Of a DNA stretch of 54,725 nucleotides, positions 1 through 54,725 are shown in pieces; positions within the stretch are counted from its first letter, which is position 1; every line of letters begins with the position of its first letter. The translations under genes and the position numbers were made by a program. Below the pieces are notes generated by a model. It saw only the letters and a list, made by a program, of their open reading frames with translations. It did no database searches and had not been told where the DNA came from. Source of the stretch: Desulfobacteraceae bacterium (GTDB taxonomy: Bacteria; Desulfobacterota; Desulfobacteria; Desulfobacterales; Desulfobacteraceae); the NCBI GenBank assembly GCA_024226935.1, contig JAAELK010000067.1, forward strand, positions 1-54,725, written 5' to 3'.

Positions 1-132
1 GGAAGTGCTTGAAAAGCAACAAGAACAATAAGAAGTTTGTATGAAATAGGGGATGACCTGCTTGTCTTCTCAGGAGGCAAGCATAGCCCCCTTATAGGGG
101 GTAAAAGGCAAAACCACCTTCTAAGAAGGTGG
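1..132. mobile_element. Candidate end of an IS200/IS605-type element (partial)
   Basis: Three consecutive hairpins lie here: positions 59-83 (TGCTTG...CAAGCA, about 11 pairs counting wobbles), 87-101 (CCCCC-TTATA-GGGGG) and 114-132 (CCACCTT-CTAAG-AAGGTGG). Dense short subterminal palindromes without long terminal inverted repeats are typical of IS200/IS605 ends, and AGCCCCC...GGGGG and CCACCTTCTAAG hairpins resemble right ends next to tnpB. A plus-strand frame from position 2 ends in TAA at 29-31, which could be the last codons of an element gene lying mostly outside the window. The element body is not visible, so the family call is inference. The neighbouring nuclease gene loses family-like sequence exactly at the last hairpin. 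Confidence 0.45.
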
Positions 133-611
133 ATATTTATTGTAAACACAAACGAGTTATTTGCAGATGGATTAGATGTTTTAACTTGAATATGAAAATA
201 GTTGTTATTTTTTCCGGCAATTACATCTATCCCATCATCAACAGCCATTGCTGAGGCATTGAAACCATAAAATAGCAATTCGCTTATTACTGCAGTTTCT
301 CCAGCTTTTCCTGTATATTGACTAGAAACATCTGGTGAAGGCGTTGGAACAGGTTTGATTACAGGCTTCTTTTTTAATTTGTATATACCTCTTTTTAAAC
401 CCCCTGTTTTGCTTTTTACTTTAGAGAAACTTGCTTTGGGTCTTTTTTTTCTAACATCAGCAGATAAAATTGCCGATACTTTATCAGGAAGTTTTTCCCG
501 AGGAATTTGTATGTTTGGAAAACGCTCAATCAGCATTTGTGAAATATTATTTACATGAGCAGCGCCTCTGTAATCTGCCATTACTTCCTTTATTTGCTCA
601 AGAAGAGTCAT
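132..611 (-). pseudogene. PD-(D/E)XK-like nuclease, 3' part lost at the element junction
   Basis: Reading leftward from ATG at 611 (AAGGA seven bases upstream) gives about 160 codons of plausible protein. The first ~60 residues look like a small helical DNA-binding segment (MTLLEQIKEVMADYRG...), followed by a Lys/Pro-rich linker. Then comes a nuclease-like core: GKAGETAV (Glu on a helix), DDGIDVIAG (Asp) and HIQVKTS (Q-x-K), the order expected of a PD-(D/E)XK fold. After FVFTIN the frame stays open to the window edge but runs through the hairpins at 1-132 and no longer looks like this family, whose core normally continues with another strand and helix. I infer interruption by the element. Its target and any restriction or repair role are unknown. 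Confidence 0.5.
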
Positions 612-1052
612 GTGTATTCCTTTTTGTAATGATTTCACCGATCTAACTAAAAGTGTTTATCGTATAGATTTAAATCTTTATGTGATTCTATATATCTTGC
701 ATTTTTTTTAAAGTTCAACAAGGAAATTTAAGTTGAATGTAAAGTTTCTACCTGGATAATACTGCAATTTGATATTATGAATAAAAATTTTGGAAACTCA
801 GTTGATTTTGAGAATGCTCATAGCTCCGCCCCTTCCATTACATGAATTGGGGTGAATAAAAAACCAGGAAAACTCTATAAAGAAACCCGACAAAAAGCAA
901 TTAAAGAAAAGGCTGAATTTTAATTATTTAAAAAATTAAATTTTGAGTGGGAGTTTAAAATCGTTCCTGGGTGTTGTTTTTGTTTTGGTCCTGATAAAAA
1001 ATAGTGCTATTGTACCCTCCTTACATAAGAAGATAGAAAGGATAAAAGAGGT
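612..1052. other. Intergenic region, no confident gene
   Basis: This is 441 bp of AT-rich sequence between the divergent nuclease remnant and the ammonia-lyase. A 22-codon frame from GTG at about 852 (Lys-rich, ending KEKAEF) ends near 922, but it has no good ribosome binding site and is probably chance or a gene remnant. AGAGG just before 1053 serves the next gene. I see no RNA gene. Confidence 0.4.
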
Positions 1053-2255
1053 ATGATGAATGATATTTCCATAAAATCGGTCTTTCCTGAAAAGCGGTCC
1101 CCCATATATCCCGAAGATCTGAAACAACAAAGGGTAAATCAGGTCCGGACTTTCCATGAATCTGTTCCTGGTTATGCGGCTACTTCCCTGCACAGTTTGC
1201 CAGAACTTGCCCGTCACCTGGGCATTAAAAATTTTTATGTAAAAGATGAATCTTCCCGGTTTGGGCTGAATGCATTCAAGTCCCTGGGGGCTACCTGGGC
1301 CCTGGCTCGGATACTGGGTGAAAAACTTGGTCAACCGGTTTCCCGTCTTGATTTTTCTTTTTTTAAACGGCCGGAGATCAAAGAAAAGATACAAGAGATG
1401 GTCTTTGTTTCAGCCACCGATGGCAACCATGGCCGGGGACTTGCCTGGGCCGCTGCCAAACTTGGGTGCAGGGCCGTGATTTTCATGCCCGCAGGTACTG
1501 TTAAAAGCCGGAAGGAAAATATAGAAAAAGAGGGTGCAAAAGTCCAGATCACCGATAAAAATTATGATGATACCGTGCGTCTGGCGGCTGGTGTTGCAAA
1601 GGAAAATGGCTGGACTCTTGTTCAGGACACGGCCTGGGAAGGGTATGAAAAAATCCCTTCCTGGATTGTCCAGGGATATACCACTATGGCGGCTGAAAGT
1701 CTGGAACAGATCATAAGCCTGGGGGACACTCTCCCCACCCATCTGTTCCTCCAGGCAGGGGTGGGTTCCATGGCAGCCGCTGTTTTGGGGTATTATGTCA
1801 ACCTGCTGGATCGATCTTGTCCTTCCACCTTTATTCTGGAGTCGGCAAGGGCCGATTGCATGTATCAATCGGCCCTTGCCGATGATGGCAGGCCGAGGGT
1901 TGTGGGGGGAGAACTGAACACCATCATGGCAGGACTTGCCTGTGGTGAACCCAATCCCTTTGCCTGGCAGATTCTGAGGGATTTTTCCCGGGGGTTTATC
2001 TCCTGTTCCGATGGGGTGGCTGTCCGGGGGATGCAGGTTCTTGCTAATCCAATGCCGGGGGACAATTCCATTGTTTCCGGGGAGTCAGGTGCCGTGGGGC
2101 CTGGGCTTGTTCATTGTCTGATGACAGATCCAAAATTTTCAGATTTGAAAGAAAAAATGAATTTAACCCTGGATTCTTCGGTTCTGTGTTTTAGTACAGA
2201 AGGGGATACTGATCCTGTAAATTACCAGAAAATTATCCATGGATCTAAATTATAG
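1053..2255 (+). CDS. dpaL: Diaminopropionate ammonia-lyase (PLP-dependent)
   Basis: This 400-residue protein is a fold-type II PLP enzyme that cleaves 2,3-diaminopropionate to pyruvate and two ammonia (YgeX/DpaL family). The PLP lysine is K76 in NAFKSLGA, preceded by the family's VKDES segment. SATDGNHGRGLAWAA is the family's equivalent of the Asn-loop that holds the cofactor phosphate. GVGSMAAAVLGYY and the SGESGAVG segment near residue 345 are also characteristic. Length matches the family (about 400). ATGATG at 1053/1056 follows AGAGG; the first ATG is used here but the second is equally good. It stands alone, 85 bp before uvrB, with no transporter or regulator beside it. The role is likely catabolism of an amino acid or protection from the toxic diamino acid. 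Confidence 0.9.
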   Translation: MMNDISIKSVFPEKRSPIYPEDLKQQRVNQVRTFHESVPGYAATSLHSLPELARHLGIKNFYVKDESSRFGLNAFKSLGATWALARILGEKLGQPVSRLDFSFFKRPEIKEKIQEMVFVSATDGNHGRGLAWAAAKLGCRAVIFMPAGTVKSRKENIEKEGAKVQITDKNYDDTVRLAAGVAKENGWTLVQDTAWEGYEKIPSWIVQGYTTMAAESLEQIISLGDTLPTHLFLQAGVGSMAAAVLGYYVNLLDRSCPSTFILESARADCMYQSALADDGRPRVVGGELNTIMAGLACGEPNPFAWQILRDFSRGFISCSDGVAVRGMQVLANPMPGDNSIVSGESGAVGPGLVHCLMTDPKFSDLKEKMNLTLDSSVLCFSTEGDTDPVNYQKIIHGSKL

Positions 2256-2340
2256 ATTTCGATTTTTGCCTTGATAATAAACGATAAGGTCTTAATTTAA
2301 ATGGGTGTTTGGGTAACTTAAAAACAGGGGAAAAAATAAT

Positions 2341-4335
2341 ATGGGTCTATTTAATCTGGTATCGGAGTTTTCACCCACCGGAGATCAGCCTGGGGCCATT
2401 GAAAATCTGGCAAAGGGTGTTCTGGATAATAAAAAGCACCAGGTGCTTTTAGGGGTGACAGGTTCCGGTAAAACATTTACCATGGCCAATGTCATTGAAC
2501 GGGTTGAAAAACCCAGCCTGATAATTGCCCCCAACAAGACCCTGGCCGCCCAGCTTTATAATGAGTTCAAGGCTTTGTTCCCTGATAATTGTGTGGAATA
2601 TTTTGTCAGTTATTATGACTATTACCAGCCAGAAGCCTATCTTCCGTCCAGTGACACCTATATTCAGAAGGATTCATCCATCAACGAAGTTATTGATAAG
2701 ATGCGTCATTCCGCCACTCGGTCGGTTCTTGCACGAAAAGATGTCATCGTGGTGGCTTCTGTCTCCTGTATTTACGGCCTGGGGGCGCCGGAAGATTATC
2801 TGGCTTTGAGGGTTTCTCTTTCCTGTGATATGGAAATTTCAAGGGAGCAGCTCGTTGCACGGTTTGTGGATATCCAGTATACAAGGAATGATACGGATTT
2901 TCACCGGGGTGTCTTCCGGGTCAGGGGGGATCGCCTGGAGATTTTTCCTGCCTACGAGGAAGACAAGGCCGTGCGCATCGATTTTTTCGGAGATACCATT
3001 GAGCAAATTTCAGAGATAGATCCCTTGCGGGGGGATATCATAAAATCATATGACAAGATGGTGATCTATCCTGCATCCCATTATGTAACTAAAAAACAGA
3101 CCCGGAAAAAAGCGGTTGAAAGTATTATTGAAGAGTTAAAAGAACGCCTGGAATTTTTAAGATCTCAAAATCGCCTGGTTGAAGCCCAGCGTCTGGAGGA
3201 AAGAACCCAGTATGATATTGAAATGTTAAATGAAATTGGGTATTGCAATGGCATTGAAAACTATTCCCGTCATCTCACGGGACGTGCCCCCGGGCAGCCG
3301 CCTCCCACCCTGTTGGATTATATCGATGATAGTTTTTTGTTGTTTTTTGATGAAAGCCATATTTCAGTATCCCAGCTGGGAGCCATGTACAAGGCCGATC
3401 GGTCCAGGAAAGACACCCTTGTAAGCCATGGGTTCAGACTCCCTTCGGCCATGGATAATCGTCCTCTTCAATTTGAAGAGTTCAGGGCCCTGGTTCCCCA
3501 GGTCATTTATGTTTCAGCTACTCCTGCAGATTATGAAATGGAACGGGCGGGGCAGAATGTGGCAGAACAGATTGTCCGTCCCACGGGTCTGCTGGATCCT
3601 GAAATAGAGATCAGGAGTGCCAAAACCCAGGTGGATGACCTCTATGAAGAGATACTTAAGCGGGTGGAAGCCCATGAAAGGGTGTTGGTCACTACCCTGA
3701 CAAAGCGCATGGCAGAAGATCTCACGGATTATTATGCAGATTTAGGTATTAAGGTTAAATATCTGCATTCCGATATCGGTACCATGGAAAGGATTGATAT
3801 TATCCAGGATCTTCGCCGGGGGCTTTTTGATGTACTCATCGGCATCAACCTGCTCAGGGAGGGACTGGATATTCCGGAAGTTTCCCTGGTGGCCATTCTG
3901 GATGCCGATAAGGAAGGCTTTTTGCGTTCTTACCGGTCCTTTATCCAGATATTTGGCCGTGCAGCAAGGAATGTGTTTGGCAGGGTGATCATGTACGCGG
4001 AAAAAAAGACCGGTTCCATGAAAAAAGCCCTGTCTGAAACCGATCGTCGCCGGGAAATTCAAAGAAAATATAATACCCAGCACAATATCGTGCCGGCAAC
4101 CATCCAAAAAAAGATCAAGGCCTTTGATTATACCAGGAAAAAAACCCAGGAGGGTCAGGTTGCAGCTGCTGTCAATGAAGAGATCAGGTCCTATGGGAAA
4201 GAAGAGCTGGATCTTGATGATATAATCAAAGACCTGGAATACAAGATGAAACAGGCCGCCGAAAACCTGGAGTTTGAAGAGGCCGCCCAATACCGGGATA
4301 AAATCAGAGAATTGAATAAGATAAAGAATAATTAA
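2341..4335 (+). CDS. uvrB: UvrABC excinuclease subunit B
   Basis: UvrB is the damage-verifying DNA helicase-like ATPase of nucleotide excision repair; it receives damaged DNA from UvrA and recruits UvrC. The 664-residue protein is full length. Walker A is GVTGSGKT at residues 38-45. The beta-hairpin that threads the damaged strand is [10 protein letters not shown] at about 91-100. The DESH box precedes [10 protein letters not shown]. Helicase motifs V/VI are [17 protein letters not shown] and QIFGRAARN. The C-terminal UVR coiled coil (about 625-660) binds the homologous segment of UvrC. GGGGAAAAAATA precedes the ATG. uvrC follows after six bases, so the two are co-transcribed and probably translationally coupled; this uvrBC pairing without uvrA is common in this phylum. 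Confidence 0.97.
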
Positions 4336-4341
4336 AAACCC

Positions 4342-6153
4342 ATGAACCGGACTCTCCAGGAAAAATATAGTCAGTCCCCCCACAGTCCTGGGGTTTATTT
4401 GATGAAAGATGCCGGGGGAAAAATTATCTATGTGGGAAAGGCCAAGGATCTTAAAAAAAGGCTGGCTTCATATTTTATTTCAAAGCAGGACCCGGGTACG
4501 AAAACGGCAGCTCTTATCGGGATGATCGATGATTTTGATCTGGTGATTACAGCATCGGATCATGAAGCCTTTATTCTTGAATCCAATCTTATCAAGGAAC
4601 ACAATCCAAAATACAATGTTCTCTTAAAGGATGGGAAAAATTATCCTCTGCTGCGCATCGATATGAATGAAACCTACCCCGGCATCCAGCGGGTAAGGAA
4701 AATTAAAAATGACCATGCCCATTACTTTGGGCCCTATTCTTCTTCCCTGAGTGTTAAGAGGACTTTAAAGCAGATTCAAAAGATTTTTAAACTCAGAAAA
4801 TGCCGGAACGCCCAGTTTAAAAACAGGTCCAGACCATGTCTCAACTATCAGATAAAAGCCTGTCTGGGAGTTTGCTGTAATGAGGTTGCTGAATCGGAAT
4901 ATAAAAAACAGGTAAAGGATGCCATCCTGTTTTTAAGGGGAAAATCCCGCCAGGTGGTAAAGAGGCTGGGAGATGAAATGAAGGCCCATGCGGATGTTCA
5001 GGAATTTGAAAAGGCTGCCCAGGTAAGGGATATAGTCTTTGCCATTAAAAATATAATGGAAAAACAGGTGGTGGTGTGTTCGGACATGGAAGACCGGGAT
5101 GTCATGGGACTTGCTTGGGATAAGACAAAAGCCGTGGTTGCTGTGATGATGGTCAGGTCCGGTCTTTTGGTGGATACGGTCCATTATGCTCTGGATTTGG
5201 GGTTTAAGGCTCCGGACGAAGTTCTTTGTGCCTTCGTGGATCAATATTATAAAAAGACCCAGGATGTACCGGCCTTTGTCTTATTGAATCAGGAAATTGA
5301 AAGCAAAGGAGAAATTGGGGAATATCTTTCCCACCGCCGGGGAAAAAAGACGGTGGTCCATTGTCCTGTCCGGGGCGATAAAAAACGGTTGGTGAATCTG
5401 GCTGTTGTAAATGCATCCCGGGAACTTGAAAAGATTCTGCTCAAGGAGGAAGAGGCGTTGGCATCTCTGGTTTTGTTGAAGACTCTCATGGGGATGGAAA
5501 ATTTACCCCAACGTATTGAGTGTTTTGACAACTCCAATATATCCGGGCAGGATCCTGTTTCTTCCATGGTGGTATTTACAAACGGCAGGCCGGATAAGTC
5601 TGCCTATCGGAAGTATATTATCCGGGATATTGAATTCCAGGATGATTATGCCTATATGTATCAGGTTCTCCAACGGCGGTTTTCGAAAACCCAGGCAGTT
5701 TGGCCCGATCTTTTGGTGGTGGACGGAGGAAAGGGTCAGTTGGGTATGGCCATAGCCGTGTTAAAAGACCTGGGTATCGACCAGTCTTTTGCCCTGGCAG
5801 GTCTTGCCAAGAAAGACAAGGCAAAGGGTGAGGTTTTTGATAAGATATATGTGCCGGGGAGGTCAAATCCCCTGAATACAGGGCAAGCTCAAAAAGCTTT
5901 GTACCTGCTGCAGCAAGTAAGGGATGAGGCCCATCGATTTGCCATAACCTTCCAGAGGAAACGACGGGAAAAACGGGGTCTGGTTTCTATTCTCGATTCC
6001 ATTCCCGGCATCGGCCCGGCAAAGAAAAAAATGCTGCTCATCAGGTTTAAAGGGATTGAAAACATGAAGAAGACTTCTTTAGAAGAGTTATCCTCCCTTC
6101 CCGGAATAACCGGAAAGACGGCAAAAATTTTATTGGATAGATTGAATGGCTGA
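4342..6153 (+). CDS. uvrC: UvrABC excinuclease subunit C
   Basis: UvrC makes both incisions flanking a lesion held by UvrB. The 603-residue protein shows the N-terminal GIY-YIG nuclease (SPGVYLMKD...IIYVGKAKDLKKRL, residues about 14-95). A Cys-rich segment (CRNAQ...CLNYQIKACLGVC) follows, where many UvrC proteins carry an Fe-S cluster. Next are the UVR motif (about 205-240), the RNase H-like endonuclease half (ECFDNSNISGQDPVSSMVVF and LLVVDGGKGQLGMA supply acidic residues) and a C-terminal helix-hairpin-helix pair (SIPGIGPAKKKMLL, SLPGITGKTAKILL). It starts six bases after uvrB without a clear ribosome binding site of its own, consistent with coupling. It is convergent with the following FapA-family gene. 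Confidence 0.96.
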   Translation: MNRTLQEKYSQSPHSPGVYLMKDAGGKIIYVGKAKDLKKRLASYFISKQDPGTKTAALIGMIDDFDLVITASDHEAFILESNLIKEHNPKYNVLLKDGKNYPLLRIDMNETYPGIQRVRKIKNDHAHYFGPYSSSLSVKRTLKQIQKIFKLRKCRNAQFKNRSRPCLNYQIKACLGVCCNEVAESEYKKQVKDAILFLRGKSRQVVKRLGDEMKAHADVQEFEKAAQVRDIVFAIKNIMEKQVVVCSDMEDRDVMGLAWDKTKAVVAVMMVRSGLLVDTVHYALDLGFKAPDEVLCAFVDQYYKKTQDVPAFVLLNQEIESKGEIGEYLSHRRGKKTVVHCPVRGDKKRLVNLAVVNASRELEKILLKEEEALASLVLLKTLMGMENLPQRIECFDNSNISGQDPVSSMVVFTNGRPDKSAYRKYIIRDIEFQDDYAYMYQVLQRRFSKTQAVWPDLLVVDGGKGQLGMAIAVLKDLGIDQSFALAGLAKKDKAKGEVFDKIYVPGRSNPLNTGQAQKALYLLQQVRDEAHRFAITFQRKRREKRGLVSILDSIPGIGPAKKKMLLIRFKGIENMKKTSLEELSSLPGITGKTAKILLDRLNG

Positions 6154-6159
6154 TAAAAA

Positions 6160-6192
6160 AATTAAACCTTGAGCTTTTCGGCATGTTTAATT
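6160..6192. terminator. Weak hairpin between convergent genes
   Basis: AATTAAAC (6160-6167) pairs with GTTTAATT (6185-6192) around a 17-nt loop, overlapping the stop of the minus-strand gene. An A-rich run lies on the left, which would give a U-rich tail for minus-strand transcripts. The stem is short and AT-rich, so termination is only suggested. Confidence 0.3.
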
Positions 6193-7968
6193 CTGGACGA
6201 TCTTGAAGCCTCCACGATCGTTATAGGTGCAGGCTATTTTTACGAATGTATCTTCACTTGTTTCTGATTCAATCAATAATTGCGGTTTTTGAGGAAAGTC
6301 TTCTTCTTCTGTCCCGGTGTAGAGTTTAATTGTTGCAGCCCGTCTGAGAAGGCCTTCAATGGTCAGGGACATTGTTGACATTTTTAGTTCGGCTTCTTCA
6401 ATTTTTTTGGTGAGTTCTTTTGCCATTGCCTTGAACTCTTTGTTTTTTTTCGGTATGATTTTGAGGGTCTCCAGTCGTTTTTTCATTATGGAGACCTCCT
6501 TTGTGTTCATCAGTTTTTCAATGGCTGCCAATTCAGTATCAAGGGTTTCAAAATCCATAGTCCGGGTTGCAAGGATGAGGTTTTTCATATTATCTAAGAG
6601 TTGTGGGTTCTTTTTAATGGCGTTTGTTAGTCGCTTGAGTTCTCGGTGAAAATTTTCCATCCCTTCTTTTTCCTCTTCGCCCAGGGCGAGACTTTCCTTT
6701 TCCAGGTTTGTCAAGGATTCAATCAGGGTATGTCTTTCGGAAAAGAGTTTGCGTCCAAAATAGACGATGTTATCCCCGCCAAAATAGATGTTTTTCAGGC
6801 AGATTGTTTCTGCATCCAGGGTGTTGGTGGTCATGATTCCCTTGGTTTTTTCAAATGAAATAGTTGGTGCAAAAAGGGTGGAATCCACCAATTCATCCAA
6901 AATAGTAATGGTTCCTGTTTTCGAGGTTAAGGTTGCATTTCTGGCGAAATGAAGGGTGATATCTTTTTGAGCTGTAACCTTGCTGTCCGGCATTATGATA
7001 TGGAGTTTTGCCTGGTCATCTGTTTCAATTTCGCCGCCTTCCATGATGTTAGCTTCCACCATTCCCATGGCTCTGATTTTGAATTCGCTGCAGATGGTAT
7101 CAATTTTCATACTGATGGGGCAGACAAATTTGGTTCCAATATTTCCAGTGGAATAATCCAGGCGTTTGATATTCAGTTGATCGCTGATTTCAATATCCGT
7201 TATTATGTTATGGTCCCGGCTTAATAATACTACTCCGGTTTTATTGGCTGTAAGTAAATATCCTATCTTTGTTTCATCCTTATACAGGCGATCCACCCCT
7301 CCGTTCAGGTTTAATTCAAGGGGCAGCGCCTTGGGAACCGGGATGATCTTACCATCATATTGCATGCCGGGTTTTCCCTGGACTGCCGTGGTGATGAAAA
7401 ACAGTTCATCTCCCGCCTTGACAATGGGGAATTTGTTGATTTCTCTGAAGTCAATGTCTCCCCCTTTTTTAATGATTCCAGGGCAGGATTCAGAATCAAA
7501 AAATGACTTGGTAATGCTTCCATCCTGGCTGGGTATTTCTGGTGTTCCTTTGATCGATAGGTGAAGAAGCTTGTGGCTGAGTATTATTTCCAGAGTGACG
7601 CTTAGTCTGGATAGTTCTGTATCTTCTGTCTCGTCCAAAGATAGTAATTGCTTTTCTAATTTTACCTGGTTGCCTTCCGGAATCTTCCGGGTCAGCATTT
7701 TGTTGAGGTTTAATACAATTTGGGAGCCCTTGATAGAGAACCGGGGGAACAATTGCAGCAGGGCCTTAAGGATGACGGAATCCGGAAACTGTTCCCGGTT
7801 TATCTGTAAATTAAAGTTGATTTTGTCATCGTTTTTTGAAACGGCGTTAAACAGGTTGCTTTCAAGGATATCCGCCTTATTTTGAAGTCTTTCTTTAGTG
7901 ATTGCTGGTTTTTGAGAATCCATTTGCAAATCCTTAAAAACAGGTTTGATTTTGAGCCGGACAGGCAA
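6187..7968 (-). CDS. FapA (DUF342) family protein
   Basis: This 593-residue soluble protein belongs to the FapA/DUF342 family, an extended beta-helix with a flanking coiled coil. The conserved core runs from about residue 175 (FPIVKAGDELFFI, QGKPGMQYDGKIIPV) through the stacked beta-repeats MGMVEANIMEGGEIETDD and KDITLHFARNATLTSKTG. The C-terminal 170 residues are strongly helical and charged (coiled coil). The N-terminal ~170 residues are divergent. Vibrio FapA binds IIA-Glc, but most homologues have unknown roles, often linked to motility or the cell surface. It is divergent from the S1 protein across 185 bp that must hold both promoters. I infer only a scaffold-like role. Confidence 0.75.
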   Translation of the reverse strand: MPVRLKIKPVFKDLQMDSQKPAITKERLQNKADILESNLFNAVSKNDDKINFNLQINREQFPDSVILKALLQLFPRFSIKGSQIVLNLNKMLTRKIPEGNQVKLEKQLLSLDETEDTELSRLSVTLEIILSHKLLHLSIKGTPEIPSQDGSITKSFFDSESCPGIIKKGGDIDFREINKFPIVKAGDELFFITTAVQGKPGMQYDGKIIPVPKALPLELNLNGGVDRLYKDETKIGYLLTANKTGVVLLSRDHNIITDIEISDQLNIKRLDYSTGNIGTKFVCPISMKIDTICSEFKIRAMGMVEANIMEGGEIETDDQAKLHIIMPDSKVTAQKDITLHFARNATLTSKTGTITILDELVDSTLFAPTISFEKTKGIMTTNTLDAETICLKNIYFGGDNIVYFGRKLFSERHTLIESLTNLEKESLALGEEEKEGMENFHRELKRLTNAIKKNPQLLDNMKNLILATRTMDFETLDTELAAIEKLMNTKEVSIMKKRLETLKIIPKKNKEFKAMAKELTKKIEEAELKMSTMSLTIEGLLRRAATIKLYTGTEEEDFPQKPQLLIESETSEDTFVKIACTYNDRGGFKIVQN

Positions 7969-8084
7969 TATATCGTAAATATAATTTTATGAAGTCTTAT
8001 TTAATATATATACAATCTCTTCGTATCTTACTATGTTATGGCAAAACTTGCAAAAGTCTTTTTTAAAAAGTCCTTTTTTTTTGC

Positions 8085-8111
8085 TTTACACTGGAACCTG
8101 TAAGGTATAGT
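8085..8111 (+). promoter_or_regulatory. Candidate sigma-70 promoter for the S1-domain gene
   Basis: TTTACA (8085-8090) and TATAGT (8106-8111) are separated by 15 bp (16 if CTTTAC is taken as -35), about 40 bp before the ATG at 8154. GGGAGAAGG supplies the ribosome binding site. The spacing is slightly short, so the call is tentative. Confidence 0.35.
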
Positions 8112-8153
8112 ACACAATCAGAATATAATAATATTTGGTTCGGGAGAAGGAAA

Positions 8154-9608
8154 ATGACAGAGAGATTTAAAGACAATGCTCCAGAAGATTTAGATGATAT
8201 AAGCTTTGAGGAACTTTTTAATTCCTATGATACAAAGATTAGCCGGGAACTTAAACAAGGAGATATGGTTACAGGAAAAATTATCTCCATTGGCAAGGCC
8301 AGTGTTTATATTGATACCGGGACTAAAAGTGATGGGGTTGTTGATAAAATAGAGCTTCTGGATGAGAATGGAGAATTTCCTTTTCAGGTTAATGATTCTA
8401 TAAAATTATACGTGGTTTCCCTGAGTGAAAGTGAAGTTATTCTTTCCAAGGCATTATCCGGAGCTGGAAAAGCAATTATGCTGGAAGATGCCTCCCGGAA
8501 TAAGACCCCCGTTGAAGGCAAAGTGACCGGTGTCATCAAAGGAGGGTTTAATGTAGACATCCTTGGAAAAAGAGCATTTTGTCCTGTCAGCCAGATGGAT
8601 GTTTCCTATGTGGAAAACCCGGAAGATTATGTGGGCCAGACACACCATTTTTTGGTTTCCCGGTTTGAAGAAAAGGGTAGAAACATTGTGGTTTCCCGCA
8701 GGGACCTTCTCAATGAACAGATTAAAGAGGAACAAAAGGCATTTTTGGCAAAGGTTTCTCAAGGAGATATTGTCCAGGGGTGTGTAACTAAACTCATGCC
8801 CTTTGGTGCATTTATTGAACTTGCGCCGGGGGTTGAAGGCATGGCGCATATTTCGGAGTTGAGTTGGTCCCGGGTGGAAAAACCGGATGAGGTTCTCCAG
8901 CCTGGAGATCTTGTGCGGGTCAAGTTGCTTAAAATTGAGTCCAAAGAAGGGGATACTCCCAAGATCTCCCTTTCTATTAAACAGATGGATGCAAATCCCT
9001 GGGATAATATGGGAACGGCATTTAATCCTGGAGATCAGGTTACGGGAAAAGTGGTTCGTCTGGCTTCTTTTGGAGCATTTGTGGAAATTGCTCCCGGGGT
9101 GGACGGCCTGGTTCACATCAGTGAAATGAGTCATACCAAAAGAGTCCTCCGGCCGGAGGATGTGGTCAGGCAAGGAGAACAGGTCCAGGTGGTGATAAAA
9201 ACCATTGACCAGGAGAGTAAACGGATCTCTTTGAGTATCAAGGATGCCCTGGGAGATCCCTGGACCGGGATTACTACCAAATACATACCGGGATCGATGG
9301 TGAATGTCACCCTTGAAAAGAAAGAAACCTTTGGTTTTTTCATGAATTTTGTTCCGGGTGTCACAGGATTGATGCCCATGTCAAATATTCGCAACTCCTC
9401 TTCCAGTGCAAATTATGACAAATTGAAACCCGGTGATTCGATTGATCTACTCATCCAGGAGGTGGATGAGGATAATAGAAGAATCACCCTGGCATCTCCG
9501 GATCAAAAAGATTCAGAAGATTGGAAATCCTTTGCTCCTACCCAGACAAAAAATACCCTGGGAACCATGGAAAGCCTTTTTCGCGAGGCCATGAATAAGA
9601 AAAAATAA
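8154..9608 (+). CDS. S1 RNA-binding domain protein (ribosomal protein S1-like)
   Basis: The 484-residue protein is built of S1 (OB-fold) repeats. They begin near residues 36 ([18 protein letters not shown]), 122 ([15 protein letters not shown]), 204 ([20 protein letters not shown]), 289 ([20 protein letters not shown]) and 376 ([20 protein letters not shown]). Repeats 3 and 4 are the most canonical, with [10 protein letters not shown] and [10 protein letters not shown]. Ribosomal S1 of Gram-negatives usually has six repeats and about 550 residues, so this is a shorter paralogue or a lineage-specific S1. It likely binds mRNA at the 30S subunit or acts as an RNA chaperone. It is monocistronic: its own promoter region upstream and a hairpin directly after it. 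Confidence 0.85.
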
Positions 9609-9622
9609 GCTTTATATACGAT

Positions 9623-9667
9623 CCCCCTACACCCGTGTTATGAAAAATCTATCACGGGTGTAGAGGG
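9623..9667. terminator. Hairpin between convergent genes
   Basis: CTACACCCGTG (9627-9637) pairs perfectly with CACGGGTGTAG (9653-9663) around a 15-nt loop. Flanking CCCC and GGG extend the stem past a one-base bulge. No U-run follows on either strand, so it may be a transcript-end stabiliser rather than a classical intrinsic terminator. Confidence 0.5.
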
Positions 9668-9697
9668 AACCCCAGGGTTATCAGGGTTGCATTTAAA

Positions 9698-10225
9698 CTA
9701 GTCTTCGTAAATATGATCCTTCGGGAATAGTTTGTGAATATCTTCGGCAGTTACATCATACATCCCGGCTCCGGCTACATAATCTTTGTCTCCGTGTTTT
9801 ACAAGGACACAATAGGATATTTTAGGCGATGGGTCTTTTTGTCCTGGTTTTGGCCAGCTGTAAGGGATCCAGCCTTTACCATATTCTTCAACGAGCTCAT
9901 TCATGGCGGCAAAAAGATAAACTCCGTTGACATCGCGTATTTGGAGCAGGGCTTTCCCGTCAAGGGAGGGTTTAATGGGGTGCATTATCATTATACCGTC
10001 AAGATTATGAATCCAGATATAGCCTTTCCCGTCGGCAAACCTGAACTCTCCGTTGGGATCTTTGATCTTGGCAATTGCTGCATCGCCTTCCGCTTCAAGC
10101 AATTTAGCGGCGGCAGTTGCTTTTTCCTTGGCAAGCTGCGGGGTGAGTTCCTCTGTAAATCCACTGCTTGTAAAACAAAATGAAATTAATAGAGTGATAA
10201 AGACGATTAATATTTTTCTTACCAT
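9698..10225 (-). CDS. Secreted single-Cache domain protein
   Basis: The 175-residue protein has a clear signal peptide (VRKILIVFITLLISFCFTSSG) followed by one small Cache domain. The motifs are GKGYIWIHNLDGIMIMHP, LDGKALLQIRDVNG and a C-terminal GDKDYVAGAGMYD. In receptors this domain binds small ligands such as carboxylates, but here no membrane anchor, HAMP or output domain follows. The ATG at 10225 is preceded by AGGAGG at ideal distance; a longer frame starting with TTG 15 codons upstream would bury that site and is rejected. It lies 137 bp downstream of a chemoreceptor on the same strand, so a periplasmic ligand-binding partner for that receptor is plausible but unproven. Confidence 0.75.
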   Translation of the reverse strand: MVRKILIVFITLLISFCFTSSGFTEELTPQLAKEKATAAAKLLEAEGDAAIAKIKDPNGEFRFADGKGYIWIHNLDGIMIMHPIKPSLDGKALLQIRDVNGVYLFAAMNELVEEYGKGWIPYSWPKPGQKDPSPKISYCVLVKHGDKDYVAGAGMYDVTAEDIHKLFPKDHIYED

Positions 10226-10317
10226 GGTGTCCTCCTTTATAAGGTTATTATGGTGTTGCCGTTGCTGCAAATTTATATAAAACTCCCTATATCAAGAGAG
10301 AGTTTCAATCTTTGTTG

Positions 10318-10353
10318 TAGGCGGAACCAAGGGTAAAATCCCTGGTCCGCCTA
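10318..10353 (-). terminator. Bulged hairpin between chemoreceptor and Cache gene
   Basis: TAGGCGG-ACCA-GGG (10318-10333, with two bulged A bases) pairs with CCC-TGGT-CCGCCTA (10340-10353) around TAAAAT. It sits just past the stop of the chemoreceptor gene and lacks a U-run, so it may be an attenuator or processing hairpin inside a two-gene transcript. Confidence 0.4.
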
Positions 10354-10362
10354 TGGCGGTTA

Positions 10363-12471
10363 TTAAAGTTTAAATTGACTGATGAGTTCCTCCAGATTCG
10401 TGGCAAGTTTTTTAAGTTCTTCACTGCTTTTTTCCACCAGTTTACTCTCTTTTAACACTTCTTGGCTATTGCTGTTAACTTCACCGATATCTTTTGCAAT
10501 CTCATTGGAAACATTGGTGCTTTGGGTAACGTTGTCGTTTACTTCCTGTAATCCGCTGGAAGCTTGGCCCATATTTTCGGAAATTTCTTTTGTGGTAGCT
10601 GATTGTTCTTCAACTGCAGTGGCAATACTGGTGACTATCTCATTGACATTTTCAATTATTTTTGCAACTTCTTCAATCTCCTTGACTGTGTAAGAGGTGG
10701 AATTCTGGATGCCTTCGATGCGGGTCTTAATGTTATCGGTAGCTTCTGCGGTCTGAATGGCCAATTGCTTGATCTCCGAAGCAACGACTGCAAATCCCTT
10801 TCCGGCTTCTCCGGCTCTTGCAGCTTCAATGGTGGCATTTAATGCAAGAAGATTGGTTTGTTCGGAAATTTCAGAAATTACCTCTGTTACCTTATTGATT
10901 TCCTGGGCAGCATCTCCTAATTCATTCACTCTTTTGGTCGCACGTTCTGCTCTTTCTACTGCCTTTTGAGTTATGGAACTACCGGTTTCAGAATTTTTTG
11001 CGATTTCACTGATTGAGGAATTGATTTCATCGGTGGCGATGGATACTGTGTTGATGTTTGTAGAAGCTTCTTCAGATGTTGCCGCGACAGAATTCATATT
11101 GGCGCTCATCTCTTCGGCTGCGGCTGCCACCGATTCTGATTTTTCCGTCATGTTTTGAGACCCCCGGGACATGGAGGTTGCAAGCCCTGTTAAATCGGAA
11201 GATGATTTTGTCAACTGTGTTGAATAATCGGTGATCTGGCTGATAATTTTTCTTAGATTATCTGTCATGGTGTTGGTATCTTTGGCAAGGTTACCAAGTT
11301 CATCCTTGGATGATACCTCCACTTTGTTTTTGAGGTTTCCCTGGGAAATCTGCCTTGTTGTATTTGCAAGAGCCGTAATCTTTGTAGTCAGATATCGGCT
11401 CATGTATATTCCTAATCCAATGGCGATCAACACAGCTGCAATTGTCAGGATAATAAGAAATGTAATTCCGCTTTTCTTGGAGGAATCGGCATTTTTCAAG
11501 GCGTTTGACATCTCTTTTTCAGCACCCTTGACAAGGGTGTTAAGTCCTTTGCTGATTTTAAGTCCAGATTGTGTCAATGCATCTTGTGTTGAGGCTTTGG
11601 TGGTATATAGATCCTGGTATATTGGTTCGATATACTTGTGGATTTTCCCAAAGGATCGTTCGATTTTGCCCAGGGACCCAGCCCCTCTGTTAAATTGTCT
11701 GGATTTGCCTTTGGATTCAGCTTCTTTGTTGATTTTAACGGCAGTCTTCATTATTTTTTCGTGGGCCTTGTTCATTTTTTGAATGAGTTTGTTTAATTGG
11801 TTATCTTCGATATTATAGGTGTTAAGCCATATTCCGAGGGAACCTTTTTTGGGGTCGGTGTTTCCTTTGAAGGGGGTGACAATATTAACAGAATATTCGA
11901 GTGCTTTGCCCCATATAACATGATCTCTTTGCAGAATCAGAAGATATGAAGGAAGATCGTAGCTTCTACCATTTATCGTAACTGAGTAGCTCAGGTACTT
12001 GTTTTGTGCCTTGATCAAATCCGTGCAATCTTTCCTGAAGACAGTACTTTCTTTTACTATGTTGCGAATGATTTTTAGAAGTTCCTTGGAGCTTTTCGGG
12101 ACGACAATGGTTAATTTAAGTTTTTTATATATCTTGTATGAGTTACTTTTTGTAAATTTCTCGGATAATGTTCCATGTTCCAGTAATGAAATCCACATGT
12201 CAAATTCATCAAGTTCAGCCAATAGCTTTGTCTCTTGTTTGGCAAGTCCCGAGGATGAATGGGTATATCCGGCAATGGCTTTTTCTATTTTTTCAACAGT
12301 CAGGTTGGCTTTCATGACAGAATATTGAATGGGAACTTTCTCTTGTGCCACAGTATCGGCAGAACGTGATACTTTATTGAGAATGATCACCCCGACAACT
12401 CCGGATAACAATACAAGCAGAGCAAGGAGCAAAAAACTAAAGATAAGTTTTTTTCCGATGGTAAGTTTCAT
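10363..12471 (-). CDS. Methyl-accepting chemotaxis protein
   Basis: A 702-residue transmembrane chemoreceptor. TM1 spans about residues 9-31. A large, mostly helical periplasmic region (about 32-342) follows, then TM2 (about 343-364, [20 protein letters not shown]). HAMP (about 365-417) leads into a long cytoplasmic coiled coil carrying the invariant hairpin tip ([21 protein letters not shown]) that contacts CheA and CheW. No C-terminal pentapeptide for CheR docking is present. The periplasmic part does not show Cache motifs, whereas the next gene downstream encodes a free Cache domain. AGGAGA precedes the ATG. I could not find a sigma-28 promoter in the 290 bp upstream. The ligand is unknown. 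Confidence 0.92.
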
Positions 12472-12761
12472 ATTGCATTCTCCTGATTAAAAATACCCAT
12501 AACTTAACTTGCTTTAAAGTATTACAGCAGCAGGACAAAAATAAAGAGCTTACGAAATTATAGCTATTCAGGAAACAATGTTAGCAAAATCGTAATAGTA
12601 GATCAATCTATTTTTTTGATTTTCGTGGGTGATATTTATAATGATGTGAAAGTTAATATTGGATTATACATGCTGCCCATGACCTGAAATTATATTTTAA
12701 AATGGTTTTTTTAAATAATTAATTGTGGGTGGGCAGCAGTACAAGTTGGATTTAATAAAAA

Positions 12762-13481
12762 TTACAGCTCTTTAATTAATTGTTTCATATCCCTGACAGC
12801 TTGATCAATTCCTGTGAGAATTGATCGGCCTATGATGCTGTGACCGATACTGAATTCGTTGATTTCGCTAAGACCTGTAAAGGCCTTAATCGTATTGTAA
12901 TCTATACCATGGCCGGCATTTACTCCCAGTTTTAATTTGGTCCCAATTTTGGCGGCATTCACGATTCGTATCAATTCCTTTTGTTTTTGCCCTTGTGTAG
13001 TTGCATCACAAAAAGCTCCGGTATGAATTTCGATCATATCGGCATCTATTGTGTGGGCAACCTTGATCTGGTCTATATCCGGATCGATGAAAATACAGAC
13101 CTTGATGTGGGCATTTTTGAGGGTATTGACAGCTTCCCTGATTGCGTCCTGGTGGGTGATCAGATCAAGGCCTCCCTCGGTGGTCAGTTCTTCCCTTTTT
13201 TCCGGCACAAGGGTGACACAGTCAGGTTTGATATCCAGTGCAATACCCAGCATTTCGCTGGTAGCAGCCATTTCCAGTATTAATCGTGACTGAACCACCT
13301 GGCGTAATAATCGAACATCCCTTTCCTGAATATGCCGGCGATCTTCCCTTAAATGGACCACAATGGCATCGGCACCTGCAGTCTCAGCTGCAATGGCTAC
13401 CGCCACAGGTTCTGGATAGTGAATTCCCCGGGCCTGTCTCAGGGTGGCCACATGGTCTACGTTTACTGCAAGTTCTGCCAT
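12762..13481 (-). CDS. pdxJ: Pyridoxine 5'-phosphate synthase
   Basis: PdxJ condenses 3-amino-2-oxopropyl phosphate with 1-deoxyxylulose 5-phosphate to give pyridoxine 5'-phosphate (DXP-dependent vitamin B6 route). Family marks are LAVNVDHVATLRQARG at the N-terminus, VVHLREDRRHIQERD, IKPDCVTLVPEKREELTTEGG and the late LGVNAGHGIDYNT and EFSIGHSIIGRS. I start at ATG 13481: GGAG lies nine bases before it and the product begins MAELAVNVDH like other family members. An ATG five codons earlier (13496) has no ribosome binding site. This is the last gene of the phoH-pgpH-ybeY-pdxJ operon, 18 bp after ybeY. Pairing with pgpH/ybeY is probably co-transcription only. Confidence 0.95.
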   Translation of the reverse strand: MAELAVNVDHVATLRQARGIHYPEPVAVAIAAETAGADAIVVHLREDRRHIQERDVRLLRQVVQSRLILEMAATSEMLGIALDIKPDCVTLVPEKREELTTEGGLDLITHQDAIREAVNTLKNAHIKVCIFIDPDIDQIKVAHTIDADMIEIHTGAFCDATTQGQKQKELIRIVNAAKIGTKLKLGVNAGHGIDYNTIKAFTGLSEINEFSIGHSIIGRSILTGIDQAVRDMKQLIKEL

Positions 13482-13499
13482 CTGTTTGTTCTCCATCTA

Positions 13500-13964
13500 T
13501 TAAAATGCGGTTAAATCGGTGTTTTTTTCAATGATACGAAGTAGTTCAAGACTTTTTTTCTCCATGGTATCTGCCTCATTTTCACCTATCTCATGGTCAA
13601 AGCCCAGCAAATGAAGTATCCCGTGAATCAAAAGCTGGGAGATCCTTTCTTCAAGGGAGATGTCTGCCAAGGTTGCTTCTTTTTCTGCTGTTTCCAGGGA
13701 GATGACCACATCACCAAGGAGCCCGGGGGTGATGTCTGAAAATTCACCTTCCTGCATGGGAAAGGCCAGGACATTGGTCGGTTTGTTAATCCCCCGAAAG
13801 TTTTTATTAAGCTGTTCGATTTCTTTGTCATCAAGGATGACAATGGAAATCTCATGGGCATTACAACCCAAGGCGTTTAAGATCTGTTCGGTCTTTTGCG
13901 ATATTAGGAGCGTTGGGATTTTCGCTTTTTGCTGATTGTCTATCAGAATCTTTTGTTGTTCCAT
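13500..13964 (-). CDS. ybeY: Endoribonuclease YbeY (16S rRNA maturation)
   Basis: YbeY is a zinc-dependent RNase needed for 3' processing of 16S rRNA and ribosome quality control. The 154-residue protein carries the metal motif HGILHLLGFDHE (three His ligands) near residue 114 and the upstream signature RGINKPTNVLAFP. The N-terminus (ILIDNQQ) also matches family sequences, so the ATG at 13964 looks right even though it lies 104 nt inside the 3' end of pgpH in another frame. The start is therefore translated from within the upstream gene. The order phoH-pgpH-ybeY is conserved in many bacteria. Confidence 0.94.
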   Translation of the reverse strand: MEQQKILIDNQQKAKIPTLLISQKTEQILNALGCNAHEISIVILDDKEIEQLNKNFRGINKPTNVLAFPMQEGEFSDITPGLLGDVVISLETAEKEATLADISLEERISQLLIHGILHLLGFDHEIGENEADTMEKKSLELLRIIEKNTDLTAF

Positions 13965-16236
13965 TTTTTTCTTTCTTTTTTTCCTGTGTTTTATCCGTAT
14001 ATTCGATGCGGCTGTGATAGATACTGGTTAAAATTTTGTTAAAGCTTTTGGCAATTTGATGTAGATCCTTCAGGGTGAGTTCACACTCTTCAAGTTGGCC
14101 GTCTGCAAAGATATCACTGATTAATTCTTTCACCCGGCCCTGGATTCTGGACGGGGTGGGACGTTCAAGGGCTCTGACTGCAGCTTCAACCACATCGGCC
14201 AGCATGACGATACCAGCCTCCCGGGTTTGGGGTTTGGGGCCGGGGTATCTGAAATCTGCTTCATTTACTTTGTCGTTGCCGCTGCTCAGGCTTTTATTGT
14301 AAAAATATTTAATTAAAGATGTTCCGTGGTGTTGGAGAATTCCCTCTATAATCTCATTGCCCAGCTTGTGTGCCTTTGCCATTTCTACACCTTTTTTGAC
14401 ATGCTGGATCAGGATCAGTGCAGACATGGATGGGGAAAGTTTGTCATGTCGATTTTTGCCATCAGCCTGGTTTTCAATGAAATACATGGTTTTATCCAGT
14501 TTTCCAATGTCGTGGTAATATCCCATTACCTTGGCTTGGAGACCGTTGGCTTCTGCCGCGGATGCGGCAGCTTCTGCCAGGGTGGCTACGATTACACTGT
14601 GGTTATAGGTTCCCGGGGCTTCGATCATTAGCTTTTTGATCAAAGGTTGTTCCAGGTTGGAAAACTCCAACAGCTTTGCTGCCGTTGTATAGTTAAAAAA
14701 TACTTCGATTAAGGGAGTAAAACCGACGGTCAGGGTAGCAGCTAAAAGTCCACCGCAAAAAGCAAAAATTACTTCCTTTGCCAGGAGCATGGGGGTTGGA
14801 TGGGAAAGGGAATAAAACCCCAGGGCAATGGCGAAGATGGAATTGAAGATCGCAAGTTTAAAGCCGGCAATGATAAAATTTTTGCGTTCTTGTCGTTCAT
14901 TGATCCAATAGGCTGCGGTGATACTGCTGAAGAAAAAGAAGATAAAGACTTGTAAACTGCCTCCAAAGGCCAGACTTACCAACACGGAGAGGACAATGGT
15001 GAAAAAAATGGCAATGTCAAATCCTAAAAACAGGCAGGTGATCATGGTTGCAGCCTGAATAGGGACAATAGTATAAAAGGAGGATGCTGCAAGCTCCCAT
15101 GCCATTTCCGGATGGGATAACCTGGCAATATAAATGACAATTTTTGTAAAAAACAGGTAGAGGATAAGGCCAAAGGCCAAAAAGATCATGTGGGTATTAT
15201 GGTTGTTTTTTAATCTTTTATGATCTTTTAGGAAAAGATAGTATACCACAAGGATTAAAAAACAGGTGATCATGGCTGTTCCAATGCTGGCCATGTATGT
15301 GTTTTTTTTTACTATCTGTTCTTTTAAGGTGGTCAATTTGATCAGTTTGATTTTGTCCACCCTTTCCCCTTCCCGGATAATCATTTCTCCAGCTTTGATC
15401 TGGTAGAGAATGGGATTGATTTTGGATTGGGCTTCTAAAATTCGTTTTTCCGTTTCGTTCTTATTCAAGGTGATGTTTGGCTGCAACAGCCTTTGACAAA
15501 TATCAACAATGAGGTTGGACAGGTTATGATTGAGCTTTTCCAACAGGGGCTGGCCCTCTATTCGGACCATGGTTTTTGCCTGGTCAGGGCCGTAAACGGT
15601 CTTTAAGTTGTTGATTGTCTGTTCATTATGGGATGTGATGGTTCTAAGATTGATACCCTTCTTTTCTTCTGTAAGGAGGAGATTCTTGTTGCCAACCACT
15701 CCATTTGAAAGAATTTTGTTTAGAATGGTTTTTATTTTATTGGTTATATTAGCAGAGAATCGGTGTTTATAAAGGATATTAAACCCCTCGTCGCTGATTT
15801 TAATTCCTATTTTTTTTTCGAATTCAGGTTTTGTTGTCAACGCCATTGCAAAGGTCGGGTCGGGAGTATTTGAATTTTGTGGTTTCTTAAATAATTGCCT
15901 GGCAAATTCCATGGCAGCTTCGACATGGAGAGAAATATCGGTTAACAGGCTGTCATCAAAATCATAAACTGTTTTAACCAATTCTTTGATCTGTTTTTTC
16001 CTGGCATTGGTAACATCTTTGTCTTCAATGAAGAACTTTTTAGGTGCCTTGATATCTCTTTGGGCCACATCTCCTATCTGGTAGGAATAGGAAACCTGAC
16101 TCCGGTCCGGTGCTTGTGAAATAGTAAATGACACCGTGATGAAAATGAGGATGAACCATAACAGGTGCGGGGTGGATAAAAGATATTCTTTGGTTAGTTT
16201 TAACCGGGTATTAATTTTTGTTTTTTTCATAAGCAT
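13861..16236 (-). CDS. pgpH: PgpH/YqfF-type HD-domain membrane phosphohydrolase
   Basis: Homologues degrade the second messenger c-di-AMP. The protein (about 791 residues) has a first membrane helix at about 25-45 and a large extracytoplasmic helical domain (about 50-290, 7TMR-HDED type). Seven membrane helices follow (about 300-500). The cytosolic HD domain shows NHSVIVATLAE, GYYHDIGKLDKT, EGILQHHGTSL and MLADVVEAAVRALERPTPSRIQ. The conserved part ends at IYHSRIEY; the remaining ~45 residues are Lys/Asp-rich and of low complexity. They coincide with the start of ybeY, suggesting a late extension over it. ATGs at 16236 and 16230 overlap the end of phoH; the first is used, with low certainty. 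Confidence 0.9.
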   Translation of the reverse strand: MLMKKTKINTRLKLTKEYLLSTPHLLWFILIFITVSFTISQAPDRSQVSYSYQIGDVAQRDIKAPKKFFIEDKDVTNARKKQIKELVKTVYDFDDSLLTDISLHVEAAMEFARQLFKKPQNSNTPDPTFAMALTTKPEFEKKIGIKISDEGFNILYKHRFSANITNKIKTILNKILSNGVVGNKNLLLTEEKKGINLRTITSHNEQTINNLKTVYGPDQAKTMVRIEGQPLLEKLNHNLSNLIVDICQRLLQPNITLNKNETEKRILEAQSKINPILYQIKAGEMIIREGERVDKIKLIKLTTLKEQIVKKNTYMASIGTAMITCFLILVVYYLFLKDHKRLKNNHNTHMIFLAFGLILYLFFTKIVIYIARLSHPEMAWELAASSFYTIVPIQAATMITCLFLGFDIAIFFTIVLSVLVSLAFGGSLQVFIFFFFSSITAAYWINERQERKNFIIAGFKLAIFNSIFAIALGFYSLSHPTPMLLAKEVIFAFCGGLLAATLTVGFTPLIEVFFNYTTAAKLLEFSNLEQPLIKKLMIEAPGTYNHSVIVATLAEAAASAAEANGLQAKVMGYYHDIGKLDKTMYFIENQADGKNRHDKLSPSMSALILIQHVKKGVEMAKAHKLGNEIIEGILQHHGTSLIKYFYNKSLSSGNDKVNEADFRYPGPKPQTREAGIVMLADVVEAAVRALERPTPSRIQGRVKELISDIFADGQLEECELTLKDLHQIAKSFNKILTSIYHSRIEYTDKTQEKKKEKNGTTKDSDRQSAKSENPNAPNIAKDRTDLKRLGL

Positions 16237-17155
16237 CAATAATATTGGAAACAAGCGGGTGTCTTACCACATCTTCCTTAGAAAAGTAAACAAAGTCAAT
16301 TCCATTTATTCGGGTGAGGATCTCTTTTGCCTCGATCAGTCCTGATTTTTTTCCGGTTGGCAGGTCGATCTGGGTAATATCACCAGTGATAATGGCTTTG
16401 GAACTATATCCAATCCGGGTTAAAAACATTTTCATCTGTTCAGATGTTGTATTTTGTGCCTCATCTAAAATGATGAATGCATTATTCAAGGTTCGTCCCC
16501 TCATAAAGGCAATGGGTGCGATTTCGATTGTTTCCTGTTCAATATAAGCCCTGGCCTTCTCAAAATCAAGCATATCATATAGGGCATCATACAGGGGCCG
16601 AAGGTAGGGGTTGATTTTTTCAGCCAGGTCTCCGGGAAGAAACCCCAGGGCTTCTCCTGCCTCAACTGCTGGTCGGGTGAGGATGATTTTTTTTACCTCT
16701 CCCCTTGAAAAAGCAGCAACTGCCATGGCCATGGCAAGATAGGTTTTTCCTGTGCCGGCCGGACCGATTGAAAAAAGAATATCATTGTTCTTAATGGAAT
16801 TGGCATAGGTATGCTGGGTTTTATTTCTGGGAAAAATTGCCTTGTTTTGAGCTGTGACAAAAATTGTATTTAAAAAAATTTTTTTTAAAGGTGTTGTATT
16901 GTTTTGTTTTATGGAATTAATGGCTGCATCAAGATCGGGTGGCGTCAGTATGAATTTTTCCTGTAAAAGATCATATAGTTGGTTGATCAGCGATTCAACC
17001 GCACTTATATTTTTAGCATCTCCGGAAAGGGAAATGGTATTGCCTCTGGAGTTGATGGTGATATTAAATGCCTTGGAAATTTTTTCCAGATGGGTGTTAT
17101 GGTATCCGAATAGTTTTCGGGTCAGTTCAATGTTTTGAAATTCAATATTTTTCAT
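16211..17155 (-). CDS. phoH: PhoH family ATPase
   Basis: A cytoplasmic P-loop protein of the PhoH family, linked to RNA metabolism and usually operonic with ybeY. It has an N-terminal KH-like segment (about residues 1-90: NTISLSGDAKNISAVESLINQL). The ATPase core follows with Walker A GPAGTGKTYLAMA, LTRPAVEAGEALGFLPGD, Walker B FIILDEAQN and the sensor-like IITGDITQIDLP. ATG 17155 (product MKNIEFQN...) is preferred over a TTG 12 codons upstream; no strong ribosome binding site is seen. It is the first gene of the operon and divergent from cvpA across 120 bp. The stop lies inside the pgpH start region, implying coupling. Confidence 0.94.
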   Translation of the reverse strand: MKNIEFQNIELTRKLFGYHNTHLEKISKAFNITINSRGNTISLSGDAKNISAVESLINQLYDLLQEKFILTPPDLDAAINSIKQNNTTPLKKIFLNTIFVTAQNKAIFPRNKTQHTYANSIKNNDILFSIGPAGTGKTYLAMAMAVAAFSRGEVKKIILTRPAVEAGEALGFLPGDLAEKINPYLRPLYDALYDMLDFEKARAYIEQETIEIAPIAFMRGRTLNNAFIILDEAQNTTSEQMKMFLTRIGYSSKAIITGDITQIDLPTGKKSGLIEAKEILTRINGIDFVYFSKEDVVRHPLVSNIIDAYEKNKN

Positions 17156-17275
17156 GGGGCCTAGAGTGCATTTTATTTGTCCAAAGGTCAATAAAAATCT
17201 TGACTAAAAAAGCGGTAAATTGGTATCTATTTACTCTTTAAAATAATTTTATACAGGTTTTATATAAGGGGAAAA

Positions 17276-17797
17276 ATGAACGGTTTTGATGTGTTTGTTC
17301 TGGTGATTATTTTATTTTGTTTGATCCGGGGTTATTTTATGGGATTGATCCGGGAGGTGTCCGGTATTATCGGTATTATTGTTGGTTTTTATGGCGCTAA
17401 TACTTATTATCATACATTAACGCCCTATCTTGAACCTTTGATAGATTCATCGGAGTTAAGGAGTCTGATCTGTTTTGTTGTATTGTTTTGCTGTATTTTA
17501 GCTTTGATCGGCTTGTTATCGGCCTTGATTCATAAATTATTAAGTCTTGTTTTCCTGGGATGGGTGGATAGACTCTTTGGGTCGATTTTTGGTGCCGCCA
17601 AAGGGATATTGATTGTCTCTGTTCTGTTCATAATGATGATGGCGGTTCTTCCGGCAAATACCGGGTTTTTATCCGGTTCGAAAACAGTTCCCTATGTTGC
17701 AAAGGTATCAAGTTCCATGACCCGGTTTTTTTCTAAAAACACGGGCATAGATTTTTCTAAATATTTGGAAGGAATTAAAGCAGATTGGAAAAAATAG
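17276..17797 (+). CDS. cvpA: CvpA family membrane protein
   Basis: The 173-residue protein has four predicted membrane helices (about 3-23, 25-45, 62-86, 100-120). It carries the CvpA family pattern RGYFMGLIREVSGIIGIIVG and WVDRLFGSIFGAAKGILIV. E. coli CvpA was named for colicin V production and affects envelope homeostasis; its biochemical function is unknown. AGGGGAAAA precedes the ATG. The last 13 nt overlap the start of mazG, so the two are coupled. Confidence 0.85.
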   Translation: MNGFDVFVLVIILFCLIRGYFMGLIREVSGIIGIIVGFYGANTYYHTLTPYLEPLIDSSELRSLICFVVLFCCILALIGLLSALIHKLLSLVFLGWVDRLFGSIFGAAKGILIVSVLFIMMMAVLPANTGFLSGSKTVPYVAKVSSSMTRFFSKNTGIDFSKYLEGIKADWKK

Positions 17798-18624
17798 CCC
17801 CCCTTTTAGAAATTATTCGCAGACTCAGGGGTAAAAACGGATGTGCCTGGGATCAGAAACAGACCCCCTTGACCATGTGGAAATGCCTGGCAGAGGAAAT
17901 GTATGAATTGGAAGAGGCCATTGTCAATAACGATAGGGAAAATATCTGTGAAGAACTTGGCGATGTCTTGTTTCAGCTTTTGTTTGTACTTGAGATTTTT
18001 ACCGAAAATAATCTGTTTGAATTTTCCCATGTGATCAATGGGGTGGCCGAAAAAATGATTCGGCGTCACCCCCATGTATATGATACGGCTGTTGTTGAGA
18101 CGGATGAACAATTACACCGACAATGGGAAAAAATTAAGGCCAATGAAAAAAAAGAGGCCAATGAAAAAAAAGAGACCGGGACCGGATACAACAATTTGAA
18201 TCAAAATGAGAACACAAAGCCTGTCAATTCTGCTCTGGACACAGTACCCAAAGGCATGCCGGGCTTATTGAGGGCTTTGAAAGTATCTAATTGCGCAGTT
18301 AAAGAAGGGTTTGACTGGGAGAATATCCATCAAGTATTGGATCAGGTAAAAGAAGAAATCCGGGAGTTTGAAGTGGCATTAGAAGAAGAAAGCTCTGATG
18401 CGGCAATGATGGAATTTGGTGATATCTTGTTTTCTCTGGTTAATGTGGGCCGGTTTGCCGGTTTTCATCCGGAAACCGCCCTTGCCAGTGCTACAGCTAA
18501 ATTTGAAGGACGGTTCAGGGTGATGGAAAGAGCACTTTGCCAAGAGGAAATAGATCTCAAATCATTGTCGTCAGAAGAAAAAGAACGGCATTGGCAACGG
18601 GCAAAGCAAGGCTATGATAGGTAA
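17785..18624 (+). CDS. mazG: Nucleoside triphosphate pyrophosphohydrolase MazG
   Basis: MazG hydrolyses NTPs/dNTPs to monophosphates and limits misincorporation and ppGpp-linked stress. The 279-residue protein has two all-alpha MazG domains. The first (about 7-105) has CAWDQKQT, EEMYELEEAI and EELGDVLFQLLF. The second (about 150-265) has EEIREFEVAL and EFGDILFSLVNVGRF; both show the E-x-x-E...E-x-x-D magnesium motif. The linker holds a short internal repeat (ANEKKEANEKKE). The start is TTG at 17785 inside the end of cvpA; the conserved LLEIIRRLRGKNGCAWD follows directly, so no later start fits. It converges with the next gene with a 13-nt overlap of the coding ends. Confidence 0.93.
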   Translation: MEKIAPLLEIIRRLRGKNGCAWDQKQTPLTMWKCLAEEMYELEEAIVNNDRENICEELGDVLFQLLFVLEIFTENNLFEFSHVINGVAEKMIRRHPHVYDTAVVETDEQLHRQWEKIKANEKKEANEKKETGTGYNNLNQNENTKPVNSALDTVPKGMPGLLRALKVSNCAVKEGFDWENIHQVLDQVKEEIREFEVALEEESSDAAMMEFGDILFSLVNVGRFAGFHPETALASATAKFEGRFRVMERALCQEEIDLKSLSSEEKERHWQRAKQGYDR

Positions 18625-19079
18625 TCCCCTCTCTGGAACTTTTCATATTCGGTCCGGGCAGCAATCACTGTTTGGGTTGCTATGTCCTTGAGTGCTTGAT
18701 TTTCCTGGCCAAGGGAACTGGAATCCTTGAGCAGGCTGTCGGCATTTTGATTGATTCGTTCCAAGATAGGGGCAATACTTTTTAGTGATACTTCCGGGTT
18801 CTCAAGCTTGGTTGAGTAAGTATCCAGTAATCCTAAAAGCATATCCGTTTTTCCGGATACAATGGATGGTTGATCCTGTATAAACAGCCCGGTTGATGCG
18901 AGTTCTTCCAAAGCAGGTGCCTTTGTAGTTTCCATTTCAGATGACTCCGTTTCATCTGTTTGAATTATGGCTTGGGTCAGGGCGTTTTGAAAGGCATCTG
19001 TTTTTTTTGTTTTTGGTGTGTTGGCAGTGACCTCATCCATTGATTGTGTTAATTTATTTATTTGATTGATATTGACCAT
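18612..19079 (-). CDS. Hypothetical protein in flagellar regulator cluster
   Basis: I do not recognise this 155-residue protein. It has no signal peptide or membrane helix, is rich in Thr/Ser/Gln/Glu, and becomes helical after about residue 75 (LLGLLDTYSTKLENP). A conserved-looking end, ATQTVIAARTEYEKFQRGDYLS, follows. AGGAGG lies just before the ATG. It is the third gene after a DVU0524-like gene and flgM on the same strand, 219 bp behind flgM. The gap contains a 15-nt tandem repeat in its leader. The context suggests a flagellar or export-related accessory protein, possibly a chaperone; this is inference from position. Its end overlaps the convergent mazG by 13 nt. Confidence 0.65.
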   Translation of the reverse strand: MVNINQINKLTQSMDEVTANTPKTKKTDAFQNALTQAIIQTDETESSEMETTKAPALEELASTGLFIQDQPSIVSGKTDMLLGLLDTYSTKLENPEVSLKSIAPILERINQNADSLLKDSSSLGQENQALKDIATQTVIAARTEYEKFQRGDYLS

Positions 19080-19086
19080 GCTGCCT

Positions 19087-19163
19087 CCTCTTTATTGGAA
19101 TCTCCTTTTTATAGACTACCTTTTATTAGATTGCCCTTTATTAAATTGCCTTTTATTAAATTA
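19087..19163 (-). repeat. 15-nt tandem repeat with ribosome-binding-like cores
   Basis: Four adjacent 15-nt units occupy 19104-19163 (on the plus strand CCTTTTTATAGACTA, CCTTTTATTAGATTG, CCCTTTATTAAATTG, CCTTTTATTAAATTA). A degenerate 17-nt unit follows at 19087-19103. Read on the minus strand, as the leader of the 155-aa gene, each unit ends in AAAAGG, AAAGGG or AAAGAGG, so the true ribosome binding site looks like the last member of a series. One minus-strand frame would read NLIKG three times and then stop. Confidence 0.7.
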
Positions 19164-19298
19164 TCAAAGCAAAAGCCGTGCCAAATTTCGTGGCTGTTTT
19201 GGTTTGGGCTAAAAAAGCTTTAATTTCAATTGGTTCTGTGGACTTGATCTGGGGCGGCGGATTTGTAAAAAAAAACGAACCGGGAAAAAAGATCTCTT

Positions 19299-19601
19299 TT
19301 ATCCCAGTTCATCCATGAAAGAGCCGATCATTTTTTCCGCAATTTGTTCTGAGTTGATGGTATATTGATTGGCCTGGACTTGCTGTTTTAAATCGGCCAC
19401 TAATTTTTTTCTGTCGATTGGTTCCGTATCCATCGAGGTTGATATTTTTTGGAGATCCATGGTCGTTGTGGAAAGGTTTATGCTGTCACCCAGCGCTTTG
19501 TCGCCGGTTTTTCCCAACTTGGGCGGGGCGCCGGCAGGGGAGTCTGTCCGGTTTGTATATGACTGATTGATATAGTTTTGTGTGGAATTGGAAATTTTCA
19601 T
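19299..19601 (-). CDS. flgM: Anti-sigma-28 factor FlgM
   Basis: The 100-residue protein matches FlgM in size and layout. It has a disordered N-terminal half rich in Ser/Thr/Asn/Gly and a helical C-terminal half (RKKLVADLKQQVQANQYTI, SEQIAEKMIGSFMDEL) that wraps sigma-28 (FliA) until it is exported through the flagellar hook. AGGAGG precedes the ATG. It follows the DVU0524-like gene by 14 bp, so the two form one unit. An A/T-rich partial dyad (about 19285-19310, AAAAGAGATCTTTTTT) directly after the stop could terminate transcription. Confidence 0.85.
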   Translation of the reverse strand: MKISNSTQNYINQSYTNRTDSPAGAPPKLGKTGDKALGDSINLSTTTMDLQKISTSMDTEPIDRKKLVADLKQQVQANQYTINSEQIAEKMIGSFMDELG

Positions 19602-19615
19602 AATAGGTGCCTCCT

Positions 19616-20038
19616 TTACGATTCCATATTATTGTCAGCTACCTGTCGTGCCAATTCGGTCATTCTTTTTACAATAAATTGAGAGTCTTCAATAGACAGG
19701 GTATGGGTAGTCTTATTATTGTGACCATCAATGGTCGTGTAGGTAAACTGGTTTTTACCCTTGGTGAAATTTATTTTTTTACCAAGCTCTTTTTCAATCT
19801 GATCTGTAATTTGTTCTTCGTTTTTTTCTTTGGGCCCTTCGGTGATTATTTTGTCAACTATATTTGCGGCAACTTTTTCTATTATGGCCTGTCGCTTCCC
19901 TGCAGAAGAGATATTAACGCTGTCAGCAGAAACATTATTGGCAGTGCCAAATTTGTTTCTGCTCAGCATTTTGCCCTGGCTCAATTGTCTTGAGTAAACT
20001 TTGAGGACATTTTTTATCTGGTACGAAGGTATCTGCAT
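19616..20038 (-). CDS. DVU0524-like FlgM-associated protein
   Basis: This 140-residue protein resembles the DVU0524 family found beside flgM in sulfate reducers. The start MQIPSYQIKNVLKVYSRQLSQG is the most recognisable part. A Ser/Asn linker (VSADSVNISSAGKRQAIIEKV) follows, then a helical region and a C-terminal helix (FIVKRMTELARQVADNN). No signal peptide or membrane segment is present. AGGAG precedes the ATG and flgM follows after 14 bp. The biochemical role is undefined; association with flagellar late-gene control is inferred from synteny. Family recognition is from memory of the N-terminus. Confidence 0.7.
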   Translation of the reverse strand: MQIPSYQIKNVLKVYSRQLSQGKMLSRNKFGTANNVSADSVNISSAGKRQAIIEKVAANIVDKIITEGPKEKNEEQITDQIEKELGKKINFTKGKNQFTYTTIDGHNNKTTHTLSIEDSQFIVKRMTELARQVADNNMES

Positions 20039-20094
20039 TTAATTTTCTCCTTAAAAACCTTATCGGAAGGGGAAAATCAAACCTTTAGTTTTTT

Positions 20095-21387
20095 TTAATC
20101 ATCAAAATTACCGTCAGGTCCTTTGTCAGATACAATGTTTGCGGCTTTTTTAATGATTTTTTCCCAGGTCCATTCCGTTTCGGATTCTAATTTTTTTGTT
20201 TTGTGGCCGGGCATATGGTTTTTTGTTTCTAAAATGTGGGCAATAAGAATATCTGCAGTATCATTAGCATTGAACACATCTGTAAGCAAGGTATATACAA
20301 AATTTTCTACATTTTTTGCCATTCTCAGTCTTATCTCTTGGGGCTGGGTCAAGAGGTGGTTTTCAAAGGGGAGGTTTAGCTTTTTAACATCACCGCCTCT
20401 TAAATTATTTGTATCTGCATAATCAAGCATTTTGGACCACATCTCTTCGGTAAGTCCATTATCTTTTTGTTTGATGAAATTGCCTTTATCATCCAGGATG
20501 GCATTTCCATAATCATTGACCTTCAGGCCCCAGGAAACCATTTGCAAAGCTGTGGCAACATTTGCCTTGGTGGTGTGGGTTTTTGATGCAATTTTGCGTA
20601 GTTTGTCTGAATCGTTACCCGAAGTACCGTGCTGGGCCCCGGAGATTTTGTAAGGGGACAGGGCTTCATGTATCTGGGCGGTGAGATCTACGTCTATACC
20701 GGTGCCGCTTTGTTCAATACCGTGGATGGTGCCGTTGTTCAATGCAATCCAGTCCGGGAAGATATTATGGGCATTGAGTCCCTGGATGAGAAATAATGCC
20801 TCTTCATCGGTGGAAAGCCCCATGGTTCCCTTGATCTCTCCTATCTCTGTTTCAAGGCCGGCCCATTCAGGTACAAAGGGGTTTAGTTCAATATTTGCCA
20901 GCAGGTTCTGGTCGTCGGGCATATGGGAGGCATCAATGGCAATGGAGGTGATTCCTGCATCAAACAGGGATTCAATTTCTGCTTTGGCCGGTTCAATATC
21001 CCCGGGTGTTTTTATGCCAAAGTGGTCGGCATGGATGGCCACCGGTATGGTGATTCCCATTTCGTTCATCAGGGCATCAGTTTGTCGGGCCATGTTCCAT
21101 AGGCTTACGGGGCAATATGCATTGGTTCCGCCCTCCGATCTGGCAATTTCTATGATTATGGCTGCATTGGCTTTTTGTGCGGCAGCAAGGGTTCCTCTCA
21201 GTACAAAGGAACTTCTGGCGTTTGCAGCTATGGTCATACAGCGCCCTTTTTTTAACATGGCCTGGTCAATGTATTTTCCACTGACAATAAGAGCCTTTGA
21301 ATTTGGAAATAGTTTTTTTATGTTCGGGGGTCTGCCGTAGTTAAGGGCAGTGTTAAATTCTTCGGAATATTTATTTGAAGCGGTCAT
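20095..21387 (-). CDS. Class II fructose-bisphosphate aldolase family protein
   Basis: The 430-residue TIM-barrel protein is of the zinc-dependent class II aldolase type. HADHFG supplies catalytic Asp and zinc-ligand His, NNGTIHG another His, and SGAQHGTSGND the late His/Gly loop. It is longer than the usual 300-360 residue fructose-bisphosphate aldolases because of an extended C-terminus (about residue 330 onward). That places it in the long ketose-bisphosphate aldolase subgroup. The likely reaction is reversible cleavage of fructose 1,6-bisphosphate for gluconeogenesis, but the exact substrate cannot be read from sequence. AGGAGA precedes the ATG. It is 56 bp upstream of the flagellar regulator genes and may share their transcript. 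Confidence 0.8.
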   Translation of the reverse strand: MTASNKYSEEFNTALNYGRPPNIKKLFPNSKALIVSGKYIDQAMLKKGRCMTIAANARSSFVLRGTLAAAQKANAAIIIEIARSEGGTNAYCPVSLWNMARQTDALMNEMGITIPVAIHADHFGIKTPGDIEPAKAEIESLFDAGITSIAIDASHMPDDQNLLANIELNPFVPEWAGLETEIGEIKGTMGLSTDEEALFLIQGLNAHNIFPDWIALNNGTIHGIEQSGTGIDVDLTAQIHEALSPYKISGAQHGTSGNDSDKLRKIASKTHTTKANVATALQMVSWGLKVNDYGNAILDDKGNFIKQKDNGLTEEMWSKMLDYADTNNLRGGDVKKLNLPFENHLLTQPQEIRLRMAKNVENFVYTLLTDVFNANDTADILIAHILETKNHMPGHKTKKLESETEWTWEKIIKKAANIVSDKGPDGNFDD

Positions 21388-21703
21388 ATTTTTCTCCTGA
21401 AAAGTGTATTAGATTGAGATTTTCTTAAAACTTTCTTTTTTTGCCATGAAAGGGCCTTAAAATCAAGATTTTATTAAATAATGAATTCTGATTCAGAGCT
21501 ATTTTTTCTTAAAAGTATAGGGTAAACTTTTTTTCTATAAAGCTATATTTTTTATAAGCCTATGTAAAAACAAGGAGATTGTTCTTTTTTGTCTAAAGCA
21601 TTATGGTCTTGACATTTGCTTAAATCTTTTGTTAAACAATGAATTATTATTCATTTGAGTGAAGTGACATCAGCGTGTAACAAATAGGAGAGGTGACATC
21701 AAG
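21388..21703. other. Divergent intergenic region
   Basis: These 316 bp separate the aldolase-like gene (minus) from the TetR-family gene (plus). The right part holds the promoter and palindrome described at 21609-21654. The rest is AT-rich with no open frame or RNA structure that I can support. Confidence 0.5.
21609..21654 (+). promoter_or_regulatory. Promoter overlapped by a TetR/FadR-type operator candidate
   Basis: TTGACA (21609-21614) is followed 17 bp later by TTAAAC (21632-21637), a weak -10. The palindrome ATGAAT-TATT-ATTCAT (21639-21654) lies directly behind it, where a bound repressor would block transcription. TGAAT/ATTCA half-sites resemble those of FadR-type fatty-acid regulators. 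A lone TGAATGA half-site (about 22322-22328) sits before the next operon. Autoregulation is inferred. Confidence 0.55.
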
Positions 21704-22288
21704 GTGCAGAAAAACAGATCGGAAAAATACAATAAAATACTTGATAGTGCCGGAGCCGTGTTTGCAGAATTCGGATTTTATAAAGCCACTATATCCCAGA
21801 TAGCTGCAAAAGCGGGTGTAGCTGATGGTACACTATATCTGTATTTTAAAAATAAGGATGATATTCTTTATCAATTTATTAATTTTAAAAGCCAGAATGT
21901 GTTTGAAAAAATGAATGCAGCGGTTGAAACAGGTCGGAATGCAGAAAGCAAACTACGAAATTTAATAAGGTGTCATTTGCAGGAGTTTCAAAATGATAGA
22001 AATATGGCAATTATTTTTCAGTCGGAAGTCCGGTATCTGCGTGATATCGAGTTCCAGATAAAGGATATTTCAAAAATGTACCTGGATCTTTTATCGGACA
22101 TCATTGAGCAGGGTCAGGTTGAAGGATACATGCGCCAGGATCTTTTTGTCGGGCTTGTGAAACGTTTTATATTAGGGGCTGTGGAAGGGGTTATCGGTAC
22201 CTGGGTTTCTGCCGATGCCAGGTATGATTTGGTGGCCATGGCAGATCCCCTTGTGGATCTCTATCTGGTCGGTGTCAGGGGAGAATAA
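21704..22288 (+). CDS. TetR/AcrR family regulator (FadR-like)
   Basis: A 194-residue repressor. The N-terminal HTH (about residues 7-55) has the family pattern ILDSAGAVFAEFGFYKATISQIAAKAGVADGTLYLYFKNKDDIL. The C-terminal ligand domain (about 75-190) resembles the acyl-CoA-responsive group that controls fatty acid degradation in Bacillus and related systems. The start is GTG at 21704 with AGGAG about 12 bases upstream; no ATG lies before the HTH. It directly precedes the ETF:quinone oxidoreductase/etfBA operon, so the likely job is to switch beta-oxidation electron transfer on when acyl-CoA is present. An operator candidate overlaps its own promoter. Confidence 0.88.
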   Translation: MQKNRSEKYNKILDSAGAVFAEFGFYKATISQIAAKAGVADGTLYLYFKNKDDILYQFINFKSQNVFEKMNAAVETGRNAESKLRNLIRCHLQEFQNDRNMAIIFQSEVRYLRDIEFQIKDISKMYLDLLSDIIEQGQVEGYMRQDLFVGLVKRFILGAVEGVIGTWVSADARYDLVAMADPLVDLYLVGVRGE

Positions 22289-22416
22289 ATATCATATAGT
22301 ATTTAAATGGTAAAATTTTATTGAATGAGGTTTTTTACTTGACGGCAATGGTCATGTTTATTAAGGCTATTGAGCTTAGATTCATTTTGTAACGAAAATA
22401 TTGGGAGGTAATGTAG

Positions 22417-24480
22417 ATGTCTTCAATTATTGGTCCGGCGAGTTATAAATTATTCGGATTTTTCCCCACCGCTGTTCTTGCCTTTATTGTGCCGATTGTC
22501 GGTATCGGTGCCTTTGCGTACATTATGGCCCGGCGAATAGCTCCCCTTGTACGGGCTGCTCCGGATAATAGACTTGACAGGATCGACCAACGGATAAAAA
22601 ATCTTGTGATTATCTGGTTGGGGCAGCTCCGCCAACCAAGATATATGTTGGCTGGTGTTTTGCACATGGTTATTTTTGCAGGTTTTTTGATTTTATCCAT
22701 TCGATCCACATCCCTGGTGGTCATCGGGCTTTCAGATGGTTTTGTTTTGCCCGGATTCGGTGGTTTGGTAGGAGTTGTGTATAATTTTATAAAAGATTAT
22801 GCAGCTACTTTTGTATTGGTTGCCTGTATTATTGCGGCCATCCGCAGGGGAATCTATAAACCCGAAAGATATGCAGTACCTGAAAAATATGGTAAGGATC
22901 ACACGGCAGAAGCCGTGTTTGTACTGGGTCTTATTTCGACTCTGATGATATCTGAAAGTTTATTTGAAGCCTCGGAACTGGCTTATGCTTTCCAGTTGAC
23001 TGGTCAGGAGCATTTTTTAGCTCCCCTTTCTCTGGTTTGGATTTTCAGGGGTATGCTTTTGTCTGCATCTTCCGGATTTCTCCAGGGACTTCATATTTTT
23101 ATGTATTTTGTCCACGACCTTTCCTTTTTCTTTTTTCTTTGCTTTTTACCCCTTGGTAAACATTTTCATGTCATCACCTCTCTTTTTAATGTTTTTTTTA
23201 TGAGGGTTAAAAGGGGTAATATCAAACCGGTACAACACGGAATTAAAGACGAAGAGCTGGATAGTCTGGAATCTTTTGGTATTAAGAAACTGGAAGATTT
23301 TACCTGGAAGCATATGTTGGACTTTTATTCTTGTGCCGATTGTGGCAGATGTTCTGATCAATGTCCAGCCAATGCCGTGGGAAGGCCACTTTCTCCAAGA
23401 TTTATTACCATTAAGGCCAGGGATTTAATGTTTAAAAATTATCCTCTGTCCGGTGAAATATATAAGAGTAATTTATTGGTAGAAGATATTTATGCAGAAG
23501 ATGAAATCTGGTCTTGCACCACCTGCGGTGCCTGTGAGGCAGAATGCCCCTTGGGCATTGAATATATTGACAAAATGGTGGATTTGCGCCGGGGTATGGT
23601 GGATGAAGGCATGGTTCCCCAGTCATTGCAAAAACCTTTAAAGGCCCTGGAAAAAAGAGGCAATCCCTATGGTAAAATGGAGAAAAAACGGGCAGACTGG
23701 GCCAATGATAAGGAGTTTAAAGCCGATCACAGCATTAAAAACCTGGGCAAAGACACCGCTGAGACCCTTTTCTTTGTGGACAGTATCACTTCCTATGATG
23801 ACAATATCCAGGAGATTGCCAGAAGAACTTGCGTGATTCTTGAGAAAGCCGGTGTTGATTTTGGAATTCTGGGTAAAGATGAAAAGGACAGTGGCAACGA
23901 GGTGCTTCGTTTCGGTGAGGAAATGCTTTACCAGGATTTGAAAGAACAAAATACAGAAGCCATTCTGGAATCCGGGGTTAAACAGATTGTAACAGCTGAT
24001 CCCCATGCATATAATGCCTTGAAAAACGATTATACAGGTCTTCCTCCTGTCAAGCACATCAGCCAGGTGGTGGCTCAAAAGATTGCTGCAGGTGAGCTGG
24101 AACTCTTGCCATGCCAGGAGCCGGACAAGGTGTATGTTTACCATGATCCTTGTTATCTGGGACGGCACAACGGGATTTATGAAGATCCGAGACAGGCTCT
24201 TGATGCCATTAACGGGTTGACCCGGGTTGAACTTGAAAAAAGCCGTGATAGGTCCTTTTGTTGTGGTGGTGGCGGTCTCATGCTTTTTTATGAACCGGAA
24301 GAAGATACAAGAATGGGAGTTTTGAGAGTGAATATGGCTGCTGAGGCCGGTGCAAATGTCATAGTGACGGCTTGTCCTTTCTGTTTGGTTAATATCCAGG
24401 ATGCGATTAAGGTTGCAGGAAAAGAAGGGGAGATAGAGGCTCTGGATTTTACAGAACTTATTGGGCAGCATTTACAATAA
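22417..24480 (+). CDS. Membrane Fe-S ETF:(mena)quinone oxidoreductase
   Basis: The 687-residue protein combines an N-terminal NarI-like membrane part with an HdrD-like part. About five or six helices span residues 12-280, with His residues that could bind heme. The HdrD-like part has two 4Fe-4S motifs (CADCGRCSDQCP near 308 and CTTCGACEAECP near 370) and CCG cysteine domains (DPCYLGRHNGIYEDP and CCGGGGLMLFYEPEEDTR, ending TACPFCLVN). This layout is known in anaerobes as the enzyme that takes electrons from ETF to menaquinone (EMO/EtfD type). GGGAGGT precedes the ATG. etfB follows after 26 bp and etfA next. Its role would be to re-oxidise ETF charged by acyl-CoA dehydrogenases. Confidence 0.88.
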   Translation: MSSIIGPASYKLFGFFPTAVLAFIVPIVGIGAFAYIMARRIAPLVRAAPDNRLDRIDQRIKNLVIIWLGQLRQPRYMLAGVLHMVIFAGFLILSIRSTSLVVIGLSDGFVLPGFGGLVGVVYNFIKDYAATFVLVACIIAAIRRGIYKPERYAVPEKYGKDHTAEAVFVLGLISTLMISESLFEASELAYAFQLTGQEHFLAPLSLVWIFRGMLLSASSGFLQGLHIFMYFVHDLSFFFFLCFLPLGKHFHVITSLFNVFFMRVKRGNIKPVQHGIKDEELDSLESFGIKKLEDFTWKHMLDFYSCADCGRCSDQCPANAVGRPLSPRFITIKARDLMFKNYPLSGEIYKSNLLVEDIYAEDEIWSCTTCGACEAECPLGIEYIDKMVDLRRGMVDEGMVPQSLQKPLKALEKRGNPYGKMEKKRADWANDKEFKADHSIKNLGKDTAETLFFVDSITSYDDNIQEIARRTCVILEKAGVDFGILGKDEKDSGNEVLRFGEEMLYQDLKEQNTEAILESGVKQIVTADPHAYNALKNDYTGLPPVKHISQVVAQKIAAGELELLPCQEPDKVYVYHDPCYLGRHNGIYEDPRQALDAINGLTRVELEKSRDRSFCCGGGGLMLFYEPEEDTRMGVLRVNMAAEAGANVIVTACPFCLVNIQDAIKVAGKEGEIEALDFTELIGQHLQ

Positions 24481-24506
24481 AACTATTTTTTTTAAAGGAG
24501 AGGATA

Positions 24507-25295
24507 ATGGAGATTTTAGTATGCGTCAAGCGAGTCCCGGATACTGCTGAGAATGAATTTGAACTCAATGGTGCAGGCAATGATCTTGACCGTGATGACT
24601 TGGTCTATTCTGTTAATGAATGGGATAATTATGCGGTTGAAGAAGCGATTCAGATGGTTGACAATGTGGGGGGGAGTGTAACCGTTGTCACTGTTGGTGA
24701 TGATGAATCTGAAGAAGTTTTAAGACGTGAAATGGCCATGGGTGCTAATAATGGGGTTCTGCTTTCTGATGATGCTTTTGAGGGGTCGGATGGAAACGGT
24801 ATCGCCTCGATTTTAAAGGCAGAGATTGAAAAAGGTAATTATGATTTGATTCTTACCGGTGCCCAGGCAGATGAAGGTGCAGGCCAGGTAGGTGGTATGG
24901 TTGCTGCTATGCTGGATTATCCCTATGCCTCTCTGGTTAATAAAATTGATATCATTGATGATAAAAAAATTAATGTGGGAAGGGAAATTGAGGGGGGCAA
25001 TCAGGAAATGAATGAACTCCAGCTTCCTTGTGTGCTTTCCATTCAGACTGGTATCAATGAGCCCCGGTATGTCGGGATTCGTGGTATCAGAAAAGTGGCT
25101 AAGGTGGATATTCCGGTAAAGGGTAGTGCTGATTTGGGTCTTGATGCTGATAGTGTTGGTGCAGCCGGTGCTAAAACCCGCCGGGTGGATTATTTTGTGC
25201 CTGATATGGGAGAGGGTGCTGAAATGCTTGAAGGTTCCACCGATGAGATTATTGGAAAACTTATTGAAAAGCTTAAAGCCAAGGGAGGACTCTAA
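24507..25295 (+). CDS. etfB: Electron transfer flavoprotein subunit beta
   Basis: EtfB pairs with EtfA to form the soluble carrier that accepts electrons from acyl-CoA dehydrogenases. The 262-residue protein has the family start MEILVCVKRVPDTAEN, VNEWDNYAVEEAIQM, the TGAQADEGAGQVGGMVAA segment that contacts nucleotide, and GREIEGGNQEMNELQLPCVLSIQ. AGGAGAGGATA precedes the ATG. etfA begins two bases after the stop. The adjacent membrane oxidoreductase suggests a non-bifurcating, quinone-linked ETF; that is inference from context. Confidence 0.95.
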   Translation: MEILVCVKRVPDTAENEFELNGAGNDLDRDDLVYSVNEWDNYAVEEAIQMVDNVGGSVTVVTVGDDESEEVLRREMAMGANNGVLLSDDAFEGSDGNGIASILKAEIEKGNYDLILTGAQADEGAGQVGGMVAAMLDYPYASLVNKIDIIDDKKINVGREIEGGNQEMNELQLPCVLSIQTGINEPRYVGIRGIRKVAKVDIPVKGSADLGLDADSVGAAGAKTRRVDYFVPDMGEGAEMLEGSTDEIIGKLIEKLKAKGGL

Positions 25296-25297
25296 TT

Positions 25298-26266
25298 ATG
25301 ACACAGATTTTCGCGTATGTACCCTTTAATAACGGCCAGGCAGAAGATGTGGCTTTAGAGTTCCCGGAAGCCGCAAAAAAAATTGATGCAAGCGCAACGC
25401 TCACAGCTATTGTGACTGGTTCCGGTGCAGATCTTGATTCGGTTGCCGGTGAAATGAGCAAAATTTATGGGCAGGTTATCAAAGTGGATAATGAAGCTCT
25501 TGCATATCCCAATGCAGAGGTTGTCAGAAAAGCTTTGGTAAATATTGTTCCAGAGGGTTCTATAGTGTTGGTTCCCCATACCACCTTTGGTATGGACATT
25601 GCTCCGGGCCTTTCCGTAAAAATGGATGCTGCTTATGCTGCTGATATAATAGACTTCCAAGGTGCAGAAGGAACTACCCTTAAAATGATTCGTCAAGAAT
25701 TGGGCGGAGCCGTAAGTACCCACGTGACTGCTGATATTTCAGCCGGTGCTGTTATCACTGTCAGACCAGGGGCCTTTGCTCCTGTGGACGGTGGTTCTGC
25801 CGGCGGTACCATAACGGATAAATCTGGTGATGCAGGGGATCTAAGCAGTAAAAGACAATTTCTTGAAGTGGTTGCGGCAGAAATTGGTGATGTGGATATT
25901 ACCAAATCCGATGTGTTGGTCTCCATTGGTAGAGGTATTGAGGACGAAGAAAATATTGAAGTTGCCCAGGAACTTGCCGAAGCCATGAACGCAGTGGTTT
26001 CCTGTTCCAGACCCATTGTGGATGCCAAATGGCTTGAAAAATCCCGTCAGGTCGGTACCTCCGGGCAGACTGTAAAACCCAAGGTTTATATGGCCATGGG
26101 TATTTCAGGTTCCTTTCAGCATCTGGGTGGAGTTAAGGGCAATCCCTTTATTGTGGCAGTTAATAAAAATCCCAAAGCCCCCATTTTCCAGGTAGCTGAC
26201 GTTGGAATTGTAGAAGATATTCTTGAGTTCATGCCGGAATTAACCGAGGCAATTTCAGATTTATAG
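25298..26266 (+). CDS. etfA: Electron transfer flavoprotein subunit alpha
   Basis: EtfA carries the FAD of the ETF heterodimer. The 322-residue protein shows the FAD domain in its C-terminal third: LVSIGRGIEDEENIEVAQELAEAM, SRPIVDAKWLEKSRQVGTSGQTVKPKVYMAMGISG, FQHLGGVKG and FIVAVNKNPKAPIFQVADVGIVEDI. The N-terminal half is the divergent alpha/beta domain that packs on EtfB. It is tightly coupled to etfB (two-base gap; AGGGAGGACT lies inside the etfB end). A strong terminator follows the stop after about 20 bp, closing the operon. Confidence 0.95.
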   Translation: MTQIFAYVPFNNGQAEDVALEFPEAAKKIDASATLTAIVTGSGADLDSVAGEMSKIYGQVIKVDNEALAYPNAEVVRKALVNIVPEGSIVLVPHTTFGMDIAPGLSVKMDAAYAADIIDFQGAEGTTLKMIRQELGGAVSTHVTADISAGAVITVRPGAFAPVDGGSAGGTITDKSGDAGDLSSKRQFLEVVAAEIGDVDITKSDVLVSIGRGIEDEENIEVAQELAEAMNAVVSCSRPIVDAKWLEKSRQVGTSGQTVKPKVYMAMGISGSFQHLGGVKGNPFIVAVNKNPKAPIFQVADVGIVEDILEFMPELTEAISDL

Positions 26267-26288
26267 TTGTAAATTATATTAAAAAAGA

Positions 26289-26319
26289 GCCCTGCTGAAG
26301 ATTGCAGGGCTTTTTTTTT
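26289..26319 (+). terminator. Intrinsic terminator of the ETF operon
   Basis: GCCCTGC (26289-26295) pairs with GCAGGGC (26304-26310) around an 8-nt loop and is followed by nine T bases. This is a textbook rho-independent terminator. Confidence 0.93.
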
Positions 26320-26409
26320 AGAGGAATCAGCCCGGATAGATTCGAAAGAAAAAATCGTTATAGCGATGTGCCATGGCTGATGACCCTTATCAAAAGGCAA
26401 GATCCAACT

Positions 26410-27411
26410 TCAGGGTTCCCCATTAAGAGAGTCAAGAAACTGAGAATATATTTTTGAGGGTAAAACACCTATACCTTTTCGAATAATAAGGCGTGGATGT
26501 TGTTCAATCATTAATAAACCTTTATGCTGCAGTAATTTGTTTTCCGGTATCAGGCAACGGAAATTGCGCAGTGTTTTATATTTTAACAAATCTTTTGCAA
26601 AATTTTGATAGTACATTTTAACTTTTTCCATATCATTAACTTCAGAGTGGAACTTTGTTTCAAGGGCTCCTGTGGGACATAGTAAGCTACAAAAAAAACA
26701 ACTATCGCAGTGCTCATATGAGATAAGAGGGGATTTGGCCATATCAATGCATTGGGTGGGGCAATTTTTCATGCATATGGAGCATTTCGGGAATTTACAT
26801 TTTTCCTTATTTAATTTTGGTTTGTTTTGGTTGAGAAAGCTTTCCAACTGTTTTTTTCCACCGGGTTTTTCACTTGTAGATACTCCGTAAATCTTATGAT
26901 ATTCTTTTTTATTTGGTAATTTGGGGATGAGTTTTCTATCGCCTTGGAATATTTTTTTACTGCGCTCCAAAATTTTCCTGCCAAAATTTTTTGCTTCCTG
27001 TAAATCTATTTTATCGGGGTGATCATGGGTGAAGTATGGTTGAGGCCCATTGTAATAATTTCCAAACCAATCTTTCCATCCAATAACTTCCAATTGCCTT
27101 TCTTTTAAAGCCAAGATCATTCTCGCAATGAACAGGCCAAGTAAGAGGCCGTGTGTACAGAAGGTAAAGCTGTGTTTTCCCTTTAAAAGAGGCATTTTTT
27201 TAATGAATTTACTTATATTCATAGGTTCTTGTTGATGCCATACCGGAGCTCCAAAACCTATTAAATCGTATTGTATTAATTTTTTTGGATCAAGTTCTCC
27301 GGGGGTAGCGATATCACACTTTTCAGATAATTGGTTCATCCCATCATGTATGGCTTTGGCTATTTTCTTGGTGTTGCCTGTCTGGGAATAATAAATAATT
27401 ATACTTTTCAT
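26410..27411 (-). CDS. EFR1-type flavodoxin-ferredoxin protein
   Basis: The 333-residue protein fuses an N-terminal flavodoxin-like domain to a two-cluster ferredoxin domain. The flavodoxin part has the FMN phosphate loop YYSQTGNTKKIAKAI at residues 5-20 and GFGAPVWHQQEP. The ferredoxin domain starts near residue 200. Its second motif, CDSCFFCSLLCP, is canonical. The first is CKFPKCSICMKNCP, with four residues rather than two between the first two cysteines. EFR1-family proteins are anaerobic electron carriers of undefined partner. The gene stands alone, 377 bp from the divergent decarboxylase-like gene. The codon use is noticeably AT-rich compared with uvrB or thyX. Confidence 0.8.
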   Translation of the reverse strand: MKSIIIYYSQTGNTKKIAKAIHDGMNQLSEKCDIATPGELDPKKLIQYDLIGFGAPVWHQQEPMNISKFIKKMPLLKGKHSFTFCTHGLLLGLFIARMILALKERQLEVIGWKDWFGNYYNGPQPYFTHDHPDKIDLQEAKNFGRKILERSKKIFQGDRKLIPKLPNKKEYHKIYGVSTSEKPGGKKQLESFLNQNKPKLNKEKCKFPKCSICMKNCPTQCIDMAKSPLISYEHCDSCFFCSLLCPTGALETKFHSEVNDMEKVKMYYQNFAKDLLKYKTLRNFRCLIPENKLLQHKGLLMIEQHPRLIIRKGIGVLPSKIYSQFLDSLNGEP

Positions 27412-27788
27412 TTTTTTCCCCTTGTTATGTGCCCATTCTTTATTTCGAGGTCTGAATCCTTTTGAGGTTGTTTTAGTAGAGGAATGAAACCGTCGTATTT
27501 TAAAAGGTAATCAGCTGATTTTTATTTTAGAGACCAGAGTTTAGTAAAGTATACAATATGAAAGGAATAGTCGCCATACTTTAAAGATTTATACGATCAT
27601 ACAGATTCAATTTTGGAATTGATTAATATTTTAAAATCTGGAACAATTGCTAAGTTAATCTGCATCCCTTGGGTCATTTTTAGTACGATCGTGAAATTTT
27701 GCGAAAAACCACAATAAAAAAAATCGGGTTTTATCCATTAAAGCAGAACTTTGAAAATTGAAATATTCATTTAAAAGGAGAAAGTATC
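27412..27788. other. Divergent intergenic region, AT-rich
   Basis: These 377 bp lie between the EFR1 and decarboxylase-like genes and must carry both promoters. A TATACAAT near 27549 could be a -10 element, and ACGATCGT near 27690 is a small palindrome. AAAAGGAG at the right edge is the ribosome binding site of the next gene. I see no further gene. Confidence 0.4.
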
Positions 27789-29054
27789 ATGGTTAAACGA
27801 ACAAAAGACAATAAACAGGCAAAATTGCATGAATATCATTCTCCCAAAGAAATAGTTGATGCTTTAAAGCAGGTGTTCAAAGATCATGAAGAATGGAAAG
27901 AACTTCTGGAAAAATCCCTTGCTGATGCCCATGAAAATGCAAAAAAAAATCTTAATAAAGAATATTATAAACGATATATGTTTCAACCGGTCATTACATT
28001 GGACGAGTATTATGAATATCTGAAATGGTTTGTAAACTGGAAGCCCCATGAATACAATATTGGATATGATAAAAATATACACCCTGGAGATGTTTTCAAT
28101 AAAGAAGTGCTTTTCCAAATGGTTAAATTTTATTGGTTATTGGATCAACCCACAGGCAAAAAACTTCAAAATATCGAAGACCCGAATAGAAAAGGCCCCG
28201 GAAACGATTTTACAGACTGGATGGTACATTTTGCAAATGATTGGGGCTTTTTCCTTGATACACCTGAATCCATAGATGATAAAACCTTGCAATCGTTTAT
28301 TGAAGATCCATATTTTAAAATGTTTCAATACTTGATACCATCCAAAGCTTATACTCCAAAAGATAAAAATTTAAAACAAAAACCCAATCAACCCGGTGGA
28401 TGGAAGACATTCAATCAATTTTACGCTCGTTCGATCAATCCGGGTATGAGGCCTGTAGCTGGGATGTTTGAGGATAATATCATTGTTTCTCCTGCTGATT
28501 CAACATTTAAATCGACCTTTAAGATTGCCAATGACTCGATAGTTAACATAAAAGGCACACACAGGTATCATGTTGAAAAACTTTTAAAAAATAGTCAATA
28601 CCAGGGCAGATTCAGTAATGGTTTGTTTTATCACGCTTTCTTAGGGCCAAACGATTACCATAGATTTCATACTCCGGTAAGAGGTACGGTGATGGAATGC
28701 AGGGCTATTTCGGAGAAAGTATATTTGAATGTTGTAATAAAATCGGATGGAACCTTTGATGCTCCCGATGGAGCAGAAGATGGATATCAATTTTCCCAGA
28801 CAAGGGGTTATATTGTATTGGACTCTCCAATTGGATTGGTAGCTATTATACCCATAGGCATGGCCCAGGTATCATCGGTAAATATCACTGCTGTTCCAGG
28901 ATCTTATCTCAATAAAGGAGATGAATTCGGATATTTCATGTTTGGCGGTTCCGATATTATCGTATTATTTGAAGCCGGTATTAATGTTACCATAAACACA
29001 GCCCCGGGGGTGCATTACAATACAGGAATGTGTATCGGAGAAGTGATAAATTGA
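27789..29054 (+). CDS. Phosphatidylserine decarboxylase-like protein, soluble, GGSD motif
   Basis: The C-terminal half (from about residue 225) is a PSD-type pyruvoyl decarboxylase domain. It has VSPADSTFKSTF (the usual VSPVDG region), FYHAFLGPNDYHRFHTPVRGTV with the catalytic His, VAIIPIGMAQVSSVNIT, and the self-cleavage region YFMFGGSDIIVLFE. Standard PSDs have LGST there; here serine 388 is kept but Thr is Asp. The N-terminal ~220 residues are a charged helical domain with no membrane segment, unlike the lipid enzyme. Such extended soluble relatives decarboxylate other amino acids in some organisms (fungal PsiD acts on tryptophan). The substrate here is unknown. AAAGGAG precedes the ATG. 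No pssA neighbour is present, so membrane-lipid synthesis is unlikely. Confidence 0.75.
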   Translation: MVKRTKDNKQAKLHEYHSPKEIVDALKQVFKDHEEWKELLEKSLADAHENAKKNLNKEYYKRYMFQPVITLDEYYEYLKWFVNWKPHEYNIGYDKNIHPGDVFNKEVLFQMVKFYWLLDQPTGKKLQNIEDPNRKGPGNDFTDWMVHFANDWGFFLDTPESIDDKTLQSFIEDPYFKMFQYLIPSKAYTPKDKNLKQKPNQPGGWKTFNQFYARSINPGMRPVAGMFEDNIIVSPADSTFKSTFKIANDSIVNIKGTHRYHVEKLLKNSQYQGRFSNGLFYHAFLGPNDYHRFHTPVRGTVMECRAISEKVYLNVVIKSDGTFDAPDGAEDGYQFSQTRGYIVLDSPIGLVAIIPIGMAQVSSVNITAVPGSYLNKGDEFGYFMFGGSDIIVLFEAGINVTINTAPGVHYNTGMCIGEVIN

Positions 29055-29110
29055 TACTCCCTGGGAATATTGTGTCATCTTTGTCAAGGCATCCAATGGA
29101 GATAAACAGG

Positions 29111-29152
29111 AGGTTTTACCCAAAAAGCCGAAGCCTTTTTTGGGTAAAACCT
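29111..29152. terminator. Long perfect hairpin between convergent genes
   Basis: AGGTTTTACCCAAAAA (29111-29126) pairs perfectly with TTTTTGGGTAAAACCT (29137-29152) around a 10-nt loop. At 16 bp it is unusually long. No U-run follows outside the stem, though the upper stem itself has A5/T5. It lies between the decarboxylase-like gene and the thyX stop and could end transcription from both sides. Confidence 0.6.
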
Positions 29153-29248
29153 GTTCAAGATTATTCCGGTCATGGACCTGTCCGGAAAAAAAACTGGAAA
29201 CTCCAGTGGGGATATTAGGATCTAATAATTATTTTTTTTGTTTATAGA

Positions 29249-29869
29249 TTAAAAGATTAAATCATCAAAAACCACCGGAATTTTTTTCTGGGCTTCTTTG
29301 AGCAGAGGGAGCATAAGTTCCACCATCTGGGGATGGGATGTCTTTGCGCAGCGAAGGTTAAAGATATGCCGCCACTCTCTGATGTTGGCTTTCACCACGA
29401 TTTCCGTTTTCAGGCTATTGGGTAGTATTTCCCTTGCCTGCTGGGCTTTCCATCCATTTCTCAACAAGGTTTTATAGTCTGACTCTGCACGTTCCATGGA
29501 TGTCATCCAAATTTGTTCCGCCGGGGTTTTGCCCTGGGTATCGGAATGGTCGCTCCACCATACAGGTTTGATAAATTCCATTTCTCCCTCGTATTTGACA
29601 TATCTGGTGGATTCTTGGGCAAAACTGCAATGGCGGTGGCGCACAAGTTCATGGGTTACGCCTCTGTTGGTAACAAATTTGACAATCATATCTGCAAATT
29701 CAATCATGGCATGGTGTTCCCTTCTTACCAGCATGTCCACAAATTTTTCGGCTGAGTCATGGGTGATTTTGTCTTCGGATTTGTAACAGGTTCTGCCTGC
29801 TTTTTCCAGCATTTGAAGACCATTTTCCGGGAGGCTTAGGATTTGGTGGTATTGTTTGATAATTTTCAT
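29249..29869 (-). CDS. thyX: FAD-dependent thymidylate synthase
   Basis: ThyX makes dTMP from dUMP using methylene-tetrahydrofolate, with FAD carrying the hydride. The 206-residue protein contains the signature RHRHCSFAQESTRY (R-H-R-x7-S type). EIVVKANIREWRHIFNLR near the C-terminus binds dUMP and flavin. GAGCGRTCYKSE-like residues in the N-terminal region (KAGRTCYKSEDKI) also fit. AAAGGAG precedes the ATG. It is on the same strand as the lactate operon, 61 bp downstream of larA, but likely has its own transcript. It replaces ThyA, as usual in anaerobes. Confidence 0.96.
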   Translation of the reverse strand: MKIIKQYHQILSLPENGLQMLEKAGRTCYKSEDKITHDSAEKFVDMLVRREHHAMIEFADMIVKFVTNRGVTHELVRHRHCSFAQESTRYVKYEGEMEFIKPVWWSDHSDTQGKTPAEQIWMTSMERAESDYKTLLRNGWKAQQAREILPNSLKTEIVVKANIREWRHIFNLRCAKTSHPQMVELMLPLLKEAQKKIPVVFDDLIF

Positions 29870-29930
29870 ATATTTTATTTCTCCTTTCTATATCGAGATC
29901 TGTAAATTGGCTCTTGTTTCTATGTATAAC

Positions 29931-31175
29931 TTACCGGATAAGAGGAACGGTCAGTCCTCCATCCATTAAAAAGAGGACGGAGGCATTTCTTCCTTTTTCT
30001 TCCAAGGCCTTGTCAATGGCGGTTTGAAGATTGGAAAAAGGAGTGATGAACAATTTTGAAATTACATCAGGATCCACATCGGTCACCCCCCACATCTGAG
30101 CCCATAATCCAATTTGGGCCATTTTGGCAGCCTTGTGGTAGCCTAGAACATATCCCTGCTCAATTTTATCCAATGCTGCTTTGGGTGTTTTGCAGGAGCC
30201 TAAAAGATCGGCAAAGGCTTTGCCTCCGATGCCGCATCTGCATTTGGCCACAAGGATCATGATTCCGTTTTCCTTCAGGGCCAGTTTGGCATTGTCAATT
30301 CCTTTCTGGGCCTGGTACAGGTCAATATCCTGGGGGAATTTTACCACGGATACCACAATATCCGCCTTTTCCTTCAAGGGGGCTGCAAAGACTTCATTGG
30401 CCTTATCAATGGCGGCATGGAAGGAATCATGGATATGACCTGCGCAGGTGGCGTAGACTTTGTGGTGTTTGTCCAGGACCGTCATGATGGAAAAAATTTC
30501 CTGTTTAACGGTTTTTATGGCGTCCATCATATCTTCGTGTACGGGGTTGCCGTCCAGGGCCAGGGCCCGGGCTTCAGGCGCAAGGGCCAGTTTATGGTTT
30601 TGCTCAATGGTCGCAAATCCTGCAATTCCAGGTAAAAAGGATTTTCTGCCCCCGGTGTATCCGGCAAAATAATGGGGCTCAACCGAAGAGATAATAATGA
30701 TTTTATCGGCTTCCACTCCGGCTTTATTTACGTACATCTTTGTCCCATTGGAGGAGGTGCCTAAAAAGATCTGATCTTCTTTTTTTCTGGCATCATGTAC
30801 AATAATATGTTCCATTATCTGTTCATAATAGGGACCAAAAATCTGGAAATACTCTTCTTTTGTGGGGCCTCTGTGGGCACCTGTGGCAATGATGAATTTA
30901 TAATTTTTTTGGCTTAATTCCTTAAAAATCACATCTAATACTTTTTGGGTGGGAGTGGGTCTTGTGGCATCGTTGACAATGACCAGCACCTTTTTAGCAT
31001 CCCCTAAAAAATCTTTGAAATTTTTGCTGTTAATGGGGTTGGCAATGGAATTTATTATCGCCTCATCTTCATTTTTAATCTCAACATCATTTGCTTCAAG
31101 AAAGTCTACCTGGATGTCATCACCAATAACGGCTGACATTACGCCTTCTTTTCCGTAGGGTACATCAATTAGCAT
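29931..31175 (-). CDS. larA: LarA family nickel-pincer racemase (probable lactate racemase)
   Basis: LarA racemases interconvert D- and L-2-hydroxy acids with a nickel-pincer nucleotide. The 414-residue protein retains the residues known from the Lactobacillus enzyme in order. They are Asp and Arg in VNDATRPTPT, the proton-relay His in ATGAHRGPT, and the second His and pincer-attaching Lys in EPHYFAGYTGGRKSFLPG. Also present are the His in IEQNHKLA and the Gln and Lys in YQAQKGIDNA. LarA homologues differ in substrate, but the upstream glcD-type oxidase makes lactate or a close analogue most likely. AAAGGAGG precedes the ATG. It follows the Fe-S gene by 11 bp. The cofactor genes larB, larC and larE are not in the window. 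Confidence 0.85.
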   Translation of the reverse strand: MLIDVPYGKEGVMSAVIGDDIQVDFLEANDVEIKNEDEAIINSIANPINSKNFKDFLGDAKKVLVIVNDATRPTPTQKVLDVIFKELSQKNYKFIIATGAHRGPTKEEYFQIFGPYYEQIMEHIIVHDARKKEDQIFLGTSSNGTKMYVNKAGVEADKIIIISSVEPHYFAGYTGGRKSFLPGIAGFATIEQNHKLALAPEARALALDGNPVHEDMMDAIKTVKQEIFSIMTVLDKHHKVYATCAGHIHDSFHAAIDKANEVFAAPLKEKADIVVSVVKFPQDIDLYQAQKGIDNAKLALKENGIMILVAKCRCGIGGKAFADLLGSCKTPKAALDKIEQGYVLGYHKAAKMAQIGLWAQMWGVTDVDPDVISKLFITPFSNLQTAIDKALEEKGRNASVLFLMDGGLTVPLIR

Positions 31176-31186
31176 TAATTCCTCCT

Positions 31187-32134
31187 TTAGGCTATGGGGC
31201 CCAGGGTGTTCATCTTGTCAACAAAGGTATCGATTTTAGCCTGGAATAGTGCCTTGTCTCCGGCTGGGATTTCCACCAGCTGCACCCGTTCAGGATCAAT
31301 TTCGATGGTTTTAAGGGTGTTTTGAAGGTTGGCGACCATTTTTTTTGCTTTTATATTGCCGTCGTGTTGACATTCTCCTTCAGGGCAGCAGGCCACAAGG
31401 ACGCCCCATGCATTGTTGAGAAATGGTGCCATGAGCAATTGTGCTTCAAGCCGTCCACCGCACATATTGACCAGGATTTCATAGGCATTGTCCTTTGTTT
31501 CCGATTTGGGTAATTGGGATGCCTGGAGTTCCGGATAATAGGACCAGTTACAGGCAAATACAATGGCTTTTGCCGATGAATGGGAGGCTAAAAATGATTC
31601 GGCTTTTTTGGTTAATTCTTCACGGCTGGTGCCAAAACTGTTTTCAATTGTGGCAGCTCCCGCCGGGCAGGCTTCCACACAGATACCGCAGGACTGGCAT
31701 TTGGAAGGATCAGTCTCAATGCCTGTTTCCTGATTAGATCTGGCTTCGTGGGGGCAGACTCCTATGCAGATAAGGCATCTGGCACAATTCATATGGGTGA
31801 TGGAGGTGGTACCGGGGCCTTTTAGCCCCATTGCCAGTAGATCTTTTTTTGCATCGGTAAATATTTCGGTCAGGCTGACTCCTGAGGAACAGGCAGCTTC
31901 ACATCGTTTGCAGTAAAAACAATTAAACAGTTTTTTTGCAGCCCCGGGGGTGGGTTTGATTTGTCCGGCCAAAAGGCCGAAGGCTGTGATGATTTTGGCC
32001 CGGGGCGCATCAGATTCCCAATTTGTATATTTAAACATCGGACAATGCTCAAAACAATATCCACACCTGATACAGCTTGCCAGTGTGGCGTCCCATTTTT
32101 TTAAATGCGTAAATTTTTTTTCTTTGATTTTCAT
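31187..32134 (-). CDS. Multi-cluster Fe-S protein fused to an MvhD/FlpD-like domain
   Basis: The 315-residue protein has four 4Fe-4S motifs: CIRCGYCFEHCP and CFYCKRCEAAC (GlpC-like pair), then CARCLICIGVCP and CQSCGICVEACP (ferredoxin-like pair). From about residue 190 follows an MvhD/FlpD-type domain (IVFACNWSYY, VNMCGGR, ACCPEGECQHDGNIKA). That domain links electron donors to heterodisulfide reductase in methanogens and sulfate reducers. The usual CNWC reads CNWS here. GAGG precedes the ATG. It lies 17 bp after the FAD oxidase and 11 bp before larA, so it probably accepts electrons from the FAD oxidase. The MvhD part hints that they go to a soluble Hdr-like partner rather than straight to quinone. 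Confidence 0.8.
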   Translation of the reverse strand: MKIKEKKFTHLKKWDATLASCIRCGYCFEHCPMFKYTNWESDAPRAKIITAFGLLAGQIKPTPGAAKKLFNCFYCKRCEAACSSGVSLTEIFTDAKKDLLAMGLKGPGTTSITHMNCARCLICIGVCPHEARSNQETGIETDPSKCQSCGICVEACPAGAATIENSFGTSREELTKKAESFLASHSSAKAIVFACNWSYYPELQASQLPKSETKDNAYEILVNMCGGRLEAQLLMAPFLNNAWGVLVACCPEGECQHDGNIKAKKMVANLQNTLKTIEIDPERVQLVEIPAGDKALFQAKIDTFVDKMNTLGPIA

Positions 32135-32151
32135 TCAAGCTTCCTCATTTA

Positions 32152-33585
32152 TTAGCTGTTCACAGAATATCTCAGGTTGGTGGCGGTTACCCAATCATCC
32201 GGGGCTTGCATGAGTTTCCCGGGATTTAGTATGTTATTGGGGTCCAATGCTTTTTTGATGGTCTGGAGCAACCATAAAGAATCTGCTTTTTCAGTCTTGA
32301 ACGCTGCTGCCTTGGAAAGTCCTATGCCATGTTCGGCACTGGTGGTACCATTGACCGATTGCACATAGTCATAGATTTCGCCGATGGCTTTTTGGGCAGA
32401 CTGCCACTGGTCTTTACGTCTGGTATCCATCAATATTTTGGTGTGCATACAGCCGGAGCCGCAATGGCCGTAGGCGGTCATGATAATATTATTTTTTTTA
32501 GCCACCTCATGGATTTTACCGGCCATTTGCGCCATTTTGGAATAGGGGACTGCCATGTCATCTGCCAGGGAGGTGGAGGACAGGTTGTCATCATATTTGG
32601 ACAGGGCGGGGAATAGTTTTTTTCTGCCCATGAAAATTTTTGCCCGCTCCTTGGGGTCATAGCTTGAATGAAGATCTTTGCCGTGGTGCTTTTCACAGAT
32701 AAGTTTCATCTTGTTGATTTCATAGTCAACAGCTTCTTTGACCATGCCGTCGGCTTCAAAGATAAGGGCGGCCGCTACTTCTTTTAGGCCTAAGTTCATA
32801 GTCTTGTTGACGGCTTTGATGGCAATGGAGTCAACAAGTTCCAGCATGGAGGGGATGGCTCCCGAGGACATGATGGATCCAATGGCTTGTCCTGCATCCT
32901 CAAGGGAATCAAAATTGGCAATACCCATGCACCTGAACTCCGGGATGGGTACAAAACTTAAGGTGGCTTCAACCACTACGCCCAATGTTCCTTCGGATCC
33001 GATCATGAGTTTGTGGAGTTGATATCCGGAAGCTTCCACCCGGGTGCGGGCTCCTAAATTAACCAATTTTCCGTTGGGCATAACTACTTTCATCCCGAGG
33101 ACTGCATCCCGGGTGGCCCCATATTTTACTGATCTTACGCCGCTGGCATTGTTGGCAATCTCTCCTCCGATGGTGGCGATTCGGGAGGAAGCAGGAGTGG
33201 GCGGATAAAAGACCCCATACTGTTTTAAGGCCAGATTGAGATCATCGTCCACCACACCTGGTTCCACCCGACAATAGACATCGGGCATATTGATTTCTAA
33301 AATCCTGTTCATTCCTTTCATATCCAGGATAATTCCTCCGTGGATTGGTACAGTCTGCCCGCACATGCCAGATCCGCCACCTCTTGGGGTGACGGGAATG
33401 AGTGCTTGGTTGGCATATTCCATTATCTTTTGAACCTGCAGGGTGGTATCCGGTTTGACAATCACCCATGGTATTGCATGGTGGACAGAAGCATCAGAAC
33501 CGTATACATACAGGTCTGATGGATCCGATTTGATGTTTTTTTCCCCTACAATCTCTCTTAATCGAGGTTCGTCAACCGATTTCAT
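32152..33585 (-). CDS. FAD-binding oxidoreductase (GlcD/D-lactate dehydrogenase type)
   Basis: The 477-residue protein is of the VAO/GlcD family, oxidising D-lactate, glycolate or related 2-hydroxy acids. The FAD-binding half contains VTPRGGGSGMCGQTVPIHGG, SRIATIGGEIANNASGVRSVKYGATRD and LMIGSEGTLGVVVEATLSF. The C-terminal cap has AYGHCGSGCMHTKILMD and TTSAEHGIGLSKA, which holds the catalytic His region. GGGAG precedes the ATG. It heads the three-gene unit with the Fe-S/MvhD protein and larA. In sulfate reducers such genes feed lactate carbon to pyruvate. L-lactate could enter through the racemase. Confidence 0.88.
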   Translation of the reverse strand: MKSVDEPRLREIVGEKNIKSDPSDLYVYGSDASVHHAIPWVIVKPDTTLQVQKIMEYANQALIPVTPRGGGSGMCGQTVPIHGGIILDMKGMNRILEINMPDVYCRVEPGVVDDDLNLALKQYGVFYPPTPASSRIATIGGEIANNASGVRSVKYGATRDAVLGMKVVMPNGKLVNLGARTRVEASGYQLHKLMIGSEGTLGVVVEATLSFVPIPEFRCMGIANFDSLEDAGQAIGSIMSSGAIPSMLELVDSIAIKAVNKTMNLGLKEVAAALIFEADGMVKEAVDYEINKMKLICEKHHGKDLHSSYDPKERAKIFMGRKKLFPALSKYDDNLSSTSLADDMAVPYSKMAQMAGKIHEVAKKNNIIMTAYGHCGSGCMHTKILMDTRRKDQWQSAQKAIGEIYDYVQSVNGTTSAEHGIGLSKAAAFKTEKADSLWLLQTIKKALDPNNILNPGKLMQAPDDWVTATNLRYSVNS

Positions 33586-33809
33586 TGCAACTCCCTTTTT
33601 GATGGATCATGATGAATCATTCTGATTTAAGCATTCCTTTCAGCGATAAAAGCCACATCCTTCCACAAACTTAAAAAAAATTCAATGCAATTTGTGTCAT
33701 GTTTAAGGAATAAAAAAACTCATGCCTTGGCAAACAGGCTTTCAGAGTTTATAATTGCCTGGATTTTGTTCAATTGGTTTTGATTAAGAAGATTATCTAT
33801 GGTTTAATT

Positions 33810-33818
33810 TGCTATAAT
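33810..33818 (+). promoter_or_regulatory. Extended -10 promoter candidate for the ASKHA pair
   Basis: TG-C-TATAAT (33810-33818) is a perfect extended -10 element about 35 bp before the ATG at 33854. No good -35 is seen, as expected for extended -10 promoters. AGAGGA provides the ribosome binding site. Confidence 0.5.
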
Positions 33819-33853
33819 TTTAAGTTAAAGGACTCTTTTTAAGAGGATATAAT

Positions 33854-35791
33854 ATGACCCATACAATTAATTTTTTGCCCTGGAATAATTGCATTAAGGT
33901 TGAAGAGAATGAAAGCCTGATACGAGCGGCCATGGAAGCAGGGGTGCATATTAATGCTTCCTGTGGTGGGACTGGTGTCTGTGGAAAATGTCGGGTGCTG
34001 ATAGAACAAGGAGAGGTTGAAGGCGGTGTTTCAGAACATCTTTCACCCGAAGATCAAGCCCTGGGATATCGTCTGGCCTGTTCATCCACGGTCACCTCTG
34101 ATCTTGTAGTGAGAATTCCCGTGGAATCCCAGATAGAGACCAGTCGTCTAAACCAAACGTCAAAGAGCCGACATACTGCAAAGGCCATGTTTACAAATGT
34201 GGATGCACTCAGGGAAAACGGCCTTTTTATTCCGCCCGTGGAAAAAATTTATCTTGAATTGGATCCTGCGGGGGAAGGGGATAACAGGGCGGATGTGGCA
34301 AGAATTATCGACCATCTTCGAATGAATCATGATGAGCACCGCCTGACCATGGGGCTTGGTCTGATACGCAAAATCCCGGATATTATTCGGAAAGGTAATT
34401 TTAATATAACCGCTACCATTGTTCGTCCGGTTCGAAAAGATGGGAAAAATAGAATCATCAATATCGAGCCCTTTGATACCAGCGATAGAAATTTTGCCAT
34501 TGCCTTGGATATAGGCACTACCACTGTATATGGTCAGGCCCTGGACCTGCACACAGGGGAAGTGTTGGCCCAGCACGGTGAATTTAATAGTCAGATCTCC
34601 TATGGGGAAGATGTTATTTCCAGGATTGTTTTTGCAGAAAAAGGGGATGGACTTGAAGTTCTCCACAAAAAAATTGTGGAGACCATCAATAAAATTATCG
34701 AAAAAATTGTCAAGAAGTCTGGTATCGGTATCCATGAGGTTTCCACCATCACCCTGGCCGGCAATTCTACCATGACTCAATTGTTATTGAAAATTAATCC
34801 CACCTATATTCGGAAGGATCCCTATGTTCCGGCATCCATCATGTATCCACCTTTTCGTGCCTCAAAGATAGGCATCGGTCTGGCTGATCATACCATTGCT
34901 CTGATTTATCCGGGGGTTTCTTCCTATGTGGGCGGGGATATCATTGCCGGTATCATGGCATCGGGCATGTATCTGTCAGATAAATTGACTCTGTATATGG
35001 ATATTGGTACCAACGCAGAAATAGCCATTGGTCATAAGGACTGGATGGTCTGTACGGCGGCTTCGGCAGGACCTGCCTTTGAAGGGGGTGGGGTAAAATT
35101 TGGTATGCGGGCCACCAAGGGAGCCATCGAAGATTTTTCCATCAACCCCGGCAATTATGAACCCATGATCATTACTGTGGGTAATGTGCGTGCCAAGGGT
35201 ATTTGCGGGTCAGGTTTGATAACTCTTGCAGCCAAACTTCTGGAAACCGGGGTGATCGATTCCAGGGGCAAGTTTAATCAGAGTCTTCCCACTTCCCGTA
35301 TCCGGAAAGTTGAAGACATCTGGGAATATGTTCTGGTTTATAAGGAAAATACCCAGATTGACCGGGATATCACGATTACAGAGCCGGATCTGGATAATTT
35401 GATCAGGGCAAAAGGGGCCATGTATTCTGCTGCTTTAACCTTATTGGATGAGATTGGTCTTACGGTCAAGGATATAGAAAAAATCATTCTGGCCGGGGGA
35501 TTCGGTTCCTTTGTGGATCTTGAATCTGCTATTACCATTGGGCTTTTGCCGGAACTTGATCCGGATAAGGTGACATATCTTGGTAATGGCTCTCTGCTGG
35601 GCTCCAGGATCAACTGCCTGACCAATTCTCTTCGCCAGAATGTGGCCGAGGTGGTGAATATGATGACAAATTTTGAGTTGGCATCCACTCCTTCTTATAT
35701 GGATCATTATATGGGTGCTTTGTTCATGCCCCATACACAGTTAAATTATTTTCCAAAGGTTAAGGCCCGTCTTGAAGGACTGCGGAAGTGA
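33854..35791 (+). CDS. RACE-type ferredoxin-ASKHA activator protein
   Basis: The 645-residue protein has three parts. The first is an N-terminal 2Fe-2S ferredoxin with ligands C37, C43, C46 and C76 (SCGGTGVCGKC...RLACSS). Next is a middle domain (about 110-210). Last is a C-terminal ASKHA ATPase (DUF4445) with ALDIGTTTVYGQ, LAGNSTMTQLLL, MDIGTNAEIAIG and GGFGSFVDLESA. Proteins of this layout (RamA, RACE) use ATP to drive reduction of inactive cob(II)alamin in corrinoid methyltransferases. No corrinoid protein or methyltransferase gene is in this window, so the client is unknown. It overlaps the next, paralogous gene by four bases (GTGA), implying tight coupling. Confidence 0.85.
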   Translation: MTHTINFLPWNNCIKVEENESLIRAAMEAGVHINASCGGTGVCGKCRVLIEQGEVEGGVSEHLSPEDQALGYRLACSSTVTSDLVVRIPVESQIETSRLNQTSKSRHTAKAMFTNVDALRENGLFIPPVEKIYLELDPAGEGDNRADVARIIDHLRMNHDEHRLTMGLGLIRKIPDIIRKGNFNITATIVRPVRKDGKNRIINIEPFDTSDRNFAIALDIGTTTVYGQALDLHTGEVLAQHGEFNSQISYGEDVISRIVFAEKGDGLEVLHKKIVETINKIIEKIVKKSGIGIHEVSTITLAGNSTMTQLLLKINPTYIRKDPYVPASIMYPPFRASKIGIGLADHTIALIYPGVSSYVGGDIIAGIMASGMYLSDKLTLYMDIGTNAEIAIGHKDWMVCTAASAGPAFEGGGVKFGMRATKGAIEDFSINPGNYEPMIITVGNVRAKGICGSGLITLAAKLLETGVIDSRGKFNQSLPTSRIRKVEDIWEYVLVYKENTQIDRDITITEPDLDNLIRAKGAMYSAALTLLDEIGLTVKDIEKIILAGGFGSFVDLESAITIGLLPELDPDKVTYLGNGSLLGSRINCLTNSLRQNVAEVVNMMTNFELASTPSYMDHYMGALFMPHTQLNYFPKVKARLEGLRK

Positions 35792-37473
35792 TAAAAAAAT
35801 CTCCAGGTAAGGGAGCTGTCCGGTTTATCGAAATTGAAAAACCGTTCCTGGGCAACAATATAGCAGATGCCCAGCGTCTGGAACAGGCTTTGAAAAAGGA
35901 GTTGGGAAACAAGCTTGGCAATCAAGGGGTAAAGATTCCCTGGTATTTACTTAAAAATCTTCCCTCTTTCTTAAGGACCTGGGATTACAAGGCAAGAGCG
36001 GTTTTGTTCAAAGACCGCAGGGGCTGGCGATTGGTGGATCTGCTTGCTCCTTGTTTGATTGACCCGGTTCAGATCAAATCGGATCAAAACAGGCCCGATC
36101 AGATTAAGACCGATCAGATTAAGACCGATCAGATTAAAACTGATCAGATTAAAACTGATCAGATTAAAACCGATCTGTCGCGGCCTGTGTTGGGGGTTGC
36201 CATCGATCTTGGTACTACCCGGATTGTGATCCGGCTTTTAGATCTTGAGTCTAATCAGATCCTGGGTGAAGTGGGGTTTGATAATCCCCAGGTTATCATT
36301 GGTCCGGATGTGTTGGCAAGGATTCATCATTCAAACAAGCCAGGTGGCCTTGATCAACTCCAGGGCCTTTTGGTGGATGGGGTGAATGCAAACCTGTCCC
36401 GATTATGTCGGGAAAATGGATGTGATACGAAAGATATCTATCTTGTGACGGGGGCGGGTAATACTGCCATGACCCATCTATTTTTAGGTGTTGAGGCATT
36501 TGAGATTATACGTGAACCTTATATCCCCTGTGTGAATATTCCGGATACCCTCATGGCCAGAGAGGTGGGTATAAATATAAATGACAAAGGCCTGCTCTTT
36601 GTCTTTCCCAATATCGGGTCCTATTTTGGCGGTGATCTTATTGCCGGAATTTTATTTGCTGATTTGGATAAAAGCCGGGTCCCTTGTCTCATGGTGGATG
36701 TGGGTACCAATGCCGAGATTGTGGTGGGCAGCCGGGATTGGCTTATTGCCTGCGCCGGAGCCGCAGGTCCTGCTCTGGAAGGCGGTGTCAGTAAAATGGG
36801 TATGACTGCAGGGCCTGGTGTTATTGACAGGGTTACCATTGATCCTGTCACCCGGGAGGTGAATGTCCATACAATTGAAGAAAAAAGACCCGTTGGTATC
36901 TGTGGTTCTGGAATGATCGATCTGGCCGCCGCCCTTTTTTTATCGGGCATGATTGATGTCCGGGGAAAATTTTCTGAAAAGATCTGTGGAGACCGGCTCA
37001 GGCAAATTGCCGGGATACTTTTCTTTGTTCTGGTGGATAAAAAAAGTTCCGGCACGGGGCAGGATATCTGCTTAAGCCAGATAGATCTTAATTCCCTGAC
37101 CAGTTCCAAGGCAGCCATGTATACCATTTTGGAAGTGATTGTTGAAAAAACTGCCGGTCTTGAATTTGAAGATTTGGAAACTTTTTATGTGGCAGGCACC
37201 TTTGGTTCCTTTATTAAGCCTGCTTCTGCTATTTCAATCGGTATGTTACCCGACATCGATCAATCAAGATTTGAGGTGCTGGGCAACTCTTCTTTGGGGG
37301 GAGCTGCCCTGCTGCTTCAAAACCCTTCTCTTTTTGACAGGATTATGGAGATTCGACAGTCCATCACCTATGTAGAATTGAATGTGAATCAGGAATTTAT
37401 GACTATGTTTTCCGGGGCCAAGTTTTATCCCCATACGGATCGATCCAGATTTCCATCGGTTGATCCGGTATGA
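35788..37473 (+). CDS. Ferredoxin-less ASKHA protein, paralogue of the preceding gene
   Basis: The 561-residue protein matches the preceding one from its middle domain onward (IEIEKPFLGNNIADAQRLEQ aligns with LELDPAGEGDNRADVARI) but has no 2Fe-2S domain. A linker of five exact DQIKT repeats (residues about 104-128) then joins the ASKHA core: AIDLGTTRIVIRLL, VTGAGNTAMTHL, MVDVGTNAEIVVGS, AAGPALEGGVSKMGM and AGTFGSFIKPASA. ATPase motifs look intact. The GTG start at 35788 overlaps the stop of its partner. I infer a heteromer, with the first protein supplying the electron and this one an ATPase or regulatory half. A decayed duplicate is less likely, since the frame and motifs are preserved. Confidence 0.75.
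   Translation: MIKKSPGKGAVRFIEIEKPFLGNNIADAQRLEQALKKELGNKLGNQGVKIPWYLLKNLPSFLRTWDYKARAVLFKDRRGWRLVDLLAPCLIDPVQIKSDQNRPDQIKTDQIKTDQIKTDQIKTDQIKTDLSRPVLGVAIDLGTTRIVIRLLDLESNQILGEVGFDNPQVIIGPDVLARIHHSNKPGGLDQLQGLLVDGVNANLSRLCRENGCDTKDIYLVTGAGNTAMTHLFLGVEAFEIIREPYIPCVNIPDTLMAREVGININDKGLLFVFPNIGSYFGGDLIAGILFADLDKSRVPCLMVDVGTNAEIVVGSRDWLIACAGAAGPALEGGVSKMGMTAGPGVIDRVTIDPVTREVNVHTIEEKRPVGICGSGMIDLAAALFLSGMIDVRGKFSEKICGDRLRQIAGILFFVLVDKKSSGTGQDICLSQIDLNSLTSSKAAMYTILEVIVEKTAGLEFEDLETFYVAGTFGSFIKPASAISIGMLPDIDQSRFEVLGNSSLGGAALLLQNPSLFDRIMEIRQSITYVELNVNQEFMTMFSGAKFYPHTDRSRFPSVDPV
36097..36171 (+). repeat. 15-nt in-frame minisatellite (five units)
   Basis: Five adjacent copies of GATCAGATTAAGACC or its variants with AAAAC and a final T encode DQIKT five times. 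Degenerate flanks lie on both sides (SDQNRPDQ before, DLSRP after). The length is a multiple of three, so copy-number change would keep the reading frame. It lies in the linker between two domains. Confidence 0.9.
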
Positions 37474-37619
37474 AGTGTGAAGTCTGAAAGATTTTTTCCG
37501 ATTTTGTTATGGCCTGGACGAAGAAAAGCCAGCAAAAACGTATACATGTATATACAAGTGCTATTCTTTCTGATAAAAGATTCCCATGAAAAAATAATTT
37601 AAATAGGAAACAGAAGCTT

Positions 37620-39242
37620 ATGAGAAAAATAGTCGAATGTGTCCCCAATTTTTCAGAAGGACGGAACATTGAAACCATTGAGGCCATTTCTAAAGTTATC
37701 CGCGATACTCCCGGGGTAAGTCTTTTGGATGTAGATCCAGGCAAGTCCACCAACCGAACGGTTTATACTTTTGTGGGTAGCCCAGGGGCCGTAGTGGAAG
37801 GGGCGTTAAACGCAGCCAGGGTGGCAAAAAAGCTCATTGATATGCAAACCCATACGGGCGAGCATCACCGCATGGGGGCCATGGATGTCTGCCCTTTTAT
37901 TCCAGTGGCCAATGTGACCATGGAAGAATGTGTGGCTATTTCCAAGGAATTTGCCAGGCGGGCAGCCGAGGAATTGGATATTCCCATTTATCTTTATGAA
38001 GAATCTGCCACCCTGGATTATCGTAAAAAATTGCCCCAGATCAGGGAGGGTCAATATGAGGCCGTAAAAGATCGTATTATCACCCCCCAATGGAAACCAG
38101 ATTTTGGACCGGCTAAGTTCAACCCCCAATGGGGTGCCACGGTCACGGGTGCCAGGTTCTTCCTCATTGCTTATAATGTTAATCTTTTATCCACCCCCAA
38201 CCAGGCACATAGAATTGCCCTAAATCTTCGGGAAGCAGGCCGCAGCAAGGATAAGCCTGGACAACTCAAGGATGTCAAGGGCATGGGCTGGTACGTGGAT
38301 GAATATAATTTGGCCCAGGTAACGGTGAACCTGAATAATTATTTGGTTACCCCTCCCCATATTTTGTTTGAGGAAGTGAAAAAACAGGCGGCCCAACTTA
38401 AGGTGGGGGTAACCGGTTCTGAAATCGTGGGGGTGGTTCCTCTTGCTGCCATTCTTGCTGCCGCAGATTATTATATTGAAAAAGAAAATCTTTTTGTTCT
38501 GGAAGAAGATCAAAAGGTGCGCCTGGCCATTGAACGTCTGGGCTTAAATTCTGTGGCTCCCTTTAACCCCAAAGAAAAAATTATTGAATATCGTATTGGT
38601 CAAAGCCGGGAGGAACCTCTGGCAGGTCTGAGTGTCAGGGATTTTATTCAGGAAGTGGCTAAAAGAAGTTCTGCTCCCGGCGGCGGGTCTGCTTCTGCCG
38701 CAATTGCGGCCATCGGAGCCGGTTTGGGGTCCATGGTGGCTAAACTCACCCTGGGGGTTAGAAAATTTGAGGATGTGGATGCCAAGATGAGAACCTTGGT
38801 ACCGCCTCTCCATACAGCCGCCAATGCTTTGATTCCCATGATTGATGCCGATACCAATGCCTTTAATGATTATGTGGCTGCCCTGGGTTTACCAGCCGGA
38901 ACTGATCCGGAAAAAAACTTCAGGGAGGAACAACTTCAACAAGGTCTTAAAAAAGCCATTGATATTCCCTTATCCACTATGATTCTTGGTGATCAGGCTT
39001 GGGATGCCATGGTTGAAGTGGCACGCCACGGCAATTTTGCTTCCCGATCCGATGTGGAGGTGGGGGCCCGTGCCCTTGAAATGGGTATCTGGGGGGCCTA
39101 TAAAAATGTTATGATCAATATGGCAGATATTCGGGATGAAACCTATAAGAAAGAGACCTTGGTCCAGGCAAAAGCCTTGAAAGACAGGGCTGCTGCCATG
39201 AGTGTCCAGGTTCTTGAAATCCTCGAAAAAAGATCCGCCTAG
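37620..39242 (+). CDS. ftcD: Glutamate formimidoyltransferase/formimidoyl-THF cyclodeaminase
   Basis: This bifunctional enzyme moves the formimino group of formiminoglutamate to tetrahydrofolate and then releases ammonia, giving methenyl-THF (histidine and purine breakdown). Residues about 1-300 are the transferase: VECVPNFSEGRN, DVDPGKSTNRTVYTFVG and HTGEHHRMGAMDVCPFIPV. Residues about 335-540 are the cyclodeaminase: SVRDFIQEVAKRSSAPGGGSASA, LTLGVRKFEDVD, IDADTNAFNDYVAAL and GNFASRSDVEVGARALE. Length 540 matches the fused mammalian form. It follows the ASKHA pair by 146 bp, with a TATACATGTATA palindrome (37541-37552) in between. A link through one-carbon/folate metabolism to the corrinoid-type activators is possible but not shown. 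Confidence 0.95.
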   Translation: MRKIVECVPNFSEGRNIETIEAISKVIRDTPGVSLLDVDPGKSTNRTVYTFVGSPGAVVEGALNAARVAKKLIDMQTHTGEHHRMGAMDVCPFIPVANVTMEECVAISKEFARRAAEELDIPIYLYEESATLDYRKKLPQIREGQYEAVKDRIITPQWKPDFGPAKFNPQWGATVTGARFFLIAYNVNLLSTPNQAHRIALNLREAGRSKDKPGQLKDVKGMGWYVDEYNLAQVTVNLNNYLVTPPHILFEEVKKQAAQLKVGVTGSEIVGVVPLAAILAAADYYIEKENLFVLEEDQKVRLAIERLGLNSVAPFNPKEKIIEYRIGQSREEPLAGLSVRDFIQEVAKRSSAPGGGSASAAIAAIGAGLGSMVAKLTLGVRKFEDVDAKMRTLVPPLHTAANALIPMIDADTNAFNDYVAALGLPAGTDPEKNFREEQLQQGLKKAIDIPLSTMILGDQAWDAMVEVARHGNFASRSDVEVGARALEMGIWGAYKNVMINMADIRDETYKKETLVQAKALKDRAAAMSVQVLEILEKRSA

Positions 39243-39250
39243 AGCAATAA

Positions 39251-39297
39251 AAAAAATAGATGCACCCGGTCTTTACGGTGGGGTGTATCTATTTTTT
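39251..39297 (+). terminator. Intrinsic terminator after ftcD
   Basis: AATAGATGCACC (39255-39266) pairs with GGTGTATCTATT (39282-39293), with one G-U pair. It is followed by a T-run (39292-39297) and preceded by an A-run. Confidence 0.85.
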
Positions 39298-39329
39298 AAA
39301 AGAATGTTAAAGAGAATTGTATTTTAAAT

Positions 39330-40235
39330 ATGCGTAAATTGGCTTTTGGATATTCAACCAGGTGTAATATCAAGTGTGAACATTGCGTGGCTGTCCAAGA
39401 TATTCCCGATACCAGGAAGATGGATCATACCAGGGCAAGGAAAATCATAGTTGAAATGGCCCAGGCAGGTGTGGGTGGAATAAGTTTTTCCGCCGGCGAA
39501 CCGTTTTTGTATTTTAATGAAATGGTGGACCTTGTGAAATTGTGCAGCCAGATGGGAATATATACGAGAATTGTCACCAATAGTTTTTGGGCCAGGACAC
39601 CGGAGTCTTCCGATAATTTTATTTTGAAATTGAAGGAAAACGGGCTTTGCCAATTGAGATTGAGTTATTCAAGGTGGCACCAGAAGAATGTAAACCGGAA
39701 CAATGTGTTGAATGCTGCTCGTAGTTGCCGGAAGATCGGGTTAAATTATTTTATTTCATTTGTTACCGATTTTTTCATGGAGGATGATCCCTATGAACAG
39801 TTTTTGCGGGATAATGACCTAATCTTTTTTCCTGAACCGGTTATATATTCGGGGCGTGCCGCCTCTTTTAAACCCAGGAATATTTTGACCGATTACCAGG
39901 CAAACTGCTGCGAGATGAATCCCTATCTTACTCCGGATCTCGATATGTACGCCTGTTGTGATGCCGGGAGCCATTTTTCCAAAACAAGTTTTTTTTATCT
40001 GGGAAATTTGAACAACAATACAATGGAACAGCTTTTTACTAAAACTGAAACCGATCGATTGTATGGTTTTATAAGAACCATGGGGATAACAAATATCGCT
40101 TCTTTTCTAGGCATGAAGGCCCGCAGGATCATAACCCATAGTAAATGCGGATTGTGCCAGAAACTGTTCAATTCTCCTGAAACATTGGCACGGTTGAGGG
40201 CTGAAGTATCTCAGTTGGAGGCCTGGAGTCGTTAG
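39330..40235 (+). CDS. Radical SAM protein with SPASM-like C-terminus
   Basis: The 301-residue protein starts immediately with the radical SAM cluster motif CNIKCEHC (residues 13-20). GGISFSAGEPFLY (the GGE-like motif) and FVTDFFMEDDPYEQ follow. The C-terminal third has further cysteines (CCEMNPYLTPDLDMYACCDAGSHF and CGLCQKLF) with LGNLNNNTMEQLF, typical of the SPASM/twitch domain of peptide- or protein-modifying enzymes. The substrate is unknown; I found no obvious precursor peptide in the adjacent gaps. It follows a terminator and has no partner gene, so it is likely monocistronic. No ribosome binding site of note precedes the ATG. Confidence 0.75.
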   Translation: MRKLAFGYSTRCNIKCEHCVAVQDIPDTRKMDHTRARKIIVEMAQAGVGGISFSAGEPFLYFNEMVDLVKLCSQMGIYTRIVTNSFWARTPESSDNFILKLKENGLCQLRLSYSRWHQKNVNRNNVLNAARSCRKIGLNYFISFVTDFFMEDDPYEQFLRDNDLIFFPEPVIYSGRAASFKPRNILTDYQANCCEMNPYLTPDLDMYACCDAGSHFSKTSFFYLGNLNNNTMEQLFTKTETDRLYGFIRTMGITNIASFLGMKARRIITHSKCGLCQKLFNSPETLARLRAEVSQLEAWSR

Positions 40236-40607
40236 AGTGCAATGGGCTGTAATAGTTGGCAATAGCTGTTTTTTTCATTTCCTTATATAATGGTTGACCG
40301 AAAACCCGTTCTTGGATGAAAACTTGCCCATATGCAAGGCGCAAGATAATTTGAAACCGGAGTGTACTATAGTACATGAGGTCCGATTCTATAATTTGGC
40401 AGACTTTTGCAGCAACGCGGCAGATGGATGAGTTGTCGTTCAAGCACTATATAAAATAACCAGGATCTGTAATATGGATGTACCCTCTCCATTAAAATAA
40501 TTTTTGGAATCATGGTTTTGTGTTGACTCCGGGATTCTTTTATAATACGGCTATATTAAAGCTATCCAGGGCGCATCCCAGATATTTAATTTTTTCAGGA
40601 GGACCGA
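40236..40607. other. Intergenic region containing a palindromic repeat
   Basis: Of these 372 bp, about 40300-40445 is occupied by the dyad repeat listed separately. The right part has TATAAT at 40541-40546 with TTGACT only 12 bp upstream, which is too close for a normal promoter. CAGGAGG precedes the thiolase ATG. There is no open frame of interest. Confidence 0.5.
40300..40445. repeat. Palindromic intergenic repeat, dispersed type
   Basis: The centre is a perfect 14-bp palindrome, TGTACTATAGTACA (40363-40376). Imperfect inverted arms flank it: CATATGCAAGGCGCAAG...AATTTGAAACCGGAG on the left, and TGAGGTCCGATT...AATTTGGCAG...GCAACGCGGCAGATGG on the right. I recall closely similar blocks (GCAAGGCGCA...GGAGTGTACT..AGTACAT) scattered between genes in Desulfobacterota genomes, so this is probably one copy of a REP/MITE-like family. 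Copy number cannot be judged from this window. Confidence 0.55.
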
Positions 40608-41786
40608 ATGAAAGAGGTTGTTATAGTCAGTGCATCCAGAACGGCAATTGGTGGTTTCGGTGGATCTCTTGCCCCATTGAGTGATATTGATTTTGGTCCC
40701 ATCCCCATCGGGGAAGCTGTTAAACGGGCCGGGCTGACCGGTGATCAAATTGATGAGGTGATTTACGCTTCCGGGTATAGAACGGGGGATCTTCCCATCA
40801 ATTCTGCCCGGGTGGTGGCTGTCAGGGCGGGCATTTCCCAGGAAAAACCCCAGTTTACCATCAGTAAGGCATGTGCCGGTAGTCTTAAGGCCATTACTCT
40901 GGCTGCCCAAGTGATCAAATCAGGAGATGCGGATATTATTGTGGCCGGTGGTATGGAAAGTATGAGTAATGCCACTTTTATGCTGAAACAAGCAAGATGG
41001 GGATATCGTCTGGGCCACGGCCAGCTCATGGATCAGCTTATATTGTTTGATCCTTTAAGTGGTAATACCATGGGGGAAACTGCTGAAAATGTGGCAAAAA
41101 AATATAATGTTAACAGGAAGGATCAGGATGCCTTCGCATTGAGAAGCCAGAATCTTGCCGAACTATCCATCAAGGAAGGCAGGTTTAAAGAGCAGATTGT
41201 GTCTGTTACAATACCCCGGAAAAAAGGTGAACCCAAAATATTTGATACAGATGAACACCCAAGGTTTGGCACCACCATTGAACTCCTTCAAAAGCTCAAA
41301 CCCCTGTTTAAAAAGGGGGGATCTGTGACCGCCGGCAATGCCAGTGGAATGAATGATGGTGCGGCAGCTGTCGTGGTCATGTCCAGGGACAAGGCTGATG
41401 AACTAGGTATTGAACCCATGGCATCCATCCTTTCCTATTCTGCGGTGGGAGTGGATCCTGCCTATATGGGTATAGGTCCCATTCCAGCCACCAGGATGGC
41501 CCTGGAAAGAGCAGGACTTACCATGGATGATATCGATTTGATTGAATTGAATGAGGCCTTTGCCTCACAGGGTTTAGCTTGTATAGGCGAGTTGAATATG
41601 GATATTAATAAAGTTAATGTGAACGGTGGTGCCATTGCCCTGGGCCATCCTGTTTCTGCCAGCGGCGGTGTCCTTGTGACAAAACTTTTGTATGAACTTA
41701 AGGCCCGTGATTTGAGATATGGTCTGGTAACCCTGTGTATCGGCGGTGGCCAGGGTATGGCCTTGATTGTTGAACGAAAAAAATAG
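40608..41786 (+). CDS. Thiolase (acetyl-CoA C-acetyltransferase family), divergent motifs
   Basis: The 392-residue protein is a complete thiolase that would condense or cleave acyl-CoA with acetyl-CoA. The nucleophile is C89 in ISKACAGSLKA, where most family members read (V/A)C(A/G)SG. GGMESMSN and GNASGMNDGAAAVVVMS are typical. The catalytic His sits in GGAIALGHPVSASGG, where GHP(I/V)G(A/C)SGAR is usual. The second catalytic Cys is in CIGGGQGMAL. The altered motif neighbours suggest an unusual acyl group. CAGGAGG precedes the ATG. It is a single gene with its own terminator; the ETF operon elsewhere in the window would fit with beta-oxidation. Confidence 0.9.
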   Translation: MKEVVIVSASRTAIGGFGGSLAPLSDIDFGPIPIGEAVKRAGLTGDQIDEVIYASGYRTGDLPINSARVVAVRAGISQEKPQFTISKACAGSLKAITLAAQVIKSGDADIIVAGGMESMSNATFMLKQARWGYRLGHGQLMDQLILFDPLSGNTMGETAENVAKKYNVNRKDQDAFALRSQNLAELSIKEGRFKEQIVSVTIPRKKGEPKIFDTDEHPRFGTTIELLQKLKPLFKKGGSVTAGNASGMNDGAAAVVVMSRDKADELGIEPMASILSYSAVGVDPAYMGIGPIPATRMALERAGLTMDDIDLIELNEAFASQGLACIGELNMDINKVNVNGGAIALGHPVSASGGVLVTKLLYELKARDLRYGLVTLCIGGGQGMALIVERKK

Positions 41787-41866
41787 GGTAAAATGGGACT
41801 TTTCTGACAAAAGCAATTGAGTTGTCCCCATACCGATTGATCTTTTTTGCCTGGGCTGCCCTAAGG

Positions 41867-41907
41867 AGTGTCCAACCCAGCTAAAGGGGTGGACACTTGT
41901 TTTTTTT
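41867..41907 (+). terminator. Intrinsic terminator after the thiolase
   Basis: AGTGTCCA-CCC (41867-41878, one bulged A) pairs with GGG-TGGACACT (41886-41897), followed by TGTTTTTTTT. It overlaps the stop of the convergent gene by two bases. Confidence 0.88.
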
Positions 41908-43033
41908 AATCCATGGTCTGGGTGTAGATGACATCTCTTTGTTTGAGTCCGTCTAGGATAAATGCCACCCGGGCTTCATTTCGTCCTAAAAATTCCGGAG
42001 GAATCACCCCTTTTTGGTTCAATAGTCCCTGTTTGATCATGCGCAGGGCCATGGTGGCTGTATAGCCTGTGGTTCTTGCCATGGAGTGGATACAGGTTTC
42101 AGGATCGGCTGTATCCAGTAAATCCCAGGTATAGGATCTTTTTTTACCATCCTTTGTTCCTTTGGCCAGGACTCGCATGATAGTGATATCTTCTTCACCT
42201 TTTTTAAATTCCCATTGGGGAAAGAGAATGGCGGTTGTCATGTCCAGGGGTCTTATTGTTTGCCCTTTGACAACTATGGGTTTTTCATTGAAAAATCCAG
42301 TTTCCTTCAAAAATTTGATTTTTTGAATGTGTCCGGGATATCGCATGGTTTTTTCTCTTAGATTGGGAATATCCAAAGTTTTGGTTAAGGATCTTAATCC
42401 ATCGGTATTAAAGGCCTCCAGGGTGCCTATCCCCGGAAATTCAATTAATTCCGGATCACTTAAGGCCGGTCGCTCCACAATTTTTCCTTTTTCAACAAAA
42501 AAGGCCGGCCGCAAATATTCTTCAATGACATCCAGGGGGGAGAAGACAGCCTTGTATTCCCAGGGGGTGGTTCTCACCCGGGGCAAGCCGCCTACGTATA
42601 TGACAGCGGTGTCTATTGTGTCCATCAGCAAATTTGCGTATCCCAGGAGTAAATGGCTCATACCCGGCGCCACTCCACAATCCACAATGGCGGTGACGCC
42701 TTGTTTTTTTGCTAATTCATCAAGGGTGAGGGCATCTTCCGGGAAAAAGGCAATATCCACCACATCTTTTTGGCAGTTAATAATGGTTTCAAGGGTTTTG
42801 TATCCCATAAAGCCAGGGACGGCTGAAACCACCATATCAAAAGGTGATAACAAGTTTTTTAGTGCCTGGGTGTCGGAAAGATCCTGGATAATGGTATTAA
42901 CTTTGGTTCTATTAAATTTTTTGACAATTTTTGCATCTGAATCTGCGATGGTTACTTTGATATCCCCATCTTTGGCCAGATCCATGGCCATGGGGCCGCC
43001 TACAAGGCCGCCTCCGAGAACTATTACTTCCAT
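41906..43033 (-). CDS. Saccharopine dehydrogenase family protein
   Basis: The 375-residue NAD(P)-dependent reductase has the N-terminal Rossmann loop VIVLGGGLVGGPMAMDLA (residues about 2-20), AVPGFMGYKTLE, and VDCGVAPGMSHLLLGYA. The middle segment GGLPRVRTTPWEYKAVFS resembles the substrate loop of lysine/saccharopine-type dehydrogenases. The ATG at 43033 follows GGAG by six bases; a TTG four codons earlier is rejected because it would bury that site. It could be a lysine 6-dehydrogenase or carboxynorspermidine-type enzyme; the exact substrate cannot be settled. It converges on the thiolase and shares its terminator region. Confidence 0.8.
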   Translation of the reverse strand: MEVIVLGGGLVGGPMAMDLAKDGDIKVTIADSDAKIVKKFNRTKVNTIIQDLSDTQALKNLLSPFDMVVSAVPGFMGYKTLETIINCQKDVVDIAFFPEDALTLDELAKKQGVTAIVDCGVAPGMSHLLLGYANLLMDTIDTAVIYVGGLPRVRTTPWEYKAVFSPLDVIEEYLRPAFFVEKGKIVERPALSDPELIEFPGIGTLEAFNTDGLRSLTKTLDIPNLREKTMRYPGHIQKIKFLKETGFFNEKPIVVKGQTIRPLDMTTAILFPQWEFKKGEEDITIMRVLAKGTKDGKKRSYTWDLLDTADPETCIHSMARTTGYTATMALRMIKQGLLNQKGVIPPEFLGRNEARVAFILDGLKQRDVIYTQTMD

Positions 43034-43376
43034 TTGATACTCCAATTTTAGTGTTAAATAGGTGATCCCCCGGGTTTTTGTTCCGGGGTATTATAAAATT
43101 TAATAAAGGGAGCATTCTCTGCGAGCATGGTAAGGCAAGGTGTTACAAACCGCTGAACCGATTTAGATGGTGGATGTGAAATAAGGTGATATGGAAGGTG
43201 TGCATATAAATATTATCCTGATCCAATGGCAGTTATGAAAAAAGCATTCCATTAAAAAAGTAAAACTTAATTATTCTGGGAAAAAAAATCAACACTTAAA
43301 ATTTTATTCTTATTTTACATTCCCCGGGGAAAAATGTAAAATAAGAGAACTTTCTAAACTTTATTGATGATAACTT
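43034..43376. other. Divergent intergenic region with two dyads
   Basis: Between the saccharopine-dehydrogenase-like gene (minus) and the hybrid kinase (plus) lie 343 bp. CCCCGG...CCGGGG (about 43067-43086) sits in the leader of the minus gene. The large inverted repeat at 43308-43346 sits near the kinase start. There is no open frame I can support. Confidence 0.5.
43308..43346 (+). promoter_or_regulatory. Large inverted repeat upstream of the hybrid kinase
   Basis: TCTTATTTTACATT (43308-43321) and AATGTAAAATAAGA (43333-43346) are perfect 14-bp inverted arms around CCCCGGGGAAA, itself containing an 8-bp palindrome. The 3' end lies 30 bp before the ATG at 43377, which lacks a clear ribosome binding site. 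It could be an operator for a dimeric regulator or an mRNA hairpin controlling translation. It is not followed by a U-run, so termination is unlikely. Confidence 0.6.
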
Positions 43377-46172
43377 ATGGAAAATACCAGACAAATAAGT
43401 ATATGTCCTGTTTCAGGATTGATCGTATTTGATCTTCCCCAGTGGGCTCATATCAAAAAGGGATGCTATGTGTATTCCTATACGAAAATCGGTGAATCCA
43501 TAATTTATATGCATAACACTGGTAATGTCAAAGGGTTTGATACGAATCTGCATGCTGGTTTTATGAGACAAATAGTCAGGGAAACAGGTGTTAAAAAACC
43601 TTATATTGAAATACGTGATTTTAAAAATGTACAGGGGAGGGCAAGTCCCAGACAGATTAAAGATACAAAGGAATATGTTGTGAAAAACCAGGAAGATATT
43701 GCCGGGCTTGTTTTTTGCAATATTCCTTTCTGGGCGAGAAGTATCGCTATAATGGGGTTTAAATCTTATAAGGTGTCCACAAAATTTGCAGCCTGTAAAA
43801 ATTATAAAGAAGCGATTAAAAGTTCGATAAATATTTTGAAAAATCGCTTGGTAAAGTTTGAAATTAAGAAATTTTATCCTGATAAATTATGCTTTGAACA
43901 GCTTGAGTTCAGGCCTGAATGGCAATATGAGGGGAAGGGAGGGCTCACGTATAAAAGTGGTGTGATACTCGGTAAAATATTTTATTCCCATATTCGTGCC
44001 CAACATTTACAGGCTGAAGATATAAAAAATGCCACACCTTTCTTGGAGCAGGTTTATAAAGACGGGGTGTTGGAAGGATCGGAATATATCAGAATAGTGG
44101 ATTATACCGATGTTGAAAAAATATCTCTATGGGCCAGAAAGGCCTATGGTACGATGTTAAATCGATTGAACAGACAATATGATTCATACCCGAAGTTAAT
44201 CTATATCTGTGGGGCCAGTTCATTTAATCGTTCCGCCCTTATGATTTTTTCCAAGTTGCTGAATCAAAAATTTTATTTTGTGGAATCGGTTTCAGAAGCC
44301 TTTGCAGCCATTAATTCCCAGGGAAAAAAAGAGATAGCTAAAGAAGCGGGGATTTTGGTTTCCCAGAAGGATATTGATGAAATCAATGAATTGTGCGGAA
44401 TGATGGTCTGGCCGGAGGAGGAAGTAGATGGGGCAAATCTTGCTCTTATTTCCGAAGATAACCCATTAATTGAATTGTCGGAAACCATGATGATGGTTAA
44501 AAATGATCTGTTTGAGCTTCGTAGTTTCCAGGCAGAACAGATGAAAAAAATTGAGCAGGCCGGAAGGGAAGCTACGGCAGCAAATAAGGCAAAAAGCGAA
44601 TTTTTGGCTAATATGTCCCATGAAATTCGCACCCCCATGAACGGGGTGATAGGGATGTTAGATGTTTTAAATGATACGCAATTGACCGATGAACAGCAGG
44701 GGTTTATTGAAATTGCCAGGCAAAGTTCAGCTACTTTGCTGGGGGTTGTAAACGATATTTTGGATTTTTCAAAAATTGAGTCAGGAAAGATACAAATTGA
44801 AATCATCGATTTTGACCTCCAGGCCACCATGGATTCCATCGGTGATATTTTTTCGGTGAAAGCCCGGGAGGACGGGATTGAATTTGGTTGTCTGATAACA
44901 AATAATGTGCCGGTTCTTTTAAAATCGGATCCGGGAAGATTGAGGCAGATCCTAACTAATCTGATTAAAAATGCGATTAAATTTGTGTCAGAGGGGGAGG
45001 TTTTTATCAGGGTTTCCCTTGAAAAGGAATTTGCCACCCAGGTTAGCCTTTTGTTTGAAGTGATTGATACCGGTATCGGTATTCCAAAAAACAAAATAGA
45101 TAGTTTGTTTGATTCTTTCACCCAGGTGGATGAATCCACCACCCGCCTTTATGGTGGTACCGGCCTTGGGTTGGCTATATCCAAGCAATTGGTTGAGATT
45201 ATGGGGGGTGAAATCGGTGTGGAAAGTCAGGTGGATAAAGGTTCCAGGTTTTGGTTTACCCACACGGCCCAAAAGCAGGAAGGTGCAATCAGCAAAGCTT
45301 GTGTTGGCAACCAGATTCTTGAAAACATCAATATTCTCGTTGTGGATCGTCATAGGGTCCGCCATAGAATTTACAGGGAGTATTTTCAGAAATGGTTGTG
45401 TCGTCATATGATGATCGATGACCCGGGCCAGGTGGTAGAACTTCTTGAAGGTGCTGTAAGGCAAAAAGATCCCTTTCACCTGGTATTGGTGGATGAGGCC
45501 TTGATAGACTCTGGGGGTAGCAGCTGGGCTAACTCCATCCGTTCCAATGATGCAATCAGGCAAACCCCTTTGATTTTGGTATCGGTGGGTATTTTGAAAG
45601 GGGGGAAGACTCTGGGTCAGAAATCAGAATTTGATGGATATCTATCCAAACCCTTAAAAAAACAAAAGCTTTTTGATTGCCTGGAAAGGGCCCTTTTGAT
45701 TGATTCAGATAAAATTGAGGTGGCAATTCGCCAGCCGGATATAGATCATCCAGAGGATGACCCAACTTTCCTTGGAAAGTTCAAAAAGAGATCACCCCGT
45801 ATTTTGCTGGTAGAAGATAATATTGTAAACCAGAAAGTTATTTTGTGCATGCTTTCAAAAGATGGTTATGATGTGGTGACGGCCGATAATGGAGCCCAAT
45901 CAATAGAAATGTTTGAAAAGGATCATTTTGATCTGATTTTGATGGATATTCAGATGCCGGTCATGGGGGGACTTGATGCCACAAAAAAAATCAGGACCCT
46001 TGAAAAAGATAAAAAAACTGCCCATGTCCCCATTGTAGCGTTAACGGCAAATGCCATGAAAGGGGACAGGCAGATATGTCTGGCAGCCGGTATGGATGAA
46101 TATCTTGCAAAGCCCATTCAAAAAAAACAGCTCATTGAGATGATTGATAATATGTGTATTAATTCCAAATAA
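43377..46172 (+). CDS. Soluble hybrid histidine kinase with duplicated unknown N-terminal domain
   Basis: The 931-residue cytosolic kinase has no membrane segment. Residues about 36-147 and 197-312 are two copies of one domain: [11 protein letters not shown] aligns with [11 protein letters not shown], and [18 protein letters not shown] with [18 protein letters not shown]. The fold suggests a STAS/SpoIIAA-like strand-helix pattern, but I do not recognise the family. A coiled coil (about 365-405) leads to the dimerisation helix with H415 ([17 protein letters not shown]). Next comes the HATPase domain ([29 protein letters not shown]). A degenerate receiver (about 655-775, VVDRHRV in place of VVDD) is followed by a canonical receiver with D857 (LMDIQMP) and YLAKPI. 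It has no HPt domain, so phosphotransfer must continue elsewhere. Confidence 0.85.
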
Positions 46173-46212
46173 AACCTATCCAACCAGGCTTGGTTTTTAC
46201 GTATTCCCACTC

Positions 46213-46977
46213 CTAGGAGGATTGATCATTAATCTGTTTTTTTTGTTTTCGTCTCTGACTTTCCGTCCAGTCGATCCGGCTCATGAGTCCCTGAACTATT
46301 TTTATGTCCCGGGGAGTAAGGGCTGCACTGCCAAATAGTCGTCTGAATGTTCTTAATATGTGGTCCGGGTTTTGACTGTCCAAAAAGTCAATATCCTGGA
46401 GGGTTTTGCGCATATGGGCAAACATATGTTCCGTCTCTTCTCCCGTGGCCAGTTTTTGGGTGGCTGGTTCATAAAATTTTTTTCCGGCATCTGATTTCAT
46501 GGCAATTTCATAGATCAGAATGGAAAGGGAGTGGCTCAGGTTCATTGAAGGGTAATCATCATGGGTGGGAATGGTGATAAAGTGTTGGCAAAGTTCTAGC
46601 TCTTTTGTTTCAAGCCCCGCATCTTCGGTTCCCATGACAAGGGCAGTTTTTATCCCGTCATCTGCTCCATTGATTCGTGTTGCAGCATTGGCTGGAGTGA
46701 AAAAATTATTTCGGTATTTTCCGAACCTGCGGGTGGTGCCGAAGGCGACCTGGATGTCGTGCAGGGCACAGGGAAGATCATCAAAGAGTTCAGCTTTTTC
46801 AAGCACCTTGAAGGCTCCCAGGGCCATTTTTTTTGCGTCAAGGGATTTGTATTCCGGGCAGGGGTTTACCAGGCGAAGTTTTGAAAAACCAAAGTTCATC
46901 ATGGTTCGGCATATCGAACCGATATTAAGGGGGCCCTGGGGTTTTACCAGGATAATGTATAGGTCTTCGGGTTTCAT
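46213..46977 (-). CDS. trmJ: tRNA/rRNA methyltransferase, TrmJ-type SPOUT family
   Basis: The 254-residue SPOUT enzyme resembles TrmJ (2'-O-methylation of tRNA position 32). The N-terminal motif 1 is VKPQGPLNIGSICRTMMNFG. The SAM-binding trefoil knot is built from ALVMGTEDAGL and ITIPTHDDYPSMNLSHSLSILIYE. The first knot motif usually reads G(R/N)E..GL; Thr replaces that residue here. The C-terminal helical extension (about 170-254) is typical of TrmJ. It is the last gene of a minus-strand run: radical SAM, PHP phosphatase, dtd, trmJ, with gaps of 42, 23 and 38 bp. It converges with the hybrid kinase. Confidence 0.85.
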   Translation of the reverse strand: MKPEDLYIILVKPQGPLNIGSICRTMMNFGFSKLRLVNPCPEYKSLDAKKMALGAFKVLEKAELFDDLPCALHDIQVAFGTTRRFGKYRNNFFTPANAATRINGADDGIKTALVMGTEDAGLETKELELCQHFITIPTHDDYPSMNLSHSLSILIYEIAMKSDAGKKFYEPATQKLATGEETEHMFAHMRKTLQDIDFLDSQNPDHILRTFRRLFGSAALTPRDIKIVQGLMSRIDWTESQRRKQKKQINDQSS

Positions 46978-47015
46978 TTTTGATCCATCATAATTTGTTT
47001 AATTTTAGGTTTAAT

Positions 47016-47465
47016 CTATTTTGGTTTTCGGGTATCCAATACAAGGGTGACAGGTCCCTGGTTGACAAGGCAAACATCCATCAGGGCCTGAAATTGACCG
47101 GATTTGGTGGTAACTTTCGACTCAATGGCCCGGTCGATGAAATATTCATATAATGTATTGGCCCTGTCTGGTGCAGCAGCTTTCGTAAAGGAGGGGCGAC
47201 GTCCGTTACTACAGTCTCCCAGGAGGGTAAACTGGGAGACCACCAGCAGTTCTGCTTTGATATCTTTTAAGGAAAGATTCATTTTTCCCCGGGTGTCTTC
47301 AAATATTCTTAAATGAATAATTTTTTCCACCAGATAATCAGCCTCTTTTTTTGTATCTCCCTCCTGGACTCCCAACAGGACCATCAGGCCGTTTCCAATA
47401 TTGGAGATAATTTTATTATCAACCGTGATATGGGCGCTTTTTACCCGTTGCACAATGGCTTTCAT
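47016..47465 (-). CDS. dtd: D-aminoacyl-tRNA deacylase
   Basis: Dtd removes D-amino acids (and Gly from tRNA-Ala) wrongly attached to tRNA. The 149-residue protein has the family marks MKAIVQRVKSAHITVD, LMVLLGVQEGDT, the catalytic Ser/Gln/Thr motif VVSQFTLLGD, KAAAPDRANTLYEYF, and the cross-subunit substrate motif NQGPVTLVLDT (Gly-cisPro region). The length is standard. It lies 23 bp after the PHP phosphatase and 38 bp before trmJ, giving a small translation-quality operon. Confidence 0.96.
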   Translation of the reverse strand: MKAIVQRVKSAHITVDNKIISNIGNGLMVLLGVQEGDTKKEADYLVEKIIHLRIFEDTRGKMNLSLKDIKAELLVVSQFTLLGDCSNGRRPSFTKAAAPDRANTLYEYFIDRAIESKVTTKSGQFQALMDVCLVNQGPVTLVLDTRKPK

Positions 47466-47488
47466 TTTAAATCCTTAAATGGTTTTTG

Positions 47489-48346
47489 TTAATTGGTGTC
47501 AAGGGTTAAGAGTCTTGGTTTGGGCCAATGGGTATTAAATCCCAAATCTTCCAGAATTTGGATGGCCTGGGGGACGTGGTTTCCTGCCTGGGCTTTTCCG
47601 TGGGAATCATCCCCCGGTACCACTTTGATACCAAGTTCTTTTATTATTTTAAGAAAGGGGGTAATATATGGTTGTTTTTCCCCCCGGGTCAGGGGTCTTA
47701 AATTATAATCCATGACAAGATCCAGCTCTTTGATGAGAAGCAGATTCCGGTGTATTTTTTCATATATTTCGGGGGATAAAAATCGTTGCTCAAAGTTTTT
47801 ATCATGGATTCGGATCAGGTCAAAATGGCCGACCACAAATGGGCGCAGGTTTTTTATCATATCATATTGAAGATCAAAATAGTGCATATACATTTTGTCA
47901 TGGGAACCGCAATGATGAATGGCTGTATCATATTCTTTTTTGGAATAATCAAAACAGACATCATCCACGTGGTGTACCGAGCCCACAATATAGTCCGGCT
48001 TAAATTCATGGATCAGTTGTTTGACGTGGGGAATATATCCAGTATATGTTTCTGTTTCCATACCAAGATGGATACGTATATCCGATTTGTACAAGGATTT
48101 TAACCGGTTTACCTCATCAACATAACGGGCAAATTGTTGATATAGATCCTGGGCTGTCAACCCTTTGGCAGCTTCATCGGGATAGAGAAACAAGTTGTTT
48201 ACCGGCGGCATGTGCTCTGTGATGCCTACGGTCTTGAATCCTTTTTTAATATAGGCCTGGATAATCTCTTCCAGATTGTCCTCGGCATGGCAGCAAAATT
48301 GTTTTGAATGCCCTCCGTGGAGCGATATCAGTGATGTTGATTTCAT
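47489..48346 (-). CDS. PHP-family histidinol-phosphatase-like protein
   Basis: The 285-residue metal-dependent phosphatase is of the PHP superfamily (HisK/HisJ type). Metal ligands are visible in SLHGGHSKQFCCHAEDNLEE, GITEHMPP, HLGMETETYT, IVGSVHHVDDV, VVGHFDLIRIH and the final VPGDDSHGKAQAG. Histidinol phosphate is the standard substrate, but no his gene is nearby, so another phosphate ester is possible. The start LHGGHS differs from the common D-x-H-x-H (D replaced by L-H-G). It is co-directional with dtd (23 bp) and the upstream radical SAM gene (42 bp). Confidence 0.78.
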   Translation of the reverse strand: MKSTSLISLHGGHSKQFCCHAEDNLEEIIQAYIKKGFKTVGITEHMPPVNNLFLYPDEAAKGLTAQDLYQQFARYVDEVNRLKSLYKSDIRIHLGMETETYTGYIPHVKQLIHEFKPDYIVGSVHHVDDVCFDYSKKEYDTAIHHCGSHDKMYMHYFDLQYDMIKNLRPFVVGHFDLIRIHDKNFEQRFLSPEIYEKIHRNLLLIKELDLVMDYNLRPLTRGEKQPYITPFLKIIKELGIKVVPGDDSHGKAQAGNHVPQAIQILEDLGFNTHWPKPRLLTLDTN

Positions 48347-48388
48347 TTCCCATATTTATCATTAACCACTATGAAAAATCAAGGGGAG

Positions 48389-49684
48389 TCACAATCTCTG
48401 GATGATATATAGAAACATGGGCAGCAGGCTTTGGGTTTTGAGATGATAAAAGTCAAATAGGATTTGCCTGGAAGGATTGCCAAACTGAAGGGGTGATAGA
48501 TAAACGCTTCCCTTGGGTCTGGTCCGAGGGATTTTTTTTCTTATAAGATCCAGCATGGCCTGATTGTGGGAGGCAGGCAGATCTTTGTCCATGACAAAGT
48601 TGCAGGTCATTTCAATTTGTGCAAAATTTTGGTTAATGGTTTGCATTCTGTCAAAGGCTTTTTTTACTTTTCGGGCGGAGACAGGTTTGCCCAAAAGAGA
48701 TAAGGTTGTATCATCAGCTGATTCAAGGCCGATATTAATACAGGTGTGAAAGGGCAGTTCATTAAGGCGATAAAAGAGTCTGTCATCTGCCTTAAGCAGG
48801 GCATCCACACTGCCAAAAAAATAGAGCATGGGTTTTTTCATATAGGCGTTGATAAATTTGAATTGCTCAAAAGCCGTTTGGGCAGCATAGAGGATCAGAT
48901 CCATTGGCGCATTGAGGCCATCGTGTTCACCGAGGAATATGGCATTATAGTTAATCAGATCTTTGCCATACAACGATTTGAGTGCAAGAATCTGGTCATT
49001 TATGTTTTGCCTGGATCTTTCAATAAAAGCTTTTTTATTCTTTATTTTGCAAAACCGGCATTTGTATAGACAGCCGTCCTGGATGGTTATGGGAATGATA
49101 TCATAGTCTGAGTGGCGTGCATCCGGTGGCAGTACAGTTGTTCTGGCTCCGGTTATATTAAAAAGTTTTTCTGCTTTTTGGGCAAGATCCCCTGTTGTGA
49201 TCGTTTTGATTTTTTCAAGCCATTGGGCAATAGTTGTCGGTATGGGACGCTTGTTGGTATCAATTTCTGATAATATCTTATCCCATTGGCTTGAAATTTT
49301 TGCCACTTGAGTTGTCTCAAAGGGTCTGCCGCCCAAAAGGCAATTGGTTTGGTACATGAGATTGGGCAGGTAATATTCACCTAGGGCTTCATATACACCG
49401 GCATATCCGCCTGTGGAATAGTAGACCCAGTCATTTCCCACGGTTCGTTTCAGCCATTCCGATGGGTGAAGCCAATCCAATGTTTTGGCTTTTGCATGTT
49501 TAATTTCGTGGTTCATATTAAACTCAAGCACTATTTTATCGGTTTCCATTCGGGAGAACAGTCCATATTTTACGGGAAAACTCATTTTGCTATATTCCCT
49601 GGCCCCTTGGAAGTTTAATTGAATGGAAACCTGATTGTCTTTATATGTAAGGGCAGGATAGTTTGCCAGATCTGTTTTATCCAT
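48389..49684 (-). CDS. Radical SAM protein of unknown function
   Basis: The 431-residue protein carries a long N-terminal region (about 1-200) unlike any domain I can name. A radical SAM core follows, with cluster motif CLYKCRFC near residue 208. AIFLGEHDGLNAP takes the place of the usual GGE region, and YFFGSVDALLKADDRLFYRLNEL, INIGLESADDTTLSLLGKP (Elp3/HemN-like) and a C-terminal cap come after. No B12 or TRAM domain is seen. It heads the run with the PHP phosphatase, dtd and trmJ, so RNA modification is an attractive but untested idea. The ATG is preceded by no strong ribosome binding site (TTAGGGATAAGC). Confidence 0.7.
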   Translation of the reverse strand: MDKTDLANYPALTYKDNQVSIQLNFQGAREYSKMSFPVKYGLFSRMETDKIVLEFNMNHEIKHAKAKTLDWLHPSEWLKRTVGNDWVYYSTGGYAGVYEALGEYYLPNLMYQTNCLLGGRPFETTQVAKISSQWDKILSEIDTNKRPIPTTIAQWLEKIKTITTGDLAQKAEKLFNITGARTTVLPPDARHSDYDIIPITIQDGCLYKCRFCKIKNKKAFIERSRQNINDQILALKSLYGKDLINYNAIFLGEHDGLNAPMDLILYAAQTAFEQFKFINAYMKKPMLYFFGSVDALLKADDRLFYRLNELPFHTCINIGLESADDTTLSLLGKPVSARKVKKAFDRMQTINQNFAQIEMTCNFVMDKDLPASHNQAMLDLIRKKIPRTRPKGSVYLSPLQFGNPSRQILFDFYHLKTQSLLPMFLYIIQRL

Positions 49685-49876
49685 TTATGCTTATCCCTAA
49701 TCTTAAATTATTGCTTTATTTAATTGCCTCCACGGCAATATTTGAGTTTATAGTTGAATTGTCAGGCTTTTTGCAATTTTTTTTAAAAAATTCTGTTATT
49801 AAAAGAGATATATGATAATATAATTAAATAATTATCCATTATTTATTCACCAGAATCCAGAAAATAGGTGATATCC

Positions 49877-51613
49877 ATGGCGATGTTTTCCATCCGTTTA
49901 AAAGGATTAAGTTTTTATTCTTTAATCTGTGTTTTAAGCGGGCTCTTTTCTCCTGCCCTGGCTGTAGAGGTCCGGGGGGTGGAAAAGCTTTCTGATAATT
50001 ATCTTTTCTTTGGTGTTTTGATATTGCTGGCCGGTTTTGTCATTGCGATAACAGGCTGGACAAGAGAAAAAAAACGCAATGCTGTCTTGAAGGGGCGACA
50101 GTTAGAGGTCCAAAAAAGTCGGAAAAAATATCAAATGATTGTGGATAAGGCCTGGGATGGTATTCTTATCGCCCAAAACTTTACCATTAAATATGCCAAC
50201 TTGCAGATTTATAAAATAATGGGACTTGAAAAAGGGGATTTGCTATCAGACAATTTGTTGGATTATATCTTTCCCGATGATCTGGGCATGGTGCTTGAGC
50301 ATTATGAGAAGATAATGCTTGCCTCCGATGAAGACGTCGGATTTACCATGAGGATTTTAAAAGGGGATAAAAGCCTCCACTGGGTTCAGGTTCGGTCGGT
50401 ATCTATCTTATTTGGCGGTGAACCTGCCAACCTTTCCTTTATACGGGATATAACCGAGTTTAAACATATGGAAGGGGATTTGTACCAGGCCCAGCGACTG
50501 GAAGCTATCGGGGCCCTTTCTGGAGGCATTGTCCATGATTTTAACAATATTTTGACCATTATCCTCACTAATGCAGAACTTGCCCTGATGGATTTGACCA
50601 AAGAAAACCCAAACTATGATGCCTTCCGGCAGATTCAGGTTTCGGGTCATAGGGCAAGGCAATTGGTTCGACAGATTTTGACCCTGAGCCGTAGTCACTT
50701 CGGTGAGATTATTCCCCTTCACTTAACATCTGTGATTAAAGAGGTGTTGAAATTACTCAAATCCACCCTTCCGTCAAATATCCAGATTGTTGAAATCATT
50801 GACAAGAATGCTGGAATGGTAAATGTTGATCCCACCCGAATCTATCAGGTATTCATGAATTTGTGCACCAATGCAAAATATGCCATGGAGACGAAGAGTT
50901 CCGGCATTCTTGATGTCCGGCTTACCCGGGCTAATCTGCCCGGTGGGGATCCTGAAAATAGTCCGGCTCTTCCGGCCGGAAGATATATCAAATTAAGCGT
51001 TAGCGATAATGGAGAAGGCATTGCCCCAGAGATTCAAGACAAAATTTTTCATCCTTATTTTACGACCAGGGGCCAGGGAAGCTGCGCTGGTTTAGGATTA
51101 TCCACCTCCCTTGGGATTATCAAAAAATGCGGGGGTGATATTGTCTGGCAGAGTGAACCTGGCAATGGAAGTAAGTTTTCTGTTTTTTTGCCGGTCCATG
51201 AACCCCCTTTACCGGTGGGCATAAGGATAGATGATCTAAGCCGCCGGTCCGGCTCTGGTAATATTTTATTTGTGGATGATGAAAAGGAAATTCTAATTAT
51301 TGTTGAAAAAACATTTAAAATTTTTGGATACACAGTCATCACTGCCGGGTCTGGAAAAAAAGCTTTGGAATACCTCACAAAGGATCCGGTTTTTTTTGAT
51401 TTAGTCATTACGGATATGGGTATGCCCGGAATGACCGGGGAGCAGCTCAGCCGGAAAATAGCTAAAATACGACCGGATCTGCCGGTGATCTTGTGTACCG
51501 GGCACAGCGATACCTTCGATAAACAAAAGGCTTTAAAATTCGGTATCAGGGAACATATTAATAAACCTTACAGTCTGAAAGAGCTTTCGGTTCTGGTGGC
51601 CAGATATATTTAA
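49877..51613 (+). CDS. Membrane PAS hybrid histidine kinase
   Basis: The 578-residue kinase (from ATG 49877; GTG 49868 and ATG 49883 are alternatives) has an N-terminal signal-like helix (about 7-30) and a membrane helix (about 42-62). A PAS domain lies at about 85-195. The kinase core has H220 in GGIVHDFNNILT and the N box NLCTNAKYAM. G motifs DNGEGIAP and an unusual G2 (TTRGQGSCAGLGLS, where G-x-GTGLGL is normal) follow. A C-terminal receiver has D513 in VITDMGMPGM and NKPYSLKEL. This is the NtrB-like HDFNN class. The periplasmic part is very short, so sensing is probably cytosolic through PAS. It stands alone, divergent from the radical SAM operon. Confidence 0.85.
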   Translation: MAMFSIRLKGLSFYSLICVLSGLFSPALAVEVRGVEKLSDNYLFFGVLILLAGFVIAITGWTREKKRNAVLKGRQLEVQKSRKKYQMIVDKAWDGILIAQNFTIKYANLQIYKIMGLEKGDLLSDNLLDYIFPDDLGMVLEHYEKIMLASDEDVGFTMRILKGDKSLHWVQVRSVSILFGGEPANLSFIRDITEFKHMEGDLYQAQRLEAIGALSGGIVHDFNNILTIILTNAELALMDLTKENPNYDAFRQIQVSGHRARQLVRQILTLSRSHFGEIIPLHLTSVIKEVLKLLKSTLPSNIQIVEIIDKNAGMVNVDPTRIYQVFMNLCTNAKYAMETKSSGILDVRLTRANLPGGDPENSPALPAGRYIKLSVSDNGEGIAPEIQDKIFHPYFTTRGQGSCAGLGLSTSLGIIKKCGGDIVWQSEPGNGSKFSVFLPVHEPPLPVGIRIDDLSRRSGSGNILFVDDEKEILIIVEKTFKIFGYTVITAGSGKKALEYLTKDPVFFDLVITDMGMPGMTGEQLSRKIAKIRPDLPVILCTGHSDTFDKQKALKFGIREHINKPYSLKELSVLVARYI

Positions 51614-51849
51614 TACTTTTTTGCTGAATATGGCTGGCCATGGAGAAGGTTGTTATTCCCATGTATCAGGACCTATTTTTTTAGTTTTATAGGAGTTTGT
51701 TCAGGTCACCGGGGTGATTATGGAAAAAAAACTCTATATTTCCACACATTTTCATCACATTATTCCCTTAATTATTTTTTATGATATGTGAATGGAATGA
51801 TTTTTATTTCTTGTTATACTCTTTCCAAACAAAAAAAAGGGGGCAGGTC

Positions 51850-52344
51850 ATGGTTGGAAGCATTGGAAACACAAATAATCTTATCAATATGATTTCATCC
51901 AGTTATCGGCAGAGTACAATGGGTTCAACCGATGCCCAGGGAGTTGGTGCACCACCACCACCGCCTTCACCAACTAATTCAAATGCATCGTTTCAGGATC
52001 CTCTTGGCGTTTTTTCCGTGGTGGATTCAGATTCCGATGACGCCATATCTGAATCTGAATATAATACCTTGACAGAAGGCATATTGGAAGTGACCGGCAG
52101 TGAACTGACCAGCAGTTTTGTTGATTTCGATGCAGATGGAGATGGGCAGTTAAACGGCTCCGAACTGCGATCTGTTCTGGATGAAGCAGGATTTGCTCCT
52201 CCCCCTCCTCCCCAGCAGGTTATTGCCGCCTATGAAGCACAAAGTGGTGAGGATTCCGGTTATCGAGTCGGTGATGAAACTTCGTTGGTACAACTTTTAG
52301 AATATCTGGAAACTCGTTCTGGTGATCTTGATATAAGGGCTTAA
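51850..52344 (+). CDS. EF-hand calcium-binding protein with polyproline stretches
   Basis: The 164-residue protein has two EF-hand-like loops, DSDSDDAISESEY (about 58-70) and DFDADGDGQLNGSEL (about 94-108). Both keep the acidic 1-3-5-12 pattern, although the first loop has deviations. Runs of five prolines lie before and after the pair. There is no signal peptide or membrane helix. I start at ATG 51850, which follows GGGGGCAGG; a frame extending 23 codons upstream lacks a ribosome binding site and looks unlike protein. An extended -10 (TGTTATACT, about 51813-51821) lies just upstream. The function is unknown; calcium-dependent signalling or a secreted structural role are possible. Confidence 0.7.
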   Translation: MVGSIGNTNNLINMISSSYRQSTMGSTDAQGVGAPPPPPSPTNSNASFQDPLGVFSVVDSDSDDAISESEYNTLTEGILEVTGSELTSSFVDFDADGDGQLNGSELRSVLDEAGFAPPPPPQQVIAAYEAQSGEDSGYRVGDETSLVQLLEYLETRSGDLDIRA

Positions 52345-52360
52345 AAAAATATTTTTTTAA
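52341..52360. terminator. 20-bp A/T palindrome between convergent genes
   Basis: TTAAAAAAATATTTTTTTAA is a perfect palindrome at the stop of the EF-hand gene. It offers A-run and U-run on both strands but little stable stem, so termination is only a suggestion. Confidence 0.35.
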
Positions 52361-52415
52361 ATCTAATTGGATCACTTCTAATAAATATTCGGTCAGACAA
52401 AAAATTGGATAGCTA

Positions 52416-53108
52416 CTACACAACTAGCTTGTACCCGAATCCATAAGCAGATAATATAATCTTTTTTTCGGGAAGATGAGCAGCAATTTTTTTTCGTAAA
52501 TTTTTGATATGAAAATCTATGGTGCGTTCATATCCGTCAAAATTGTACCCTTGGGTTTTTTCAATCAGTTGTGTCCTGGTAAAAACTCGATTGGGGCTTC
52601 CCATTAGAACAGACAATATTTCAAATTCACTGGGTGTCAGCTTTAACTCATTTCCATTTACTATTGCGATGCGAGATGTTTTGTTTAATTGGATGGGACC
52701 GGTTGATAATCTTTCTTCCTCTCTTTTATCAGAGGTGCTTTTGAGGGTTCTGCGTAGTACCGCATTCACTCTGACAACCACTTCTCTGGGGCTGAAGGGC
52801 TTGCAGATATAATCGTCAGCACCCAGTTCAAACCCGATAATCCGGTCAATTTCCTCCACCCTTGCAGTGATTATTATGATGGGAATATCTGAAAATTTCC
52901 TGATTTCCCTGCAAATTGTTTTTCCATCCACGTAGGGAATCATCATATCCAGAAGGATCATGGATGGATTTTCTTTTTTGATAAAATCAATGACTTTGTC
53001 ACCACGATCCAGTAAGGAGACCTGATAGCCCTCCCGAAGGAGATAATCTTTTAAAATTTGTGCAATATCCGGTTCGTCTTCAACAATGAGTAAATGTTTA
53101 TTAGGCAT
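52416..53108 (-). CDS. OmpR-family response regulator (BaeR-like)
   Basis: The 230-residue regulator has a receiver domain (LIVEDEPDI, phosphoacceptor D54 in LLDMMIPYVDG, ITAR, ELGADDYICKPFSPREVV). A winged-helix DNA-binding domain (about 130-228) follows: LKLTPSEFEILSVLMGSPNRVFTRTQLIEK, YERTIDFHIKNLRKKI, AYGFGYKL. It resembles BaeR/CpxR-type envelope-stress regulators. The sensor kinase gene lies 18 bp upstream on the same strand, forming one operon. No target gene is indicated in the window. Confidence 0.92.
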   Translation of the reverse strand: MPNKHLLIVEDEPDIAQILKDYLLREGYQVSLLDRGDKVIDFIKKENPSMILLDMMIPYVDGKTICREIRKFSDIPIIIITARVEEIDRIIGFELGADDYICKPFSPREVVVRVNAVLRRTLKSTSDKREEERLSTGPIQLNKTSRIAIVNGNELKLTPSEFEILSVLMGSPNRVFTRTQLIEKTQGYNFDGYERTIDFHIKNLRKKIAAHLPEKKIILSAYGFGYKLVV

Positions 53109-53126
53109 GATTGATCCTTAAATTAT

Positions 53127-54566
53127 TTATAAAGGCAGTTCAAGCTTTATTTTTAGTCCGCCTAGAGGTGAGCGGGAAGCCTCAATTTCTCCCCTGTGAC
53201 GGTCGATGACCTGTTTGGCTATGCTCAATCCAAGGCCGCTGCCTCCCATAGCCCTGTTTCTGGATTGTTCCACTCGGTAGAGACGATCAAAAATATGTTC
53301 CAGGCAATTGTCCGGTACCCCTGGTGAAGAATCTTCAATATAGAAAAATAGCCTGTTTGCTCTTATGCCATGGGAAATTTTTAATGTGCCGGGTGAATCT
53401 GTGTATCGAAGGGAATTTTCAACCAGATTATTGAAAACACGACTTAAAAGTTGCGCATCTCCTTTAATTTCAAATCGATCTTTTTTTTTCCAGTCTGTTT
53501 GGATTTTTATTTGTTGCTGTTCAAGACGGATGAAAAATGTGTCGAGGCATTGGTCTATTAGTTTAAGAATGTCGATGGTTTTTCGATTAAAGGATAGATT
53601 TTCTGAGTCGGATAATGAGATCAGGTGTAAATCGTTGACCAGTTTTCCTAATCCCAGAATATCATTATGCAAAGAATTCAATAGTGCCGGAGTCATCACG
53701 CGAATCCCGTCTTGTAAAGCTTCTATCTTGCTTCTTATCACTGCAACAGGTGTTCGTAATTCGTGGGAAATATCTGAAATCCAGTTCTTTCTTAATGTTT
53801 CATACTGCTTTAAGGTTTGTGCCATGAGATTGAAATCCTCCGCAAGATCACCAAGTTCATCTTTTGAATAGATTTTTATTCTTGTATCGAAATCCAAATT
53901 GCCCATGGCTTTTGTTCCCCTAACAAGCTCTCGGATTGGAGATAGCAGGTGTCTTGACATGACATAGGAGATCAAGATGGCCAGGATAAAAATGCCTGCG
54001 CTTATGGTATAAAAGGACTGGGTTTGTCTTTTAAGGAATTCAAGTTCAAGGGGCTTGATGGTTTTGGGTTGGTTTGTCAGTCCCAGCCATCCTATGGTTT
54101 TGCCGGAAAGGTTAATGGGCAGATAGTTAAATTTATCCTGGGGCCGATAGTCAGATCCTGCTATATATTGTTTGTCCGCGTCGAAGAGGCATAGGCGGTT
54201 GTGAAGGGTAAAGGGATCCATTGGTCTGGGCAAGTTGCTGGATAATGAATTTAAAGGTGGTATTTTTTTGTTTTCTTGAAAATGATCAGGGGCAATTGGG
54301 TGAATAGGTCCCAGATTGTCCGGTCTTGATTGAAATAAAAGATTTTTCCATGCGGTGTTATTGTCCTGGAAGTCATCCCACCCATTTTTTTGCTGGTAGC
54401 TTTTTTTGAGCAAACTTACCATTTGCGTCAATTTATCAAATTCTGTATTGTTCACAAATCTGATGAAATTGTTCCGGATATTGATCTGGGTAACACCGAT
54501 AGCCAGAAATAAAATTAAAAAAGACATAATGATAAATGAGATAAAAAATTTGTATTTAAGTTTCAC
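53127..54566 (-). CDS. Sensor histidine kinase (BaeS-like)
   Basis: The 479-residue membrane kinase has TM1 at about 8-28 and a periplasmic domain (about 29-175; SGKTIGWLGLTN suggests a small Cache/PAS-like fold). TM2 lies at about 188-208, then HAMP (RELVRGTKAMGNLDFDTRIKIYSKDELGDLAEDFNLMA). The H box is DISHELRTPVAVIRSKIEALQDG. The ATPase domain has NLVENSLRYTD, DSSPGVPDN and GGSGLGLSIAKQVIDRHRG. It precedes its response regulator by 18 bp. The start at 54566 lacks a strong ribosome binding site. The stimulus is unknown; similarity to BaeS suggests envelope stress or metals. Confidence 0.9.
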   Translation of the reverse strand: MKLKYKFFISFIIMSFLILFLAIGVTQINIRNNFIRFVNNTEFDKLTQMVSLLKKSYQQKNGWDDFQDNNTAWKNLLFQSRPDNLGPIHPIAPDHFQENKKIPPLNSLSSNLPRPMDPFTLHNRLCLFDADKQYIAGSDYRPQDKFNYLPINLSGKTIGWLGLTNQPKTIKPLELEFLKRQTQSFYTISAGIFILAILISYVMSRHLLSPIRELVRGTKAMGNLDFDTRIKIYSKDELGDLAEDFNLMAQTLKQYETLRKNWISDISHELRTPVAVIRSKIEALQDGIRVMTPALLNSLHNDILGLGKLVNDLHLISLSDSENLSFNRKTIDILKLIDQCLDTFFIRLEQQQIKIQTDWKKKDRFEIKGDAQLLSRVFNNLVENSLRYTDSPGTLKISHGIRANRLFFYIEDSSPGVPDNCLEHIFDRLYRVEQSRNRAMGGSGLGLSIAKQVIDRHRGEIEASRSPLGGLKIKLELPL

Positions 54567-54607
54567 TTGATACTCTTTTTTATGATTACCGCGTTCATTT
54601 AGTTTTG

Positions 54608-54725
54608 ATAACCTAAAATTGACCCATTAAAGCAAGAAATTATAACCCAAAATTGACCCACCTGTAATAGACTTCTGATAATACGAATTTCAAGAGGGAA
54701 AATCGATTGTCAGAGGAGAGGAGGA
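54608..54725 (+). mobile_element. Candidate left end of an IS21-type element (partial)
   Basis: Two 19-nt direct repeats, ATAACC(T/C)AAAATTGACCCA, lie at 54608-54626 and 54642-54660, 34 bp apart with one mismatch. Repeated TGGGTCAATTTT blocks in reverse orientation are typical of IS21-family multiple terminal repeats. The window ends in GAGGAGAGGAGGA, a very strong ribosome binding site, so a gene (istA-like if the family is right) should start just beyond 54725. The family name is inference because no transposase is visible. Confidence 0.45.

Follow-up and report, generated by a model that had tools for sequence, protein, structure and literature searches.

Why would a genome keep, directly downstream of a complete activator of corrinoid proteins, the gene of a related ATPase that has no electron-carrying domain? 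The question is raised by two ORFs in the window, by which we mean the whole stretch of Desulfobacteraceae DNA analyzed here (54,725 nucleotides of contig JAAELK010000067.1). An earlier note, made from the letters alone, had described them as a coupled pair of ASKHA corrinoid activators and had proposed that they form a two-subunit activator in place of the usual single protein. Features of the locus are collected in Table 1; V1 and V2 denote the products of ORF1 and ORF2 and their respective relatives.

Table 1. Features of the activator locus and its surroundings (positions within the window)
Feature	Position	Strand	Remarks
GlcD - HdrC/FlpD-like - LarA cluster	29931-33585	divergent from V1	genome neighbor; no shown role in the pair
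GlcD-like FAD-linked oxidase	32152..33585	-	first gene of the divergent cluster
ORF1 (V1), predicted RACo/AcsV-type activator of corrinoid protein	33854..35791	+	ATG start, 645 aa
2Fe-2S ferredoxin domain of ORF1, residues 14-81	33893..34096	+	Pfam PF00111, 45.9 bits versus cut-off of 21
Codon of ORF1 Ser404, equivalent of RACo Ser398	35063..35065	+	alignment columns
GAAGGA, Shine-Dalgarno-like, 8 bases upstream of the ORF2 GTG	35774..35779	+	read in sequence; putative function
GTGA overlap, ORF2 start and ORF1 stop	35788..35791	+	read in sequence
ORF2 (V2), ferredoxin-less RACo-related ASKHA protein	35788..37473	+	GTG start, 561 aa
Repetitive ORF2 linker with DQIKT repeats, residues ~97-129	36076..36174	+	varies among relatives
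Codon of ORF2 Ala325, at the place of RACo Ser398	36760..36762	+	alignment columns
Fused glutamate formiminotransferase/cyclodeaminase (FTCD)	37620..39242	+	neighbor in part of the window's family

Architecture and coupling of the two ORFs

ORF1 contains Fer2, RACo_linker, Raco_middle, and RACo_C_ter domains, all four above their Pfam cut-offs, in the same order as in RACo of Carboxydothermus hydrogenoformans (3zyy, 4c1n) and AcsV (NF040756), and its residues 5 to 636 match RACo 3zyy with an E value of 9.7e-146. It also keeps the equivalent of RACo Ser398, the cobalt ligand in the RACo-CoFeSP complex according to passages of PMC4934906; serine occupies this alignment position in 20 of 20 V1-type rows. 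Since its score against the AcsV model (646.3 bits over the whole of NF040756) falls below the curated cut-off of 800, we file ORF1 as RACo-type and not under that model. On these features, ORF1 is predicted to be a standard ATP-driven RACo/AcsV-type reactivator of CoFeSP. It lies outside the acs operon of its own genome, and V1-type relatives with 45 to 62% identity were found at three loci (L128, L129, and L130). A structure model of V1 was poor (pLDDT of 55.7) and was left out of the analysis.

ORF2 shares the linker, middle, and C-terminal ASKHA parts with RACo: RACo_linker, Raco_middle, and RACo_C_ter are present (the last, PF14574, with 314.7 bits versus a gathering cut-off of 27), and the best fold match of its structure model is RACo 3zyy. 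It differs in the N-terminal part: a Pfam scan found no Fer2 domain in ORF2, and none of 84 V2 ORFs, a number in which overlapping loci appear twice, has the 2Fe-2S cysteine pattern. The ATPase motifs are present (DLGTTR, DVGTNAE, GICGSG, and AGTFGS), and the first phosphate motif is found, like DVGTNAE and G-[TAS]-FG, in 32 of 32 V2 rows, some of which represent genes seen in two loci. The missing ferredoxin domain and the retained motifs are as the earlier note had described them; its statement that only the electron-carrying domain was lost is contradicted by position 398, where alanine replaces the cobalt-ligating serine in ORF2 and throughout the alignment (32/32 V2 rows). This position is one of six near-fixed differences between V1 and V2 within the ASKHA region. 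All five RamA-like rows (5 of 5), from activators that do have a ferredoxin domain, show alanine there as well; alanine could thus be ancestral at this position and is no proof of a new mechanism. The linker and ASKHA frame of RACo are whole in V2, and the loop beside the corrinoid is nearly invariant.

ORF2 remains below the cut-offs of both curated models, with 438.1 bits against NF040756 (cut-off, 800) and 96.9 bits against the RamA model TIGR04270 (cut-off, 500). In its structure model, pLDDT is <50 at residues 91 to 130 (the repeat linker) and at residues 325 to 339, such that the model is unreliable for the loop containing the equivalent of position 398.

The coupling of the genes is not a chance arrangement of this contig, because the overlap recurs in adjacent loci of the window's family. 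A search of genomes for the pair, as the earlier note had advised, yielded 14 adjacent V1-V2 loci of this family besides the window, mostly overlapping: taking overlap lengths from longest-ORF calls, nine have the 4-base overlap, and an internal ATG as the V2 start would make L067 a tenth; the overlap is a single base in L061 and L063, and gaps of 12 and 54 bases separate the genes in L060 and L049, respectively. The overlap reads ATGA or GTGA in relatives. By script, and among the matches listed, V1 and V2 are adjacent in 46 of the 61 V2-bearing genomes of the family; two further genomes have gaps of 204 bases, and in four of genus g3 (G004, G005, G007, and G008) the genes are apart. A scan of genome contigs with one query sequence gave five loci. 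Outside the family, V2 lies mostly away from V1 in the loci read.

Ancestry and distribution of V2

ORF1 and ORF2 share 37% identity over 430 aa. In the phylogenetic tree, V2 rows form one clade (support, 100/99) that adjoins the RACo/V1 rows and lies away from the RamA-like rows, a position that marks them as an old subfamily and not as a locally arisen duplicate; judged from its sequence, V2 is an ancient sister subfamily of RACo/V1. The missing domain, along with the greater divergence of V2 among the same relatives (59 to 80% identity to the window's protein, versus 66 to 92% for V1), might suggest a decaying, functionless copy of V1, but the probability of this is negligible: the separate deep clade, the conservation of motifs in 32 of 32 rows, and the presence of V2 under at least 29 family labels already contradict it and speak against a local duplicate or pseudogene.

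V2 tracks CODH/ACS, and many relatives with the acetyl-CoA synthesis pathway retain it. In a survey of 297 genomes of the phylum, in which V2 was called at a score of ≥557 bits, V2 is present in at least 66 genomes with at least 29 family labels. Among the matches listed, CdhC/AcsB occurs in 65 of these 66 genomes versus 139 of the 231 others, in raw genome counts uncorrected for shared ancestry. The exception is G168, with V2 and without CdhC; G163 is counted for both, with a weak CdhC match and with a RamA-like, not V1-type, gene as its only other RACo-type gene. Two loci (L131 and L132, from G253 and G205) score below the cut yet fall inside the V2 clade, and, by appearance, G354 has a further V2-type gene and G211 a fragment of one, both left uncounted; all four of these genomes also have CdhC. 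The 139 CdhC-positive genomes without V2 by this cut indicate that CODH/ACS does not generally require V2.

Within the window's family, 36 of the genomes that are ≥90% complete have both V2 and CdhC, three V2 only, two CdhC only, and 13 neither; the whole family sample, with fragmented assemblies, includes nine genomes with V2 and no CdhC and eight with CdhC and no V2. These counts include partial V2 genes (that of G044 was perhaps lost at a contig end) and exclude the V2 remnant that is all that G026, a complete, CdhC-negative genome, retains. Six genomes have V2 as their sole RACo_C_ter gene. Each of them has two PF03599 (CoFeSP-type) genes, and a check confined to one domain type of corrinoid protein, PF02607 (B12-binding_2), found none in any of the six, MetH included.

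Probable client and candidate roles of V2

The earlier note had seen no corrinoid client gene near the pair. None is near, but a CODH/ACS operon with both CoFeSP subunits (AcsC/AcsD) is encoded on contig C310 of the same genome, a contig with no RACo-type gene, and the link to one-carbon metabolism at which the note had hinted is borne out. CoFeSP, encoded on this other contig, is the likely client of V2. The genome also has an MttB-like/corrinoid/methyltransferase set (contig C370) and a MetH-sized protein (contig C564), and V2, with alanine at 398 as in RamA-type proteins, might activate a corrinoid protein of one of these kinds. This is very improbable: the lack of PF02607 proteins in the six V2-only genomes disfavors both clients, the tree places V2 next to RACo/V1 and not the RamA-like rows, and a third, RamA-like activator is already present on contig C435. 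Members of the RamA/DUF4445 group (TIGR04270; known for MetH in Phaeobacter and Desulfovibrio) have the same Pfam C-terminal domain as ORF2, and passages of PMC5764234 give genetic evidence for their role in B12 reactivation; the Phaeobacter protein differs from ORF2 in having a ferredoxin domain and MetH as its client.

A passage of PMC4934906 speaks of “a yet unresolved mechanism” for the way in which ATP powers the uphill Co(II) reduction in CoFeSP. According to passages of PMC6739815, RACo lowers the cobalt potential of CoFeSP, whereas an activator of another type, the ATP-dependent AE of the O-demethylases of Acetobacterium dehalogenans, raises the Co(II)/Co(I) potential of its client. 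AE, likened to V2 here by description only, has its own 2Fe-2S cluster and a different corrinoid client (same passages), but raising the potential is the kind of action that we propose for V2. With somewhat less than even confidence, we suggest that V2 is an ATP-driven CoFeSP-remodeling protein with no part in cobalt ligation or electron transport, the electron being supplied by a separate donor. V2 would dock at the corrinoid of CoFeSP and use ATP to alter the conformation of the complex, such that the Co(II)/Co(I) potential is raised or partners are released or ordered, with the cobalt never ligated by V2. The electron would come from the 2Fe-2S domain of ORF1 where V1 is present and, where V1 is absent, from CoFeSP's own 4Fe-4S cluster, a ferredoxin, or another protein. 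The coupling of the genes in the window's family suggests joint production of both proteins to serve a single client. That V2 is specifically an electron-less activator, an ATPase docked on CoFeSP that leaves the cobalt unligated but alters its Co(II)/Co(I) potential enough for a separate donor to reduce it, is possible though somewhat doubtful. V1 would then be the donor where present, as in the window's genome; in family f44, which has no RACo-type gene other than V2, a Cys-rich PF03692-like protein encoded directly upstream of V2 could take that part. If true, ATP work and electron delivery, combined in one chain in RACo and AE, would here be divided between proteins.

The same features could instead belong to an ATPase that serves the assembly or maturation of CoFeSP or of CODH/ACS. 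Such a protein would take no part in cobalt reduction and would, for example, load the corrinoid, hold apo-CoFeSP, or order the methyltransferase complex. By fold comparison, the ASKHA fold of V2 is common to Hsp70-type ATPases, and a protein that lacks both an electron carrier and the cobalt-ligating serine, accompanies CODH/ACS, and sits mostly away from V1 outside the window's family would suit such a task. We consider it unlikely, given that the RACo linker and ASKHA frame are whole and the corrinoid-side loop is nearly invariant, that V2 is coupled to an activator gene in the window's family, and that six genomes, in which some reactivator would be expected, have no other RACo-type protein. 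More improbable is the obligate heterodimer of the earlier note's two-subunit proposal, with V1 bringing the electron, V2 serving as a second ATPase half, and neither working alone. The frequent adjacency and the 4-base overlaps speak for it, and passages of PMC5764234 supply a precedent in DvMF_1398, an activator with two DUF4445 domains in one protein. The six genomes with V2 and no other RACo_C_ter gene, however, mean that V2 does occur without V1; many CdhC-positive genomes lack V2 by the cut, and the genes are apart in the four g3 genomes and, with other neighbors beside V2, in other families. V2 need not pair with V1, and an obligate two-subunit activator is disfavored.

In searches of an open-license library, we recognized no description of V2. 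A natural RACo relative with neither electron carrier nor cobalt-binding serine, accompanying CODH/ACS across many families of the phylum, would allow the ATP step to be studied apart from electron transfer and cobalt ligation, and the Wood-Ljungdahl pathway of these organisms would gain a gene that is mostly unlinked to its others.

Neighboring genes

MTHFR and HdrA/FlpD genes adjoin V2 in three loci (L051, L053, and L055), and an AcsE-like gene lies ~3.7 kb from it in L073, company that speaks for the proposed role at CoFeSP. Outside the window's family, the loci read hold no constant partner of V2, whose company there is lineage-local. The Cys-rich PF03692-like gene is directly upstream of V2 in all four f44 loci and the one f74 locus read; on comparison, the adjacent ORFs of L090 and L120 proved unrelated to it. 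In L075, L076, and L078, V2 lies near a run of MinD-like, histone-deacetylase-type, CBS, methyltransferase, Lactamase_B, and Sir2 genes, and the MinD-like gene, considered as a CooC/AcsF maturation ATPase, matched no such NCBI model. FTCD, the formimino-folate neighbor, is near V2 also in L058, L059, L066, and L149, i.e., in only part of the window's family, and was therefore not taken as the main clue. On the other side of the pair, the GlcD-like gene is divergent from V1 in 14 of the 17 V1 loci fetched from relatives.

Architecture and ancestry of the gene pair

The earlier description of two paralogous ASKHA activator genes overlapping by four bases, the second without a ferredoxin domain, agrees with the ORF coordinates and Pfam matches (see table): GTGA is common to the end of ORF1 and the start of ORF2, and Fer2 is missing from ORF2. 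The two proteins share 37% identity across 430 aa, and in sequence searches the solved RACo is matched by ORF1 over residues 5-636 and by ORF2 from residue 130 onward. RACo is also the top PDB match of the ORF2 structure model (mean pLDDT, 79.8), which cannot be relied on in the repetitive linker (residues 91-130) or between residues 325 and 339. In the alignment of relatives, the linker has another repeat in locus L065, a shorter one in L064, and none in most others.

Coordinates and properties of the features discussed (plain numbers are window positions; L numbers are fetched loci)
Feature	Coordinates	Length	Properties
ORF1 (V1)	33854-35791	645 aa	Fer2, RACo_linker, Raco_middle, RACo_C_ter
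ORF2 (V2)	35788-37473	561 aa	GTG start; RACo_linker, Raco_middle, RACo_C_ter only
ORF2 linker repeat	36076-36174		in-frame DQIKT repeats
GlcD-like, HdrC/FlpD-like, LarA-like cluster	29931-33585		divergent from V1
Radical SAM protein	39330-40235		weak resemblance to peptide epimerases of the YydG type (72.9 bits; cut-off, 300)
RamA-like activator (contig C435)	L003:91-2265		Fer2 present; Ala at 398
V2 remnant (G026)	L148:7197-7871		matches residues 274-498
Long ORF among acs genes (G147)	L118:2807-5968		MTHFR by BLAST; PF03599 (AcsD-type)
Long ORF among acs genes (G111)	L126:9605-12733		MTHFR by BLAST; PF03599 (AcsD-type)
Ser398-type paralogues	L133:15619-17715, L137:4825-7134, L138:4061-6157, L140:3074-5158	~694-769 aa	each followed by a same-strand ORF of 513-518 aa

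ORF2 had been thought to lack only the electron-carrying domain, which proves too narrow: the serine that binds cobalt within the CoFeSP-RACo complex (Ser398; accessible part of PMC4934906) is replaced as well. At this column, read in 58 aligned proteins with verified numbering, RACo and all 20 V1-type rows have Ser, whereas all 32 V2 rows have Ala, as do 5/5 other, RamA-like activators that possess a ferredoxin domain. Because the RamA-like rows share it, we do not take Ala398 to prove that V2 has lost activator function; what it indicates is that V2 would treat Co(II) otherwise than RACo does. Position 398 and F403 of the same loop are among six near-fixed positions that distinguish V1 from V2 in the ASKHA region. 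The ATPase motifs are retained, as had been proposed: DVGTNAE, the first phosphate motif D-[LIV]-G-[ST]-[ST], and G-[TAS]-FG each occur in 32/32 V2 rows (GGFG occupies the last place in 16/20 V1 rows).

In a 58-row tree, all 32 V2 rows form one clade (100/99), beside which RACo and the V1-type rows group (94/89, below the tool's star), both together being separated from the RamA-like rows (100/99), so that ORF2, on its sequence, is a member of an old subfamily. ORF1 resembles RACo in domain architecture and Ser398 and is named RACo-type because the NF040756 score is not reached. ORF2 differs from RACo in having no 2Fe-2S domain and Ala at 398; it falls within the Pfam superfamily and lacks two defining RACo/AcsV features, so V2 is not filed under RACo/AcsV, though it may work on the same client. 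We recognized no description of V2 in the accessible text of the literature searched, most of it outside subscription journals.

Genomic arrangement and co-occurrence with CODH/ACS

Adjacency of V1 and V2 characterizes the window's family: V2 occurs in 61 of 86 genomes and adjoins V1 in 46 of these 61 (scripted count, among the matches listed), and in G066 and G068 the 204-base gap lies just beyond the script's adjacency limit. In genus g3, both genes are intact and can be separated, by ~10 kb in L050; there, V1 adjoins a GlcD/FlpD/LarA cluster (L052, L054, L056) and V2 adjoins MTHFR, FAD, and HdrA/FlpD genes (L051, L053, L055). In other families, the neighbours of V2 vary among the loci read, and an AcsE-like gene lies ~3.7 kb from V2 in L073/L083 (taken as one locus). 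In 14 of the 17 V1 loci from relatives (L052, L054, L056-L060, L062-L068), even where V2 is elsewhere, the GlcD/FlpD/LarA cluster is oriented divergently to V1; the window's LarA-like protein is nearest to LarAH6 malate racemase, with a score below cut-off.

Among 297 genomes of the phylum, AcsB/CdhC is present in 65/66 with V2 versus 139/231 others (raw counts including kin, among the matches listed; the V2 set, defined by a score cut, comprises at least 66 genomes). The lone exception, G168, has AcsD-kind PF03599 matches plus a weak one. Within the family (same counting), the 54 genomes at least 90% complete divide into 36 with V2 and CdhC, 3 with V2 only (G009, G040, G048), 2 with CdhC only (G044, G080), and 13 with neither; for all 86, the counts are 52, 9, 8, and 17. 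The complete, CdhC-negative G026 has only a V2 remnant.

The earlier remark that no corrinoid client is nearby needs qualifying: CoFeSP is encoded elsewhere in the genome, contig C310 carrying a CODH/ACS operon that encodes the two subunits of CoFeSP together with AcsB, CooS, and AcsE. Of the genome's three RACo_C_ter genes (assembly 95% complete, 590 contigs), two are V1 and V2 and the third, which is RamA-like, is on C435, so C310 has none. V1-type relatives (62, 45, and 50% identity) lie within or beside acs genes in L128, L129, and L130. The C435 activator, preceded by an ORF of 194 aa that matches no Pfam family, may have as its client the separate MttB-like/corrinoid protein/methyltransferase set on C370 (L154).

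Client and mode of action of V2

V2 is the only RACo_C_ter gene in six genomes: G119, G154, G184, and G301 (f44, 95-97% complete), G147 (f55, 99%), and G091 (f17, 85%). Each has two PF03599 genes and none a B12-binding_2 (PF02607) protein, so CoFeSP would be V2's only evident client of the PF02607/PF03599 kind there, which speaks for CoFeSP as its probable client. Such genomes either combine V2 with another electron donor or reactivate CoFeSP by some other means.

According to the accessible portion of PMC6739815, the cobalt of CoFeSP falls in potential from -450 mV to less than -600 mV when RACo binds, whereas the O-demethylase activator, supplied with ATP, brings its client up from -530 mV to -250 mV; Co(II) stabilization is tied to Ser398 in the part available of PMC4934906. 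Stabilization of Co(II) in the Ser398 manner would not be expected of a RACo relative with Ala, and V2 could serve as a potential shifter, with the kind of action described for the O-demethylase activator and the electron supplied from outside. This proposal starts from the observed sequence, ancestry, and co-occurrence of V2 and adds biochemical steps, each of them inferred; as a whole, we advance it tentatively, at slightly under an even chance. Its main rivals are that V2 is an assembly factor, which we consider rather unlikely, and that V1 and V2 form an obligate heterodimer. The latter has a precedent in DvMF_1398, a single activator with two DUF4445 domains (PMC5764234, as far as accessible), but the six genomes with V2 alone speak against it, and the two-subunit activator once suggested in place of a single protein is, as an obligate V1-V2 dimer, distinctly improbable.

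In all four loci read from f44 and the single locus read from f74 (L088, L091, L114, L115, L089), the gene immediately upstream of V2, in the same orientation, encodes a Cys-rich protein; the three of five scanned against Pfam are all PF03692-like, one just below cut-off (22.6 versus 23 bits). The long ORFs of G147 and G111 are apparent MTHFR-AcsD fusions, judged from their matches, and comparably long frames occur at the PF03599 (AcsD-type) match in G254, G315, and G296. A further Ser398-type paralogue is found in four loci (see table).
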